From: Pagrus major
Taxonomy: Eukaryota > Chordata > Actinopteri > Spariformes > Sparidae
Assembly: GCF_040436345.1 (NCBI RefSeq)
Contig: NC_133230.1
Location: forward strand, 15,634,197 to 15,698,196
Reading direction: 5' to 3'
DNA length: 64,000 nt
Shown here: positions 1 through 64,000 of the stretch, in pieces
Layout: each line of letters starts with the position of its first letter
Numbering within the stretch: the stretch's first letter is position 1
The notes under the pieces: model-generated
The model's database searches: none
The model's input: the letters and a program-made list of their open reading frames with translations, nothing else
What the model was told of the DNA's origin: nothing
Program-made: the position numbers and the translations under genes

Positions 1-79
1 AAAGTCAGAATAAATGTCATCTAAACATGCCTCTGCGGCCATGCAGCTCAGTTAATGTTTTGTTTTTTGCATTTTTCAG

Positions 80-2252
80 GCGCTACTGGAGCGGACTGGA
101 TACACCCTGGATGTCACCACGGGGCAGAGAAAATATGGAGGTCCCCCACCTGAGGATGTGTTTAAAGGAACACAACCAGGGATTGGAACTGAGGTAGATA
201 AGTGATATTTTTTTTATTTTTTTTTTTCTCATTATTTTCAATGCTCTGATTTTTTTTAATTGGACAAGAAGTATTAAGTTGTTAGGTTTATGCTGCAATG
301 TTCTTAATAAATAGCCTTAAATATCATCCTATATATTGGGCTCTACAAATCTATTACACTTGTACATCTGTTTCCCTCTTCCTCATCAGGTGTTTGTCGG
401 AAAAATCCCAAGGGATTTGTATGAAGATGAGCTGGTGCCGCTCTTTGAGTCTGCTGGTGCCATCTGGGACCTCAGGTTAATGATGGACCCTCTCTCTGGT
501 CAGAATAGAGGTTATGCCTTCATCACATACTGCAATAAGGATGATGCCCAAAAGGCAGTGAAGCTTGTAAGTAGCACGACAGAGCATTGTAAGAAAAATA
601 TCAAACCACAGAACAACTGTAATATTTAGAGCGGCCTCTCTTTTTTTATTTTTCAGTGTGATAACCATGAAATCCGCCCTGGCAAGTACTTGGGAGTGTG
701 TATATCTGTTGCAAACAATCGTCTGTTTGTCGGATCAATTCCAAAAAACAAGACAAGAGAAAGTATATTGGAAGACTTTGGCAAAGTCACAGGTTAGTTT
801 CAAGTGCACAGAGGTGGATTTGTGCAGTCATATGAAGGATAAAAGACATATGGAAGTTAAGAGATGTTTTTTTTTCTTTTTTTTATCTTCCAGAGGGTCT
901 CCAAGAGGTCATATTGTACCACCAGCCAGATGACAAGAAGAAGAACCGTGGCTTCTGTTTCCTGGAGTACGAGGACCACAAGTCTGCAGCACAGGCTCGC
1001 CGCCGCCTGATGAGTGGCAAGGTCAAGGTGTGGGGAAATCCTGTCACTGTAGAGTGGGCTGACCCTGTCGCCGAGCCAGACCCGGAGGTCATGGCCAAGG
1101 TTAGCAAGTCTCATGTCTTCCTCTTAGAAACATGACAAGCATGCCTCTGTTCTACAGGGTAACAAACATTGTGTATTTTGTTTGTGTGTGTTTGTAGGTC
1201 AAGGTGCTCTTTGTAAGGAAGCTGGCGACTGCAGTGACTGAAGAGCTTCTTGAAAAGACCTTCTCTCAGTTTGGAAAGCTGGAGCGAGTAAAGAAATTGA
1301 AAGACTACGCATTTGTCCATTTTGAAGAAAGGGATGCTGCCGTAAAGGTGGGAATTTTATGCTTTGGACAGGATGTCTGATGCATGTCTCATGATTCTGT
1401 GCATTCCATTAATGGGCTGTTTTGTTCGGTTAGGCAATGGATGAGATGAATGGGAAAGAGCTGGGAGGAGAGGAAATTGAGATCGTCCTGGCAAAGCCCC
1501 CAGACAAGAAGAGGAAAGAGCGCCAAGCAGCTCGGCAGACCACCAGGAATTCAGGGTGAGGGAAAGGGACATGTGACTGGTCAACTTCCCAACTTATTCT
1601 CATATGAGGGAGTCATTATATGTAACACTATCCTCCTCTCTGCAGGTATGATGACTACTACTACTACCCACCTCCACGCATGCCCCCACCAGGCCGAGGC
1701 AGGGGTCGTGGTGGCCGAGGCGGCTATGCCTATCCACCAGATTACTATGGATATGAAGACTACTATGATGACTACTATGGCTACGACTATCATGACTACC
1801 GTGGTGGCTATGAAGACCCCTACTACGGCTACGACGATGTGTACAGCATGAGGGGCCGTGGTACTCGTCCCAGCAGGGGGGGGCCTCCTCCACCGAGGGC
1901 TCGTGGGGCGCCACCGGCACGTGGCCGTGGTGGCTATGCCCAAAGAGGTCCACCCCTTGGTGGTCCAAGGGGTGGCCGAGGAGGACGGGGAGCCCCTTTC
2001 CAGCCACAGAGGGGCCGCGGTCCTCGTGGAGCCAGAGGCAATCGCGGAGGTAACGTCGGCGGAAAGAGGAAGGCAGACGTGTTTAACCAGCCTGACTCCA
2101 AGCGCCGCCAGACCAACAACCAACAGAACTGGGGGTCCCAGCCCATCGCCCAGCAGCCCCTGCAGCAAGGGGCCGACTATTCCGGTAACTATGGTTACAG
2201 TAATGACACCATGGAGTTTTCACAGGATTCTTATGGGCAGCAGTGGAAGTAG
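80..2252 (+). CDS. hnrnpr: hnRNP R, 3' part of gene (5' end outside window)
   Basis: RNA-binding protein of pre-mRNA processing and mRNA transport. Seven coding exons are visible: 80-193, 390-566, 657-792, 894-1099, 1198-1347, 1434-1555 and 1646-2252. Each is bounded by AG/GT, and together they give 504 codons including the TAG stop. The visible part starts inside the acidic N-terminal region ([15 protein letters not shown]). RRM1 follows ([27 protein letters not shown]), then RRM2 ([17 protein letters not shown]) and RRM3 ([17 protein letters not shown]). The C-terminus has a Tyr/Asp-rich stretch, RGG boxes, a [11 protein letters not shown] nuclear-signal region and the ending YGQQWK. SYNCRIP is the close paralogue. 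[18 protein letters not shown] and the [16 protein letters not shown] linker match HNRNPR better from memory. The first exon or exons lie upstream of the window. Confidence 0.95.
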
Positions 2253-3060
2253 ATGCACCAAAAGGTATTTGGCAAAGTGTCAACAAAAAAAGAGAAAAAC
2301 AAGAAAAAAGACAAAAAAAAACAAAAAACAGGAGATTGGCCACAATTTTTTGATTGACTTTTTATTCGTCATCCCTCATGAAAAAAAAAATCTGTATATA
2401 TCTCAGAAAAAATGGACAGACCCCAGAATTGGCTCAAGATGATTGGCTGGAAAGCCTTTTGGCTGAAGAAGTGAACGTAACCGTTGTGGTGAATCATTTC
2501 TTACTCCTACGGTTACATTGGGACACGTGTCTTTAAAAAACACAAAAAATACTTTTATTGTTACATTTTGTTCCTGATTCTTTTAAAGCCAACAATGAAC
2601 ATTTACAAAAAAAGTGGACATTCATTCTCAAAAGTCTGAGAGGACATTAAATAACGATATTTGCCTTGCAGGAAGTTTTGTCCATTCCCCTTTCCTCCCT
2701 CCCCTTCTTGTACTCCCTTTATTTGTGGTTTCTCATAGTTGCTTAGGGACTTGCTTGTAAATAAATGCATATGGTTAGAGCTTCATACGTCATTTTTTGC
2801 AATGGTGGAGAAAAGAATCCACAGGAAGGAAGAAATCAAAGTTTTGTAATGTTCAAAGTGTATGCCTAGCATTTCTAGAGGTAGACAAATTGTGTTTTTT
2901 TTTAAAACTGATACCATAACTTCCCATGTTTTCTTTGAACTTGCCCAATAGAATTTGGTTTGGCTTACCTTAAGAGCCATAGCAGTTTGTTCTCTGATGT
3001 TCTTTGTATTTATAACTTTTACGTTTGTTCCGTTTCAATAAAACTCAGCTGAGCATCAGT
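2253..3060 (+). other. hnrnpr: hnrnpr 3'UTR with poly(A) signal
   Basis: A-rich sequence follows the TAG stop, then an AT-rich untranslated stretch without a sensible reading frame. A canonical AATAAA lies at 3037-3042, followed by G/T-containing sequence. This is the most likely cleavage region of the transcript. Confidence 0.75.
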
Positions 3061-6000
3061 CAATTGTCAGATACTCAAATTGAGTGTTGTCATTCAGTAT
3101 TTGATTTGAATTTTACCTCAAATTCTCTTATTTGGATGAAGACCTTCTTTTCCAAGTCAATTGTGCAGTCAGACAACGGGACAAGAGAATTTCGAAGGTG
3201 TTTGGATGATGAAATGATTCAACAGGATTTTAACCCTTTAATTTTCAGTGCATGTTGCATCAGACTGCAGTCATTTGCTTAACCAGAATTGATATAATAA
3301 ATATCGCAGCAATAACAACAACTGCTAGAGGACTTCTTGCGATTACTCAAGATCGTATCTATCTTTCAGGATGTGTGTGTGCACAGGTAAACAGTCTATG
3401 CTTGAGTAAACTACAGCTTAGGTATTTTATTTTGTGAAAATTATAGATGCTTAATTAACTATAACTAACATTTTGCTAAAATTATTGCTTTAGTACAGCC
3501 CTTTTACTTTACTTTTGTCTGTAATTTTACCCCTTCCTTCATAGCACATCTAATCAAAGCTAGCCAAAAAAAAGGGTTTTGGATGCAGCCAAGGAAATGG
3601 ATAATAATGCAGTAGTTTATTGTAATAGTAATCTAGTAGAAGTAAAAAGAAGGCGGTATTTGCATTGGTGTACATTTCCCTTTTGCTTTGCACCTCGAGT
3701 GTTTTAACCTAAGTGTTGTTGTACTGAAGCATATACCGTGTACACCTGTTCACACACACTTGAAAGACGAGGACAATCTTGGATAATGGTGAGATGTCAC
3801 TTGCACTGATATGATCCTGATACTGACATCCTTCCAACAGTCAGAACAACACATTTGACACTGAATGGACTTGTATTTGTATGCAATTTCCAAAATCTGC
3901 ACACCATCTCATCCATCCGTTCTCTCCTTTTGAAGACACACCAAGGATCTGATCATCCAAAGGGTTAAAATTCTTAAAAAATGCCTTTTGCTTTAGCAAG
4001 TGATCACCTTTCAGTTTGTTTACCATAGATTTTTTTTTTTTTTTTTTATTAGCTTGTGCCTTTTGGTACCATGGTATCACTGTATTTTGTTTCATGGTGT
4101 CTGTCCTCTTATTCCAACCTGCCTAGGTGGAGAAGCATTGAGAGCGGCACCACTAGAATGAGGAACTCACCTGAACGGTACTCAAGGGTGAGCTAGCCTT
4201 GCACAGAGTACTGTCTCCTCTCCTGTAGCTAATTGTAATCACTGGAGAAACACTAGCCATAATTATACTTTTTATTGTTTCTTTACTAATATACTGTACG
4301 ACAAATCAAGCTTTATTTTATATAGTTGGAGTGTGATTTCTTTTTCCCAGGCAATGAAGAACACAAGTCACTAAAGTTGACTGAAGAATCATTGGAATTA
4401 TTAAAATCTTGTTACCAGCATGTTTCTGGAGTAATGGGAACACATGAGAGGTGCACATTTCCTTCACAGACATATTTTTCCAAAAGAAATGCACAATTTT
4501 AGTTTTTTAGTTTGTTAAGACTGAATTAAACAGCCAAAGGGCAGACAGACAAGGATTTGGTAAGCGCCATAAACCCCAGAATCCTGCAAACACCTGTTGC
4601 CTGTCTTGGTTTACTGCACCAAAATCACCTCAGCTGTCTGCACGCATTCTATGAATGGAAGGTGGTGGTGATCAATTCCCCTCCTACGCCGCTAGAGGTA
4701 GCAGTTCCACACCAGCATCGACTAGTGGTCCATTGTTCCTTTATCCGACGCTGCATTTATTGGCTATTTTCTGAGCTGGAAAGGTGTTGATCGATAGGTA
4801 GATATTGACTACATGAGCTGTTTTCCAAATGTATTCAAACAGCTGTGGTGATACTGAATCAAAAGAGGGTAAAATTGGCTGATGTTGGAACAATGGCTGT
4901 GCCTCAAAACTGATGTCTGTACCCTTCAAAGCCACATGATGGCAGTATTTACATTGCACAGGTAAGACTGAAATGGGGAGCACAGTATTGCAGCAGCGAG
5001 CTTAATTCACTCTATTGACTGATTTTGGTTTTGCTTTGAAGTGCCATCAAATGCTGGAGTGTCCTTTTCTCATGTCAGAACTGTGTCTTTATATGTTGCC
5101 TCTTGTCAGCAGGCAGTAAAGGAGCTGCCCTCCGTCCATGTGAATGAGTTTACACAAATGGAAGGGACTGATTGGTAAGATTGTTCATTATCTGAACTAA
5201 TGCTCAGAAAGTCTCGACATGTTTGTATTTTTTACATTTTGTCATATTTCAAAATATAATGTTTGATGTCTGAGTTGTCTCCTTACAATTTATTTACTTC
5301 CCAGAGTCAGTAAGATTTGTAAGTTATCTTTTCAGAATATAACTGAGCATCAAGTCACAAATCTAGCATATACGTTTTTCAGTCGTTAGATATATTCCTT
5401 CATATTAAAGATGATAAGCTGTCTTTCTGGTCATGTTGTTGGTTTTGATAAAAATTGACCAAGATTTATTAACATGCCCTTTTCTGTGTGGCCCTTTTCT
5501 AGTGCTGAGTCAGGAGACTGTTCTCCACGAGCTACGGGCCAGAACCATCACAGGGTTTCTCATTCCTTGGAATGAACCACTTACTGGACTGTACACTTCA
5601 GATCTGGTACTCAGGGGAACAAGAAGTGGCTGACCAGTTTACAGCGCATCAGAGAAGACACAGGTGAGAAGTAATTGTAGATTAGTGCAGCTACTTGTGT
5701 TGGAGAAAGCTTTGGCTTGTAGTATTTGCATTGCTTGGAGCATAATTAGTTAAAAACATACTAAAAATAGTTTACACCAATAAATGAGACAATGAATTTT
5801 GATGCACCATTATGCAATTTTTCCCACCATAATTATATGCTCTGACTTCATACAATCTCTCAATACATTGCTGAAAATTGCCTGTCAGGACAACTTTGTT
5901 TTTTACAATTTTGTTTTTCATCAGGGCCCTTATGTCCCCACCAGTTTTTAACAAAGTGCTGTGCTGGGTTAAACTGGTATATGAATTATTGTTTGTTTAA

Positions 6001-7590
6001 TTTTGAAAATAATTTACTCTTGAAAGTTCTTGAATTGTATCATTTCAAAAGAGAACCAAGCCTGCTTATATTGAAACATAACACATGACATGTTTTGTGT
6101 AAAATGCTGTAAGTTGTCAGTGATGCAAATGTAAATTTCCATCTCCAATGAGTAGACCATTTATAACGCTGCCTGTGTAATACAGAGTTTTTTGAATTGT
6201 CTATATTCTAATGTTTTATGTCTTTTCACTTACTGCAGAAGTGTAGGAGGATACAGCTGATGGACATGAGGATCCAGAGCTCCATCCAGCAGAAATATTA
6301 CTGAAAAGGGAAATTATGTGTTGTTCTTGATTTGTCAAATATATTTTATTACCCAAGGAAATGTGTGTGCTTGTGTGTTTATTTACTTGTGTGTTTATTA
6401 ACTTAGAAAACATTACAGCAGGTGAATATCTTGACAACACATGTGGGTCCTCACAGTGTAAGGTCTTGTGAATTATTTTTTGTTAATTTCATTTGTGGTT
6501 CATACAGTCAATGAAAAACATGTTTTTTTAATTGCAAACTTCACCAGTCTAGCAGATGGAAATGGGGGAGGGCATGTTGACATGATAGGCGGACCACTGT
6601 CACCTGTCGGCGGCCTACCTTCGCCAGTTATCTGAACTGTACTTGCCCCTTCCTGCCTCAACGCGATCACATTAAAGGGTAAACTTTGTGTGGACACAGG
6701 TAGGTTAGAGGTAGCACACAGTGGAGGAGCAGTATTTGCAAGCTTTAAATATGGGGCAAATTTTGCACTTGGGAAAAAAATGCCCTAATTTTTGATGCAA
6801 TGAGCTACATGCCGAGGGGAATTGCCTGAGACCCTGAAGGAGTTGTCAGAAAGAGCGTTTATAATATTTGCATTGAACCTTCAAGTAAGTATATTGGCTG
6901 GTTGTTGGAGGCTAATGTTGCTGCACGTATGTAGACCGTAACAACAATAGTCCTACGTAAACTTGTCGGAATGTCTTCATTGAATTGCGAATAAATCTCT
7001 GTAAAACTAAATTTGATAATATAACAACGGCAGTCTTACTAAGTTTGATAACGGACTGAAAATCATGCGTTTTCTCCTCCAAAGTGCAATTCTTGTGGAA
7101 GCGGAAGTGAACACTCTTCTACTTCCTGACTTTTCAAAATAAGGTTACCAAGGGTATTTTTAAAATCGAGAAATAACGTCCCTTTTCAAGTAAAGTTTCG
7201 TATCCTCCGTCCTTCCAATTGTTTTTTTGTTTTTTTATTAGCTGTATGCGATATATTAATTTTCATATTTAAATAGCCACTAACACGAAGCGTTTCCCTT
7301 TTATTAACTCACGTTTTAATTAATAATAACGTATTATTGACGTAAATTCACTCTATGCAAGGCACAATTTGTCTGATTTTATTGTATGTTTTTCTTTAAT
7401 ATAGAAAAAAAAACCTAATTTACACACTAAGGCCATAATTAAATTCTGTTCTAATAACGGATGAGACATGAAACGTTAGTACAGAGATGATAAAATATGC
7501 CACATAGAAATAATAACAACATTAAGATAGATTAGACAGAGTAAGACATAAAATTATCATTTATTTGATAAAAAAAAACGATCTGCATTA
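3061..7590. other. Intergenic region, no convincing gene
   Basis: About 4.5 kb of AT-rich DNA between hnrnpr and dnajc8. No reading frame looks conserved. One piece has splice-like borders on the plus strand: a pyrimidine tract and AG before 5503, and CAG/GTGAGA after 5663. A second acceptor (ACTGCAG) lies at 6238, followed by a short AT-rich tail. It has no long open frame, so at best it is a weak candidate for a noncoding transcript or a decayed exon pair. Confidence 0.4.
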
Positions 7591-7594
7591 AATT

Positions 7595-7650
7595 AACTGA
7601 TCACGTGACGCACCTACGTCACATGTAAACCCGGGGAAGATGGCGGCCGC
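7595..7650 (+). promoter_or_regulatory. dnajc8: dnajc8 core promoter elements
   Basis: Just upstream of the start codon are a palindromic E-box (TCACGTGA, 7601-7608) and a CRE/ATF-like TACGTCAC (7615-7622). A YY1-type AAGATGGCGGC (7638-7648) overlaps the start codon. The region 7600-7850 is also richer in CpG than the DNA upstream, as expected for a housekeeping promoter. Factor names are inferred from motif form only. Confidence 0.5.
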
Positions 7651-10600
7651 CGGAGGAGAGCCTTCTACTCACGTCCCGTCGGATGAATTATTCCAAAACT
7701 TTATCTCGGAGGTACGATAAACCCTCTGCAAACTTCTAAGTTTTAAAAGTGTCGTTTGCTGTCCGTACATCGGCTGGAATCGTTTACTCGCCGGTTCTCG
7801 TGTTTGTCATCTACGAGGCCTTGCAGACATGAGCATCGGCTAACGATAAGGCGCTAACATTCACTGAGATGTTTTGCGAGCAGCTTCGTCTCTCCAGTGT
7901 TATCAGGACACCGCCAAAGATCGTTTATGTTGTTCGTTTCCTTTTCTCAACCACCACACGTCGCTAAAACTAAATCACAATCGGCTAAATAGTAGTTATT
8001 CTCAAGGCGGGAGCTGTTAGCCTCATATCTAGCAGCCCTATCAGTCGCAGTGCCGTGTTAACTACGCTGTGATTCATATTATTTACAGACAGAAGAGGCC
8101 AGGCTCCCAGAAAAGTTTCAGAGCAGCTGAATGTTTCGTCACAAATCATGACTTAATCCTGGCTGTACAAATACAAGACAGAACAGCTTCAGGTGGACGT
8201 TGTAGTTTGACTTTGGTTGTATTTTTTTTTTACAGTTGTCATGGTCATATTTTTCTGACAGGTGAAGCAGATAGAGAAGAGAGACTCTGTGTTAACCTCC
8301 AAGCAGCAGATTGATAGACTGCTCAGGCCTGGCGCATCCTACTTTAATCTCAATCCCTTTGAGGTAAGTGTGCTGAGTGAAATACTGTCATGCAAAGTAT
8401 CTATTCTGTTTGTAGTTAATAATTTTGTCAGTTCATAAATGTTAAAAATATTTTTGGATCAAGTTATTGGAGCCGAGAGAGTCTGACCAACAGGCAAATA
8501 ACCCTGAGTACTGATGTAAAATGACATCAAATGGGAAAAAAAATTAACAACACACCTTGGAAATGATGAAAATGTTTGGTATCTTTAGTTTGTAAATCGT
8601 TTGTATTATTTATCAGTGAAGTAAAATTGAAATCAAATTTCTGAATGAAGTGAGAATTCTACTGTTACTGCTAGTATTTTTACTTGCATAAAGTTGCCAG
8701 AAAAGGAGACTCTACAGGTCAAAAACAGAAGAGCCCAACCATTGTTGTTTAGCTGATCTTATCAGCCGATATTGGCCTACAACAGATATCTTGGTATCAG
8801 TGTATATGTTGTCAGATATGGGCTGATATGAAAACTTTTGTTTCACACAATATGATGCAGAAAAAGATATCTGGGGTAATTTGAAATGATTAAATGCCCA
8901 GTGAAATTTACTGTTACAGTGCACCCATGTCATTTTAGACAATAAAGTTTATTGTTAAACTGTAAAATATCCTGCCTCCTTCACACGTTTGGTTGTCCTG
9001 TTTGAGGGATCATTGCAAAAAAAAATTATATTGGCTTATACATCTATCAGAATTGTTTAGTTACTGATACCTGTATTGGCATCAGCCTAAAAAAACAGCA
9101 AAAGAATTATCTCATATGTTGATCTTTTGTGTGAGTTACAGTAAATAGGCTGACAAATCTGCTCATCAGAGCATGATAATGGAACCAACATTACTCCCAT
9201 AGTTATAATCGATCTCAACGTAATAATTACATTATATTGACACTTTAGTCAAGAGACTTGTGTAGAAGAAACCTACCAATGTTCACATCAATTTCAGGTG
9301 CTGCAGATTGATCCAGAAGCAACAGATGACGAGTTGAAGAAAAGATTTAGAGCGGTAAGAAAAAAAGAAAGAAAATATCCTTTTAGTGGTCTTCTCTGTG
9401 AGAGAGCCATGATGATTTATTTGTGTTTTGTTTCTTAATTCCTAATATTAAGTCTCTTTAACTTTGCAGTTGTCCATTTTGGTCCATCCAGATAAAAATC
9501 AGGATGATCCTGACAGAGCACAGAAAGCCTTTGAAGGTATATCTCTTACATCTCTGATTACATACATGCTGTAAAAAAAAATATTATTATAATATATTAA
9601 TATCATTAAACTGATGAATTCATATCATGTTGCCTAGTTTGTGATGTCATGTAGGATGTTAACAAACACAGTAAATCACAACATTCAGCTTCTTGAATCA
9701 TGTACAAGTTTAATTTCACCCGAATATCTCACTGTGTTCAAGCTGTGGACAAGGCATACAAACTCCTCCTGGAACCAGAGCAGAAGAAGAGAGCCTTAGA
9801 TGTGATCCATGCAGGAAAGGAATATGTGGAGCATAATGTGAGCGTTCAATACATTCCCTTACCTTTCAAACATTTATCAACTCCGTATTGCTCAGCTCTG
9901 TTTTGTAACATGTTTTTTTCTGCCATTCTGGTCTTCCAACAGGTAAAGGAGAAAAAGAAACAGTTGAAGAAGGATGGGAAACTATTGGATGTAGAAGAGG
10001 ATGACCCTGAAATGGTACGTCAGAGTCATAGAAACACAAACTGGGATGGGTGTTGAATATAGAATTAAAATCTGACTTTAATCAAAATTACATTAAAAGT
10101 TAATTTAAGAAGAAAGACTAAAATATTTAAAAAGGGAGGACAATGTTATGACTTGGCAGATCTAATAGCCATAGTGTCGGTCATGGTATTAACTGCTGTG
10201 TTTTGGACATCAATTGGACAATGTATTTTTATAAACTGAATTGATGCGTTGATGATCATACATCTTGTCCTTATAATGCAAATTTCCCTGTTGTGGGACT
10301 AATAAAGGATTAACTTATCTTTCCAGTTCAGGCAAGCAGTGTACAAACAGACCATGAAACTGTTTGCAGAGCTTGAAATCAAGAGGAAGGAAAGGGAAGC
10401 AAAGGACATGCATGAAAGGTAAATGACACATTGCATATTAACCTGACTTAACCCTTTTTATTTAGATGTCCAAATCAGATATAAATGGTGATATTATCTC
10501 ATCAAAATGTTATGGATTATTTCTTTCAATTTACCAGGAAAAGGGCAAGGGAGGAAGAAATCGAGCAAGCAGAGAAAGCAAAGCGAGACAGAGAATGGCA

Positions 10601-10821
10601 GAAAAACTTTGAGGTGAGTTCCTCTGTGACTGTGGTTACTACCTTGTATAAATGGAAACGTGGAAACATGACCTTTTTTCTCTTTTTTTTTTTGTCAGGA
10701 AACAAGAGATGGGCGTGTGGACAGTTGGAGGACCTTCCAGGCCAAAGGCAAGAAAAGCAAGGAGAAAAAGAACAGGTCCTTCCTCAAGCCCCCAAAAGTC
10801 AAGATGGAACAGAGGGAATGA
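7640..10821 (+). CDS. dnajc8: DnaJ homolog subfamily C member 8
   Basis: J-domain co-chaperone associated with spliceosomal and SR-protein kinase complexes in the nucleus. Nine exons: 7640-7711, 8262-8363, 9298-9354, 9470-9536, 9743-9837, 9943-10014, 10327-10418, 10538-10613 and 10699-10821. All have AG/GT borders and total 251 aa plus TGA; the human protein is 253 aa. The J domain covers about residues 57-124 and has the HPD motif at 83-85 (LVHPDKNQDD), needed to stimulate Hsp70 ATPase. A long charged helix follows (ELEIKRKEREAK, KRAREEEIEQAEKAKR). The end KPPKVKMEQRE is the same as in mammals. The start is MAAAGG, inside a Kozak- and YY1-like context. Nothing appears broken. Confidence 0.97.
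8740..9130 (+). repeat. Interspersed repeat in dnajc8 intron 2 (family member 1)
   Basis: This stretch contains repeated cagccgata/gatatc-type words and a segment around 8938-8975 (TTTATTGTTAAACTGTAAAA core). The core recurs almost identically, inverted, at about 24405-24445. The flanks also match in order, including the 'ccgatat' region. It looks like an old non-autonomous DNA element; no ends or target-site duplication could be fixed. Confidence 0.55.
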
Positions 10822-11400
10822 TGCTGTAAAATTGGACTTTATTAAACTCACTATTGTAAAAACCCCTGTTCTGTGTATCCTCACCTCATCGTCCAGTCAG
10901 CTGTGTGGCCTGCATCATCGGGACACATCCTCATCCTGACCAACGTAGTTTTGTACTTGGTTTTTCTAATGTACATATTTGTGATCTGGACCCAGAGATC
11001 CTACCTGCCTCATGTAAGAAAGGAAAATGATGCATCTTCCACGTCTGTTACTGACGAGAAAAATGTGGTTTGTCATTATTTTTGTTCTTTTTTTTTAAAA
11101 CTAAATAAAGCTTGGACTTAACAAGCCTATTGCACCAGTGTTCTGCAAAGTTGAGTCCAGGGTTTGGTAGGTGGTATCTAAAGGTACGTGGCATTTTCAC
11201 TGAGAGAACAGGGTTGTAATTATCGATCACTTAGCAAGCAAATACAGTACAGAACGGAAAATGATTCAGGGATGTCCACAGAAACATTTAAAGTCTGCAG
11301 TACAAATGCAGGTTTTGCATTTAGTGTCTCAACATCCCGTCCCTCTTAGAGCTGCATGTCTGAAATGTGTTCATTAAAATACTGTGAATAAAAACACCAA
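10822..11400 (+). other. dnajc8: dnajc8 3'UTR with two poly(A) signals
   Basis: Untranslated DNA after the stop. AATAAA signals lie at 11104-11109 and near 11386. The 3' end faces the 3' end of the next, minus-strand gene, so the two transcription units are convergent. Confidence 0.6.
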
Positions 11401-11840
11401 ACACCCGACTGGTGTTTGTTGTACATAATTTCCTATTTATGTTCTTTTTGAAAAGATAGAATGAAATCTGCTTACCTGCTTTAGATTTCCAATGATTTCA
11501 GGTCAGGAATGTGATTACAATTCACACAAAGACAACTTAGAGATTTACATGATTTTATAACTTTCATATTTCACAAAAAACAGTTCTGCTCATCAAGCAG
11601 ACAAACAAATTGTGCAAAGATTGATACAGTACAATCTGCAAAACAAAACCAAGAAATCAACAAGCAACATTCCCTAAATTAAATTAAGACTAATCCACAT
11701 ATCCTCCAGCCTTTTCTTGGATTTTCAGCTGTGAGCTCAGTTTATTTTTAACTGAAGTCACCTTTCCACCGTGAGCCCTTTGTCCTTCAAGTCTCTTGAG
11801 GATCACTTAAACAGTCTGATTGTCCTTTAGGTGTTAGGTC

Positions 11841-12656
11841 TCACATGACTTTGCACGGATCTCCACCAGCAGCAGGACCGGCCACGGCAGGAGATCCAGT
11901 ACTACCTCCCATCAGTCCATCCAGACTGAGGCCTTGGAAGGCTCCGAAGAAGGAATCGTCTTTGGCTGGGGCGGGTTTTCTGGCTGGGGTAGTCTGCTGT
12001 GGACGAGAGTGATGGAGATGATTACATTTCTATACACAAAGTAATAAATCGTTGTTGTTACTTTGATTGTGCTGCACACTTACCCTTGGTAGGCAGTGGT
12101 GGCTCCTGAAGTGAGTTCTTCTGACCGACCTCTCTGCATTCTTCTTGGCAAGAATGGCTTGCTGTCGCTTCCTTTGGCAAACAAGACAGAAGCAACATGA
12201 GGCATGGCACATGGGCAAGCAGCTTATTCATGTGAGGAACAGCCTTATCCTAATTAAGCCAAGTCTGTCTGGCCAGGAGACTCTGTACCTTGTCTTACAA
12301 CGTCAGAACAGTATTTACAAAGTCAGAACAGTATGAACAAACTTTTAGCAAAAACTGCAACAAAATCTCAATTTAAAAAAAACTAGAATGTGTGTTTTAG
12401 AGTTTGATTTTTCTTGTGAGCCACCCTACCTTTCTCTCTTCAGTTCATCCTGGTAAAGTCTGAGCCAGGAGTCCGGGACTTTCTGGGTGTTGCAGGGAAG
12501 GCTTCTCCTCCTGCTGCTGACGCTCTTCCTGCGGGTAAAGCTGTTTCTGCGGACAGACTGGCTCCTCTTGTCCACCCTCTTGGCGGCGGTGCTTTTCCCC
12601 GACACGCAGCTGGTGAACTGCTTCAGGGGAGCCCCAAGTGACATGAGGGAATCCAT
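11841..12656 (-). CDS. Unrecognised small basic protein, RRxS-rich, ending in CKVM
   Basis: Three exons read on the minus strand: 12656-12430, 12171-12084 and 11996-11841. They have consistent GT-AG borders and phases (227, 88 and 156 nt) and give 156 aa. An in-frame stop lies upstream of the Met at 12656, which supports this start. The N-terminal half is very basic, with three spaced RRxS motifs (RRNS, RRKS, RRRS) of the PKA/Aurora consensus type. A predicted helix follows (WLRLYQDELKRERKRQQAI). The C-terminal part is acidic/Gly-rich with a DDSFFGAFQGLSLDGLMGG segment and ends DPCKVM, a CaaX-like box. A poly(A) signal for this strand lies at 11741-11746. I do not recognise the family. Splice fit and biased composition make a real gene likely; its function is unknown. 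Confidence 0.7.
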
Positions 12657-14340
12657 TTCAAGAGTCTTGCTGTTGTCTGTGGTGAATCAGGTGGCGTTTT
12701 CCCAGGGTCTGTGTCAGTAATTAGGCTTTTATCTGCAAATACAAATAAATAACAATTATGCGAACTTGTATAAACAGCATTATTTTCTCATGTTGCCCTT
12801 TTGAAAAAGCACATATATAGCTAAAATTACAATCAAAGCATCTTAAGTCAACCTAAAGTCTTCTAAACATCTTTGCTCACATTTGAAAAATGATAATAAA
12901 CACAACATACTGTGCATATCTTAAAGAAACAATGGGACTCACCTGTAAGTGTTACCTCCAGTAGACAATCAGCTGAGTATCATTTGTATCAATAGTCCAT
13001 TCATTGCATTGCTTCCAGTCCTTCAATGTGTGTCTCCGTATACACCTCTGCTCTGCTGCGGTCTGCTCTTATGGGGATTTGACCGATGATCTCTGGCCCT
13101 CAAACAGGATTAGCTGAAGACGCAAGAGTTTAGCTGATTAACAACAGCACAGTTCCAAACAAACATGCACAGGGGAACAGCTGCTTGTTTACATCTGACC
13201 TCAAAACAGCTTGTATAAATGTATGTTTATGGTCAGACTTTAAGTATGCTGGTTATACCTAGTTCAAAAGTCAGTCTCAATAGGACGCGTGTATATTTTA
13301 TGTTTGAGTAACAGCTGATGAATAGCCAGATGGACAGACTGAAAATTGGCCGGTGGCACTTTTATGACGCAATGAGTCTTTTCTTTTTCCTGGCTCGAAA
13401 GTCAGCTTCATTGACTGGAGACATTAAGCACCTGAGTCACAAAGTTGAATGAGTCCTTTCATTCATTGATATATTCACTCAATGACTCCCAGTCCATCCA
13501 CACTTCCACATATCACTTGGCTTTGGTGCTTCAGAACGCTACTAATACAATCAAAAACAATTAATTCGTAACATATCTCAACATTAAACAAAACATTTAA
13601 ATTTTCAAATTTAGGACAAAGACACAGATTCAGCTGTAAGCACTGCCAAACAGCAACCGTATCCTTGAACTTTGTTGTGTCCTTTGCGATTATCTGATGT
13701 AGACGCTCCACAAGCAGTTATATTATTAGCTGTATAGCCCTGGCAGAATGATCCTCTCATTCACAGGAAGGGTTTGAAGGTGAAGGAAAAAGGTTAAAAA
13801 AAGCAACGTTACCAACAGATGGGGGAAGCTTACATGACGAAGCGTCGATGCACCTGTTGCAGCAGATCTTCTGAGTTTCCCTCTTCCTGGCTAGACAGGG
13901 TGACAGCAGAGCTTAGGTTTTGAAAGGAGATCAAACAGAAACATTTATCAGGAACATTTAACAGCAAATGAATAATAAAAAGAGAAGAATGTAATACCTG
14001 TAAACGTGACTGCTGAGAAGACAGTAGTTCCAGTTAAAAATGCTATTAAAGATCCTTCAAGGAGTGAAAAAAAGAGCAAAATTACCATGTGAATCTCTGA
14101 ACCTAAAATTTGCTGGCCTGAGCTACTTCCTAAAAAGCTTTAAGATTGTAATTTTGTCAAGACAAACTGACTTAATATTAAATAGACACCCCTCTGATCT
14201 TTCTGCATACCATCTAGCAGTGGTATTAATCAGTGAGGTAAGAGATGGACTCAGACACAGTGATGGTATTTAAAGACAGATCGCCTCCCTTTTGCTACCA
14301 GAGGCCCAAACTGACACTGAGAGCATCATAAGCCTTTGGC
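12657..14340 (-). other. 5' region of the unknown gene, with candidate untranslated exons
   Basis: Three splice-bounded pieces suggest upstream exons on the minus strand. One lies between an acceptor at 12735 (TTTGCAG) and the coding start. One ends with a donor at about 12955 (TTACAG/GTGAGT). One, at about 13893-13837, follows a good pyrimidine tract (CCCTGTCTAG) and ends at CAT/GTAAGC. The last can be read as QEEGNSEDLLQQVHRRFV, but I could not join it in frame with the downstream exons. It may belong to an isoform or be chance. No other gene was seen here. Confidence 0.35.
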
Positions 14341-14349
14341 AAGGAGGAC

Positions 14350-15537
14350 TTAACTTTAATTCTACACAATCATACATATATACAATTTTATACGCTTTAA
14401 TTTCATACAAAAAAAGTCATGTACAGGTGAGGGGGTGGAGACTATGACCTATTGGAAATCAAAATAAATACTGTCACCAGGAGTTGTGTGTGGCTCAGTG
14501 GCTAACACCAGGAGCTGTGTGCTTAACCTCAATGGAGAGACATCGGGTCTGACCGTATCACACATGAAAAAGGCAGTTTATGTTTTTTTGAAAATATGAG
14601 AGACTGTAACCATGACCAATGCTGAACTACTAAGAAGCCACTGAGAAAAACAAAGATGAACGTGTCATCCCACCCCTATACACACACGCACTCACACACA
14701 CACACACACACACTCAGAAAGCACTGCATAACGTAACAAACATATTCATCGATAAGACAGCCCGCAGAGGCCTGTGTGTGGAGTGTCCATCACAATTATG
14801 ATCTCATTGGCGAATAAGAACGGGCCTACTGACTGGAGATTACGGGTGAGTCTCCATAAGAGATAAATCCTTTTATACATAAAAAAAAGAAACAAATGCA
14901 AGTACTCACATTAACAAAAACAAACAAAAACTTGAGACGCATCTCTCTGTTGGAGATATTTAAATTTCCAAGGAAAGATGATATTCAATTTGAATGATTT
15001 GATGTTAGCATTATATAAAATCTTGCATGTCTCCATGTTTAGAATTGTCAGTGAGGACTTGCACTGGATACAGCTCTATCTCCTTTTTACCCTTTCCTTC
15101 GACTTCAGAATCGGAAGACATTTCTTGTCCAAAGTAGAGTTTTTGTATGGATGATTTTGTAGTGCTTATTTCCTTAGAAAGGTGAACTATTTTCTTTACA
15201 TGCTGTAATAGACGGACGGATGGAAAGGAGGAAGGTGCTTCTGAAGTCAAAAAGGAAGACAGGAGCTGCATAGAGGGCTACTTCTTAGGCTGTGGCCACC
15301 AGATACGATTCATTTGGACTCTTCTCCAGTCTTTTGTGGGTGATTTTGGTCTCTCTGCTGCAAAAACATGCCTCCTGTGGCTGCAGAAGTGGACATCGGA
15401 GGGGCAAGAAGTTAAGGTGTCCATACTTTAATGACAAACGACAGAACATCCGAAGTCTCGATTTACTCAACAGTTCACCAGCTCCAAATATAAAAGACTT
15501 GATCTCCTCTGTCATTCAGTCTTTGGAGGCTCATGGG
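14350..15537 (-). other. clk2: clk2 3'UTR region
   Basis: About 1.2 kb of non-coding DNA follows the clk2 stop, in the transcribed direction. Minus-strand ATTAAA signals near 14354 and 14397 are possible ends. A (CA)n tract lies at about 14680-14714. The exact transcript end cannot be decided from sequence. Confidence 0.5.
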
Positions 15538-18500
15538 TCACCGGCTGATATCCCGGTTGCCCTCCCAGTTCTTGCTGCCTGTTGCCTCGTCAACACCCAC
15601 ATTCTCAAAGAATGGGTGTTTGAGGGAGTCGGCCAGCACCAGCCTCTTGGAGGGCTCGTACTCCAACATGCTTTCAATGAGGTCAAATAACTGGTGGTGT
15701 TCCTCTGCCTCCGACAGTAAGTACCGCTGATGATGGAGAAAGGAAATAAGAAAAAGATTAAGAGCAATACTGAGACTTTTTAGAGAGGAACTGCAGTACA
15801 AAACACAAGACACTTTCAGCCTTGCTAATCATATTTCTTCCTTTTGCACTCGTCTTTCACCTCTCTTACCCGTAAGGGTTTGCAGTTTTCTCTGACGTAT
15901 TTCCCCGCTGAGGAGCTCTCATCCCAGTCTAGACGGCCACGATAGAAATACTTCTGCTTCCTAAGAGGGTACAGAGATCAGTGTGAGCGATGTTCAAGTG
16001 TGTGCATGTTGATTTCTACATAAACAATGCAATTACGAGCGTTACAGGCACTTTTAACACGTTGGTGCGTTCCTCTCACCTCGTCTTACGAATCATCCTA
16101 GAAGGCACCGGTCCCAGGATTCTTTCCATCATGGCCAAATGCTCTCGGTTGTCATGAGTCTGAAAGAAATGCGAGTTAGACAACCATGATTCAGCAGGAA
16201 GGAGGAACAGACAGAGCAGACAGTCAGAAAGAACAGATGATTCTGCTGCTACATACAGTGTCAAACAGACAGAGCTCATAATTGACACCAAGGTCATAAT
16301 ATCCCACCACATAAAGAGTAGCCATGTACATTTGTATGTTTCATTGCTTGATATTGATAATTTGGCATTTAGCATTCAATTTATAATCAATAACTTCGGC
16401 TATGTCTCTCATCATTTGAAAGTTAGGCCCCAAATTATCATTTAAATGAGGTCTAACTGAGTCCAGGGTCTTGGCCACTGTACCTGAAACAATGTGAAGC
16501 CCAGGTAGTACTCAAACAGTATACAGCCAATGCTCCACACATCACAGGGGTGGCTCCAGCCCAGCTCTGGAAGACAAAAACATAGATCGAATACATGAAA
16601 ACACACAGACATATTTGTCATATTTGGAGAATACTCTAGGCAGGTGTTATGCTTGCTGACATCATGCAAAGTAACTCAATTTAATCAGTATTTTAGTTGC
16701 ATGGGGTAATCCAGTTTATGGCATCAATACCATGTGCCTCCAAGATAAGATTAGAAACTTCAGGGCAACCACTGTGTTTATTTGCACTTCTCACATTAAC
16801 TGGCCCAAACTGATCCCCAGGAGTGATCTGCAGTTGTGGTGTCGTGTTAATGTGTATATGTGTCTATATGTTATTTTTAAACTGCACCTTTAATGTTTAA
16901 CAACAGAGAAATTAGGATTAGGCTGCTGCACTGTGATTGTGTTCAACTTGTAGAATGCAGTATTTTTCTTCAAAAACTTGTACCCCTTTCACATTGGACA
17001 AAAAACATCTGGCTTTTGTCTTTAATGTGAATGGGGGCACCAGCATTCACTCCCGGCTCAAATGACTCTGCAGTAGACCCGAATTGTGCCATGAAAAATA
17101 CTTGGGTATATATCTCCAAACTGATTTCCCTGTTGACTGTCGGAACCATATTGTGATTGTAACTGTCACCAGTGAAAATTATCATCTAATCCTTTTTGAG
17201 AGGTAGTGTTTTCAAGAATGTATGGCCAAGAGCTTATAGACATCCTCACCTAGTATAACCTCAGGGGCACGGTAATGCCGCGTGGACACAATGGTGCTGT
17301 GGTGCTCGTGGTCAAAAGTGGCACTGCCAAAGTCGACTACACGTACTGCCGTGCTCTTAACTGTCCGCTCTTCTCGCTTCTGCAAAAGAGAAAACACTCA
17401 AGTCTAAAGTCTACAGACCAGAAATCTTTTTCACCTTTTGTCTTTGCATTCTGCCACATCTTACCTTCTCTACATTGAACGACATTGTGAAGTCTGAGTT
17501 GACAAACAGGATGTTCTCAGGCTTTAGGTCTGTGTGTGTCAGCTTATTGTCATGGAGAACTATGGAACAGGAAACATTATTACAGTGATTATTCAGTCTT
17601 CACTTTTGACTGCACACGAACTTAAAGACAGATTACACGACCCATCTTCTAATCAATCCCTTTTGAATCAGATGAGACATGTTGCAATGTAAAATAATGA
17701 TAGTCACAGAGTGTAATTAATAAATGACAACATGAGAAAAACATCTGTAACAGTAAAAATCCAGAGTATACATACAGATACTGACATAGACAAGAATTCT
17801 CTATAACAGCATTACTTTCCTCCTCAGAAGCTTAGTAAGGTATTTAATAGATTACGCTCTCTGGCGTTGTGTGCTATAATGCCCTCATGTGGCTACAGGC
17901 TGTCTACCACAGACAAAAGAGACTTTTTATCCAACCACTAAATTTTCAGCTGACTGATGAAGAAACCGCATTGAGTAAGAGTGCATTGACCAGAAAACTT
18001 TTTTAGGGACATTAAGTAAAACAAAGGACATAAATGAAAACTTACATTTCACAGCGAGACAGAGTTGGTAGGCCATGTGTCTGACCTGACCGATTGAGTA
18101 GGGCAGGTAGTTGTTTTCTTTTAGAAAGTCGAACGTGCTGAGAGCTAGCAGCTCGAAGGAGATGCACATGTGACCGTGGTAGTCAAACCAGTCATACATC
18201 TGTACACAAAGGCTGCAAGACAAACAGGATACAGGAGGTGTGAGAGTGATGCAGTAAAGTACATAGTGTAAATGACTTAAATAGTTTATGGAGACACCGC
18301 CCTACTTATGTAACAGCTTAATCAAACATTTTTACAGTTTTACTTTTAATTATCAGAACATGTTGGTAACTCTTGAAAGTTTCCAGTTAAAGGGTGAAGT
18401 TTGCAACTGTACATACGGACAAGAGTTAAAAGAGTTGACACTTAATATTCAGCATTAATGAAGACAACAGTGATAGGCACTTATGTGTATGAAGGTCATA

Positions 18501-21500
18501 CATTTTCAATTCCAAAACACTAAGAACTCACAACTTGTTGTCAGGATCCTTTTCATTGATCTTCTCTAATACATTGATCTCCAGGCGAGCTGCTTCCTTG
18601 TACTTCTCCACATTCTTGATAATTTTCAGAGCTACATGGGCTCCACCTCTGGAAAACACAAGATAGTATAAGGCCAAAAACAGAGGCAATACAACACAAA
18701 CAATCTATTACATTTGTTATTTAAATCTCACTTTGGGGAGTAGGTGTAGGTGCATGCTGAATTGCAGATACTAAAGTGACATTTAACTTGAGTTTACAGT
18801 ACAGACGCAACACTTAATAATATGAATATGACAGCAAAGTCTCTGATCTGAGATATCACTCTTTGCATTAAACATTGAGCAAAGAGTCTGCAAGTGTCAC
18901 TTTCTTAAGTCCCTGCTTGTGAAAATGAAATCGCTTCGTCTCCATTTCTATCACATTATCTTCCATAATGTATCTACAAGGGAGGGGACACGGTATTCAC
19001 AAGGGTCCACAGTTACACAAGGGTAAGATACAGCAGAGACAATTTGCCTCCAGTGAACTGCAACGTGACAAAGGCAGCAGAAAAAAAAACAACAAGCTGT
19101 GGACAATTTGAGTGAGCCTTTTTTAAATTTAAAGCAGCCACTGGGATTTACAACAGTCGTTAACAATAGCAACGATGAATATTCTTATCCTAATCGAAAG
19201 TCACTAACAGGCATGGTACAAACACACTTATTTCTACAGGTATTCCCTACTGGGGGTCTTGAAAATAGGACCCGAGAGACTGACAGCTGCTGTTTTTCAG
19301 TGTTGACTGGCACACACCTGCGGTGGTCAATGCACTGCATCACCCTCCCGAAGGTGCCTTCCCCCAAAGTGCTGACAATCTCATCTGCAACACAACACAG
19401 AGAAAAAAGGAGGAGAGAGGGGGAGCGGGGAAAGAAAGAAGAGGTGCATTAGAAATGTGGACTTAAACAGGAATACATAATGCAAAAGTGTAGACAGGCG
19501 AATCACTTCTAACGCCCATCCCCTTTTCAAATGGCTGCCTATTCAATCTGGCAGGCTTGAACACTTTGAGGTTATCTATAATATTTGAACGCGTAGCACT
19601 ATGATACATGTGAAGGAAATAAGGGGGCAAATGTAAAAGTGCTCCCTTTCTTTGATGGCCAATTTGCAGCCATCGAATATAAGGGCACATCCTTTGAAGA
19701 TGTGGCCGTCTTTGCCCAAAAGGACACGGAGGTAACATGTAAAACTGGAAAAATGATTAGTACTTCTTCTAAAATGATGCATGATCACGAAAATGACAAA
19801 CGTGTTCATAAATTTACTGTCTACATGTGTGCTGGTTGTGCTAGAAAAAGACCTAATAGGTGATGTACATGTTAGAGTTCTATTTTATAAAATTAAAAGA
19901 AAATCCCTGAAACACTCAAAGTGGAAAATAGCTAGCTGTAAATTATGTATGTTTTAAAACTGTTATTGAATTTTAATCTGAAACGCAACAGAAACAAACA
20001 GCTGCAAATGGGGTTCTACGTTTTGGAAACCTGTGAAACATAGAAAATGCTCCACAGCTTAAAATCCTAGAAACAAAAACGAGAAGGTATCTAACGCCCC
20101 TCTCAAATCGCCAACATTCTTGCAATCCACCCTGCTATTTCAGCTAGAGCGAAGAGCATTCTAGCAAGGCATCATCAGGCACTCCCATGTCATGTAAATG
20201 CTCTATGCATTAATACTCATATGGAGAAGGTTACGATAGAGTAGTGGCAGTGAGTACATCTCTCTTGCAGGACGTCCCCACTCCGACAGATCAGGTGCCC
20301 TTCCTCGTCGTCCCTCACACTCAGTGCCCGCGTCCGGCTGTTGCTCCGCTGTTTTCACACCCAAACCACCATCAGCAGGTCACGACACGACCGGAGGGAA
20401 CAGGGGGTTTTCAGGGACAGCCGCAGCCACAGCGTCAGGCGGCACAGGTAGACGAGGAGGGAGGAGGAGGGTGGTAGTTGATGTAGTTGTGGTTGTTGGT
20501 AGGTTTGGTGGTCATGGGGCGATTCACGCATGACACCACGTGAAGGAAATATATAACGATAGGGATATAGTGCAAGGGAACAAGTCAAAGATCACATGTT
20601 GTCCTCTGCTCCTCTCCCCCCTCTACCTTTAAACCACAGCTGCTTACAAACAAGGAAGCAACTGGCATATCCATTCATCAACGCAAAAACTAGTTAAGAC
20701 AGTTACATAACTACTTCAAAACTTATCAAATTGACTTTTCAGATTAAACAAGACGGAAAACAAAATGAGGACCACAAGTTATCAAGCAGGAAATATTTAA
20801 AGATAACTCCCAACATATATGCTACATCAAATTAAAACCCTTTCTCACTTAAAATTGATAGTTCATGTGTGGTTAAACATGACCCACACAAAAAATGCAT
20901 TTTAAGGAATCTAAGACATTTTAAATTCCAATAAATTCTAACAAAAATAAGCATTCAATTTAAATCTAAATTTTACACGGTGTTTGGGAGAACATTTTCA
21001 CTTTTTTTTTTTTCAGCCCATCTACACAAAAGTTCACAAGTGGCCAACCAGCTGCTACTACAGGCATTTTGTCCATTATTAAAAGTACTGACAACATACA
21101 AAACAAAATTTTACAAAAGGTAGGGCCACAGACAATGAATGAAGTGGGACCAATCTAACTAGGATTTCAAAAGGAAAACTTCAGAAAGCTGTGGTGGGTG
21201 TGTATCTGAAGAGCAGCAAAACATTTGTGGTTAATCATTAATTAACTACAGAAAAAGTACTTGGATAAAAATGAAAATGCTCTGCCAAATAAAAATGCCA
21301 ATTTAAGCAAAACCCACTTAAACAAAATAATAAAAATAAAACAAACCCCTTCTGAAAAAACAAAACAAATCATAAAGATTGTACTACTTACCAATTCCAG
21401 GGGCTGTGAGGAAGAAATGGTTAGAGAAAGACAGAGACAGAGGGAGCTGAGTGGAAGAGACAGAGATGGAAGGAGAGGGCTGAGGAGAGTTAAAACACAA

Positions 21501-22132
21501 TCTCAGGTCTGGCTGTACTCACCGAGGAAGATGGGCTATAGGACCTGGTTCTACGCCGCCTTCGTTTGTGCTTACGCCTGCTGCCTTTTCGTCGGTAAGA
21601 CTCATCCCGTTCGCGCTCCCTCTCTCGGCCACGTCGGTAGTCATACACGTTTGGGGAGAAGTCGCGTGTATAATAATTTTCAGCAGCTCCATGTGGCTCC
21701 CTTTCTCTGTCACGGTCTCGATCTCGGCTCTGATCCAAGCGCCTGTATCCCTCGCAGTACCTTCTGTCAAATGGCCGATGTTCCGTTGAACGATTGTCAA
21801 AGCTACGACTGAATCAGAGAACAGAGGCACACATTGAAACCTAAATGCTGACAAGCAACAAAACTTCAATAAAGATCTGCAGTGTTGGTACTTTAAAATA
21901 CATTTTCAGCTAAATAAATCAAACAAATCACAACATACCTCCTTGAGCGTACAAAGCTTCCTTCCTGTCTGTGTCCCCGTCCCCTTCTGTCTCTGTCACT
22001 GCTGGAGGAGTAAGTAGGAGATCTTCTGTGCCGGTGTCTTCGCCCTCTGTCTCTGTCTCTGTCTCTGTAACGGTCTTGGTAGCTGCTTCGACTGTCTCTG
22101 TCCGAAGACGAGTGACGTCTTGTGTGAGGCAT
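15538..22132 (-). CDS. clk2: CDC-like kinase 2 (LAMMER dual-specificity kinase)
   Basis: Nuclear kinase that phosphorylates SR splicing factors. Twelve coding exons: 22132-21939, 21808-21523, 20348-20258, 19384-19318, 18648-18532, 18212-18046, 17559-17465, 17379-17250, 16566-16484, 16159-16080, 15960-15870 and 15726-15538. They total 529 aa, against about 499 in human CLK2. Residues 1-160 form an Arg/Ser/Asp-rich region. The kinase shows GEGTFGRV (from about 197), VALK (Lys about 221), HTDLKPEN (Asp 318), DFG (355-357) and the family signature EHLAMMER (416-423). The C-terminus NRDISR fits CLK2 and not CLK1, 3 or 4. Exon 20348-20258 is 91 nt, so skipping it shifts the frame. This matches the known CLK autoregulation by exon-4 skipping. 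The coding start falls directly after an intron. Confidence 0.96.
20258..20540 (-). promoter_or_regulatory. clk2: Putative regulated cassette exon and GC-rich upstream intron of clk2
   Basis: The 91-nt exon (20348-20258) encodes the linker into the kinase domain ([13 protein letters not shown]). It is preceded by about 190 nt that is much more GC-rich than the neighbouring introns and contains CCTCCTCC-type runs and an open stretch. In mammals, CLK genes control their own level by skipping this exon or retaining the neighbouring introns. The composition here is consistent with that but does not prove it. Confidence 0.4.
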
Positions 22133-23218
22133 CTGGTGGATTATTGGGAGGACAAATCAAACAACATTTGGGATTTAAAAAAAAATAAGCACTGTTGAGT
22201 TAAAAACTTAAATTGTGCTTTAATCTGGGAGACCATTTCCAAGCCATCCACTGCTGGACTCAGTAGTCAGTAGGAGGTGCAGTTGAAGTGGTCAACAATG
22301 AACACATCTGATCCAAAACTAGTTGAATAAGCAACCTGAAGTAGTAATTTTTTGGCAAATGCATTGTACTGTAGTCAATTTGATCTACATAGCCCCAAAT
22401 CAAAGCTCACATTGCCTCTGCACAGTCTAAGTGAAGTGTAGCTAAATGCTAACTGTTCAATAACGCTTCCCTTTAGGAAAAGACGAACAGCTTCTTAAAA
22501 ATCATATCGACAGGGGCTGGTTGACAATAACAGCATGTTAGACACAAACTTGGCTTTAAAAAATTCTATAAAGCCAACCACAGAAACACACAGTTCAACT
22601 TTTACTCATTGTCATGAAGCATGCAGCTTATAGATCTGTGCGAAAATAGTTGAGAGTTAATAGGCATAGCAAGACAGACTACTGCCGAAGCAGGCCTAGA
22701 AATATGTGAGGAGAACAGGGATCACATACATAATAACCCTGTTGCATGATCCTATGCAACTCATAACAACTCACAACTGGTTAGTTCACGTATGCACAGC
22801 GTTGATTCAAACGACTGTAAACGATGCACACATTGACTGCAATGTTGGAAACACACGGCTTAAGATAACCGTAAGCTATTTTCAGTTGAGTGTTGAGTAT
22901 CTAAGCTAGCTAACGCTAAATTCATAACAGAGCACCGTTCCCTTCTTCAAGCGTCGCTTATGTGTTTTTTTTCTTCCCTACCTTGTAAAACGATGCACTG
23001 CGTGAACGCTGTAAATTTCAGTAAGCACTATCACATTAAGTACTACCACTCAATACTTTTCTCATTTCCAAAAACACTAACACGTTCAAAAATACACAAG
23101 ATTAGCTCTGAAGTCGAATGCGCTAACTAACTAACAGCTACCTAAGCTGTGAACGCAAGAGCCAACGACGTACAGGCTGTTAGCATTGCTACCAACATGA
23201 GCTAATATAAATAATTTG

Positions 23219-23480
23219 GCCGCCATCTTAGCTTAGCTTCGTTCGCCAGCTAGCTCAACAGCTACTTTCGCTAGCCGTCGTACGAACCGTTTAGTCTGAA
23301 TGTGGCTCACTTAACGACACGGATATGATATTTACCGTTTTAGCAGCGAGGCCTGTTCGTTTGTCCCACAAGAAATCCGTGTTGGCGTTCCAGTTTTCTC
23401 TTTTATTTTGTCGCTAGCCCCGATGTTCAAGGTTCCTCAGCTAGCAGGCAGCGATTTTTTTTTTTTTTTACCCCCAGCCT
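23219..23480 (-). promoter_or_regulatory. clk2: clk2 untranslated exon 1 and promoter
   Basis: A donor (AAAACG/GTAAAT) at 23336 marks the end of a GC-rich leader reaching back to about 23400-23470. A YY1-type motif (GCCGCCATCTT, 23219-23229, AAGATGGCGGC on the gene strand) lies in the start of intron 1, as in many housekeeping genes. The next exon begins exactly at the start codon 1.2 kb downstream. The transcription start itself is not visible. Confidence 0.5.
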
Positions 23481-23929
23481 TTCCTGCTCGGCTAGTTCTA
23501 GTTCAGGCTGCTGGTGGAACGCCTCCCTGCGCCGAGACTGTTATTTCAGTCCTGCATGAACACAAACCACCGCTGAAGACGAGCGAGCAACATACACACG
23601 ACCTGCAAGTCACAACTAAATGATATATTTGATAGTCGTCATAATGGTATTTTTGCAAAGTTCTGGGTTCATATAAAATGTGACGATGTAAAAGGTTATT
23701 TAGCCAGATGTTTGGTCTTGGTTTACCCAAAAGGTTTTGACTTCTGCCTTGTTTTACTCAACTCATTTTCACTTTTCAGAAATTTTAATAACTAATCTCA
23801 TATTCTTGATTTTGTCAACAATGTGACTCCTTAGATATTATAACTTATCACAAATTTTGACTTTTAATGTTCACCATAATGACTTACTATTCCATTATTT
23901 TGACCTGCCATGATTGATTTTATAATAAC

Positions 23930-24170
23930 TTCATTTAAAAAGCACTTTTCTAACACAAGGTTATAAAGTGCTTCACAGAAAATTAAAAATCAACAGCAGA
24001 TAAAAAATAACAAATCCAGACAAAACAGAAAATTATGAATCATGGGATAAAAGAAGGAATAGTTAAGAGTAATGATGAAATACACTTAAAAAAAAGTTTT
24101 AATCGAAGATTTAAACGTTTGGGTAGTCTGGAGGCTCTTACTGCAAAGGCCCAGTCACCTTTACTAAATT
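23930..24170. repeat. Interspersed repeat between clk2 and the setdb1-like cluster
   Basis: The words 'aaaagcacttttctaacacaagg' in broken form, 'aaagtgcttcacagaaaatt' and a terminal 'gatttaaacg' resemble a repeat seen often in fish and other vertebrate genomes. It is called from general memory and low-complexity structure; no second copy was found in this window. Confidence 0.35.
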
Positions 24171-24259
24171 GGGATTTTGGGACAGCCAACAGAGCTGCAT
24201 GATTTTATTTTCGATTGTCGTTTCATGTGTCGCTTTTCTGTTCCTATCGGAAATTAGCT

Positions 24260-24500
24260 CCCATAGTCTGCACTAGAGCCCGACCCCTCCTGGATTTTTG
24301 TGTCGAAGATGATACTAAAAAAGTCTGACATCGATACGTATCAGCCGATATACACACATTTTTTACAATGACTTTTAACTGACTTGTGACAAAGATATGA
24401 AACAGTGGCAGGATATTTTACAGTTTAACAATAAACCTTATTGTTTTATTGTAAGATAACGTCAGTGTACTGAAACAGAAAACTTTCATTTAAAGCAACA
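24260..24500 (-). repeat. Interspersed repeat (family member 2, inverted relative to 8740)
   Basis: The reverse complement matches the repeat in dnajc8 intron 2, including the TTTATTGTTAAACTGTAAAA core at about 24410-24440 and the scattered ccgata/gatac words. It lies just beyond the predicted 3' end of setdb1-like copy A. Confidence 0.55.
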
Positions 24501-24515
24501 GACAATTTGAGACCA

Positions 24516-24527
24516 TTTATTTTTATT
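24516..24527 (-). terminator. Poly(A) signals for copy A
   Basis: Two minus-strand AATAAA words (24516-24521 and 24522-24527) lie about 310 nt past the stop codon. They are the first such signals in the transcribed direction. Confidence 0.5.
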
Positions 24528-24833
24528 AAAAATTGTAATACAAATACACAACAAACAAACAATGCATTAATATAATGGTTTCATGTATAATATAATGGTT
24601 TCATGGTTTCATGGACAGTTTGTCATTTTTCAGTTGTCCCAATAGGGCACAACCTTCAGCAGCACATGTATGAATTCCACTTGACTGTGAGATGATTCTG
24701 GACATCCTGGCCCCAGTTTTTGAAATTGCATGTCACAAATATGAAGCAAGTCTGATCTGAAGCACAATAGTAACCCATGGACCTTGCAAAACCAACCAGA
24801 ATGTGCAAGCTTAACACATTCATGGTCCCATCA

Positions 24834-27800
24834 TCATGCCGATTTTGATGACTCTGTAGTACACAAGACATGGATATACAGAGACAAATTAGATATTGGG
24901 GATAACTAGAATCACTTTATGATTTTATTTGTTTAACAAATTAATTTACCGTTTACTGTGGTAGCCTTATTCCTCTGCCCAGCGTCCTTTTTCGACCCCA
25001 ACTGCGCCATCATATTCATCATGTGCTCCAAGCGATAGGAGCCTCGGTAGATCCACTCCTTATGTTTATCTCTCTATCCATGAAGACAAACTACTATGAG
25101 TAACATACTCTAAAATATACCAGGCAAAAAAACATCAAAATCCAGTTGGAAATAGTTTAAAGATCGATGATTACAACTACTGACCTGAAAAAAAACCTGT
25201 ATCAAGCTGCAGTCGACCTTCAGCACCTCACACTTCTGCTGGACTCCTCCAAATTCTGCATTGATTATCTGTCCAATCCTGTACTGCGTCTGAGGCGGGT
25301 AAGGCTGGGCCTCTAAATACGTCTTCATAAATTCCTTGTGGTTTTCATTTGGAATATCGTCCAAAGGGTCTGCCACTATCACAAGAGAAAGAAACAAAGC
25401 CTGTCACTCTGCTTACTGGCAGTATAACAGAAAGTGCAATGTACAACTGTGGTTCAACATGTAAAAATGTGGGGCTCAGATTCAATTTGGCGTCATATTT
25501 GGTCCTTTTTTATTCCTTAAAGATTCAAGACTTTATTGTCATTGTGTTAAGAAAGCCTATGTGATGAGACACAATATCATATTTTACACATTCACAGCCT
25601 TCACTTCTGGACTTCACATGAAGTAAACCCCAGACTTTCCGGGTAATTTTTTGAAAACAGCTTTCAAACTTGACCAAACGTGTCCAACTGTCAGAGCGGA
25701 CAATCTTGTATCTGTTATATTCAACACAGTTAGTGTGTCAATTAAAAAAAATCAAACTTACATGGTCTGCACACCAGGTGAAGTAAAGGTAAGCCAACAT
25801 AGACTGGCGTTTGATCATCCAAAAAGACCAGGAACCTAAAAAATGAAAAAAATGTCTGCATCAAAACATACTTTGGCTATGGCAACTGCAAAAAAAAAAG
25901 AAAGGAGGCAAAAACACTTTAATCCCATTAGATTCACAAACCTCATGCGGTTTTTCCTGTTGGGGAGCTCTGCCACAAAACCAGGACAGAACCGGGGCTC
26001 TTCACCTTTGCACTTGATAACCACACGAGTTCCGACATCCAGCTGATCCAGCTGTGGCATGAGGTCAAAGGCAATGTGGTTACCGGAGACGAGGCTTTTA
26101 CTCTTCTCCTTCTCCTCAAAACCGATCTTGTATTTCAATCTACCATTGTCTGCGAAAAAAACAAAAAAACAAAAAACCAGTTGCCCTTTTTAAACAATGT
26201 CGTATCATTACAAGGAATATGTGGTGGCTATATTCCACGAGCAGACTCATTTTCTTTTTTCAGGTACCAAAACCTGAAAAAGATAAGTGATCAAGTACAA
26301 ATAAACCGAGTCTTCTTCTCTGATACGGTTTGTATTTTTTTACTTACCCTTTGTTACCATTTCCAGGATTTTCCCCCGTTGCCAGTCCCTGCCCTTCCTT
26401 CTGGCCAGGACATTCATGTTCACGCTGATCTTTAGCAAGCTAGGAGGGTCTTTTGTCTCTGTCCTGACTGGGGTTACTCCTGTCAGCGATGAGGGAACAC
26501 AACATGTTACAAACTATGTAAAGAGTTGTTGTCAAATATTGACGCTTTGGGTTGCCGTTTGACGGAAGCCACCATCCCAAAGCGTCAGTATTCGACAACT
26601 TGGGGAGAACATTCATCAATCATTCACCTATCTTTCTCCAGAAAGTTATATAGTGTTGCTTTAATATCTAAATTGATCAACTTAAGCATATACATTTCTA
26701 GTCATACATATTTTCTTATTTCGAATTGTAAAGATTAGAAGTTGCTGATAGTGAGTGATGTCTAAACATCCACCGAACCAGACACCTTATAAACAAAACT
26801 GTCTCAGTGTGGGTAGTCCATTCAGATGGCACTTATTCCCACTTTAGGTTACAAAACATGAAACCGCAAATTGTCCGATCATTGTAAAAGGTTCACATCT
26901 TATTCTCTACAATACTGTAAGTTAGTGCCAAAAAAATGTTTTTAATGTTAGGTAGTAAAGTAGTCAGTAGACTGTCTGGCACGACACATTAAATCAGTCA
27001 ATGCTAACGCTACTAAAGCCCTCTACAGGTTCATTAATTTGTGTACAACCCAGACGTGGTTAGCTGTGGTGATAAAATAACATATTCCTTTCTCGTGTTT
27101 TTTCCCCACAATAGGAGTGATATGAAAGCAATGAAGCAAACTTTTAGCACAAATAAAGTTATTCATTCAACAAAAAACTTTTCAAGTGGTCAGGGTGTTT
27201 TTGTATGGTGTGTTTTTACGACCATTACCATTGGATTTTGCAGGCGGTGTTGATGTTTTCACCCTGTTGCTCTTAGCGTTGGTATTTGCGCTGACTTGGG
27301 GTGTTGATGTTCTTGCTGCGTTGCACTTAGCACCAGTGCTTTTAACTGCAAAGCCCTTAGCACCAGTACTTTTTGGTGTATTGCTCTTAACGTCAGAACT
27401 TTTCGCCACTATGCTCTCAGTGTCAGAACTTTTTGATGCCATGTTCTTGGCATCTGAACTTTTTGCTGCGTTGCACTTAGCACCAGTACTTTTTGCTGCA
27501 AAGCCCTTAGGACGAGTACTTTTTGTTGTGTTGCTCTTAGTGTCTGAACTTCTTGCTGCGATGCTCTTAGCGTCTGAACCTTTTGCTGCGATGCTCTTAG
27601 CGTCTGAACCTTTTGCTTTGATGCTCTTATCGTCTGAACCTTTTGCTGTGACGCCCTTAGCATCTGAACTTTTTACTGCAATGCTATTAGCATCTGAGCT
27701 TTTTGCTGCGTTCCACTTAGCACCAGTACTTTTTGTTGCGAAGCCCTTAGGACGAGTACTTCTTGGTGTGTTGCTTTTAGCGTCAGAACTTTTTGCTGCC

Positions 27801-29406
27801 ATGCTCTTAGCACCAGTATTTTCTGCTGTGTTGCTCTTAGTGCCACTATATTCTGTCAAGTTGCTCTGAGCATCAGAGCTTTTTGCTGCAATGCTTTTAG
27901 CAACAGTATACGTGCTGACTTCGGGTCTTGCAGGACTTTTAGCAGGTTCCTCATTTTCTGAATCAATTTTTCTCCTCTTGTTTGATCCAGCATTAAAACT
28001 AGAGAAAGAATAATCAGAGTAAGATGAGTCCTCCTCTGGTTCCCACTGCGAACCAGAACTCGAATCGTCAAAGCATTCATGTTCATTATTGGGATCTTGA
28101 GGCGCTGGTGGACGAAAAGAACAGCTCTTGCGTGGAGAAAGTCTAGTCAACAACACCACTGGTTGTCTCTTTAGACTGACTAATTGTCTCTTTAGATTGA
28201 CAAGTTTTTTGTCATTATCTCTCCAGAGGTTCTCACTGTCCTCAGGATTTGGTAACAGGGGAGTAGAGCAAATTGAAGGAGGAGGGCCGGGGACGCAAGT
28301 CTCAGTGTGAAGAAACTCAGGTGAGGATGGAGGTGTACTTCCTACAAAATAAAAAAAAGCACAAGTCAACTTGAAGCCTTTAAATTAAAATAAGCCCGTT
28401 TGAATGGACGAAAACAAAAGTAAATCTTGTATTTGACTTGCATCTTACCACATCCTTCTGCACTATCATCATCAGAATCTGTGTCTCTGTACTCCCACCC
28501 CAGCAAAGAGTATTGTTTCTTCACAATTTCTTCACATTCTGCCACAGAACTGAAAGACATCCACAACAAAGCCAACATGAATCAAGCCAAAAATACAAAA
28601 AAAAAAACATACATTCTTCTTTAATACAGAAAATAAAACATCTTTTACACAAGTGGCCTGGGATTTGTTTAAACCTGCTGGCTTTGGTGCATCTTGTGTA
28701 TAACGGCACACTCACACTAGGCAATTGGTACTTTGTCTCTCAAAGTTTAATGTTGTTTCACTTTTTGTTTGTTTGGAATTAGGACTTTTTTCACTGCAAA
28801 TTCTTCACCCAGGGATAGCCTGGGCTGGGAGTTGACTTGAGATAACTTAGCCCCTTTTCACACATACAGCGTGAGCCCAGGGTTATCCTAAGCCCAGGGC
28901 TATACGAATCACACTGCTCACCCTCTAAGCCCGACTTAAATATCTGTTTGAATACGCACCTAATTTGGCTAATCTTGTTCTGGAGAAGGGCCAGCAAGCC
29001 TTCGGCTAAAGTCAGGTTTAGCTCACTTTGGAATGTGACGGGATTGTGCCAGTGTGACAGCTTTCTCACATTATGTCCTTACTCCATGTCCGATGCAACA
29101 CGATATTGGAGGGCTGGGGCTAAGACTGTTCCAACAATATTTAAAACCTGCGCTACGTGCAGTATGAAAAGACCTATCGTGGTCCAAAGGGCTTTTAAAA
29201 TAAGTGAAAACAAGAGCATAGAGCAGATACAACACTCACTCATAGAGCTTCAGGAGTTGGGTAGCCTGATTCTTCCTCCTGTCCAGCAGAGATTGCAGCA
29301 GATCGCATTTCTCCACCATGTCTGAGATCAGCCTGTTCTGATTAACTTCCCCTTGGATCCACTTTTGGAGCTCCCCTTTGGTCATCTCGAGCTCATCTTC
29401 CTCCAT
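24834..29406 (-). CDS. SETDB1-derived triple-Tudor protein, copy A (no SET domain, repeat insert)
   Basis: Nine coding exons: 29406-29240, 28549-28449, 28341-27229, 26479-26348, 26149-25942, 25835-25762, 25375-25185, 25073-24950 and 24853-24834. All junctions keep phase, giving 709 aa. The N-terminus resembles the SETDB1 N-terminal helices (MEEDELEMTKGELQKWIQ) and its KDFYSKLGLQYRDS region (here IVKKQYSLLGWEYRDTDS). A VVLLTRL...RPPAPQ motif and an acidic Ser region follow. Residues about 237-446 are AKSxx pentapeptide repeats. The triple Tudor module is at about 465-690 (ARRKGRDWQRGKI, FEEKEKSKSLVSGNHIAFD, FVAELPNRKNRMRFLVFLDD, EWIYRGSYRLEHM). The protein ends ESSKSA from a 20-nt last exon. 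MBD, SET and post-SET domains are absent, and no exons for them occur before clk2. Inferred role: a chromatin reader without enzyme activity. Confidence 0.88.
26528..26599. repeat. Near-perfect 24-bp hairpin in copy A intron 3
   Basis: The arms 26528-26551 and 26576-26599 pair in 22 of 24 positions, plus one G-U and one mismatch, around a 24-nt loop. The arm contains TTGACGCTTTGGG. It could be a miRNA-like foldback or a very short foldback/MITE. No second copy was found in the window. Confidence 0.75.
27270..27900 (-). repeat. In-frame 15/30-bp coding repeat (AKSxx) in copy A exon 3
   Basis: About 40 pentapeptides in a row, of type (A/P/T)-K-(S/G)-x-x, often paired as AKSSDAKSIA. A higher-order block recurs as TRPKGFAAKSTGAKCNAA. 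The DNA period is 15 and 30 bp. The frame stays open through the whole array, which argues for selection on the protein. The array is also open on the other strand only because of its periodicity. Confidence 0.85.
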
Positions 29407-31136
29407 AATTACTGCAACACACAAGGTTTTAAATTATGCGCTAAGTTGTACAGCATGGGTCTTGTTGAGGGCTGGTACTCCATAAATTCTGATCATAAAA
29501 AGGATTTTTTTTGTTTTGTACAAAAAGGCTGCCGACATATAGAATCACAGCAGATGGATATCACCAGCTCTTGGTCAAAGTCACATGCCATTATGCCTTT
29601 GTTTTGGCGTCTTCATCAGCTCCTGCTATTGATGGCCAAAATGTAATAGTCTAGCTAATGGCCATTATCACCAAAAGTGATCAGAACAAGAGTTTTATTT
29701 TCCAATTTAAAAGGAAATTAGAATCTAATTCTGACTAGTCATAATTCCAGTTCAAGATAATAATATTATGAATTCAAGATACTGACATCGCCCTTCACAT
29801 CTTAAGTTTTGACCTGTCAGGATGATGCATCTTGAACTGGCATTATGCATGGTCAAAATGTTTAAGGTATCTCAAACTGGAATCAGGAATAATCGTAATT
29901 TGATCATCACTTGACATAAGAAATATCTCAAATTGGACATAACTTTAACTTTCATTCTGCCTTGTTAAAAGCAAAGTTAAAACGTAATTAGATATCTTTA
30001 GAGCTTTGACTAGTCTAAACTGAATTATTGGAATCTCTAACTGATTTTTAGTAGTCAGACTGAATGTAATATCTGTACTCTTTATTCTAGATCGTCAAAA
30101 TCGTAATGAAAAACTAAGAATTGTTAAAACGGATTGCCATCACAGCACGGATTCTGCTCAGCCACAGTCATTCACTTCTGTCACTCCGGATTTGACTTTG
30201 TTGTTGTGTGCCCAATTGTGATTGACGAAAGAGACACGCTACATGCACAAAAACAAAACTTTTACTTTTGCTAGAATCATCTGGTTGGCCAACTTTGGCT
30301 CTCAGGCCCCACTTTGGGGATAAAAATAATAATCCAGATTTGGAAAGTCTATGTAGCGGTTTATGGGATAGACCTGTTGCAGTATGGTCTAAATGTGGGG
30401 GGAAAATCTGTGAAATCTCCCTTTTTTTTGACGCCACATTGCCCTTTTAAATGCCTGAATATTTGTCAATCCAACTTTTTATTTGTCTTTTCAAAAAGAT
30501 TTTTAAATTCCATTATTCATTTATGAATTCATTAATGCATTTTTAAATGATGTACTGTTTAATGTTGTTTTTGTAAATCAATTTTTAATTTGAACTTATT
30601 GTTAAAATATCAAATAATGAATTACCCTTGCAATTTACACTATTTACTAATAGATTAATACTTTAATTCTTAAACTAATTTATTAATGCCCGTATTTATT
30701 GTACAATTAGTTCAATGCTTTAATCACTATTTATTTGACACTTGTGGTCCTCCATACATAACCAGGACAGTAAACGCACCATCATCAGTCAACGTTACTT
30801 CCTCTGAGCAACGGATCCTCGCGGGGTCACGTCACAAAAATGAGAGATGTTCCTAAATGTGGTTGATACCTGATCCTGGCTACACGAACAGCTTCAACGA
30901 AAAACAACAATAGATTTTATTAAGGCACCTTTTAAATAAAAGGTATCGACGCGAATCAGCAGGCTTTCCTGAACACCCGCTCAGAAAACTTCAATATGGA
31001 CATCACCATGACGGCTTTGTGCTGCTCTTTATCGGTGGTGGTGGAGAACAACATCCGAAATATGAGTGTCAAACTCAAACGTTGTTCCTCATTAAGCATT
31101 TCTCTTGTAAAAGTTGAGTATTAAGTCAGCAAATAC

Positions 31137-31270
31137 CTTCACTAAGGGATAAAAACTTCCCTGTTGGAGTTTCCGAGCGATTGTGCTGCTGCGTCTTCTT
31201 CGCCTGATTCCGCTGCGCCAGATGGCGAGATGCTCACTACTGCCCCCCTGCGTCCATTCAAACCATGGAT
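31137..31270 (-). other. Probable untranslated exon 1 and promoter of copy A
   Basis: A donor (GTGAAG/GTATTT) at 31137 closes a GC-richer segment upstream of the coding start. The next exon begins just before the start codon at 29406. The likely promoter lies between 31200 and 31300. No TATA box is obvious. Confidence 0.45.
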
Positions 31271-31445
31271 GTATCAACTACCACCATGAGTCCACTGTTT
31301 ATTAGACACGTTTTATTAAAACTACGTTTAGACAAAGACCAGCAAGTCTTTTTTTAATTACCTTGATTGTTTTCAAACAATACATTTTCTTATTCTATAC
31401 ATACACAGAAACAAAAGAAATAGATAGTTCCATGACAGAAATATT

Positions 31446-31829
31446 AAAGTGGCACTATGTAGTTTTGAAGGAGATTGATGCTAACAGTATTTATAAAAGG
31501 TAATAATACAAAATCAGACATATTTATTCTTAACTGAATAAACAAGCTGTAATAATAAGTAATAATAAGTCTCACAGGAAAATAACGTCCCCAGAACGCT
31601 GTTTGAAGCTACAAAAGGTGGCAGAGTCCGCCAAATATAAACAAAATAAAGTAAAACAGTATGAAATCGTGTTTTCCTTTAAGGTCAGTTTTTTATTTAG
31701 TTTATTCAGTCATGAAAGCAAAGAGAGTTTGTTTTGAGTTTGAAATTTTTTATTTTTTTTTTCCAAATCAGTCAATCTCTCTGATCCGATTAAATTTTCC
31801 TCCTCGAAACTTCATCATGCACCTTTAAA
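31446..31829. mobile_element. MITE-like non-autonomous DNA element (copy 1)
   Basis: Starts AAAGTGGCACTATGTAGTTT and ends with a degenerate inverted version (...CATGCACCTTTAAA). The interior (aaaggtggcagagtccgcc, taaagtaaaacagtatgaaa) matches, in inverted orientation, the element at 59688-60006. No coding capacity was seen. Confidence 0.65.
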
Positions 31830-33300
31830 CTAACCAATTTAACACACAGTACTCAAATTACTTAGGTATATTGGGATATGGGTGCATATATATGCAATAA
31901 AGAGTCAAATGAAATGTTGTTTTCAAGGCCGGAATTATTTTTGGGGACCAAAAATATCAACAAAACACAAAATAAAAACTCAGACGTCACAAAATAAACA
32001 TATCCCAATATTCCTAACTAATTTTGAGCAGTGTACATATGAACCACACAAATGGTTTTCTTAAATCAGGTTTAATACTGAAGAGTTTGCATAAATTAAT
32101 CATTTTGGTTCATTCTTATGACAGGTTGTTAATTGTGCCAGCACTGAAAGATATATGCCAATATCAGTGCGTTTGTACAAAAGTAATATAACAAGAATTA
32201 TACTGAGAAATTGAATGATGTATTTTTCACTTTGTAGAAACTACAATTGTTAAATTATATTGATAATAATAACAGATCATGCTACTGAAGTAAACATTTC
32301 ATTCCCAAAATACGACTTATTTGATCATTTCAATGTATGATTTTGAATATATATTATTACTGTATATATTCTGTTAGAGACAGAGATATAACTTCCTTCT
32401 TGACCTTGTTTGGCTTAGTTATTTATTTATTTATTTTCAAAATAAAAGTCTGTCTAAACAACGCAGGACAAGACAGGTGGCTGGGTATTCGCATAGCATT
32501 CTGGGTAGTGGTCGATTCGCTATGATTTAGGATCACATCTCTTTTGTTTACATACATTTTGCTTACAACCACGAGCACACAGCAACAGCCAACACAAATA
32601 AACAGAAAAGCTGATACTACTCGACTCTGAACAAAAGTAAAGACATAAACTTTAATGAAATGGAAGAACTGGCTGCCACTGCATGTTGTGTCCACATGCT
32701 TTGTTCATCTGTAGCTCCTTTTCATGCATATTTAATTGTCTCGACAGGAATCTAACCCAAGTTAGTTGCTCACCTGTGCTTTTCGTTTTGAAAAATAAAC
32801 GAAGGTCAAGTTGTTTCCCTGTGCTTTTAGACGCCATTCTGGCCTGCGGTGCTGCGTTCACTGCTCTGACCTCCTCGTCCCGTCTTCCTCAGCCACTTTC
32901 CAGATCGGATCGGATCCCGCCCCCTCCCACTTTTGACTGTGGGTCCACGGCCCCCTCCCCTCTGTCAGCACACGAAGGTGTGGAAGCACATGCCCGCCAG
33001 GTAAAGAAGAAAACATTAGATGAAAACTAAGCTTCATGGAAACATATTTCGTTGGTGAATCAAAAAAAAAATATTACTGGCTGTCATTTGGATTTGTTCA
33101 TCCCTACCCACATTTGATCAATCATGTGACCAATCAACACACATGATCATGTGAGTAACTGTAAGAAGAGTAAGGCTTTCCAGAAACCTGGCTTTGTTGA
33201 AGCTGCTGATGGCAATAAAACCTAATTACATTTAACTCTGAAGACTATTTGAGTTTATTTGCATCCATGAATCATGTGGTTATGTCTGAACCCATCTGGC
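31830..33300. other. Intergenic DNA between copies A and B
   Basis: Mostly AT-rich and without a gene. Around 32480-32510 a GCATTCTGGGTAGT word resembles the ZNF143-type promoter motif. At 32830-32655 a short minus-strand frame starts MASKSTGKQLDLRLFFK after a GC-rich patch (32850-32960). It could be a decayed first exon, possibly transposon-derived, but nothing downstream supports a gene. Confidence 0.35.
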
Positions 33301-33777
33301 TTAGTGAAGATTTCTTAACAAGTTACAGGCAACTGCACTGTGGTGCACTGAGTGAAGTGTTGGGCATTTGTGACAACCAGAACAAAAGACCAAGTTGAAC
33401 AAGATTGAGAAATCACATTTTTATGGAAAAGAGACTGAAACTTGCAAATGACAAGCTGATATACAATTTAAAATATCTTTTACTTTTATTGACAGAGTGC
33501 TGTACAGAGAAATGAAATAAATGGATATCAAACTATAGAGTAAAATAGTAATTTTTTAATAATTGCTGTGCTAAATGATAATCAAGTGTGAAGAAATCAT
33601 GACAGATGGTTGAAATATGTTATTCCGCACCAGTTGACTGAATGTGCACCCATCATCTGAATCACTGTAACGATGAATATAAGGAGGGCACTCTGTATTC
33701 AAGAGTTAGATCATTTTTCATAGGCTTTGGTCTGTGCGTGATCTCGTGTTTTGCTGTCTGCAATAAAACTGTTTTTA

Positions 33778-33837
33778 CATATATATATATATATACATAT
33801 ACATATGTACATATACATATACCAACACACACACACG
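33778..33837. repeat. AT/AC microsatellite
   Basis: A run of TA dinucleotides, then tacatata variants, then (AC)n. It lies in the 3' flank of copy B. Confidence 0.8.
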
Positions 33838-34468
33838 CAGGAGTTTGTCAATCATATCACATCAATTACGTAAGGAGAAACTTAACTGATGTATTCTCTC
33901 CGATCTCAAACATGCACAAACTAGATTTGAAAGTAACAAACACCCAACAGGATATTATAAAGATTATTGTACCTGAGGGTCAACCATCTCACGTGATCTC
34001 AGTAGGAATCAGATGTAAAAACAAAAAAAGGACACTTAAGTGATGCAACAACTTGCTGGAGTAATGCTTTGCAGTGACAAAAAACAAAAACTTCTTATCT
34101 TCTTCTTATCAACAGCTGTGCTTCTGTTGCATGGCACACCCTCGGCTGCTCCAGTACTTACGTTAGCTTTCGTTTCCTTGGAGACCTGCTTCTCATCAGC
34201 TATTGTGGTCCCGCTCAAAAGTAGTGATGTAATCATGCAGATTTTAAATCCCAAATATCAAACATTTTTTCACTTATTGAGGCGGCCCTGATGAGTCTGT
34301 GAACAGTGCAGGAGGTTTAAGACTGGATCTGTAAGCTTGTTACATCACCAGATAACCTGGGCCGAACATCGGTACTGATCGAGGTCCAAGATTAGACTTG
34401 TCTTGCAATTGTTAGGAGGGTGAATAGGGGATAAATCGTCCACAAACTCCTGGAGTCTGAGCTCAGCT

Positions 34469-36788
34469 TTACTCAGAAGCATCTTTGCGCTCTTTCGCTT
34501 CTTTCAGTTCCAAAAATCTTGCCATGTGTTGAAGTCGTATGGAGCCTCGATGGATCCACTCTTTGTGTTGATTATCCTGAGAGTGACAACAAAATCAACA
34601 TTACACCAAAGAAATCAGGAATAGAACATCAGTAACAGCGGTGTTAAATGATGCTCACCTGAAAAACGACCAGTATCAAGCTGCTGTCAACCTCTTCCAC
34701 CTGACACTTCTGCTGGACTCCATCAAACTCTGCATACAGGCTCTGTCCAGCGCTGTACTGAGTTAAATGTGGGTACGGCCAGTCCTTCAGGTACTTATTC
34801 ATGAAAGATTTGTGAGCACCGTCTGGAAGGTCGTCTATAACACTTTCCACTGTCAAAAAACACAGAAAGAGTCTGTTACTCTTTTTACTGAAATGTCTGG
34901 CAGTACCTGTACTCTCATAGCTCACATAGTTAATTCATCATAATGTTTCACATTAAAAGATTCCCAGCAGCTCAACAGGCATAATCCCCCTTATCATGAA
35001 AGTTTCAAATGTTAAACATCTGGGGGAATTACTGAATGTACAGTATCTTTGTCAGAGCAACAGAATGGTGAGTTTGAAACGACTATTTTCTTGTAATGAT
35101 GGATTTTGTGCTGTGGACAGTTTACATTTCACTGAATTAATCAAGACATCAAGTAAACATGGAGGACATGTTAAGTTCCCATTAACAGCTAAAACAGCAA
35201 ATTAACACTTTTTGACTTTTAACATGGAAGTGTCTGACCAAAATTTGATTACATAAAAAATATCTCAGAGGAAGAGGAAAAATAATAGAAATAAAATAAA
35301 GAAAAGTACCAAAACAGCCAAACTTACATGGTTTGCACACCAGGTGAAAAGCAGGTAAACCAACATAAACCGGCACATGATCATCTTGAAAGACCAAGAA
35401 CCTGTCAAATTAAAATATGTCTTATGTCAAATCACAGCTTTACTAAAGCATTTGGGTTTCCTGTCAGAAATTGTGTGGTATTATTTTCTTCTAAAAATGC
35501 CAAAAACGATGCCTGTTCATAGATGAAGGGATAAACACTGATTCACACACAAACCTTAAGCGGTTCTTTCTGCTGGGCAGCTCTGCCATAATACCAGGCC
35601 GGAACACGTTGCTCTGTTCGTGACACGCGACCACCACACGAGCACCGACATACAGCTGCTCCAGCTTTGGTGTGGTGTTGTAGGCAATGTGGTGGCCAGA
35701 CACAAGGCTCCTCCCCTTTTCTTCAAAATTTACTTTGTACTTCAACCGTCCATCTTCTGCAAGAGTGAAATAAGTAGAATCACCATTGTGTCATTTTTTG
35801 CTTCACTGTGGTTTGAAATAAATTACAGAAGTAAAAACATTGTTTTCCCTAGATGTACACTGTAGTTTCTGCATGTCAGGGATATCTATCAATCTATTTA
35901 TCTATCTATACCCACATATATACATATATATAAATTATATAGTGCTGCAGCTAACAATTAGTTTTGATAACGATTAAGCTGTCAATGACATTTTTGATGA
36001 ATAAATGATCATTGAGTCTGTAAAATGTCTCAAAATAGTAAAAATTGCATCTTTAAAAAGAAAAGTTTCGTTGGACCAAGAATTAATGAATTGAGCTATC
36101 ATTTCAGCCTAAATGATTATACTGTAGTGTTTTCAAAAAGTACAATTTTCTTTGTACAAAGTATGACTAATTAACTTTTTTCCAACATTCGCGTTAGTGG
36201 TTTATTTAGCTATATTTCAGTAAAATCCAAGTGTTGGGTACACACTGAGTGATGTTTTAAAATGTTGCGATCAATTTCCTGCCAAAATGTCTTACCCCTT
36301 GTTAATATCTCCACTATTTTTCCCCGTTGCCATCTCATGGGCTTCCGCCTCGCTAGGACCATCATGTCCACTTTGACTTCTTCCTCTGGCAAGCTGGGAC
36401 GGGTCTTCGTGGTTTCATTCGAGACATAAGAAAAAGCTGAGGATATTATTACAGGGGCTGGTTCTGTCACCTTCTTGTCCTTTTTTTGACTCGTTTTTGC
36501 TGTAGGTGTTCTTTTTGCCTCACTCTTGGTGGGTTTGCCAGTTTTCCATTCATCCTTTGAAACTGAGAAATCAGAATCACTTGAACCAGCCTCTGGCTCC
36601 CATTGCATATCCGAATCAGAGCCGCTGCGGGAGTCAACTTCACTGTAGAACTGCTGAGGCGTTGGTGGTCGCAGAGCGCTGACTTTATATTCAGGGAGTC
36701 TGGTCAAGACCACCACTGCCTTCCTCATCACTTTCTTGTTCGGAGGTTCATTTGTAGAAGGAACAGACTTACACTTGGGACCAGACAT
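34469..36788 (-). CDS. SETDB1-derived triple-Tudor protein, copy B (no SET domain)
   Basis: Five coding exons: 36788-36296, 35756-35555, 35401-35328, 34849-34659 and 34576-34469. They give 355 aa and a TAA stop. The start MSGPKCKSVPSTNEPP comes right after an acceptor. Residues about 30-90 carry AVVVLTRLPEYKVSALRPP and SDSDMQWEPEAGSSDSDFS. A Lys-rich linker follows, then the triple Tudor module from about 140 (MVLARRKPMRWQRGKIVEIL, FEEKGRSLVSGHHIAYN, MAELPSRKNRLRFLVFQDD, EWIHRGSIRLQHM). The protein ends KERKDASE. It lacks the N-terminal SETDB1-like helix found in copy A, and has no MBD or SET domain. The first coding exon used by copy C was not found here, and the two middle exons of copy C are a single exon here. 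Family assignment is firm; the reader function is inferred. Confidence 0.88.
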
Positions 36789-37365
36789 ATTTTCTGTGAA
36801 GAAAGAAGCATTGTTGAAATTGTGGCCTGCAACAAACAAAAAAACCTACAGCGGAGATTATTGTGCACGACTCGAAAATGAATTGGCAACAATTTTGATA
36901 AATGAAGAACGGTAGGGCTGCACTATATGGTAAAAAAAACAAAACTGGACTTAGGGACCATCAATAAATTACCCTTTTGTATGTTTGATTTTTCTTCATG
37001 CTGACTCAATGATATTAGTGAAAATTCTGATTAAAAATAAAAATACTAAACTGATTTCATGTTGCACAACTATTTTGATTGCTAATGTGTTATGTATTTA
37101 TTTTGCAAAAATATTTTTATAGCGACCATAGGTAGGTCTATAGGTACAAAAGGTAGCTAATCGTCAAGATGAGAATCTTGAACAATTTTATCTTTTAAAG
37201 GCATTCAGCAGACACTGTTGCGTGAAGACAAGAGGAGCTTTGATGTGTTTTGACTCACCTGATCTAATGTGTTAGGCAAGTGAGCTAAAAATCTTAAAAC
37301 TTCAATGACAGCTAAAATCTTTGCGTTACTTATCATAGCTTTTTGTACCAAAACGGACATCTTAC

Positions 37366-37760
37366 CTGTTGTGCCCTGATTATCCGCTTCAAAATGAAAA
37401 AAACTCTGCTCACAGCACAACGTAAGTGTAGCTAACTATCCAGTGTGTCTTGGCAGAAGCTAGCTATCAGCGGTGGCACCGCTAGCTAGCTAGCTGGCAC
37501 TGAAAAAACAACAGGTTTAAGAGGAACACAGATGAACCGTCGTCTTGAGTTTGTGCCACTGCTGTAACGTTATGCAAATTATTCAAAATGACTCGCAATT
37601 TTTCCCTGCTACAGATGTGTATTGAACAAGATTAGCGCAAACACAGCTCCATGTTGGGCTTGTGTTATGCTTGTGTCTTCTTCTCCTGTTGCATGCGCTG
37701 CTTCTTCTTCGTGTTATTAATGGCGGTCATGGAACAACAAAATGTCGCATCACCGCCACC
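37366..37760 (-). promoter_or_regulatory. Promoter and untranslated exon 1 of copy B
   Basis: A donor (CACAACAG/GTAAGA) at 37366 ends an exon whose last part (GAAGCGGATAATCAGG) is the same as in copy C. The upstream sequence to about 37760 is also shared with copy C, so the promoter was duplicated with the gene. A repeated TAGC stretch lies at 37480-37494. Confidence 0.55.
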
Positions 37761-38650
37761 TGCTGGTATGGAGTACGAATCGGTGTTATAAACAAAGAGA
37801 TTTTCTCACCCAGGACGATGCATATATAGTGTATTATTACAGCTCTTCTGTCATGTATGTTTCCTTGAAGTACACACTGGTTCTACTAGCTTTGCTTGAA
37901 GCTATAAAGTCCAGTCACCAACCTATTTCCATACTAACTGAGCAAGACAATCAATTTTACATCTGAATTTCAGTGAGTTGAAACCATAAACATTTACTGT
38001 TTAGTTACAGGCAATTGCATAGTCAAGCTACAATGAGTCAAGACTTGGACATGTTGGGACACACAGCAAAAAAGAAGAGAAAGTTGACCAGAATTGAGAA
38101 ATCATTTATTTCAATACATCTCTAGAAATTAGGCTGACACTGACACATGATTAGCTTATATACAGTGCAATGTAAAAACATATTTTACTTCTATTACTTA
38201 CAAAATGAAACAAAAGAAGGACAAATATAATACTATACAAAGCATTTCAAATATTGTGGAAAATTGAGATCTGCAAAACAACTAAGGAAAAGACAGATGT
38301 GAGTTGTGGGATTTTCTGTAATAAAGTGAGTTAAACAAAAGTAGTGGTCTTTCAGTTTTGATACAGACTTGTCTCATAAGTCAAAGACCAAAGAACAGTT
38401 TACGCTCAAACCTGTATAGACAGATTTTGAGTCAAGACTTGTTAATGTCCTGCCTCCTGCATACAGTCTTTCCACTACTTTCATTAATGGTTTGCACAAC
38501 TCTAAAGCGAAGGTCAGGCTATCGAGACAACTAGTCGTGACAGTGCAGAAAAATAAGTGTCTGTGAGAGCGAGAAGTGAAACACCAAAGCGAGTCTCATG
38601 CCGGCAGCTTAAAAAAAGACAATTTGTACTTGATGTTCGCAGTCTAGTCG

Positions 38651-38656
38651 TTTATT
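38651..38656 (-). terminator. Poly(A) signal for copy C
   Basis: A minus-strand AATAAA lies about 165 nt beyond the stop. Confidence 0.5.
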
Positions 38657-38817
38657 ACATCCCACGCAGAGCAAGCTGCGGCTAATTCAAAATATCACCA
38701 ACCCCTCACCGCAAGTCTTATTTAGTCCTGAAATTCTTCAGTCCATAATTCCCAAAACAATCCAACGGCACATCACTTCAAGGTAATAATGATGTGAAAA
38801 TCTGTGTCCGTGGACTT

Positions 38818-41534
38818 TTAGTCAGAGTCACTCTCGTACTCTTGCAGTGCTTTCAATTCCAAAAATCTTGACATGTGTTCAAGTCGTATGGAGCCTCGAT
38901 GGATCCACTCCCTGTGTTGATTTTCCTAAGAGTGACAAACAAGCTTCATTATAAATACAGAAATCCATTTTTTTTTTAAAAGGAAAAGAACGTCAGTAAC
39001 TGCAGCGTTAAATGTTACTGACCTGAAAAACGACCTGTATCAAGCTGCTGTCAACCACCTGCACCTCACACCTCTGCAGGACTCCATTTAATTCTGCATT
39101 AAGGCTCTGTCCCGCGATGTAATGGGTTAAATGTGGGTATGGCCAGTCCCTCAGGTACTGACTCATAAAAGAGCTGTGACGGGTGTTTGCAACGTCGTCC
39201 AAAACATTTTCCACTGTCAAAAAAAAAAAAACACAGAGAAAGAATGTTGTTCACCAAAAAGCATCAGGTTTCAAGAAAACTACTTTTTGTCTGACGATAT
39301 ATTGTCCCAGAAATACTTGTAATACACAATATTACTGTAATTTTAAGACTATTTTACTCCACTGATATAATTATGATATATTAGCATAATAATGTGAGTA
39401 CATTCTTTTAAAAAAAAATAATAACTTTAAATTCTTAATATTCAGTCATAAGAACTGGGATGTAAAAAGATATTAAAATATCCTGTATTAGAAAAGGTAA
39501 ATTAAATAAAACCCAGCTAGTTATTCTGGCATCATGTTAGCTAAAACATTGGTAACATATGTATGTGAAAAAGAAACAAGTGTGAAAACAGCTCAACTTA
39601 CATGGTCTGCACACCAGGTGAAGTGAAGGTAAACCAACGTAAACCGGCATGTGATCATCCTGAAAGACCAAGAACCTGGAAAACGAAAAGATGTTTTACA
39701 AATTCAAAACTTTATGGAGGCATGTATTTGGATTTTCTGTAAGAAACTGTGAGATGTTATTTTATCCTAAAAATGCAAACAAAATTCTGTTGGTTCACAG
39801 ATGACGGTGGCCCTGATGAGGCAGAATTTTGCAATAGAAAACAGATGAACTATTTTACATCTTGAGAAATGAGTGAATCGTTCTTGCTCACATGACCTCC
39901 AGGTCAAGAACACACAATGTTTTACATTTTAAAGGAACACTGCTACAAGAATTCTTGCTACAAAGGGATAAATGCTCACCTTAGGCGGTTCTTTCTGCTG
40001 GGCAGCTCTGCCAAAATACCAGGCCGGAACAGGGAATTGTTGTCTTGACACTTGACTACCATGCGAGCACCGACATACAGCTGCTCCAACCTTGGTGTGG
40101 TGTCAAAGGCAATGTGGTGGCCAGACACAAGGCTCCTCCCCTTTTCTTCAAAACTAACTTTGTACTTTAATCGTCCGTCTTCTGCAAATGAAGAAATGTC
40201 AATGAGTGAAACTGGTAAAATCAACATTGCATCATTATTTGCATCAAATTGCCTTGAATGCACTTATATTACACTGAACGCAGACTTAAAGAGGTAATAT
40301 TATGCTTTTGGGGATTTTTCCTTTCCTTTATTGTGTTATGTTGCATTTTTGTGCATGTAAAGGTCTGCGAAGTGAATAAGCCCAAAGTCCATGCCAAAGG
40401 GAGCTACTCTGTCCCACAGAAAACACTGCTCCTGCACTGCCTGAAACTGTGTTACATATGATTGTGATCAATTTCCTACCCCTAAACAATTTTCTTACCT
40501 TTTGTTATCATGTCCACAATCTTTCCCCGTTGCCATCTCATGGGCCCCCTCTTCGCCAGGACAATCATGTCCACGTTGACCTCTTCTTCTGGCAAGTTAG
40601 GCCGGATCTTTGTGGTTTCACTCGAAGAATGGGAAAAAGCTGATGATACTATGACAGGGGCTGGTTCTGACACTGCGGAAAAACAAAATGTTTTCATTAA
40701 AACTAATGAGCTTGAGGGATTGGAAAATACGCATAGCTTGTCATGAGTATTTTCAGGAAAATAAACATGTATGCACCATCATAGAGGTCAAGGGAAGAAT
40801 TTTCACCCTCTGGTTCACACTGCATATCAGAATCAGAGCTGCTGAGAGATTCGTCTTCACTGTAGAACTGCGGAGGAGTTGGTGGTCGAAGGGCGCTGAT
40901 CTTGTAATCGGGGAGTCTGGTCAAGACCACCACCGCTTCTTTTGTTACACTGAGAGAGTCAGAACTGTCCTCCATTTGTGTTTTGTTGCTTGGAGTGGCA
41001 CTTGTGGAGGGAATGGACTCAAATTGGGACCCAGACATGTTTTCTGCAAAGAAAAAAACATTGTTGGAACTTGCAACAAACAAAAACCTTCAGCAGAGAT
41101 GATTGTGTTCTACTCGAAAATTAATCTGCAATTAATTTGCTAATGGATGAATTTGTTTAAGACATGTTTTAAGCTAAAATTCTAAATAGTTGCTGCTTAT
41201 AGCTACTAACATATATGGATTTTGAGCTTGTTTGTCCCAGAAAATCAATATAAAGTAAAGTGAATATTTTTATTTATGACTTAAGGACATCACTTTGTGT
41301 TTTTTCCACTACTTTTTTGACATTTGACAAGTACTTAATTGATAAGTCAGTTTGCCAAGAATGTACTTTTTGGATATTGAGGTTGAGCTTGAAATTACTT
41401 AAAAAACTACAATGTTTATTTTCCAGTTAACACAATTACATACACTTACCATCATCATCTCTTTCCTCTGTAGAGTCTGTCTTTCTCTTGTTGTGGACCT
41501 GAGAGATTCTCGTCTCCATCTCAGTCACCTCCAT
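38818..41534 (-). CDS. SETDB1-derived triple-Tudor protein, copy C (no SET domain)
   Basis: Seven coding exons: 41534-41450, 41043-40777, 40672-40499, 40181-39980, 39675-39602, 39213-39023 and 38925-38818. They join in frame to 366 aa. The first exon encodes MEVTEMETRISQVHNKRKTD and splices through GAT-G/AA into ENMSGSQFESIPS, so this gene starts upstream of the Met that aligns with the start of copy B. It then has AVVVLTRLPDYKISALRPP, SDSDMQCEPEGE, and the triple Tudor module from about 150 (MIVLAKRGPMRWQRGKIVDM, FEEKGRSLVSGHHIAFD, LAELPSRKNRLRFLVFQDD, EWIHRGSIRLEHM). It ends EYESDSD. The intron between exons 2 and 3 has a weak donor (GTGCAT), and copy B lacks this intron. No MBD or SET domain is present. 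Confidence 0.86.
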
Positions 41535-41819
41535 AATCCCTGCAACATAACATAAGGGTTTGAAATCCAGGAGATTTCACCCCATAACATACTGTACGAG
41601 TGGATGAGCCAGCTGTAAGGACACAGACCACCAGGTCATCATCGCATGAGAGGACCAAGATACAGAAGTGTGTTTAACGTATTGACTTATTGCTTTATTA
41701 ACATCACTTGACATAAGCTAGCTCGTTTGTACATTTTAGAAAGTTTAGTAGCTATAATTTAAAACCTGGAAACGTAGCGTTAATACTTGTACCAAGACTG
41801 ACAGCTTACCTGTTGTTGT

Positions 41820-42200
41820 GTCCTGATTATCCGCTTCAAAGCGACAAAAGTCTGCTCACCACAATGTAGCGCTCATTCAGCTACGGTCAATAATTTTTAA
41901 GCGTGTCGTCACTGAAACTAGCTGTTTGGTTAGCGGCGCTAGCCCCCACTACTAGCTCAGAAGTTAGCACTGAAAAATGCCAAAGGTTTAAGAGGCACAC
42001 AGTTAAACCGCTATCTTGTTTTGTTATCACGACTGTTACTAATTGTGCACAATTACTTGCAGTTTTGTCCTGCTACGTCTTCTACTACATTTGCATAAAC
42101 GGGTCTTCCTCCATTTTAACTTCCGGGTTTTCTTCTTCTTCTTGTCCTTTTATTGCGGTTGGCCAACATGTTGGCACATTACCGCCACCAAGTGGTGTGG
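41820..42200 (-). promoter_or_regulatory. Promoter and untranslated exon 1 of copy C
   Basis: A donor (CAACAACAG/GTAAGC) at 41820 ends an exon that shares GAAGCGGATAATCAGG with copy B. The homology to the copy B promoter continues to about 42200 (caccgccaccaagtggtgtgg region). Confidence 0.55.
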
Positions 42201-42244
42201 AGTGTGGATCAGGACTTTAATTTACATTTACTAATTCTGATAAT

Positions 42245-42320
42245 CAAAGGAAAAAATAAATAAATAAATAAATAAACAATAATAATAGCAATAATAATAA
42301 AAATGAAAAAAATGAATAAA
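42245..42320. repeat. AATA/AAT-rich simple repeat
   Basis: Runs of AAATAAAT and AATAATAAT just outside the duplicated unit. Confidence 0.8.
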
Positions 42321-42554
42321 ATAAAAATGGATAAGTTCCCTTCCTTCAGCATCATATTTTGTACAATAAAGTATAACACGTTCCACCGTCTCCTCTTGGT
42401 CACAAAAGTCACATCTTGTGATGTTACCAAACGCTGCCTTTGACTGTTAAATATATAGTTTTATATAGACCAATACTAGATAAACAGATATACCATCAAT
42501 TTCTCCTTATTTTAGTTCAGTTATCCTGCTTCTTCTTCTTCTTCTTATATATTG

Positions 42555-42710
42555 TGAACTTTCAGTGTTGTAAAAAGTACCCAAAAGTCATACTTGAGTA
42601 AAAGTCTTAAAGTAGGCCATCTGATATTACATGTACTTCAGTATGAAAAGTTATTTTCTGGCAATACATTTAGGCTACTTAAGTATCAATAGTACAAGTT
42701 AAACTAACTC
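42555..42710. repeat. Teleost interspersed repeat fragment (TACTTGAGTAAAAGT type)
   Basis: Words such as 'acttgagtaaaagtcttaaagt' in broken form, 'acatgtacttcagta' and 'ggctacttaagtatc' belong to a very common teleost repeat. Other pieces of it occur at 59099-59360 and 61522-61570. Confidence 0.55.
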
Positions 42711-43294
42711 AGAGGCAGCATCACATGCAAATGGTGTATTTAGCTGAATTGCAAAAGCAATGCCATTATTATTTTCATTCCAAAAGCAAGACCAGGATCT
42801 TTTTTTATTAAACAATTAAAAATGTAAGTCGTGTGTCATGCAAGAGCAGGAGTTCAATCCCCATGTTTTCATGTCTAGTTAATTCACATTCCTTTAGTAT
42901 GATACAGCTGCATTATTTAGGACAAAATAAAGTATAAAAAGTAAATAATTGCTCCTGAGATTGGCAGATACTTGAACATGATAAGGGCATTGTTATTTTC
43001 GACTGAGCTCTTTGACAAAATAAATCTTGCCGTCAGCAGTAAAAACAGAAGCTCTGGGTCAGGTTTCTTGATGCCGTGGTCCCCTGGGTGTGTGCTCAGT
43101 AGGTCCATTCAGTCAGAAACACTCACACACAACCTGATACATGTCTTGTGACGTCCCTGAGAGTGTAATGGTGTCTCCCTTTTGTTCAGAAGTGGGATGA
43201 TTCTGAAGGCTGCATGGTCAAAAACACATTTCTACAGCCAAGAGTGTAACTCCCTGCCCACTTATACTGACTTATTTCCCCCTCCCCCTCTTTC

Positions 43295-43477
43295 TCAGGT
43301 GATCTGCTCCTCCTGGTAGGTGGAGGTGGAGATGGAGCCGTAAGGATCCACCACAGTCTGGGCACAGCGCACCACCGTCACCAGCAGGAAGAAACACAAG
43401 AGGCAGAGGAAGAAGAGAGCAAAGCCCAGGTCCACGTCCACCTCAAAGGGCCTCGGAGGGAGAGCAGTCTGGTCCAT
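43295..43477 (-). CDS. ctxnd2: Cortexin-domain single-pass membrane microprotein
   Basis: A complete one-exon frame of 60 aa with its own TGA stop. Residues about 12-17 are acidic (EVDVD). A membrane segment follows (FALFFLCLLCFFLLVTVV), then the cortexin signature RCAQTVVDPYGSISTSTYQE. Cortexins and CTXND proteins share the V-D-V-D...membrane...RC...DPY.....ST(W/Y) layout and are small neuronal or secretory-pathway membrane proteins of poorly known function. The choice of CTXND2 over CTXND1 rests on its position near cers2/setdb1 sequences (human 1q21) and is less sure than the family. A possible acceptor (CTAAATCAAG) near 43584 fits a two-exon transcript whose first exon is untranslated. 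Confidence 0.8.
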   Translation of the reverse strand: MDQTALPPRPFEVDVDLGFALFFLCLLCFFLLVTVVRCAQTVVDPYGSISTSTYQEEQIT

Positions 43478-45400
43478 GTGGCCGATGGTGATGACAGCTG
43501 ATCACTGTTTATCTCTTTCCTCTCCTTGTCAGTTCAGTTGGACAGGTGTGTGCACATGTGCTCTTGAGATGACGGGGATGACTTGATTTAGGAAAAACAA
43601 AACAAAAAGACAAATGAAGATTAGAAAGGTTACAGCAAGCTTCTGGATGCAGAGACGGCACATAACAATGCTTACAGGATAAGTTCACCCAAATATGAAA
43701 ATTCAGCCATTATCTATTCGCCTTCATGCTGATGAAATGTTCAATAAAGTTTTGAAGTCCAAAAAAACGTCTTCAAATTGATATGAAAAGGCCTTATTTA
43801 CACCCTCAATACACATTTGAGTGTGTGCAACCATGGGATATGCGCTGACGCTTTTAGCTTAGCATCTACAGTGAAGATTTAGGCTAAAGAAAGGGTGAAA
43901 ATAACATCTTTTCAAATCAGTTTGGATTCTCAGGGCTTTCGGAGGCATGGATAGTGCTGAACAGGCTGTATGGAGCCATTTTTTCCCCAAAACATGAAAT
44001 TGGCATTCATTAAAATTGTACTCCACAAATTTAACACTGCATTAAATCTAAAAAATGTTTGTCTTTTTGTTTTTTCTTCGTCATCGCATCACATTACCTG
44101 TATGGGCACCTCTACCTCTGACAGCTGGGTCAGAGATTTGGGTGTGCTATGCTAGTAGCAGCTAATGTACCCTTTAGCTGCTAGCCTTAGACTGAGATGG
44201 CGAGGAGGCTATATTGGTCTGGTAAACTCATATCTTTCCAACTCCATTAAAACAGATTTTCTTTTCCATTTTCAAACTTGTAGTCTTCAGTCAACTGAAG
44301 CCGACTCAAGTGACATAACTTGAGGCAATTTATGGATTTCATGACCCCCGAGAGCCAAAAAAGACTTTATACTACTTTTTTCACATATACAGTAGTACTC
44401 CCAAAGATCTGTGACAGACAATGATGTGTAAAATCGAGAGTTCCCCTGTAATGAATTCCACATGTCAGACTAAAAACAACATCTTGCGACAGTGAAACTG
44501 CCTTTGAACTTTGTTCAATCAGCAAATTTCCCTGAAATGATTCCCTCAATTAAATCCTTCATCGCTTGGTCTGTAAAATTATTGGTTGGTTGGTTTGTAG
44601 GGAGGATGATACAAAAACTACAACATGGATTTCTACAAAACTTGGATTGAGGATGGGTCTCGGCCCAGAATAGACCCCATTAACTTTTGGTGTGGATCCA
44701 GATAAAGGGACGGACTCCCTCTCATAATAATGCGTGGATCTTGAAAAAAAGCAGCCGTATTCAGGTGACTGGTTTCGATGAATGAGTGCAGTTTGACGTG
44801 GACCCCAGATCTGGTGAAGTTAAACTATGGTTAAGCAATTATGGGTGGTTCAAAATTTAGAGTGATACAGGATTGAGTTTGATTATGGATTAGGCTTGAT
44901 TAAATTTAAGAGGACTGTTGAACCTCGAGGTCAAAACCCAAAGATATGTTGTTTACTGTCACAGAGAACATGTACGTGCTCCACATTCTAGGAGCTGGAA
45001 TTTAATGATTTTGCTTGAAAAAATACTTAAAGATTAAAAGAAGTTGTGAATGAGTTTCAGCTGACCGAGGTCTACTATTAGATAAGTCAGCTTATCTTTT
45101 CAGCTCTACTGTTTATATTTTTGACAAGGTAAACACACCCATAACATGTTATGAGATATTTCATTATCTGTCATTAATAGTCTAGTGCACAAGGCCTTAC
45201 AGATAGATTAGCTCTCACCAAATTAATTAAAAAACTTTATGAGAAGACAAAGTTGTCAGTTACATTGTTTTTACATGTTTAAAACTGATTCATAAAGCAG
45301 TTTTAATCACTTTAAAAGTTACCAACAAGACAAGATTTTAAAGAGAACCAAACGACAAAACATATGATCAATTAATTTAAAGAAATCATTTCAAACTCAC

Positions 45401-45540
45401 CATTCTACATCGTCATCAGTGACCCAGGTGTTTGTGTCTGTAAAGTCTTTCCACCACCCATCCAAACCTTTGAGGAGTCTTCATAGCATCTTCGTCTTGT
45501 GCCCGTCTGAGGTTCCTTATTACTCCAGTTACATAAGACC
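45401..45540 (-). other. ctxnd2: Probable untranslated first exon of the cortexin-domain gene
   Basis: A good donor (TAGAATG/GTGAGT) at 45401 follows a moderately GC-rich segment. The only coding candidate downstream on this strand is the cortexin-domain exon about 1.9 kb away. No open frame of note lies within it. Confidence 0.4.
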
Positions 45541-46895
45541 GTCATCAGTTACCAAAGGCTTTACTGTCCCCCTCCTCACATGATCATCACAGGAAAAATG
45601 AGCAGCCCACAAATTAGCTCCTGCACACACACATACACATGCAAGATACACAAGCATACACTTGCACCGTGCAACCTCCCCCTGGTGTGTAAAGCCTTTA
45701 TTAATACTTAAGCAGGAATTGAATAACGGTCTACACAGTTCACAAGTGAATCAAACACCCCACAGCTTTTGTTCTGCTGTCAGAAGGACCTTCATCGCTG
45801 TCACCAACTAGGCTTCGCACCTCTATTAACTCAAGCACCTCAGGCGACAATGAGCTTATTCATTATACAAGGCTTAAAAGGCAACACAGGAAGGAGGAGA
45901 AGGAGGCAAAGATTTGAGGAGGACTGGACGCCGAAGGGGGGCGTGGAGAGGAAAACCCTGACGTTGGAGCAGGAGAAACAGGAGATGCATTAGCAATTAA
46001 ATTGCCAGATGCGAGAGCAGGGTGGAAATTGACCCTGCCGCTTTAAAATGGAGATTGTTACAGTGAGGCTGCCAGTGACAAGCACAGTGTGGAGGCTGAA
46101 GTGCAGGGCACAGAGGTAAAGTGATCCCACTCCATATGCAATTAGCCAAGGAGGCCTTTGAGGCTGCAGCCAAAATACTGTAAGGGGAAAGCAGCAGCGG
46201 AAGAAGGAAGAAACAAGAACTGGTTTCTTTTTAAGATGCATGAATAAGAAGCCACCACTGATCAATCTCAAACTGTCCGACTGATGAAGAACAACTGTCA
46301 CTCCGAGATCATTAAGCAAACATGTGAGACACTTTTGGCAACAGCTGGCACCCCAAAAGTGTGGCAGCCAGGTCGTGCTCAGTGTGTCACCACTACACTA
46401 TGCCATCTGATATTGTAATGACTCCATGGTGCCTTCAGGTCTACTCTACACCAGTGTAACCAATAACTGATGGATGGTGCTCAGGTCTCCACTTCAGCAC
46501 TGACAGAATATCTCCGAGGCACATCTTTCAGCTTCTGAATTATGGCTGCATCATTTGCACGCCATCTGAAGCACAAAAACTGTACTTGTCCTCAAAATGT
46601 CAAGGAGGATCAGGACAATCAAAAGCCTTAAATAAGAACACACCGAGTTTCTGAGTTAGAAAAGAGTAAAATGATTCAAAAAACGCAATACTGCTGCAGT
46701 TACCGTTTTTGTGATGAATGCCTCGAGATGTGCTGAACAACTTCTAGTGAGTAGTTTTTGCAAAGACAATTTTGTCAAACATTTGTATTATTGTGGCATC
46801 AGTGTCTAAAAGTGCACTTTCTTAACACAATAACTAATAAACTGGTTTAAATGTATTAAAAGTAAATTGGAAGTTAAAAAAAACAAAAAAAAACA
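45541..46895. other. Intergenic DNA, nothing recognised
   Basis: Between the ctxnd2 leader and the far end of the cers2 3'UTR. It has short (CA)-rich pieces at 45625-45660 and a purine-rich GAAGGAGGAGA tract at 45890-45960. No supportable gene or clear repeat was seen. Confidence 0.5.
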
Positions 46896-46899
46896 TTTT

Positions 46900-48487
46900 C
46901 AGTTTATTATTGCACAAGAAAAAGTACAATCAAAATAGTTGCAATTTGTTTTTCTGTTGAGGGACTTATTAATTCTTCAACTAATATTTTTAAGCTTGTG
47001 GGAAAACCTTAGAAAGCCTTTTATTATCAGTTCATTGTCCTAATAACTTGATACAAACCTGACACTAAACCATTAAGAAACTGCAAAGGACACAGAATAG
47101 TTATCCACACTTTTCTTTATCGTCATCACGATTTTACATCTCAGCAACATATTATGCAGAGTAAAAACACTTTGCTTAGAAGCGAAGCTCTTTAGAGGGA
47201 GCTGCAGGTGATTGGTCGTCCTGAGCCGAGGAAAGTTAGAGGCCCAAAGCGTTACAGTGCGCTGACTGTCGGATGTGTTGGGGCACAAAGACAACAGAAA
47301 TAAAGACAAAAGGGACAAAAATTATATATTTTTTTTTACAATTACGCTTGAAATGATAAAGGCACTTGCAAATGACATGGTAGTACAAAATGTAAACCAT
47401 ACTTTGGTGTTTCATTTTTACTTAAGATTTCATTAAACGTTTCTTTTCTTTTTACAAAATGAACCAAAACACTGACAAAGAGGAAGATCTTGGGTAATAA
47501 TCAGAATAAATATGAAACTAAATTTAAATCTCTAAACTAAAAAGAAATCAGGTTTGAATTTGAATCAAACACTAATACTAAACTTGTTTACTAAATATTT
47601 AGTCAATGCTTATCCATAGTAGAAACCATAAAGTGCATCTTTGGATTGATGGCAAAAAAACAAAAACACTGAATGGAAATGCTATTGACCCGTCCAGCCC
47701 GGAAAGAATTCACAAACAGTTACTGATTGGTTTGGGCTATACTCGAACAAATTGCTCCCAAATTTAAACCGTTGACTGGACTGAAAACAAATGAAACATA
47801 AAGCAAAATAAAATCATACAACTAAAAATATTTTAGGCATAAACAAAACAAACATTTAAAATTATCTCTGTGCCGTTTTCTTCCCATAAAGGCAAAGCAT
47901 TTCAGACAAACTTCCACAAAAGGCACATTTCAACAAATGTAGCAGATGTAGCATCTTCTCACGCTCTTTCAGACTGTTAAAAAATATTATTTACCTCAAC
48001 TTATTATTTCATTTTGAACACTATTCAAACAAATATATTTTAGCAAAACCACTGGCATGAACCAAACAGACAAAGTGGCAGCTGCAGCAAGTAACTTGCA
48101 CAAATTCAGTATTAATTAATACTTACATTATTTACTTATTACAGTAAATAGACGTAAATCAGGTATGGTCCATAGAGAGACATCGCCTTAGTCCTCCTCA
48201 CAATGTGGTTATTTTGAGCAAAAAATCAGTCAAGTTTAAGGGCAGTGATATTCAGAAGAGTTTTAACAGACTGTGCAGGAAAAAAACACCTGTCCTAACC
48301 ACAGAGTCTCTCTAAAACACTTCTAATAAAACACAAAGCGACAAGCAGGCAGGTTTCGGCATGAGGCAACTTGGTCAACAGCACAAAATCTTGGTGAGAG
48401 AAAAGAGGAGAAGGTGTAACGAGATCATTGTGGTTCTCCATCACAGTCTTCCTCCATAGAGAAGTGAAATTAACCACGTCGAGCTAC

Positions 48488-48566
<79 letters not shown>

Positions 48567-48664
48567 GCCACTTTCAAGATCCCGCGCTCCTGTTCTTTGG
48601 CTTTCAGGTGAGAGCCGCATGTGAGGGCCCGTCATCAGCCTCGTCTCCACCTCTCACAGTCCAA
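46900..48664 (-). other. cers2: cers2 3'UTR (long)
   Basis: Non-coding DNA follows the stop. The nearest clear minus-strand AATAAA words are near 47018 and 46902, which would give a 3'UTR of about 1.7 kb. Earlier cleavage cannot be excluded. Confidence 0.45.
48491..48565. repeat. (TG)n microsatellite, about 37 units, in cers2 3'UTR
   Basis: An uninterrupted TG run of about 75 bp. It starts about 100 nt beyond the cers2 stop codon, so the mRNA would carry a (CA)n tract. Confidence 0.95.
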
Positions 48665-51600
48665 TCAGTCCCTCTTACTGTGGTTGTTGTTGAGGACCGT
48701 GTGGCCATTCTGCATGTGGCCGTTTTTAGATTTTTCCCTCAGCTCGCGATCAGCGCCTTCGTCTTCCGACTCGGTCTCCTCTTTGTCGCTCCGCTCGTCC
48801 TCGACGATTTGCTGTCAGAAAAAAAGAAGAAAATAACACAAATTGAGAAAATGTGAACAGTTGTCAGCTTGAGGTGAATGTTTTGTGTGGTGGATGGGAG
48901 GGAAATTGAAAGTAGCGGTTCATACGTTGCCTGGCAGGAATTTGATGACCATGCGCAAGATGAGCACAGCCCAGAAGATGTGCAGAACCTGCAGCACCAA
49001 CATTAGCCCATTGAAGAAGTAGAAGCCGAAGAAGGGGGCGTACAGTGTCAGAGGGTACACCAACGTCGTATGTATGATCCTGGACGAGAGGACAAAGGCA
49101 GAACAGAGAGTCCAGTCAGAGCCACCTACAGTCGCCATCAAAAGCCCATTGAGAGGGGCCAGGACTGTACACAATGTGTCTGTTGTTACATCTTCATTAC
49201 ATTGTTGCTCAAGTTTTCAGCAAATTCAGCTAAAAAAAACCTGACATTTCTGCAAAATTTCTCCATCAACTACCTGTGTGCTAATATATTCAACAGGATA
49301 CTAAATTCAAGCATAACTCTGACACATCATGACATTTCATTGCTGCTTACCACTTAAAATGTCATTCTTGTTTGTTTTCTGAATTAATTAATTTGTTTCT
49401 TTTGAACAACACAGCTGCAACCAGGGACATGATGGTATGAACACCCCCGCTTGTAATATTTTACATTTTGCAGGCTTTTCGGCGTGGAGGCATGTTGCAG
49501 TTGAATGGCAGCATAACATGAATGTTATCTACAGTAGCAGAAGCAGAAACTGCAGTTCTAAAAAGGATGACGCTGGTGTTATTTCTTATGTTTCTTATTG
49601 CCAACAAATCCCATGAAAAGTCTCAAAATTTTAAGTTGAGTTAACTTCTTAAAACAGCTATCATTAAATCTTTCTATTCAGGGTTTTTAAACTGAACATT
49701 TTGAGCTGAACAACTGTAATGAAACATTGCACCAAATATGTGCAAAGCAAGCCAAAGATATGTGAACGTTGCGCTCATCGACATCAGTGACTCATTACAG
49801 TTTCAGTAATATCATATGACATCATCCTTTTTCTTTTACCAGAAGGGGAGGATTACGAGGCGGGTGACGATGAAAACTGCAGCAAACAGGGTGAAGATGA
49901 AGTTGCAGGTTTTCCTCCAGCCTGCGTAGTTGAACATTTTGGCAGACTGGAACAAAAAGAGAGAGAGATTTCAGAGTGTGACCTTTTCATGTTTTCTCCT
50001 CTAGAGGGCAGACAGGGAACTGTGTGAGGTGTACAGTGCTCTAACCTGAACATCATCATCATCATCATCATCAAGATATTAATTTTTGTGTACAGCTGAC
50101 AATATTACTTATATGTGTAAAATCAATGAAATAGCCTTTTTTCTAACACTTTCTCATGTTTATTACCTCCATTAGATAGTCAGCGGCATCATGCACCAAC
50201 ATGATCAAAGTCCCTCCCCGGATGTAGTTGACCAGCCAGGAGAAACCGATCAGGGTAATGGTGGCTATGTGGTGAATTATCTGCTCTTTGAAATCCTGTG
50301 GAGAATAACAAGAGAAAGAAAAAGACGGCATTAAAACAGAATCCAACATTGTTTGGTCACTTATTGATCAGGCTGTAAAGATTGGTCACTCATCAACAGT
50401 GTGTGTCAAACTGAAGTTGGTTTTACAAATGATTAACGCTCAGCACATAGCACATTATACAGCTTTACCGCTATAAAAAGGGAACTGAATCCATAAACAA
50501 TGGCAAATAAAGGAACTTTGCAAGAAGCCACGAAATAATTCCTCACATTAGAGGCTGATTTCAACACAGAGGACCTCTGGGTGAAGTCCTGTTGTTTTGG
50601 TTCAAAAGATTTAGTTCCTTGCATCCATGAGCTGCTGCCAAGGCCATGCAATTTGCTGATACGCTTGAATATGTGCAACCTTGCACAACAATGTTCAGAC
50701 CAGAAGACAACATGGTCGATCTGTCTCCAAACAGTGATTCCCCCACAGAGCTCCGGTCACACATTAACTCAAAGGGCACCTCCAGTGCAACATCCCCGAC
50801 TGGACAATTCAGTTTCACTCACTTTGACTTTACCAAACTGACAACGTTGAAGAGATGAGTTGAATTTAACATTAGCTTTAATGGCATTCTGAATGCTGAC
50901 AGCTCCACTCAATACAGTGCATAAAGTCAGGACATCTTAATGGAGAAATCAATGCCTAAACCTCAAAATACACTCCCTACACAACAGATCATTCTCATTA
51001 TTCTGTGCACTCAGCCGGCGATCTCCCCTGATGGAGGATTTCAGAGGGGTTTCACCATACCGAGCTAACGAAGTTTAGGAGGCAGCTCTGTATCACTTAC
51101 CTTACGTTTGACATCCGATGCTACGCTAAAAAGCAGCGACATATAGAAGCCTAATTCGATCATGTAGTACCAGTACTGTGAAGGCAACAGAGGCTGGAAG
51201 AAAAGAGAAAAAAAGCTGTTGGAATAACATGCTGACAATAATTTTACCTTTCAGTGAGTTAAGTCATTTGACAAAGGGGAAAAGAAAAATTTTGTTGAGC
51301 TAAATCTAAAGTTATCAACAGTCCCAAGTAATGTTATATCTTCATAATAATGGCAACAGCAAGATATACCTCGGTAGCAAGGTCAAGGTCATAAAATGTT
51401 GCGTTATAAGCCAGTTGTTCTGCTCCTGTCTGGCAATACAGAAGTATCTGCTGCCGTACCACCAGACTACAGAGCATCTTCTTTCCTCAGACTGTGAGAC
51501 TCCTGAACTCATCCTCGAACACTTAACCAATATTTTTTTGTAATCTAACCCAATCCATTAAGAAAACCCACAAAGAAATGGCCAATCTTCTTGATAATGG

Positions 51601-54096
51601 TCTTGTTTGCTTATGTAGGTCATATAGTAGAATCAGTATTAAATTGAGATGTTTCATAAACAGTTAAAAGTTCCTTTTATTATGTTTAATCTTTTGATAA
51701 TAGAAGAAATTTAAATCTAAACTCAATTGGAGGAGAGACATACCATTTTTGGGAAGTCATCCCACATCAGCTTCATATCATGGAACCATGGTTTCTGAGG
51801 TGAGAAAAAGACCGTTTAAGTGTGGAAAACAATGTTTGTATGTTATCCAACAGCGAGTCTACTACGTTAAAATTCAATTTTTGTACTTTTGTAAAGCATT
51901 CCTAACGTGTAGCAAACAGAATGTCCTTTTTTATTCTGTAGAAGAAACAAGTCAGTAGATCAGTAAATACGTTTCCAGTTAAGACTATTTCATGGTTATA
52001 ATCAGTAAAATGACAAATCAGTGATTTTTCTGCTTACTGTAACAAATGCTATGAGTGCTAACCAGATTCTGATACAGTACTCACATCAACAAGGACTGCC
52101 AGGCCAGCAAAGAAAGCAAGAAGGTAAAAGGTAAATCTCCAACTGTAAGAGAATACACAGCGAGCTCAGAAATCCCATTCATCTTAAACATTATTTCAGA
52201 CAGCCAGCACAACCTCCCATCTGTACAAAGATTTTGGGTTCAAGGTGTGCTGTGCTCATGTTGGCGCTGAAAATCCCCTTCTAAAATCAGCTTACTTTTT
52301 AGACTTTATATACAAGGAAAGGATAAACAGATTAACTGATAATGAGAAACACCTGGATTGCCTTCAATGTGTTTTTATGTTTGCAGCATTTTTCTGCTTG
52401 TGTGTACAGTATGTATCTTCCTATCATGCGGGTTGTTTTGCAACAGAATTTGAGGAATGCTTGGTGGGTGTTTCAGGGTTGGAAGCCAACACAGTGATGG
52501 TGAAATAACCATCAGTGCACCAGGGAACACTTAATTGATTTAAATCATTTATGATGTTCTGCAGTAGCAGCTTCTACCAACAGCTTTACAACAACACATT
52601 CAATGCTCCACCAAAACATTTACTGCTTTCACACCAGATGCACAAAGACGTGCAGCAGGTTTCTAGTCTTCTGCTTTCAGATGATTGAATTGCTTTGCAA
52701 AAGGTTCAATTGTTTTGTAATTCACCAGAAAAATGCAAAGATTAGAGCAAAGTAGAGAAAATATGGATGATTTTGCATTGCAGAAATTGATTTTTTTGTT
52801 TTTTCTATGCAGTTAATCAGTGAACCCTTGCAGGTGTCCCGACCCCCAGCTGGGGAAATGCTGCTTTAAAGGATCTGCACATCATGACTTCTGCAAAAGC
52901 CAGTTTGAGCAAAAATTACACTAAATTACAAAGTAAAACACTATTAAACTCCATTTCCTTGTTACATTACTGTTAGTGGTTCCGTTTCCAATCCAAACAC
53001 GCCATGAGAAAATGACATTTCGAAGCAAGTAAGAGACGTCTTTTACATGAAGTTTATGATTCAGAGCAGAGGATTAGGCTGCTTACACCTGGCGTTAACA
53101 TGTGTCTTGCGTGATCCAAACAAAAGTGACAAAATCTTAATTATTTGGGCCTTCTTGTAAATCCAGCATACGTTATACATGAAATTATTTCCTTCTTTGT
53201 GTAAGAAACATTGTGTCCATTTATCCCAGTGAAGTGAGATCCGATGCACGTTAATGCCAGGTATAAATATATTCAATTAAAGATAGAAAGTGAGTTAAAT
53301 TGGATGATTGGCTAAAGATGTGCAGATACCATGCTTCCTGAAATTTTTTGAGCTTGCTGGGCCGGTCCTGGTTTCTCCGCTGCCTGAACCACCTCTGGAC
53401 CTGTCGCACTGAACAGCCCGTCTGTTTACTTAAACTCTCTATGGAGCTCTGTCAACAAAAGCAGGATAAGGAAAGAAGAGTCAGAACCGTCTTTAATGAT
53501 TGGAGTCATAAAATGATGGTAGTTCACTTGTGGTATTTCTTGCTTTTTTATCCTTTTGCACCACAAACACCAACATCTCTGCCTTCTATGATTAGACTCA
53601 AGTTATTGCCAAAGGACACAGTATGTATGAGGCAGCACTAGTTTCCTGAAGTATGCAGGATGATTACCTGTGTAGGATGCTTTGATGTGCTGCAGAAATA
53701 GGCCTCCAGGACGGGATTTGGAGGAGCATAAACACGCTTCTTGTCACTCACTCCCAGCAGGGAGGCGAATGGAGTCGCTACAGTCCTGGAAAGATGAAAA
53801 CACAGTTTCATCATCTCATATTTGTCAGAAGGAAACATGCAAATCAGATAGGCAGAGAGGCAGGTTAACAGGCAAATGTCACTTTGACAAGACATAAAAG
53901 AGTCACCGCTGGAGATGACTCACCTCTCAAATATTTGTCTAATGACCATGAAGCAGAGAGCAATGGGTATGGTAGCCCAGAGGTCTTTTGGTTTAGGGAA
54001 AACTTTGCCATCGTGGTCCTTCAGGTCATCCCAGCCGTGGCCTTCAGGAAACCAAATCCAGTCCGCCCATATCATCTCACTCAGCCGAGACAACAT
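48665..54096 (-). CDS. cers2: Ceramide synthase 2
   Basis: ER membrane enzyme that N-acylates sphingoid bases; CerS2 prefers very-long-chain acyl-CoA. Ten coding exons: 54096-53924, 53785-53668, 53448-53330, 52142-52085, 51794-51744, 51193-51101, 50295-50167, 49946-49840, 49079-48926 and 48811-48665. All are in phase, giving 382 aa (human 380). The first membrane segment is at about 40-58. A homeobox-like domain remnant ends [20 protein letters not shown] (about 110-133). The TLC domain covers about 137-330. It holds the Lag1 motif with the two catalytic histidines ([18 protein letters not shown], 202-219) and the D-A-A-D pair (HDAADYLME). The acidic tail [14 protein letters not shown] carries likely CK2 sites, and the end [14 protein letters not shown] is CerS2-like. 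Nothing key is missing. Confidence 0.96.
50050..50073. repeat. (ATC)n microsatellite in a cers2 intron
   Basis: Eight ATC/CAT units in a row, in the intron between exons 50295-50167 and 49946-49840. Confidence 0.9.
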
Positions 54097-57000
54097 CCTA
54101 AAGAAGGAGAAGTAGAGAGAGAAAAGAATGTGTGAGGTTTTTGTATAATGCATAAGGAAATTAAGAGGCATTAAAAGGAAGAATTTGTCATCTTGGTGGT
54201 CTCCACTCAGATTTTCCATTAGATAAATTTAGCAGCTCACTCAGCTGTGACAATATCCTGACAGGAAATGGAGGAAACAGAGTGGGTTGAGAGAAATGAG
54301 TATTGATTGGAAGTGATTAATCTCACAGGGCATCTGCAACAAGCATCGTTTCTGGGCGCTTCCTGTCCAGATCAAGGGGAATGATGGAGGGAGGATTTTT
54401 TTGTGTGGCACACAATACAATCAGAAGACCAACGGGAATTCATTTAGAGCTCTAACCTCGACTTCATTTTGGCATTATTTCCAAGCCTTGAAAAACATCC
54501 TTTTCTGCAATAGGATAACATATTTACTCAGACTAAAGGGCTGTGCTCGAAATCACTCCCTAATTCACTCATTCTCTACTGCTCATATAATGGACACTAT
54601 GGTTTACTGAATAGTCTGCATAAAACTGAGATTTCAGATCATCATCATTTTGTATCATCACTGCCAGATGTAGGATGTAGGTCATTTTTGCACCTGTAAA
54701 ATGCAAAACATTGGATTGTTGAATTGTTAACATATTTTTCACAGAGCGAGCTGATAATGGTTCTGTGGATTATAATGTTGGTCGGTCCACTATTTTGGTC
54801 CAGACTCTGGTATCTCAGTAACTAGTTGAAGGATTAACATGACATTTTGTACAGATATTCATGGTCTCTAGATGAAGAATCCTGCTCACCTAAAGGGGAA
54901 TTTGGGTATTTTTTAAACTTGGGCCCTGTAATTACATGTTTTGGCATGTAAATGATCATACTGATCAAAGGTTTTGGAATCGGTCTATTAGATCACCTCA
55001 ACTGCCTAGTACAACTATTACAGTTGTTATCCCAAAAGGATTACTTATAAATCACTTTTTTGATGACCTGCCCTTTCATCTGATATCCACTATCATTAAT
55101 ACTTTGCTTTATGACATAATACCTGCAAACTTTATCACATTCCCATCAGCCTCAGCTGTACTCAGTGGATTTAGTGCTAGTTAGCCAACTTTATTATTTC
55201 AGCATCAGCACATGCTCACAGATCTGTTAGCGTTGCTGTTGACTCTTTAATCTTGTTAAGGTGATAGTAGGCTGATATTTGATTGTCCTCATGTCGAGCT
55301 CATAACAAAAACAACATGTCTGGCTTGGTTTGTGGTGTTTAACGTTAAGCTCTGAAATTTAGCACCGGCGAGAAGAAAGGAGCAAAATTGGATACCTTGA
55401 CACTGAAGACATTCTTTGTTATTCGAGTGCAGAAACTACAACAGGATGCAGTCAAACGACCTGGGATGACATCAATGTTGCTGTGATCACACTTGGTCAC
55501 CAGTGGACTTTTTACGATGTCATATCAGCAGATTTTGATCATCATGTCACCTCATTTTACTGCTGCACCTTGTTTGTGTCAACGTTTTGTCCGAGCATCC
55601 ACCTGAGGCAAATCATTGAAGAGGGAAATTCAAGTTGTCACACATTTCCTTACAGATCCTTTAACAAGGACTGTGGTGTGTGTGGACTTTAACCCAGTAT
55701 GAGCTTACTGTGATGCAGAGTAACTGGGGCAGGCTGCCTTTGTTAGCAGAGGAGTTTCACTTTAGCTCACAGCTTTACAGACAAACTGCCTCACCTTGTA
55801 ACAACAGGAGTAAAATATCAACTACCTTGTTTTTTTTAAAGTTAGTAAGTGTGTGGATTTTAGTGAACCTGCTGCCTCCCGTTTGTTGCCGGGCATGTCA
55901 GAAATCTATAAACTCTTATTTTTTCTCATTGAAATACAAATGTCTAACTTTCTCACAATGTGTCGATGTCATGATCAAAACTTTTAAACGCTTCAAACAG
56001 AGAACAGAAAATAGGTTTTCCGTGGATTTTGTTAAAACGTGTTAATGAGTGCACGTTTTTTATTCAGTCCCGAGGGGAATTATGGGATTTGGGTGAACGC
56101 ACAGAGGGTTTTTCTGTCTAACAGGGGGAACTGGAAACCAACCTTAGGGCTGCACAAGCTCTCAGGGGTACACAACACTTTTTAAATGCAAAGTACAGTT
56201 TTTTCTGCTGTAGCATTACCAAAACACGTGACATTAAAAGCAACCAGGAGTAAAGATTATACAGTTTATATGTAGTAGATTTAGCTTCTAGTTTGTATTC
56301 TTTTCTTATTTAGTTTTATATACACTTCTATAATTCATTAATTTCTATACTTGCCTGTATCTTATCTCCCTGTATCTCTAGATGTCAATGTGCCACAGGT
56401 AACATTATTAATGGTGTATGATTTCCTCAATGGTTTACTCACCAAAGGGAGGAGATCAATAGTTGGCAGAAGAACAGGTCAGGCACCAGCAGCTTAGCAG
56501 GTGCAACTGCTGCAAGCTAAAATAAACTTGCATTTAACTTTGTTAGCCAAGCTATGCTGACTAATCATCTGGCACAAAGTGTAACAAACAATAAGACCAG
56601 TGGCTTAGATGAGACCTTTGAAAGTTTTTAAATAAATCACATTTTGGATTTTTTATGTACAAATGACAGATACATGTCCACAGTGTATGTGAATCTATTC
56701 CTGAATATGTTTGTATTGGTTTGTTGTATTATCCTCCATCTGTTCTTATTTTATCTGGTATTAACATATCATTCAGTCCAGTATCATCAGTCCCCACTCT
56801 GCTGAAGTGCTTGTACATTTCCAGCTTCAGGACAGTTTTTGGATAGACCGAAGTGCACTGTGCCACTCTGGCACCACTGGTTTAGTGATCCGGGACGGGA
56901 GTGTTGTTTTTGGAGAGGTAACAAGAAGATTGACTTCAGCTTCACCCCGATGTCACGCTGTACTATCCTCACTGCTGTCTGACACTCTACAGTGTATCTT

Positions 57001-57829
57001 TGTGTCTAACTGTTCACAAATAATTTTTGTTAAGTCCCCCTGAGTAGATGAGTCTCCGTGTTTGGTGCAATGGCATTTAACGTCCCTGACAACCTCTGTA
57101 GTCTCATTTAGCCTCTTTTTTTACAACACATTAATGCTTTTTAAATTTAAAAGTGGAATATTTACTGGTGTATTTTATGTTGTAGAACAAAATGTAAAAA
57201 TCTCCTAAGCTTGTGTTAACCACAGACCTTATGTAGGGCATCTTAACGAAAACAAGTTGAAAAAACAAAACAAAACATCAACTTGAGGGCAAGGGGACCA
57301 GAAGTTCAAAAATGCTAACTGATTTCTGGGTTTTAGGACTCAATCCTGCAGCACTCAATACACTGTACAGCCCCACTTTTGAAGACAGGCTTCCTGTTAA
57401 AAGGTACTATATGTAATTTTTGACCACTAGTATGACCATGGAGCAAAGCTTTTAGAGAGCGGCTACCAACTTTTGTTGTGCTTGTGCTCAAGCATGGACT
57501 GACAAAAAAAACATTGCTTATAATTTAACGCTATTTGACTGGTTTAAAGCTGGTGGCAATGCGCCAAGAAATGCAAAAATGAACCAGCAAAAAGCTTAAA
57601 AGAAGAAGAAAGCAAGGCAGTAATAATGGATGTAAACAGTAGCCTATGAAAATATTATATGAGGACGGAAATGCATTACATTTTTTCCTTAGCAATCCAG
57701 GATACACAAAAAATGTGTTTTTTTTTTTAAAGTAACACTGAAGGTAAATATAACTTTTTCATTTTGTCAGTTTGTTTACAAAAAACTTAAGAGTCTGGGC
57801 ACAGAGCTCCAGACTCAGACCCATCTCCA

Positions 57830-58800
57830 GTGCTGGGACCCATAGTGGAAAATCACGTGTTTATTGTGCTTTATTATTAATAAAAAATGTTTACATGCCA
57901 CTGTATTATATTATATTATGCGACTGTATTATATTATATGAGACTTCACTATATTGCGCCGTGTTTTGTTTTAATCGCGTTTCTCACGCTTCCTTATCAA
58001 TAAACAACATTTAACTAAAACGCAGTTATAACATGAACGTGCACAAAACACAAAGTTGTTTAATTTGTTGATTTGTAGGTTAAAAGAGAGGAGACACTGA
58101 TTATTAAATGTATTTCTCCAATAAATGTGTAGTGGCCCTCTTGGCTGAACAGGCAGGGCAGTTATCTTAATCAGAAGGTTGGCGATTCGAGACCCACCCT
58201 CACTTTTATATTTCTTACTGCTTTAAAACACTTTATCATCTATAATGTGCAAATATCATCATTTTGGAGCCGGACTAAGAAACAACATCAAAATGTATCA
58301 GTTGAAAGCCAGTGTTGTAAATTCCGGTAAAATATGGTCTAAATGTGAATGTTTAATCAGCGTCATCAAATAAATTCAACTGAAAAATGCCAACTGGGTG
58401 AATCAAGAAGTAGAAATCAGGGGTTACATGGCATCTAACCCTTTCTACTCTGTAACCTTAAATACAGTGGCATCTAAACATTACACAATCATGTGATCGG
58501 TCAGCTTATAATACTTGCAGTGGCATGTGATACAACGTGTTCAAGATATGCTCAGTAGGCTGCTTTAGTTGTTAATGATAAGTGCAATAAAACAATACAA
58601 GGCGCAATATAACACGGTGGTATGTACATGTGATTTATTGATAAGGAAGCCCTAAAACACGATTAAATATGACACACTGTGCAATATAATACAGTGTAAT
58701 AATATAATTTAATATAATATAATTTCATATAATATAAAATAATCTAATATAATTTAATAAAATACAGTGGCATGTAAATGTTATTTTAAGTCTCAAACCA
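57830..58800. repeat. Cluster of direct and inverted copies of a TTTACATGCCACTGTATTATAT-like unit
   Basis: 57865-58005 and the reverse complement of 58600-58785 share ACATGCCACTGTATT, TATATTGCGCC or its variants, TTTAATCG(C/T)GTTT and CTTCCTTATCAATAAA in the same order. A further partial copy lies at about 58565-58625, with fragments at 58440-58530. The two main arms face each other across about 600 bp, so the whole could fold back. It lies in cers2 intron 1. Confidence 0.7.
58128..58200 (+). repeat. tRNA-derived sequence (SINE head or tRNA pseudogene)
   Basis: A box-A-like TTGGCTGAACAGGCAGG and a box-B-like GCGATTCGAGACCC have tRNA-like spacing of about 35-40 nt. The anticodon and acceptor stems do not pair well, so it is not a working tRNA gene. 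It lies between the inverted arms of the repeat cluster. Confidence 0.5.
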
Positions 58801-59098
58801 AGGTTAAGATTACTCTGACAACAATCATTAGGGTTATTTTTTAAGACTATAAAAAGCTCTCACCAGACCCACAGAAGACATTACACAACAATTTTCATAG
58901 ATGTCATAGACGGTATTTTATCTCAATTAAAACCTTGAAGGACGGAGGCTGTCAGATGTTGTACAGACTATAACCTCCTTGGAGCCAAATTTGTGAGGTC
59001 GAGCAAGTAAATAAAACTGCTTAAACTGATTACAAGACACAAATGAAAGACTTGTCTCTGATATCTAAAACGTCAGACAGTCAACGTGACAGTCTCAG

Positions 59099-59360
59099 TG
59101 ATGGAATGTAACTAAGCACATTTACTCAAGTACTGCACTTAAGTACAATTTCAAAGCACTTATACTTCACCTGAGTAGTTCACCTGAATATCTTATCTGA
59201 TAATCAACCAAGTTTATGATCAGTCGACCCCTAGTATAGAGTATATGCATGCATGTAAATGTATACATAATTTACATTTACTTGTACTTTTGATACTTAG
59301 GTACATTTATTGCCAGGAGATTACTTTTGATACTTACATTTTATATCAGATACTTTCAAG
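59099..59360. repeat. Teleost interspersed repeat (ACTCAAGTACTGCACTTAAGT type)
   Basis: GATGGAATGTAACTAAGCAC, then ACTCAAGTACTGCACTTAAG and later pieces resemble the abundant teleost element that normally starts AGTGGTGGAAAGTAACTAA. It is diverged, with internal insertions. Confidence 0.55.
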
Positions 59361-59559
59361 ATTAACAATGTAGTTCAGAAGAGAGAAGATCTTCATTTTT
59401 TATGCCTAAACCTACTTAATATACAAACTCTCTTCATTTTCCTAATTGAATAAACTGAGTAAACAGAAAATAACAGTTGCAGTTTTAATTTCTTTGTCAA
59501 AACTACATTCCCCTTTAAGACTTTCACCCAAGTACTAGCTGTATAGGTGACTTTCACTT

Positions 59560-60165
59560 ACCAAACCAACGTATTATTTTATCACATTATCTTTACTTTT
59601 ACTCAAGTAGGATTTTAGGCTACTTCATACAACACAGCTGAGTCTCATGTGAAGCTGGAGGCTGTGGTAAAGTTTCAACTCTAAGGCTTTAAAGGGACAC
59701 TATGTAGTTTTGGGGAAGAAATTTTCTGTTTTATGACTGAGCACACTAAATAAACAAACTCTCTTTGTTTTCATGACTGAATAAACAAACTGATCTTAAA
59801 AGACAACACGATTTCATCCTGTTTTACTTTGTTTACCTTTGGCGGACCCTGCCACCTTTCTTGACTCAAACAGTGTTCTGGGGACCTTATTTTCCTCTGA
59901 GAACATCTTGTTTATTTAGTTACTGAAAAACAAATATTTGAGTTTGTATTATTACCTCATTAATATTGTAATTCCTTTCGGAAAAACTACATAGTGCCCA
60001 TTTAAGTACATTTAAGTGCATCGGTTAAATTAAGACTTGTATCGGTGCCTTTCACTTTCACCAAAGTACTTTTTCAACACTTTATCTTCACTTTTGGCTA
60101 CTTCCCACAACACAGCTGAGGCTCACGTGAAGCTGGAGGCTGTGGTAAAATCTCATCTGTAGTGT
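59560..60165. repeat. About 120-bp direct duplication flanking a MITE
   Basis: 59560-59685 and 60050-60162 share ACACAGCTGAG, GTGAAGCTGGAGGCTGTGGT and the preceding TTTATC-TTCACTTT part. Between them lies the 59688-60006 element. Confidence 0.7.
59688..60006. mobile_element. MITE-like non-autonomous DNA element (copy 2)
   Basis: A 319-bp element whose ends are inverted repeats: start TTTAAAGGGACACTATGTAG, end CTACATAGTGCCCATTTAA. The interior shares GTTTACTTTG/TTTGGCGGACCCTGCCACC-type words with the element at 31446, in opposite orientation. No coding capacity was seen. Confidence 0.8.
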
Positions 60166-60650
60166 GAAGTTTTGCAGCGTGTGTCTGTCGCCGCTGTCTA
60201 CGCTGTTTGCGTAAACTCTCGCAGGGAGTGGCTGAATGCATGGCGCAAGCGGGGAGTCTCCCGGACATAGCGGAACAGGCAGTTTGACTCACTCAGTGAG
60301 ATGAAGCTTTCAACAAGTTTCCCAACACCAAACTAGAGAACTCAGGCTGTGTAGGGCCACGTACTCTTCTAGTTTTTATTTCTTTTTACATCATCCATTA
60401 AATGAGCGAAGGCAGAGGCGACTTTGCTCGGCGACATCGCCGGCTTACGTTAAAAAAAACTTTCTTTACGCATCAATAATTTCCCTCAGAGGAGATTATA
60501 AATGTCCGTTTGTCGTCTGGAAACAACTTTTGTACTCTCAGGCGGCGGCTGGGCTCTGTCGGTCGGGTTTCAGTGTTTTAATGACCTTCTCTTATCGCGG
60601 TGCTCCTGAGCAAACATCCCCGACATGAGGAAAAGCACAGGCCTGTTAGC

Positions 60651-60698
60651 TAGCTAATCTAAACTTTAGCTAATCTAAACTTTAGCTAATCTAAAACT
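60651..60698. repeat. 16-bp tandem repeat, three units
   Basis: The unit TAGCTAATCTAAACTT occurs three times in a row. The third has a one-base change. It lies about 300 bp downstream of the predicted cers2 exon 1 donor, in intron 1. Confidence 0.9.
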
Positions 60699-60990
60699 TT
60701 GAAGCGCGAAAGTCTTCCGACGGCGGAACCCGAGAGGGCTTCGGTGCGAGCGTGTCAGCAAAACTTTGACGAGTATCCCCCCCGATTAAAACTTCACATA
60801 AATCCTCCCGGGAGGACGACTCTCCTATTTCTGTCTAAAAATAGCAGCCGAAGGTGCGCGCCTGAGGAGAAGTCTATGATTTGAGGCTTTGAAGCAGCAG
60901 CCCGCAGCGAAGCTTTTCTTTATGCTCCTTTTTTTTTTTTAAAACCGACACGACAGCATCGTCCATCGTGTAACGGTGCAGGAAACTTAC

Positions 60991-61450
60991 CTCTCGTCAC
61001 TTCACCGTGTGCAGGCAGGTAATGTGGTCTCAGAAATGTACTGCTGCTCCTCTGCTTCTGTTCCTGTTGCGGCTGAAGGGGGGTTTCATGTAGTTCTCGC
61101 CATCAAACACTCCAACTTTTTTTTTTTTTTGGTCGTTCAATGAACTGCAGTCTTCTTCTCCTCTCTTCTCTTCTAACCGCAGGTTTGCCACATTCTCGGG
61201 AGGGGGGGGGGAAAAAAAACTGTGTCGCACTTTTTCCTCCAAACTCTCCCTCGTGGGTGGCCCAAAGAGGAAAAACTGATGTTCGGTTCTTCACTTTTCC
61301 GTCCGTCGAGAGTAATGTCAGTGGGCCTCGGCCTGTTGCCGCTGTGCCGGGTAGTTGAATCGGTCGGATATAGGGCAAATTATGGCAGTATGTTAAAATT
61401 GAAGCGGGGCGGGGCGGGGCGGGAGCAGGCTATTTAAAGTGACGTGTGCC
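60991..61450 (-). promoter_or_regulatory. cers2: cers2 untranslated exon 1 and promoter (GC boxes, TATA-like box)
   Basis: A consensus donor (ACGAGAG/GTAAGT) at 60991 closes a GC-rich leader. Further upstream, at about 61402-61424, is a run of GGGGC units (Sp1/KLF type), next to TATTTAAAG (61431-61439), which is TATA-like. The TATA-like box is better placed for plus-strand transcription starting near 61465. A divergent transcript is therefore possible, but no plus-strand gene was found. Confidence 0.55.
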
Positions 61451-61521
61451 GCCGCGCTGTATGAGGAGTGCTTAGTGCCACTGACTGTGGATAGAGTGGG
61501 TGCACTACAACTCATGACATC

Positions 61522-61800
61522 AGTGGTGGAAAGTAACTAAATACGGTATAATGTAGTTAAATGTGCAATTTATTTATTGTACAGTTTAGATAACTTAAAT
61601 AATTATAAAAACCTAAATTTTACACTTAAAAGCTATGATGACTTTTTAAAGTAACATTTTGTTTTTAACCACCAAATAGTGGCGCCCTAAGGGTGATGGC
61701 GAGAGTTTTTTAGGACTACTTTTGCGTTCCCTTGCAAAACTTTTGCATTACCTCGCAATACACTTGCGTTCCCTCACAATAGTTTTGCGTAACTTGTTTC
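61522..61800. repeat. Teleost repeat fragment, then 21-bp tandem repeats
   Basis: CAGTGGTGGAAAGTAACTAA at 61522 is the usual start of a common teleost element. From 61721 a 21-bp unit (TTTGCGTTCCCTTGCAAAACT and variants) begins at 61721, 61742, 61763 and 61784. Confidence 0.65.
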
Positions 61801-63590
61801 CTTCCGTTTCCTTCTGTGCTGCTCTATTATGGATCGAGCTCACAGACCTCTTTGGCCTCTCCCGGTGTGCCCTCTGCTGATCCTGTCGGGGTCACTCATC
61901 CTCACTTTGCTTTCTGCTTTACCTAAGGTACAGCAGACAGGCTGGGTGGCAGAGCAGCAGCAGGGCAGCCTAACAAGCCCAGAGACTCTGCAGCTGCGAC
62001 AGCCAAAGTGCTGATGTGTCAATCGGCGGGGCTATTGCAGCGGATTGTGAGCTGTTTCCTCGTCGATAAACAAACCAGCGTAAAGTATTGCAAGAGAACA
62101 CAAAAATATATCCTAAAATTCTCGTCCAGACCCTTAGGGGGGTCCGTAGTATAGGGATTAAATGGATAGATAACACTAGGCAGTCTGTATTTTTTGTGAT
62201 TCCCCCAACACACACATTTTGATATTGATATTTTGATATTTGACACATTATTATTATCATGCACATTTATTTAGTTTAGTGTATTTTGGTATGCATACGC
62301 AATTGAAAAAAGAACAGCCCTTAAATAAAAAAAATCATTCATATGTATTGTATATTTCATTTTGACATGTGTCTTTACTAAATCAAATTTAGATATTTGA
62401 ATGGTAAACTTATATTTACAGGTGTGTTTTCCTCTGACATCACCCTCTTTAACTGTGACTGTTTTAGTTGCACTTCTGCTGCTTTTTTAGGTCATGTTCA
62501 TACACACAACACTTGTAGCCCGGGGCCAAGTTGTGCCGCGTCCCATTATATTAATTGTGGCATTCCTCATTCCCTTAGGAATGTAGGTGCAAGGTTGAAA
62601 GAGCAAAAAAAGGACAGTACATTGCGCAATTTGTGACAGCTCAACTTATCTTTAAATAACAATACATTCCAAGTCACTGTCAACAGGCATGAGCTCCTAC
62701 GCATTGTTCTTTCAACTTAACCATTTCACATTGTTGTGTACTTACTCTGTTTTCTGCCTTTTGGTTGCTTACCTGGTCTTTGTTGTGTAGTATTTTAGGC
62801 TACTTACACATACATATTGAATGCTTTCCTTATCCTGCCATGGTTATGCATAGGCTAATATTTGTAAATATAAGATATAATAGTAGATTCTCAAGATGCA
62901 GTTTTTTTGCAGCTGTTTTCCTCCTCAAATTGCAGCTAAGAGAATAATAACCCGGTTCCTTTCCTCTTCCTACAATGGCTATGTGGCATTAATCACTTCT
63001 CATACTCCCAGGCATGCAGGAGAAGGCCAAGGCGTGTTTGGACTCATCTGACCAAACCCAAAATCCTGTGGCAGGCAGACTTATTGCACTCCCCAGCTGC
63101 TGGTTACACACCTCAGCCTTTTTCCATCCTGCTCACATTTGAACTGGATATTTATGCGTGTAGTGTCATCAATAAATTATGGTGGGAGCTTGCTTAGATG
63201 GCCTTATCAATGAGTAAACATTATTATGTGTTTTTATAATGGGCATGACAGGCTTGTAATTCTACTCAGCCTACCCATGATAATTAATTTAAGCAACCCC
63301 AATAAAAACAACTTAAGTATTTCTGCTACTTCCTTCATATAAGTATTATATATATATATATATATACAATCTGGAGGCCAAATGTTTTCCATTTTCTTCA
63401 ATTCTGCTCCGGGCCTATAGAGAGCAGCAAACCCCCCTGGATCGATCATTTACTCTGACAAATGAAACAAAAGAATTGCTTTTTTTTTTTTTTTTTCATT
63501 TTTCATTTGCATCTGGTTTGTCACACTGAGGAAAAGAGGTCAGGTTTTTGGTAATCAACAGTAAAGCAGTCACACATCCATTATTTTTTT
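61801..63590. other. Intergenic DNA, no convincing gene
   Basis: A 61-aa plus-strand frame at 61829 begins with a hydrophobic stretch, but nothing else supports it. 62990-63150 is less AT-rich than its surroundings and could be a conserved non-coding element. A (TA)n run lies at 63343-63366. Confidence 0.4.
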
Positions 63591-63594
63591 CTAA

Positions 63595-64000
63595 ATTGTA
63601 CTTTATTTTCTTTTAAAGACATATGTTTTAAAACAGCGATTGTAGAGAATAAATAAAGAAACATTATGTTTTTTTTTTTACTTCCATAGGTACATTTATG
63701 TAATTAAAAACTCTATAATAAGTGTGTTCATTGTCTTGAAGACCAGCAGAATCCTCTTTTTTTTTTTCTTCTTCTGAAATTAAAAAAGAAATCGTCACAT
63801 CTCCCCCGTCATCAAATTGATTACCAAATAAATTAAAACGTAAAAAATCAAGATAGAAAAATTCCCAGCCCTTCCTTCCGCTTGGTTTAATTTGAAAAGT
63901 AGTGGCAGCAGAGAATCTTAACTCGTGAAGTCCTTTAACTCCATTTTTGAAAACCAAGGTATGTACAGTGAGAGGAAATCCATTTCTCTTCCAGTTTAAT
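63595..64000 (-). other. Possible 3'UTR or last exon of a minus-strand gene beyond the window
   Basis: A 97-codon open frame (63957-63664) is very Lys/Phe/Asn-rich, as random AT-rich DNA would be. Minus-strand AATAAA occurs near 63600 (antisense of gtactttatt). A transcript entering from the right and ending here would fit, but the protein reading is doubtful. Confidence 0.25.

Follow-up and report, generated by a model that had tools for sequence, protein, structure and literature searches.

Three adjacent SETDB1-like genes on the minus strand of a 64-kb stretch of the genome (here called the window, meaning all of the DNA that was analyzed) raise the question of what their products do. A preliminary description had proposed that the locus lost the catalytic half of SETDB1 and then amplified a module that only reads histones. 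The analyses presented here agree with the loss and the amplification but point to proteins that most likely do not read H3 tails as SETDB1 does.

Gene models and derivation from SETDB1

Splice-aware modeling produced gene A (709 amino acids [aa]; 9 coding exons; positions 24834 to 29406), gene B (355 aa; 5 coding exons; positions 34469 to 36788), and gene C (366 aa; 7 coding exons; positions 38818 to 41534), all on the minus strand. The exons of gene A were 29406-29240, 28549-28449, 28341-27229, 26479-26348, 26149-25942, 25835-25762, 25375-25185, 25073-24950, and 24853-24834; those of gene B were 36788-36296, 35756-35555, 35401-35328, 34849-34659, and 34576-34469; and those of gene C were 41534-41450, 41043-40777, 40672-40499, 40181-39980, 39675-39602, 39213-39023, and 38925-38818. 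All 18 introns (8, 4, and 6, respectively) were GT-AG, the phases fit, and each model contained one stop, with the same lengths and ends as the three whole, in-phase genes previously described. By eye, exon 3 of gene A had a second GT in the same phase a few bases downstream of its donor; the chosen donor gives 709 aa. Relative to gene A, N-terminal exons were absent or shortened in B and C, and one intron was absent in B.

The Pfam models DUF5604, Tudor_5, and Tudor_4 all scored above their curated cutoffs in each of the three proteins. In gene A, this triple Tudor region spanned exons 4 to 8 (positions 25020 to 26441, minus strand; bounds counted by hand) and was 42% identical to the human triple Tudor domain (87/207), within a range of 37 to 42% for the three proteins. 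B and C were 75% identical to each other in this region (159/211), and pairwise agreement at Tudor positions among A, B, and C was 59 to 75%. A phmmer search of PDB with a 249-aa piece of B, joined by hand, matched the human SETDB1 triple Tudor domain (E = 3.2e-44) and Drosophila Eggless (E = 3.2e-20), which upholds the proposed derivation from SETDB1. Matches of B (E = 0.0006) and C (E = 0.0013) to Pfam DUF4819 fell under the curated cutoff and were set aside. As had also been described, the proteins end soon after the motif that closes the triple Tudor region, with C termini 17 residues (B and C) or 29 residues (A) past a conserved RLxHM, by hand count on the exon models.

The three neighboring copies with intact frames bear out tandem amplification, and sequence similarity extended beyond the coding exons. 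The region upstream of C (positions 41787 to 42076) was homologous to that upstream of B (positions 37343 to 37612; both minus strand; blastn, 66% over 301 columns, E = 1.1e-17); the copy upstream of C is perhaps a 5' untranslated exon with a promoter, its exon status being judged by eye from a GT after "cacaacaacag." The 3' flanks of C (positions 38003 to 38195) and B (positions 33321 to 33490) were also homologous (both minus strand; blastn, 68% over 193 columns, E = 6.6e-12), and thus the duplicated unit takes in flanks.

Neighboring pieces matched ceramide synthase 6, CLK2, and HNRNPR in PDB. Of ten neighboring open reading frames compared with Pfam, five had a family, DnaJ and Pkinase among these being below the cutoff. 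In the human genome, SETDB1 neighbors CERS2, and the neighborhood here is perhaps the same. In zebrafish, setdb1a is reported on chromosome 19 and setdb1b on chromosome 16 (PMC2200798). The locus may well be a former, probably teleost, setdb1 locus adjoining a ceramide synthase gene.

Absence of the catalytic half from the window

The window was searched by tblastn with human SETDB1 (1,291 aa; an approximate query sequence). Outside the Tudor region and residues 88 to 117, every match had an E value of at least 0.13. When pieces were searched separately, the best E values in the window were 0.34 for the MBD, 0.042 for pre-SET, and 0.73 and 0.070 for two SET pieces, and a Tudor control piece in the same search gave 7e-17. 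The bifurcated SET with pre-SET and post-SET that characterizes the SETDB1 methyltransferase therefore had no match better than 0.042, and the earlier statement that no MBD, pre-SET, or SET exon lies near the genes holds for the 64-kb window at the sensitivity of tblastn. A, B, and C resemble vertebrate SETDB1 (KMT1E) in their triple Tudor region, and A also in its N-terminal region, but differ from it in the absence of these domains from the window and in their pocket residues, described below.

An effect of assembly or annotation, with gene A forming only the 5' end of a longer gene and the catalytic exons situated elsewhere, would be compatible with a view confined to 64 kb. This is extremely improbable, given that no catalytic exon was found in the window at an E value below 0.04, that both B and C end in an exon of 108 bp closing the third Tudor, and that the stop of gene A, by eye, lies about 2.7 kb before the first coding exon of CLK2-like kinase exons downstream on the same strand (one piece tested; first coding exon near 22.1 kb by eye). 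Loss of the catalytic half first and amplification afterwards, the order originally claimed, is the simplest reading.

Remodeled histone-reading pockets

The 14 residues that form the K9me/K14ac pockets of human SETDB1 (numbering from PMC5727127) were compared by alignment, with human SETDB1 as the sole reference. Five of the 14 were kept in A and three each in B and C. None of the five residues of the TD2 cage (Y268, W275, Y277, F297, and Y301) was kept in any protein; the replacements were Y268C and W275F in all three and, in the order A/B/C, Y277C/R/R, F297L/Q/Q, and Y301T/V/M. In the TD3 cage (W358, W363, F379, and D382), A kept two of four residues and B and C one each, and both tryptophans were replaced throughout (W358 by F/F/L and W363 by Q/Q/Q). 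At the K14ac site (F296, G300, A302, F332, and Y389), A kept three of five residues and B and C two each. F296, F332, F379, I388, and R394 were kept in all three proteins, and Y389 and D382 were kept in A only. Nine pocket positions differed from human in all three proteins, and at four of these (268, 275, 302, and 363) A, B, and C shared the same new residue, which probably dates these changes to before the amplification.

The triple Tudor is kept but its methyl-lysine cages are altered, so it is most unlikely that A, B, and C read H3K9me/K14ac in the manner of SETDB1. The preliminary description's "reader-only module," in which the proteins recognize H3K9me/K14ac and, on chromatin, recruit SETDB1 or compete with it, fits the conservation of the Tudor modules and of F332, F296 (both K14ac site), and R394 in all three. 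It is nevertheless unlikely in view of the complete loss of the TD2 cage and of both TD3 tryptophans. In human SETDB1, W358A is reported to abolish K9me1/K14ac binding and to lower K9me2/K14ac binding 18-fold, and Y268A to weaken K9me3/K14ac binding (PMC5727127). The residues that persist (F332, F296, and F379, with Y389 and D382 in A) may allow weak binding of acetyl-lysine or another ligand, and the same pocket changes could already exist in a full-length fish paralog that has its own mode of histone binding.

Selection and gene integrity

The Tudor regions evolved under purifying selection (omega = 0.54; 2dlnL = 13.35 against omega = 1, P = 0.00026; NG86 omega values of 0.34, 0.38, and 0.48), so the ratio near 1 that the preliminary description had named, coupled with absent expression, as a refuting sign was not seen overall, and old pseudogenes are unlikely. 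The C branch alone had an omega of 1.28, but a three-ratio model gave no significant improvement over a single ratio (2dlnL = 2.82, P = 0.24). In neutral simulations since the B-C split, B remained free of stops in 30 of 3,000 runs and C in 16 of 3,000; gene A remained so in 0 of 3,000 at each of two distances. That the copies are nonfunctional, either duplicates in decay or pseudogenes of recent origin, would accord with the C branch and with the reduced N-terminal exons of B and C and the missing intron of B. The intact reading frames and splice sites, the overall omega below 1, and the rarity of open frames in the simulations make it decidedly unlikely. Between B and C, dS was 0.27 in the Tudor region and 0.74 over 92 alignable N-terminal codons, a difference that gene conversion or misaligned disordered sequence could produce.

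Purifying selection is also what would be expected of neofunctionalized Tudor proteins, whose remodeled clefts would bind a different ligand, either another protein segment or another mark. The identity of the new residues at positions 268, 275, 302, and 363, despite a dS of 0.73 to 0.86 between A and B or C, points in the same direction. Common ancestry alone would equally account for shared residues, though, and the proteins agree at well over half of their Tudor positions anyway; this alternative is possible but on the whole rather unlikely.

N-terminal region and repeat array of gene A

Exons 1 and 2 of gene A (positions 28449 to 29406, minus strand) were homologous to approximately residues 31 to 117 of human SETDB1. 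The local alignment to the same approximate human sequence scored 108, which none of 2,000 shuffles equaled, and tblastn gave 50% identity over residues 88 to 117 (E = 2.6e-4). Against the human N terminus, the initial 60 residues of B and of C had raw scores of 22 and 29, with no clear counterpart there. NCBIfam matched nothing in the gene A N terminus or in two neighboring pieces. In mammals, this N-terminal part of SETDB1 is reported to bind ATF7IP and to bear nuclear export signal motifs (PMC12167477).

Exon 3 of gene A contained a coding minisatellite (positions 27313 to 27901, minus strand; Tandem Repeats Finder, 30-bp unit, 19.6 copies) encoding a Lys/Ser-rich 10-aa unit of roughly (D/G)AKS(N/I)AAKS(S/T), with nine AxKS sites and four KSTGAK. 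Across 18 units, leaving aside the two more degenerate ones at the start of the array, unit-to-unit pN/pS was 0.82, and the two lysine columns had the lowest pN. H3K9-like sequences in SETDB1 (K1170), ATF7IP (K16), G9a, and GLP are reported to be bound by MPP8 when trimethylated (PMC7618375). Like peptides of the SETDB1, ATF7IP, and H3 type, the AxKS sites of the array have Ala two residues before the lysine and Ser directly after it. Points of difference are that Arg is missing at -1, as in the SETDB1 peptides, and that one protein holds nine sites. The sequence likeness of the array to the SETDB1 site was borderline against shuffles: the gapped score against the K1170 segment was attained in 274 of 5,000 trials when the human segment was shuffled and in 302 of 5,000 when the array was. 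The ungapped score was attained in 17 of 1,000 shuffles, and column shuffling reproduced the motif GFA.KST in 438 of 5,000 trials. The score against the H3 tail was reached by 203 of 5,000 shuffles. Derivation of the array from the K1170 segment is suggestive only. A more elaborate, and highly unlikely, possibility is that gene A encodes a multivalent histone mimic, in which an H3K9/K14- and K1170-like array would be methylated by an H3K9 methyltransferase and gather chromodomains of the MPP8 or HP1 type. In the same protein would be an ATF7IP-binding region and a nonreading Tudor module, and B and C would act as partners that have Tudors only.

Proposed origin and function

The explanation that we favor, at about an even level of confidence, is that a former setdb1 locus lost the MBD-SET half of its product, that the remaining gene was then copied in tandem, and that the products serve as noncatalytic protein-protein modules and not as readers. 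With their altered methyl-lysine cages, A, B, and C would act as co-repressor adaptors or decoys. By analogy with the short mammalian SETDB1 isoform, they might bring SIN3/HDAC co-repressors, and gene A might additionally bind ATF7IP through its N-terminal region and by this route modulate full-length SETDB1 or compete with it. Such competition is possible, and would more probably involve protein partners than the H3 tail. We infer that the fold is retained, that there are such partners and an effect on SETDB1, and that a full-length setdb1 lies elsewhere in the genome.

Short SETDB1 isoforms are the closest known systems. A mouse isoform of 488 aa is reported to be affected in the MBD, pre-SET, and SET domains, and a human isoform of 397 aa in these and, as listed, also in Tudor (PMC1949830); a short isoform with Tudor domains only is reported to form a repressive SIN3/HDAC complex (PMC13108219). 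Our best guess, by analogy, is that A, B, and C are gene-encoded counterparts of this known short isoform. Like short isoforms, they have no catalytic domains, and gene A has the layout of an N-terminal region followed by three Tudors. Unlike them, they are separate tandem genes with diverged Tudor pockets and not splice forms, the N-terminal region is missing from B and C, and A has the added repeat array. No such array of Tudor-only SETDB1 paralogs in fish was described in the literature searched, which covered few subscription papers; sequence databases may carry such genes under SETDB1-like names. Viral contigs scanned with gene B yielded no relative.

Mammals obtain a Tudor-only SETDB1 by splicing, and here a similar layout seems to be fixed as three genes with remodeled pockets. 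Were the histone-mimic possibility true, a locus that once encoded a writer of H3K9 methylation would now supply that pathway with a decoy substrate and scaffold. If the three genes are expressed, the noncatalytic roles of SETDB1, namely, co-repressor binding and ATF7IP titration, would be separable from its enzymatic and reader roles, and the locus may be informative about how fish adjust the silencing of retroelements once genes have duplicated.

Gene models and domain content

Three neighboring minus-strand genes were modeled from splice sites, namely, gene A (29406-24834; 9 coding exons, 709 aa), gene B (36788-34469; 5 coding exons, 355 aa), and gene C (41534-38818; 7 coding exons, 366 aa), which matched the protein lengths in the preliminary description. 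All 18 introns (8, 4, and 6, respectively) were GT-AG and in phase, and each predicted protein contained only a terminal stop. By eye, gene A exon 3 has a second donor in equal phase a few bases further. The DUF5604, Tudor_5, and Tudor_4 modules exceeded the Pfam cutoff in all three genes, and a PDB search with gene B reached E = 3e-44 for triple Tudor chains of human SETDB1 and E = 3e-20 for Drosophila Eggless, bearing out the SETDB1 origin previously proposed. The Tudor regions were 42% (87/207), 38% (80/209), and 37% (78/209) identical to human in A, B, and C, respectively, with pairwise identities of 59% (A-B), 60% (A-C), and 75% (B-C).

Further comparisons used a sequence that we take to be full-length human SETDB1. 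Residues 31 to 117 aligned to A with a score of 108 (0/2,000 shuffles as good), and the scores of B and C against the human N-terminal region, each taken over 60 residues from the start of the protein, were 22 and 29. A similar disordered stretch, (A/P)VV(V/L)LTRL...RPP(T/A)P...Q(W/C)EPE, was seen by eye upstream of the Tudors in A, B, and C (about 28005-28165, 36570-36725, and 40804-40940, minus strand); judged from sequence, its VVVL might be a candidate SUMO-interacting motif.

The reported absence of MBD and SET parts held up. In tblastn of the window, all rows outside the Tudor parts and residues 88 to 117 had E values of 0.13 or worse, and separate MBD, pre-SET, SET-N, and SET-C pieces gave only weak matches dispersed across the window (best E = 0.34, 0.042, 0.73, and 0.070, respectively), versus 7e-17 for the Tudor control. 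A, B, and C are real, intact, SETDB1-derived Tudor-only genes.

Methyl-lysine pockets

Pocket residues and mutant effects were taken from excerpted text of PMC5727127 (human numbering; replacements listed A/B/C, a single letter being common to all). The cage of the second Tudor carried Y268C, W275F, Y277C/R/R, F297L/Q/Q, and Y301T/V/M; that of the third carried W358F/F/L, W363Q, and D382D/N/N, with F379 retained. At the K14ac site, F296 and F332 were retained, with G300Q/H/H, A302P, and Y389Y/H/H; R384 was replaced by H in all three, and I388 and R394 were unchanged. In human SETDB1, W358A abolished K9me1/K14ac binding and lowered K9me2/K14ac binding 18-fold, and Y268A weakened K9me3/K14ac binding (PMC5727127). 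These pocket changes are unusual, and the proposed reader role was not upheld, since only 5, 3, and 3 of 14 pocket residues remained in A, B, and C, respectively. Because the new residues at positions 268, 275, 302, and 363 are common to all three genes, these changes probably predate the amplification.

Selection and duplication

A three-branch codon model of 209 Tudor codons gave an omega of 0.54, significantly different from 1 (2dlnL = 13.35, P = 0.00026). Branch omegas were 0.43 (A), 0.52 (B), and 1.28 (C), with no significant gain over a single omega (P = 0.24). NG86 omegas were 0.34 (A-B), 0.38 (A-C), and 0.48 (B-C), and 0.31 in 92 N-terminal B-C codons. In neutral simulations (substitution only, without selection or indels; B and C run at half the B-C dS), no stop arose in 30/3,000 runs for B and 16/3,000 for C, and 0/3,000 runs of A were stop-free at each of the distances 0.2 and 0.4. 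With omega below 1 and stop-free neutral runs rare, it is unlikely that A, B, and C are long-dead pseudogenes; they may be pseudogenes of recent death. Functional genes are the probable reading.

B and C share homologous upstream (37343-37612 and 41787-42076) and 3' flanking (33321-33490 and 38003-38195) minus-strand sequences and therefore probably arose by tandem duplication of a whole gene. The intron immediately before the DUF5604 (first Tudor) exon measured 749 bp in A and 104 bp in C; B (36296-36788) lacks this phase-1 intron. B-C dS (34469-41043) was 0.27 in Tudor exons versus 0.74 in 92 alignable N-terminal codons, a difference that might reflect misalignment or gene conversion confined to the 3' half. 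Between A and B, a short minus-strand ORF, MASKSTGKQLDLRLFFKTKST (about 32774-32837), ends in a GT donor and looks like a first exon.

Genomic neighborhood

On the plus strand, an HNRNPR-like gene lay at the window start (321-2249; one piece, E = 9e-32), followed by a putatively DNAJC8-like gene (9241-10936; DnaJ match below cutoff). CLK2-like exons lay downstream of A on the same strand (12-22 kb; one piece, E = 1e-29 to CLK2), and a minus-strand ceramide synthase gene with a TLC domain lay upstream of C (43-54 kb; one piece, E = 6e-8 to CERS6). The latter region contains a long GT/CA dinucleotide run (about 48490-48570). Since SETDB1 adjoins CERS2 in human, the locus probably occupies a native setdb1 position. 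Zebrafish setdb1a and setdb1b are on chromosomes 19 and 16, respectively (PMC2200798).

Repeat array of gene A

Gene A exon 3 contains a coding minisatellite (27313-27901, minus strand; 30-bp unit, 19.6 copies) with a higher-order period of 150 bp, a unit of about (D/G)AKS(N/I)AAKS(S/T), and lysine about every five residues. AxKS occurs at nine sites and KSTGAK at four. The array resembles H3 residues 7 to 14 and the H3K9-like K1170 site of SETDB1. GFAxKST, the motif around K1170 in the human sequence used here, occurs three times, and similarity to this site was borderline against shuffles. Trimethylated H3K9-like peptides, including SETDB1 K1170, are ligands of the MPP8 chromodomain; among the peptides in the excerpted source, all have Ala at -2, all but one have Ser or Thr at +1, and that of K1170 has no Arg at -1 (PMC7618375). 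The likeness of the array to K1170 is a borderline proposal from sequence rather than an established finding.

Possible roles

A mouse 488-aa SETDB1 isoform without MBD, pre-SET, and SET and a human 397-aa isoform, in which the Tudor part is also affected, are on record (PMC1949830), and a Tudor-only short isoform still formed a repressive SIN3/HDAC complex (PMC13108219, in part). A, B, and C are likewise Tudor-only but are encoded at the gene level, and they differ from the short isoform in their unusual pocket changes and, for A, the odd repeat array. The SETDB1 N terminus binds two ATF7IP copies via coils containing its export signals (PMC12167477, in part). By analogy with these precedents, A could bind ATF7IP and so be a competitor of full SETDB1, and a role as corepressor adaptors is conceivable for A, B, and C alike.
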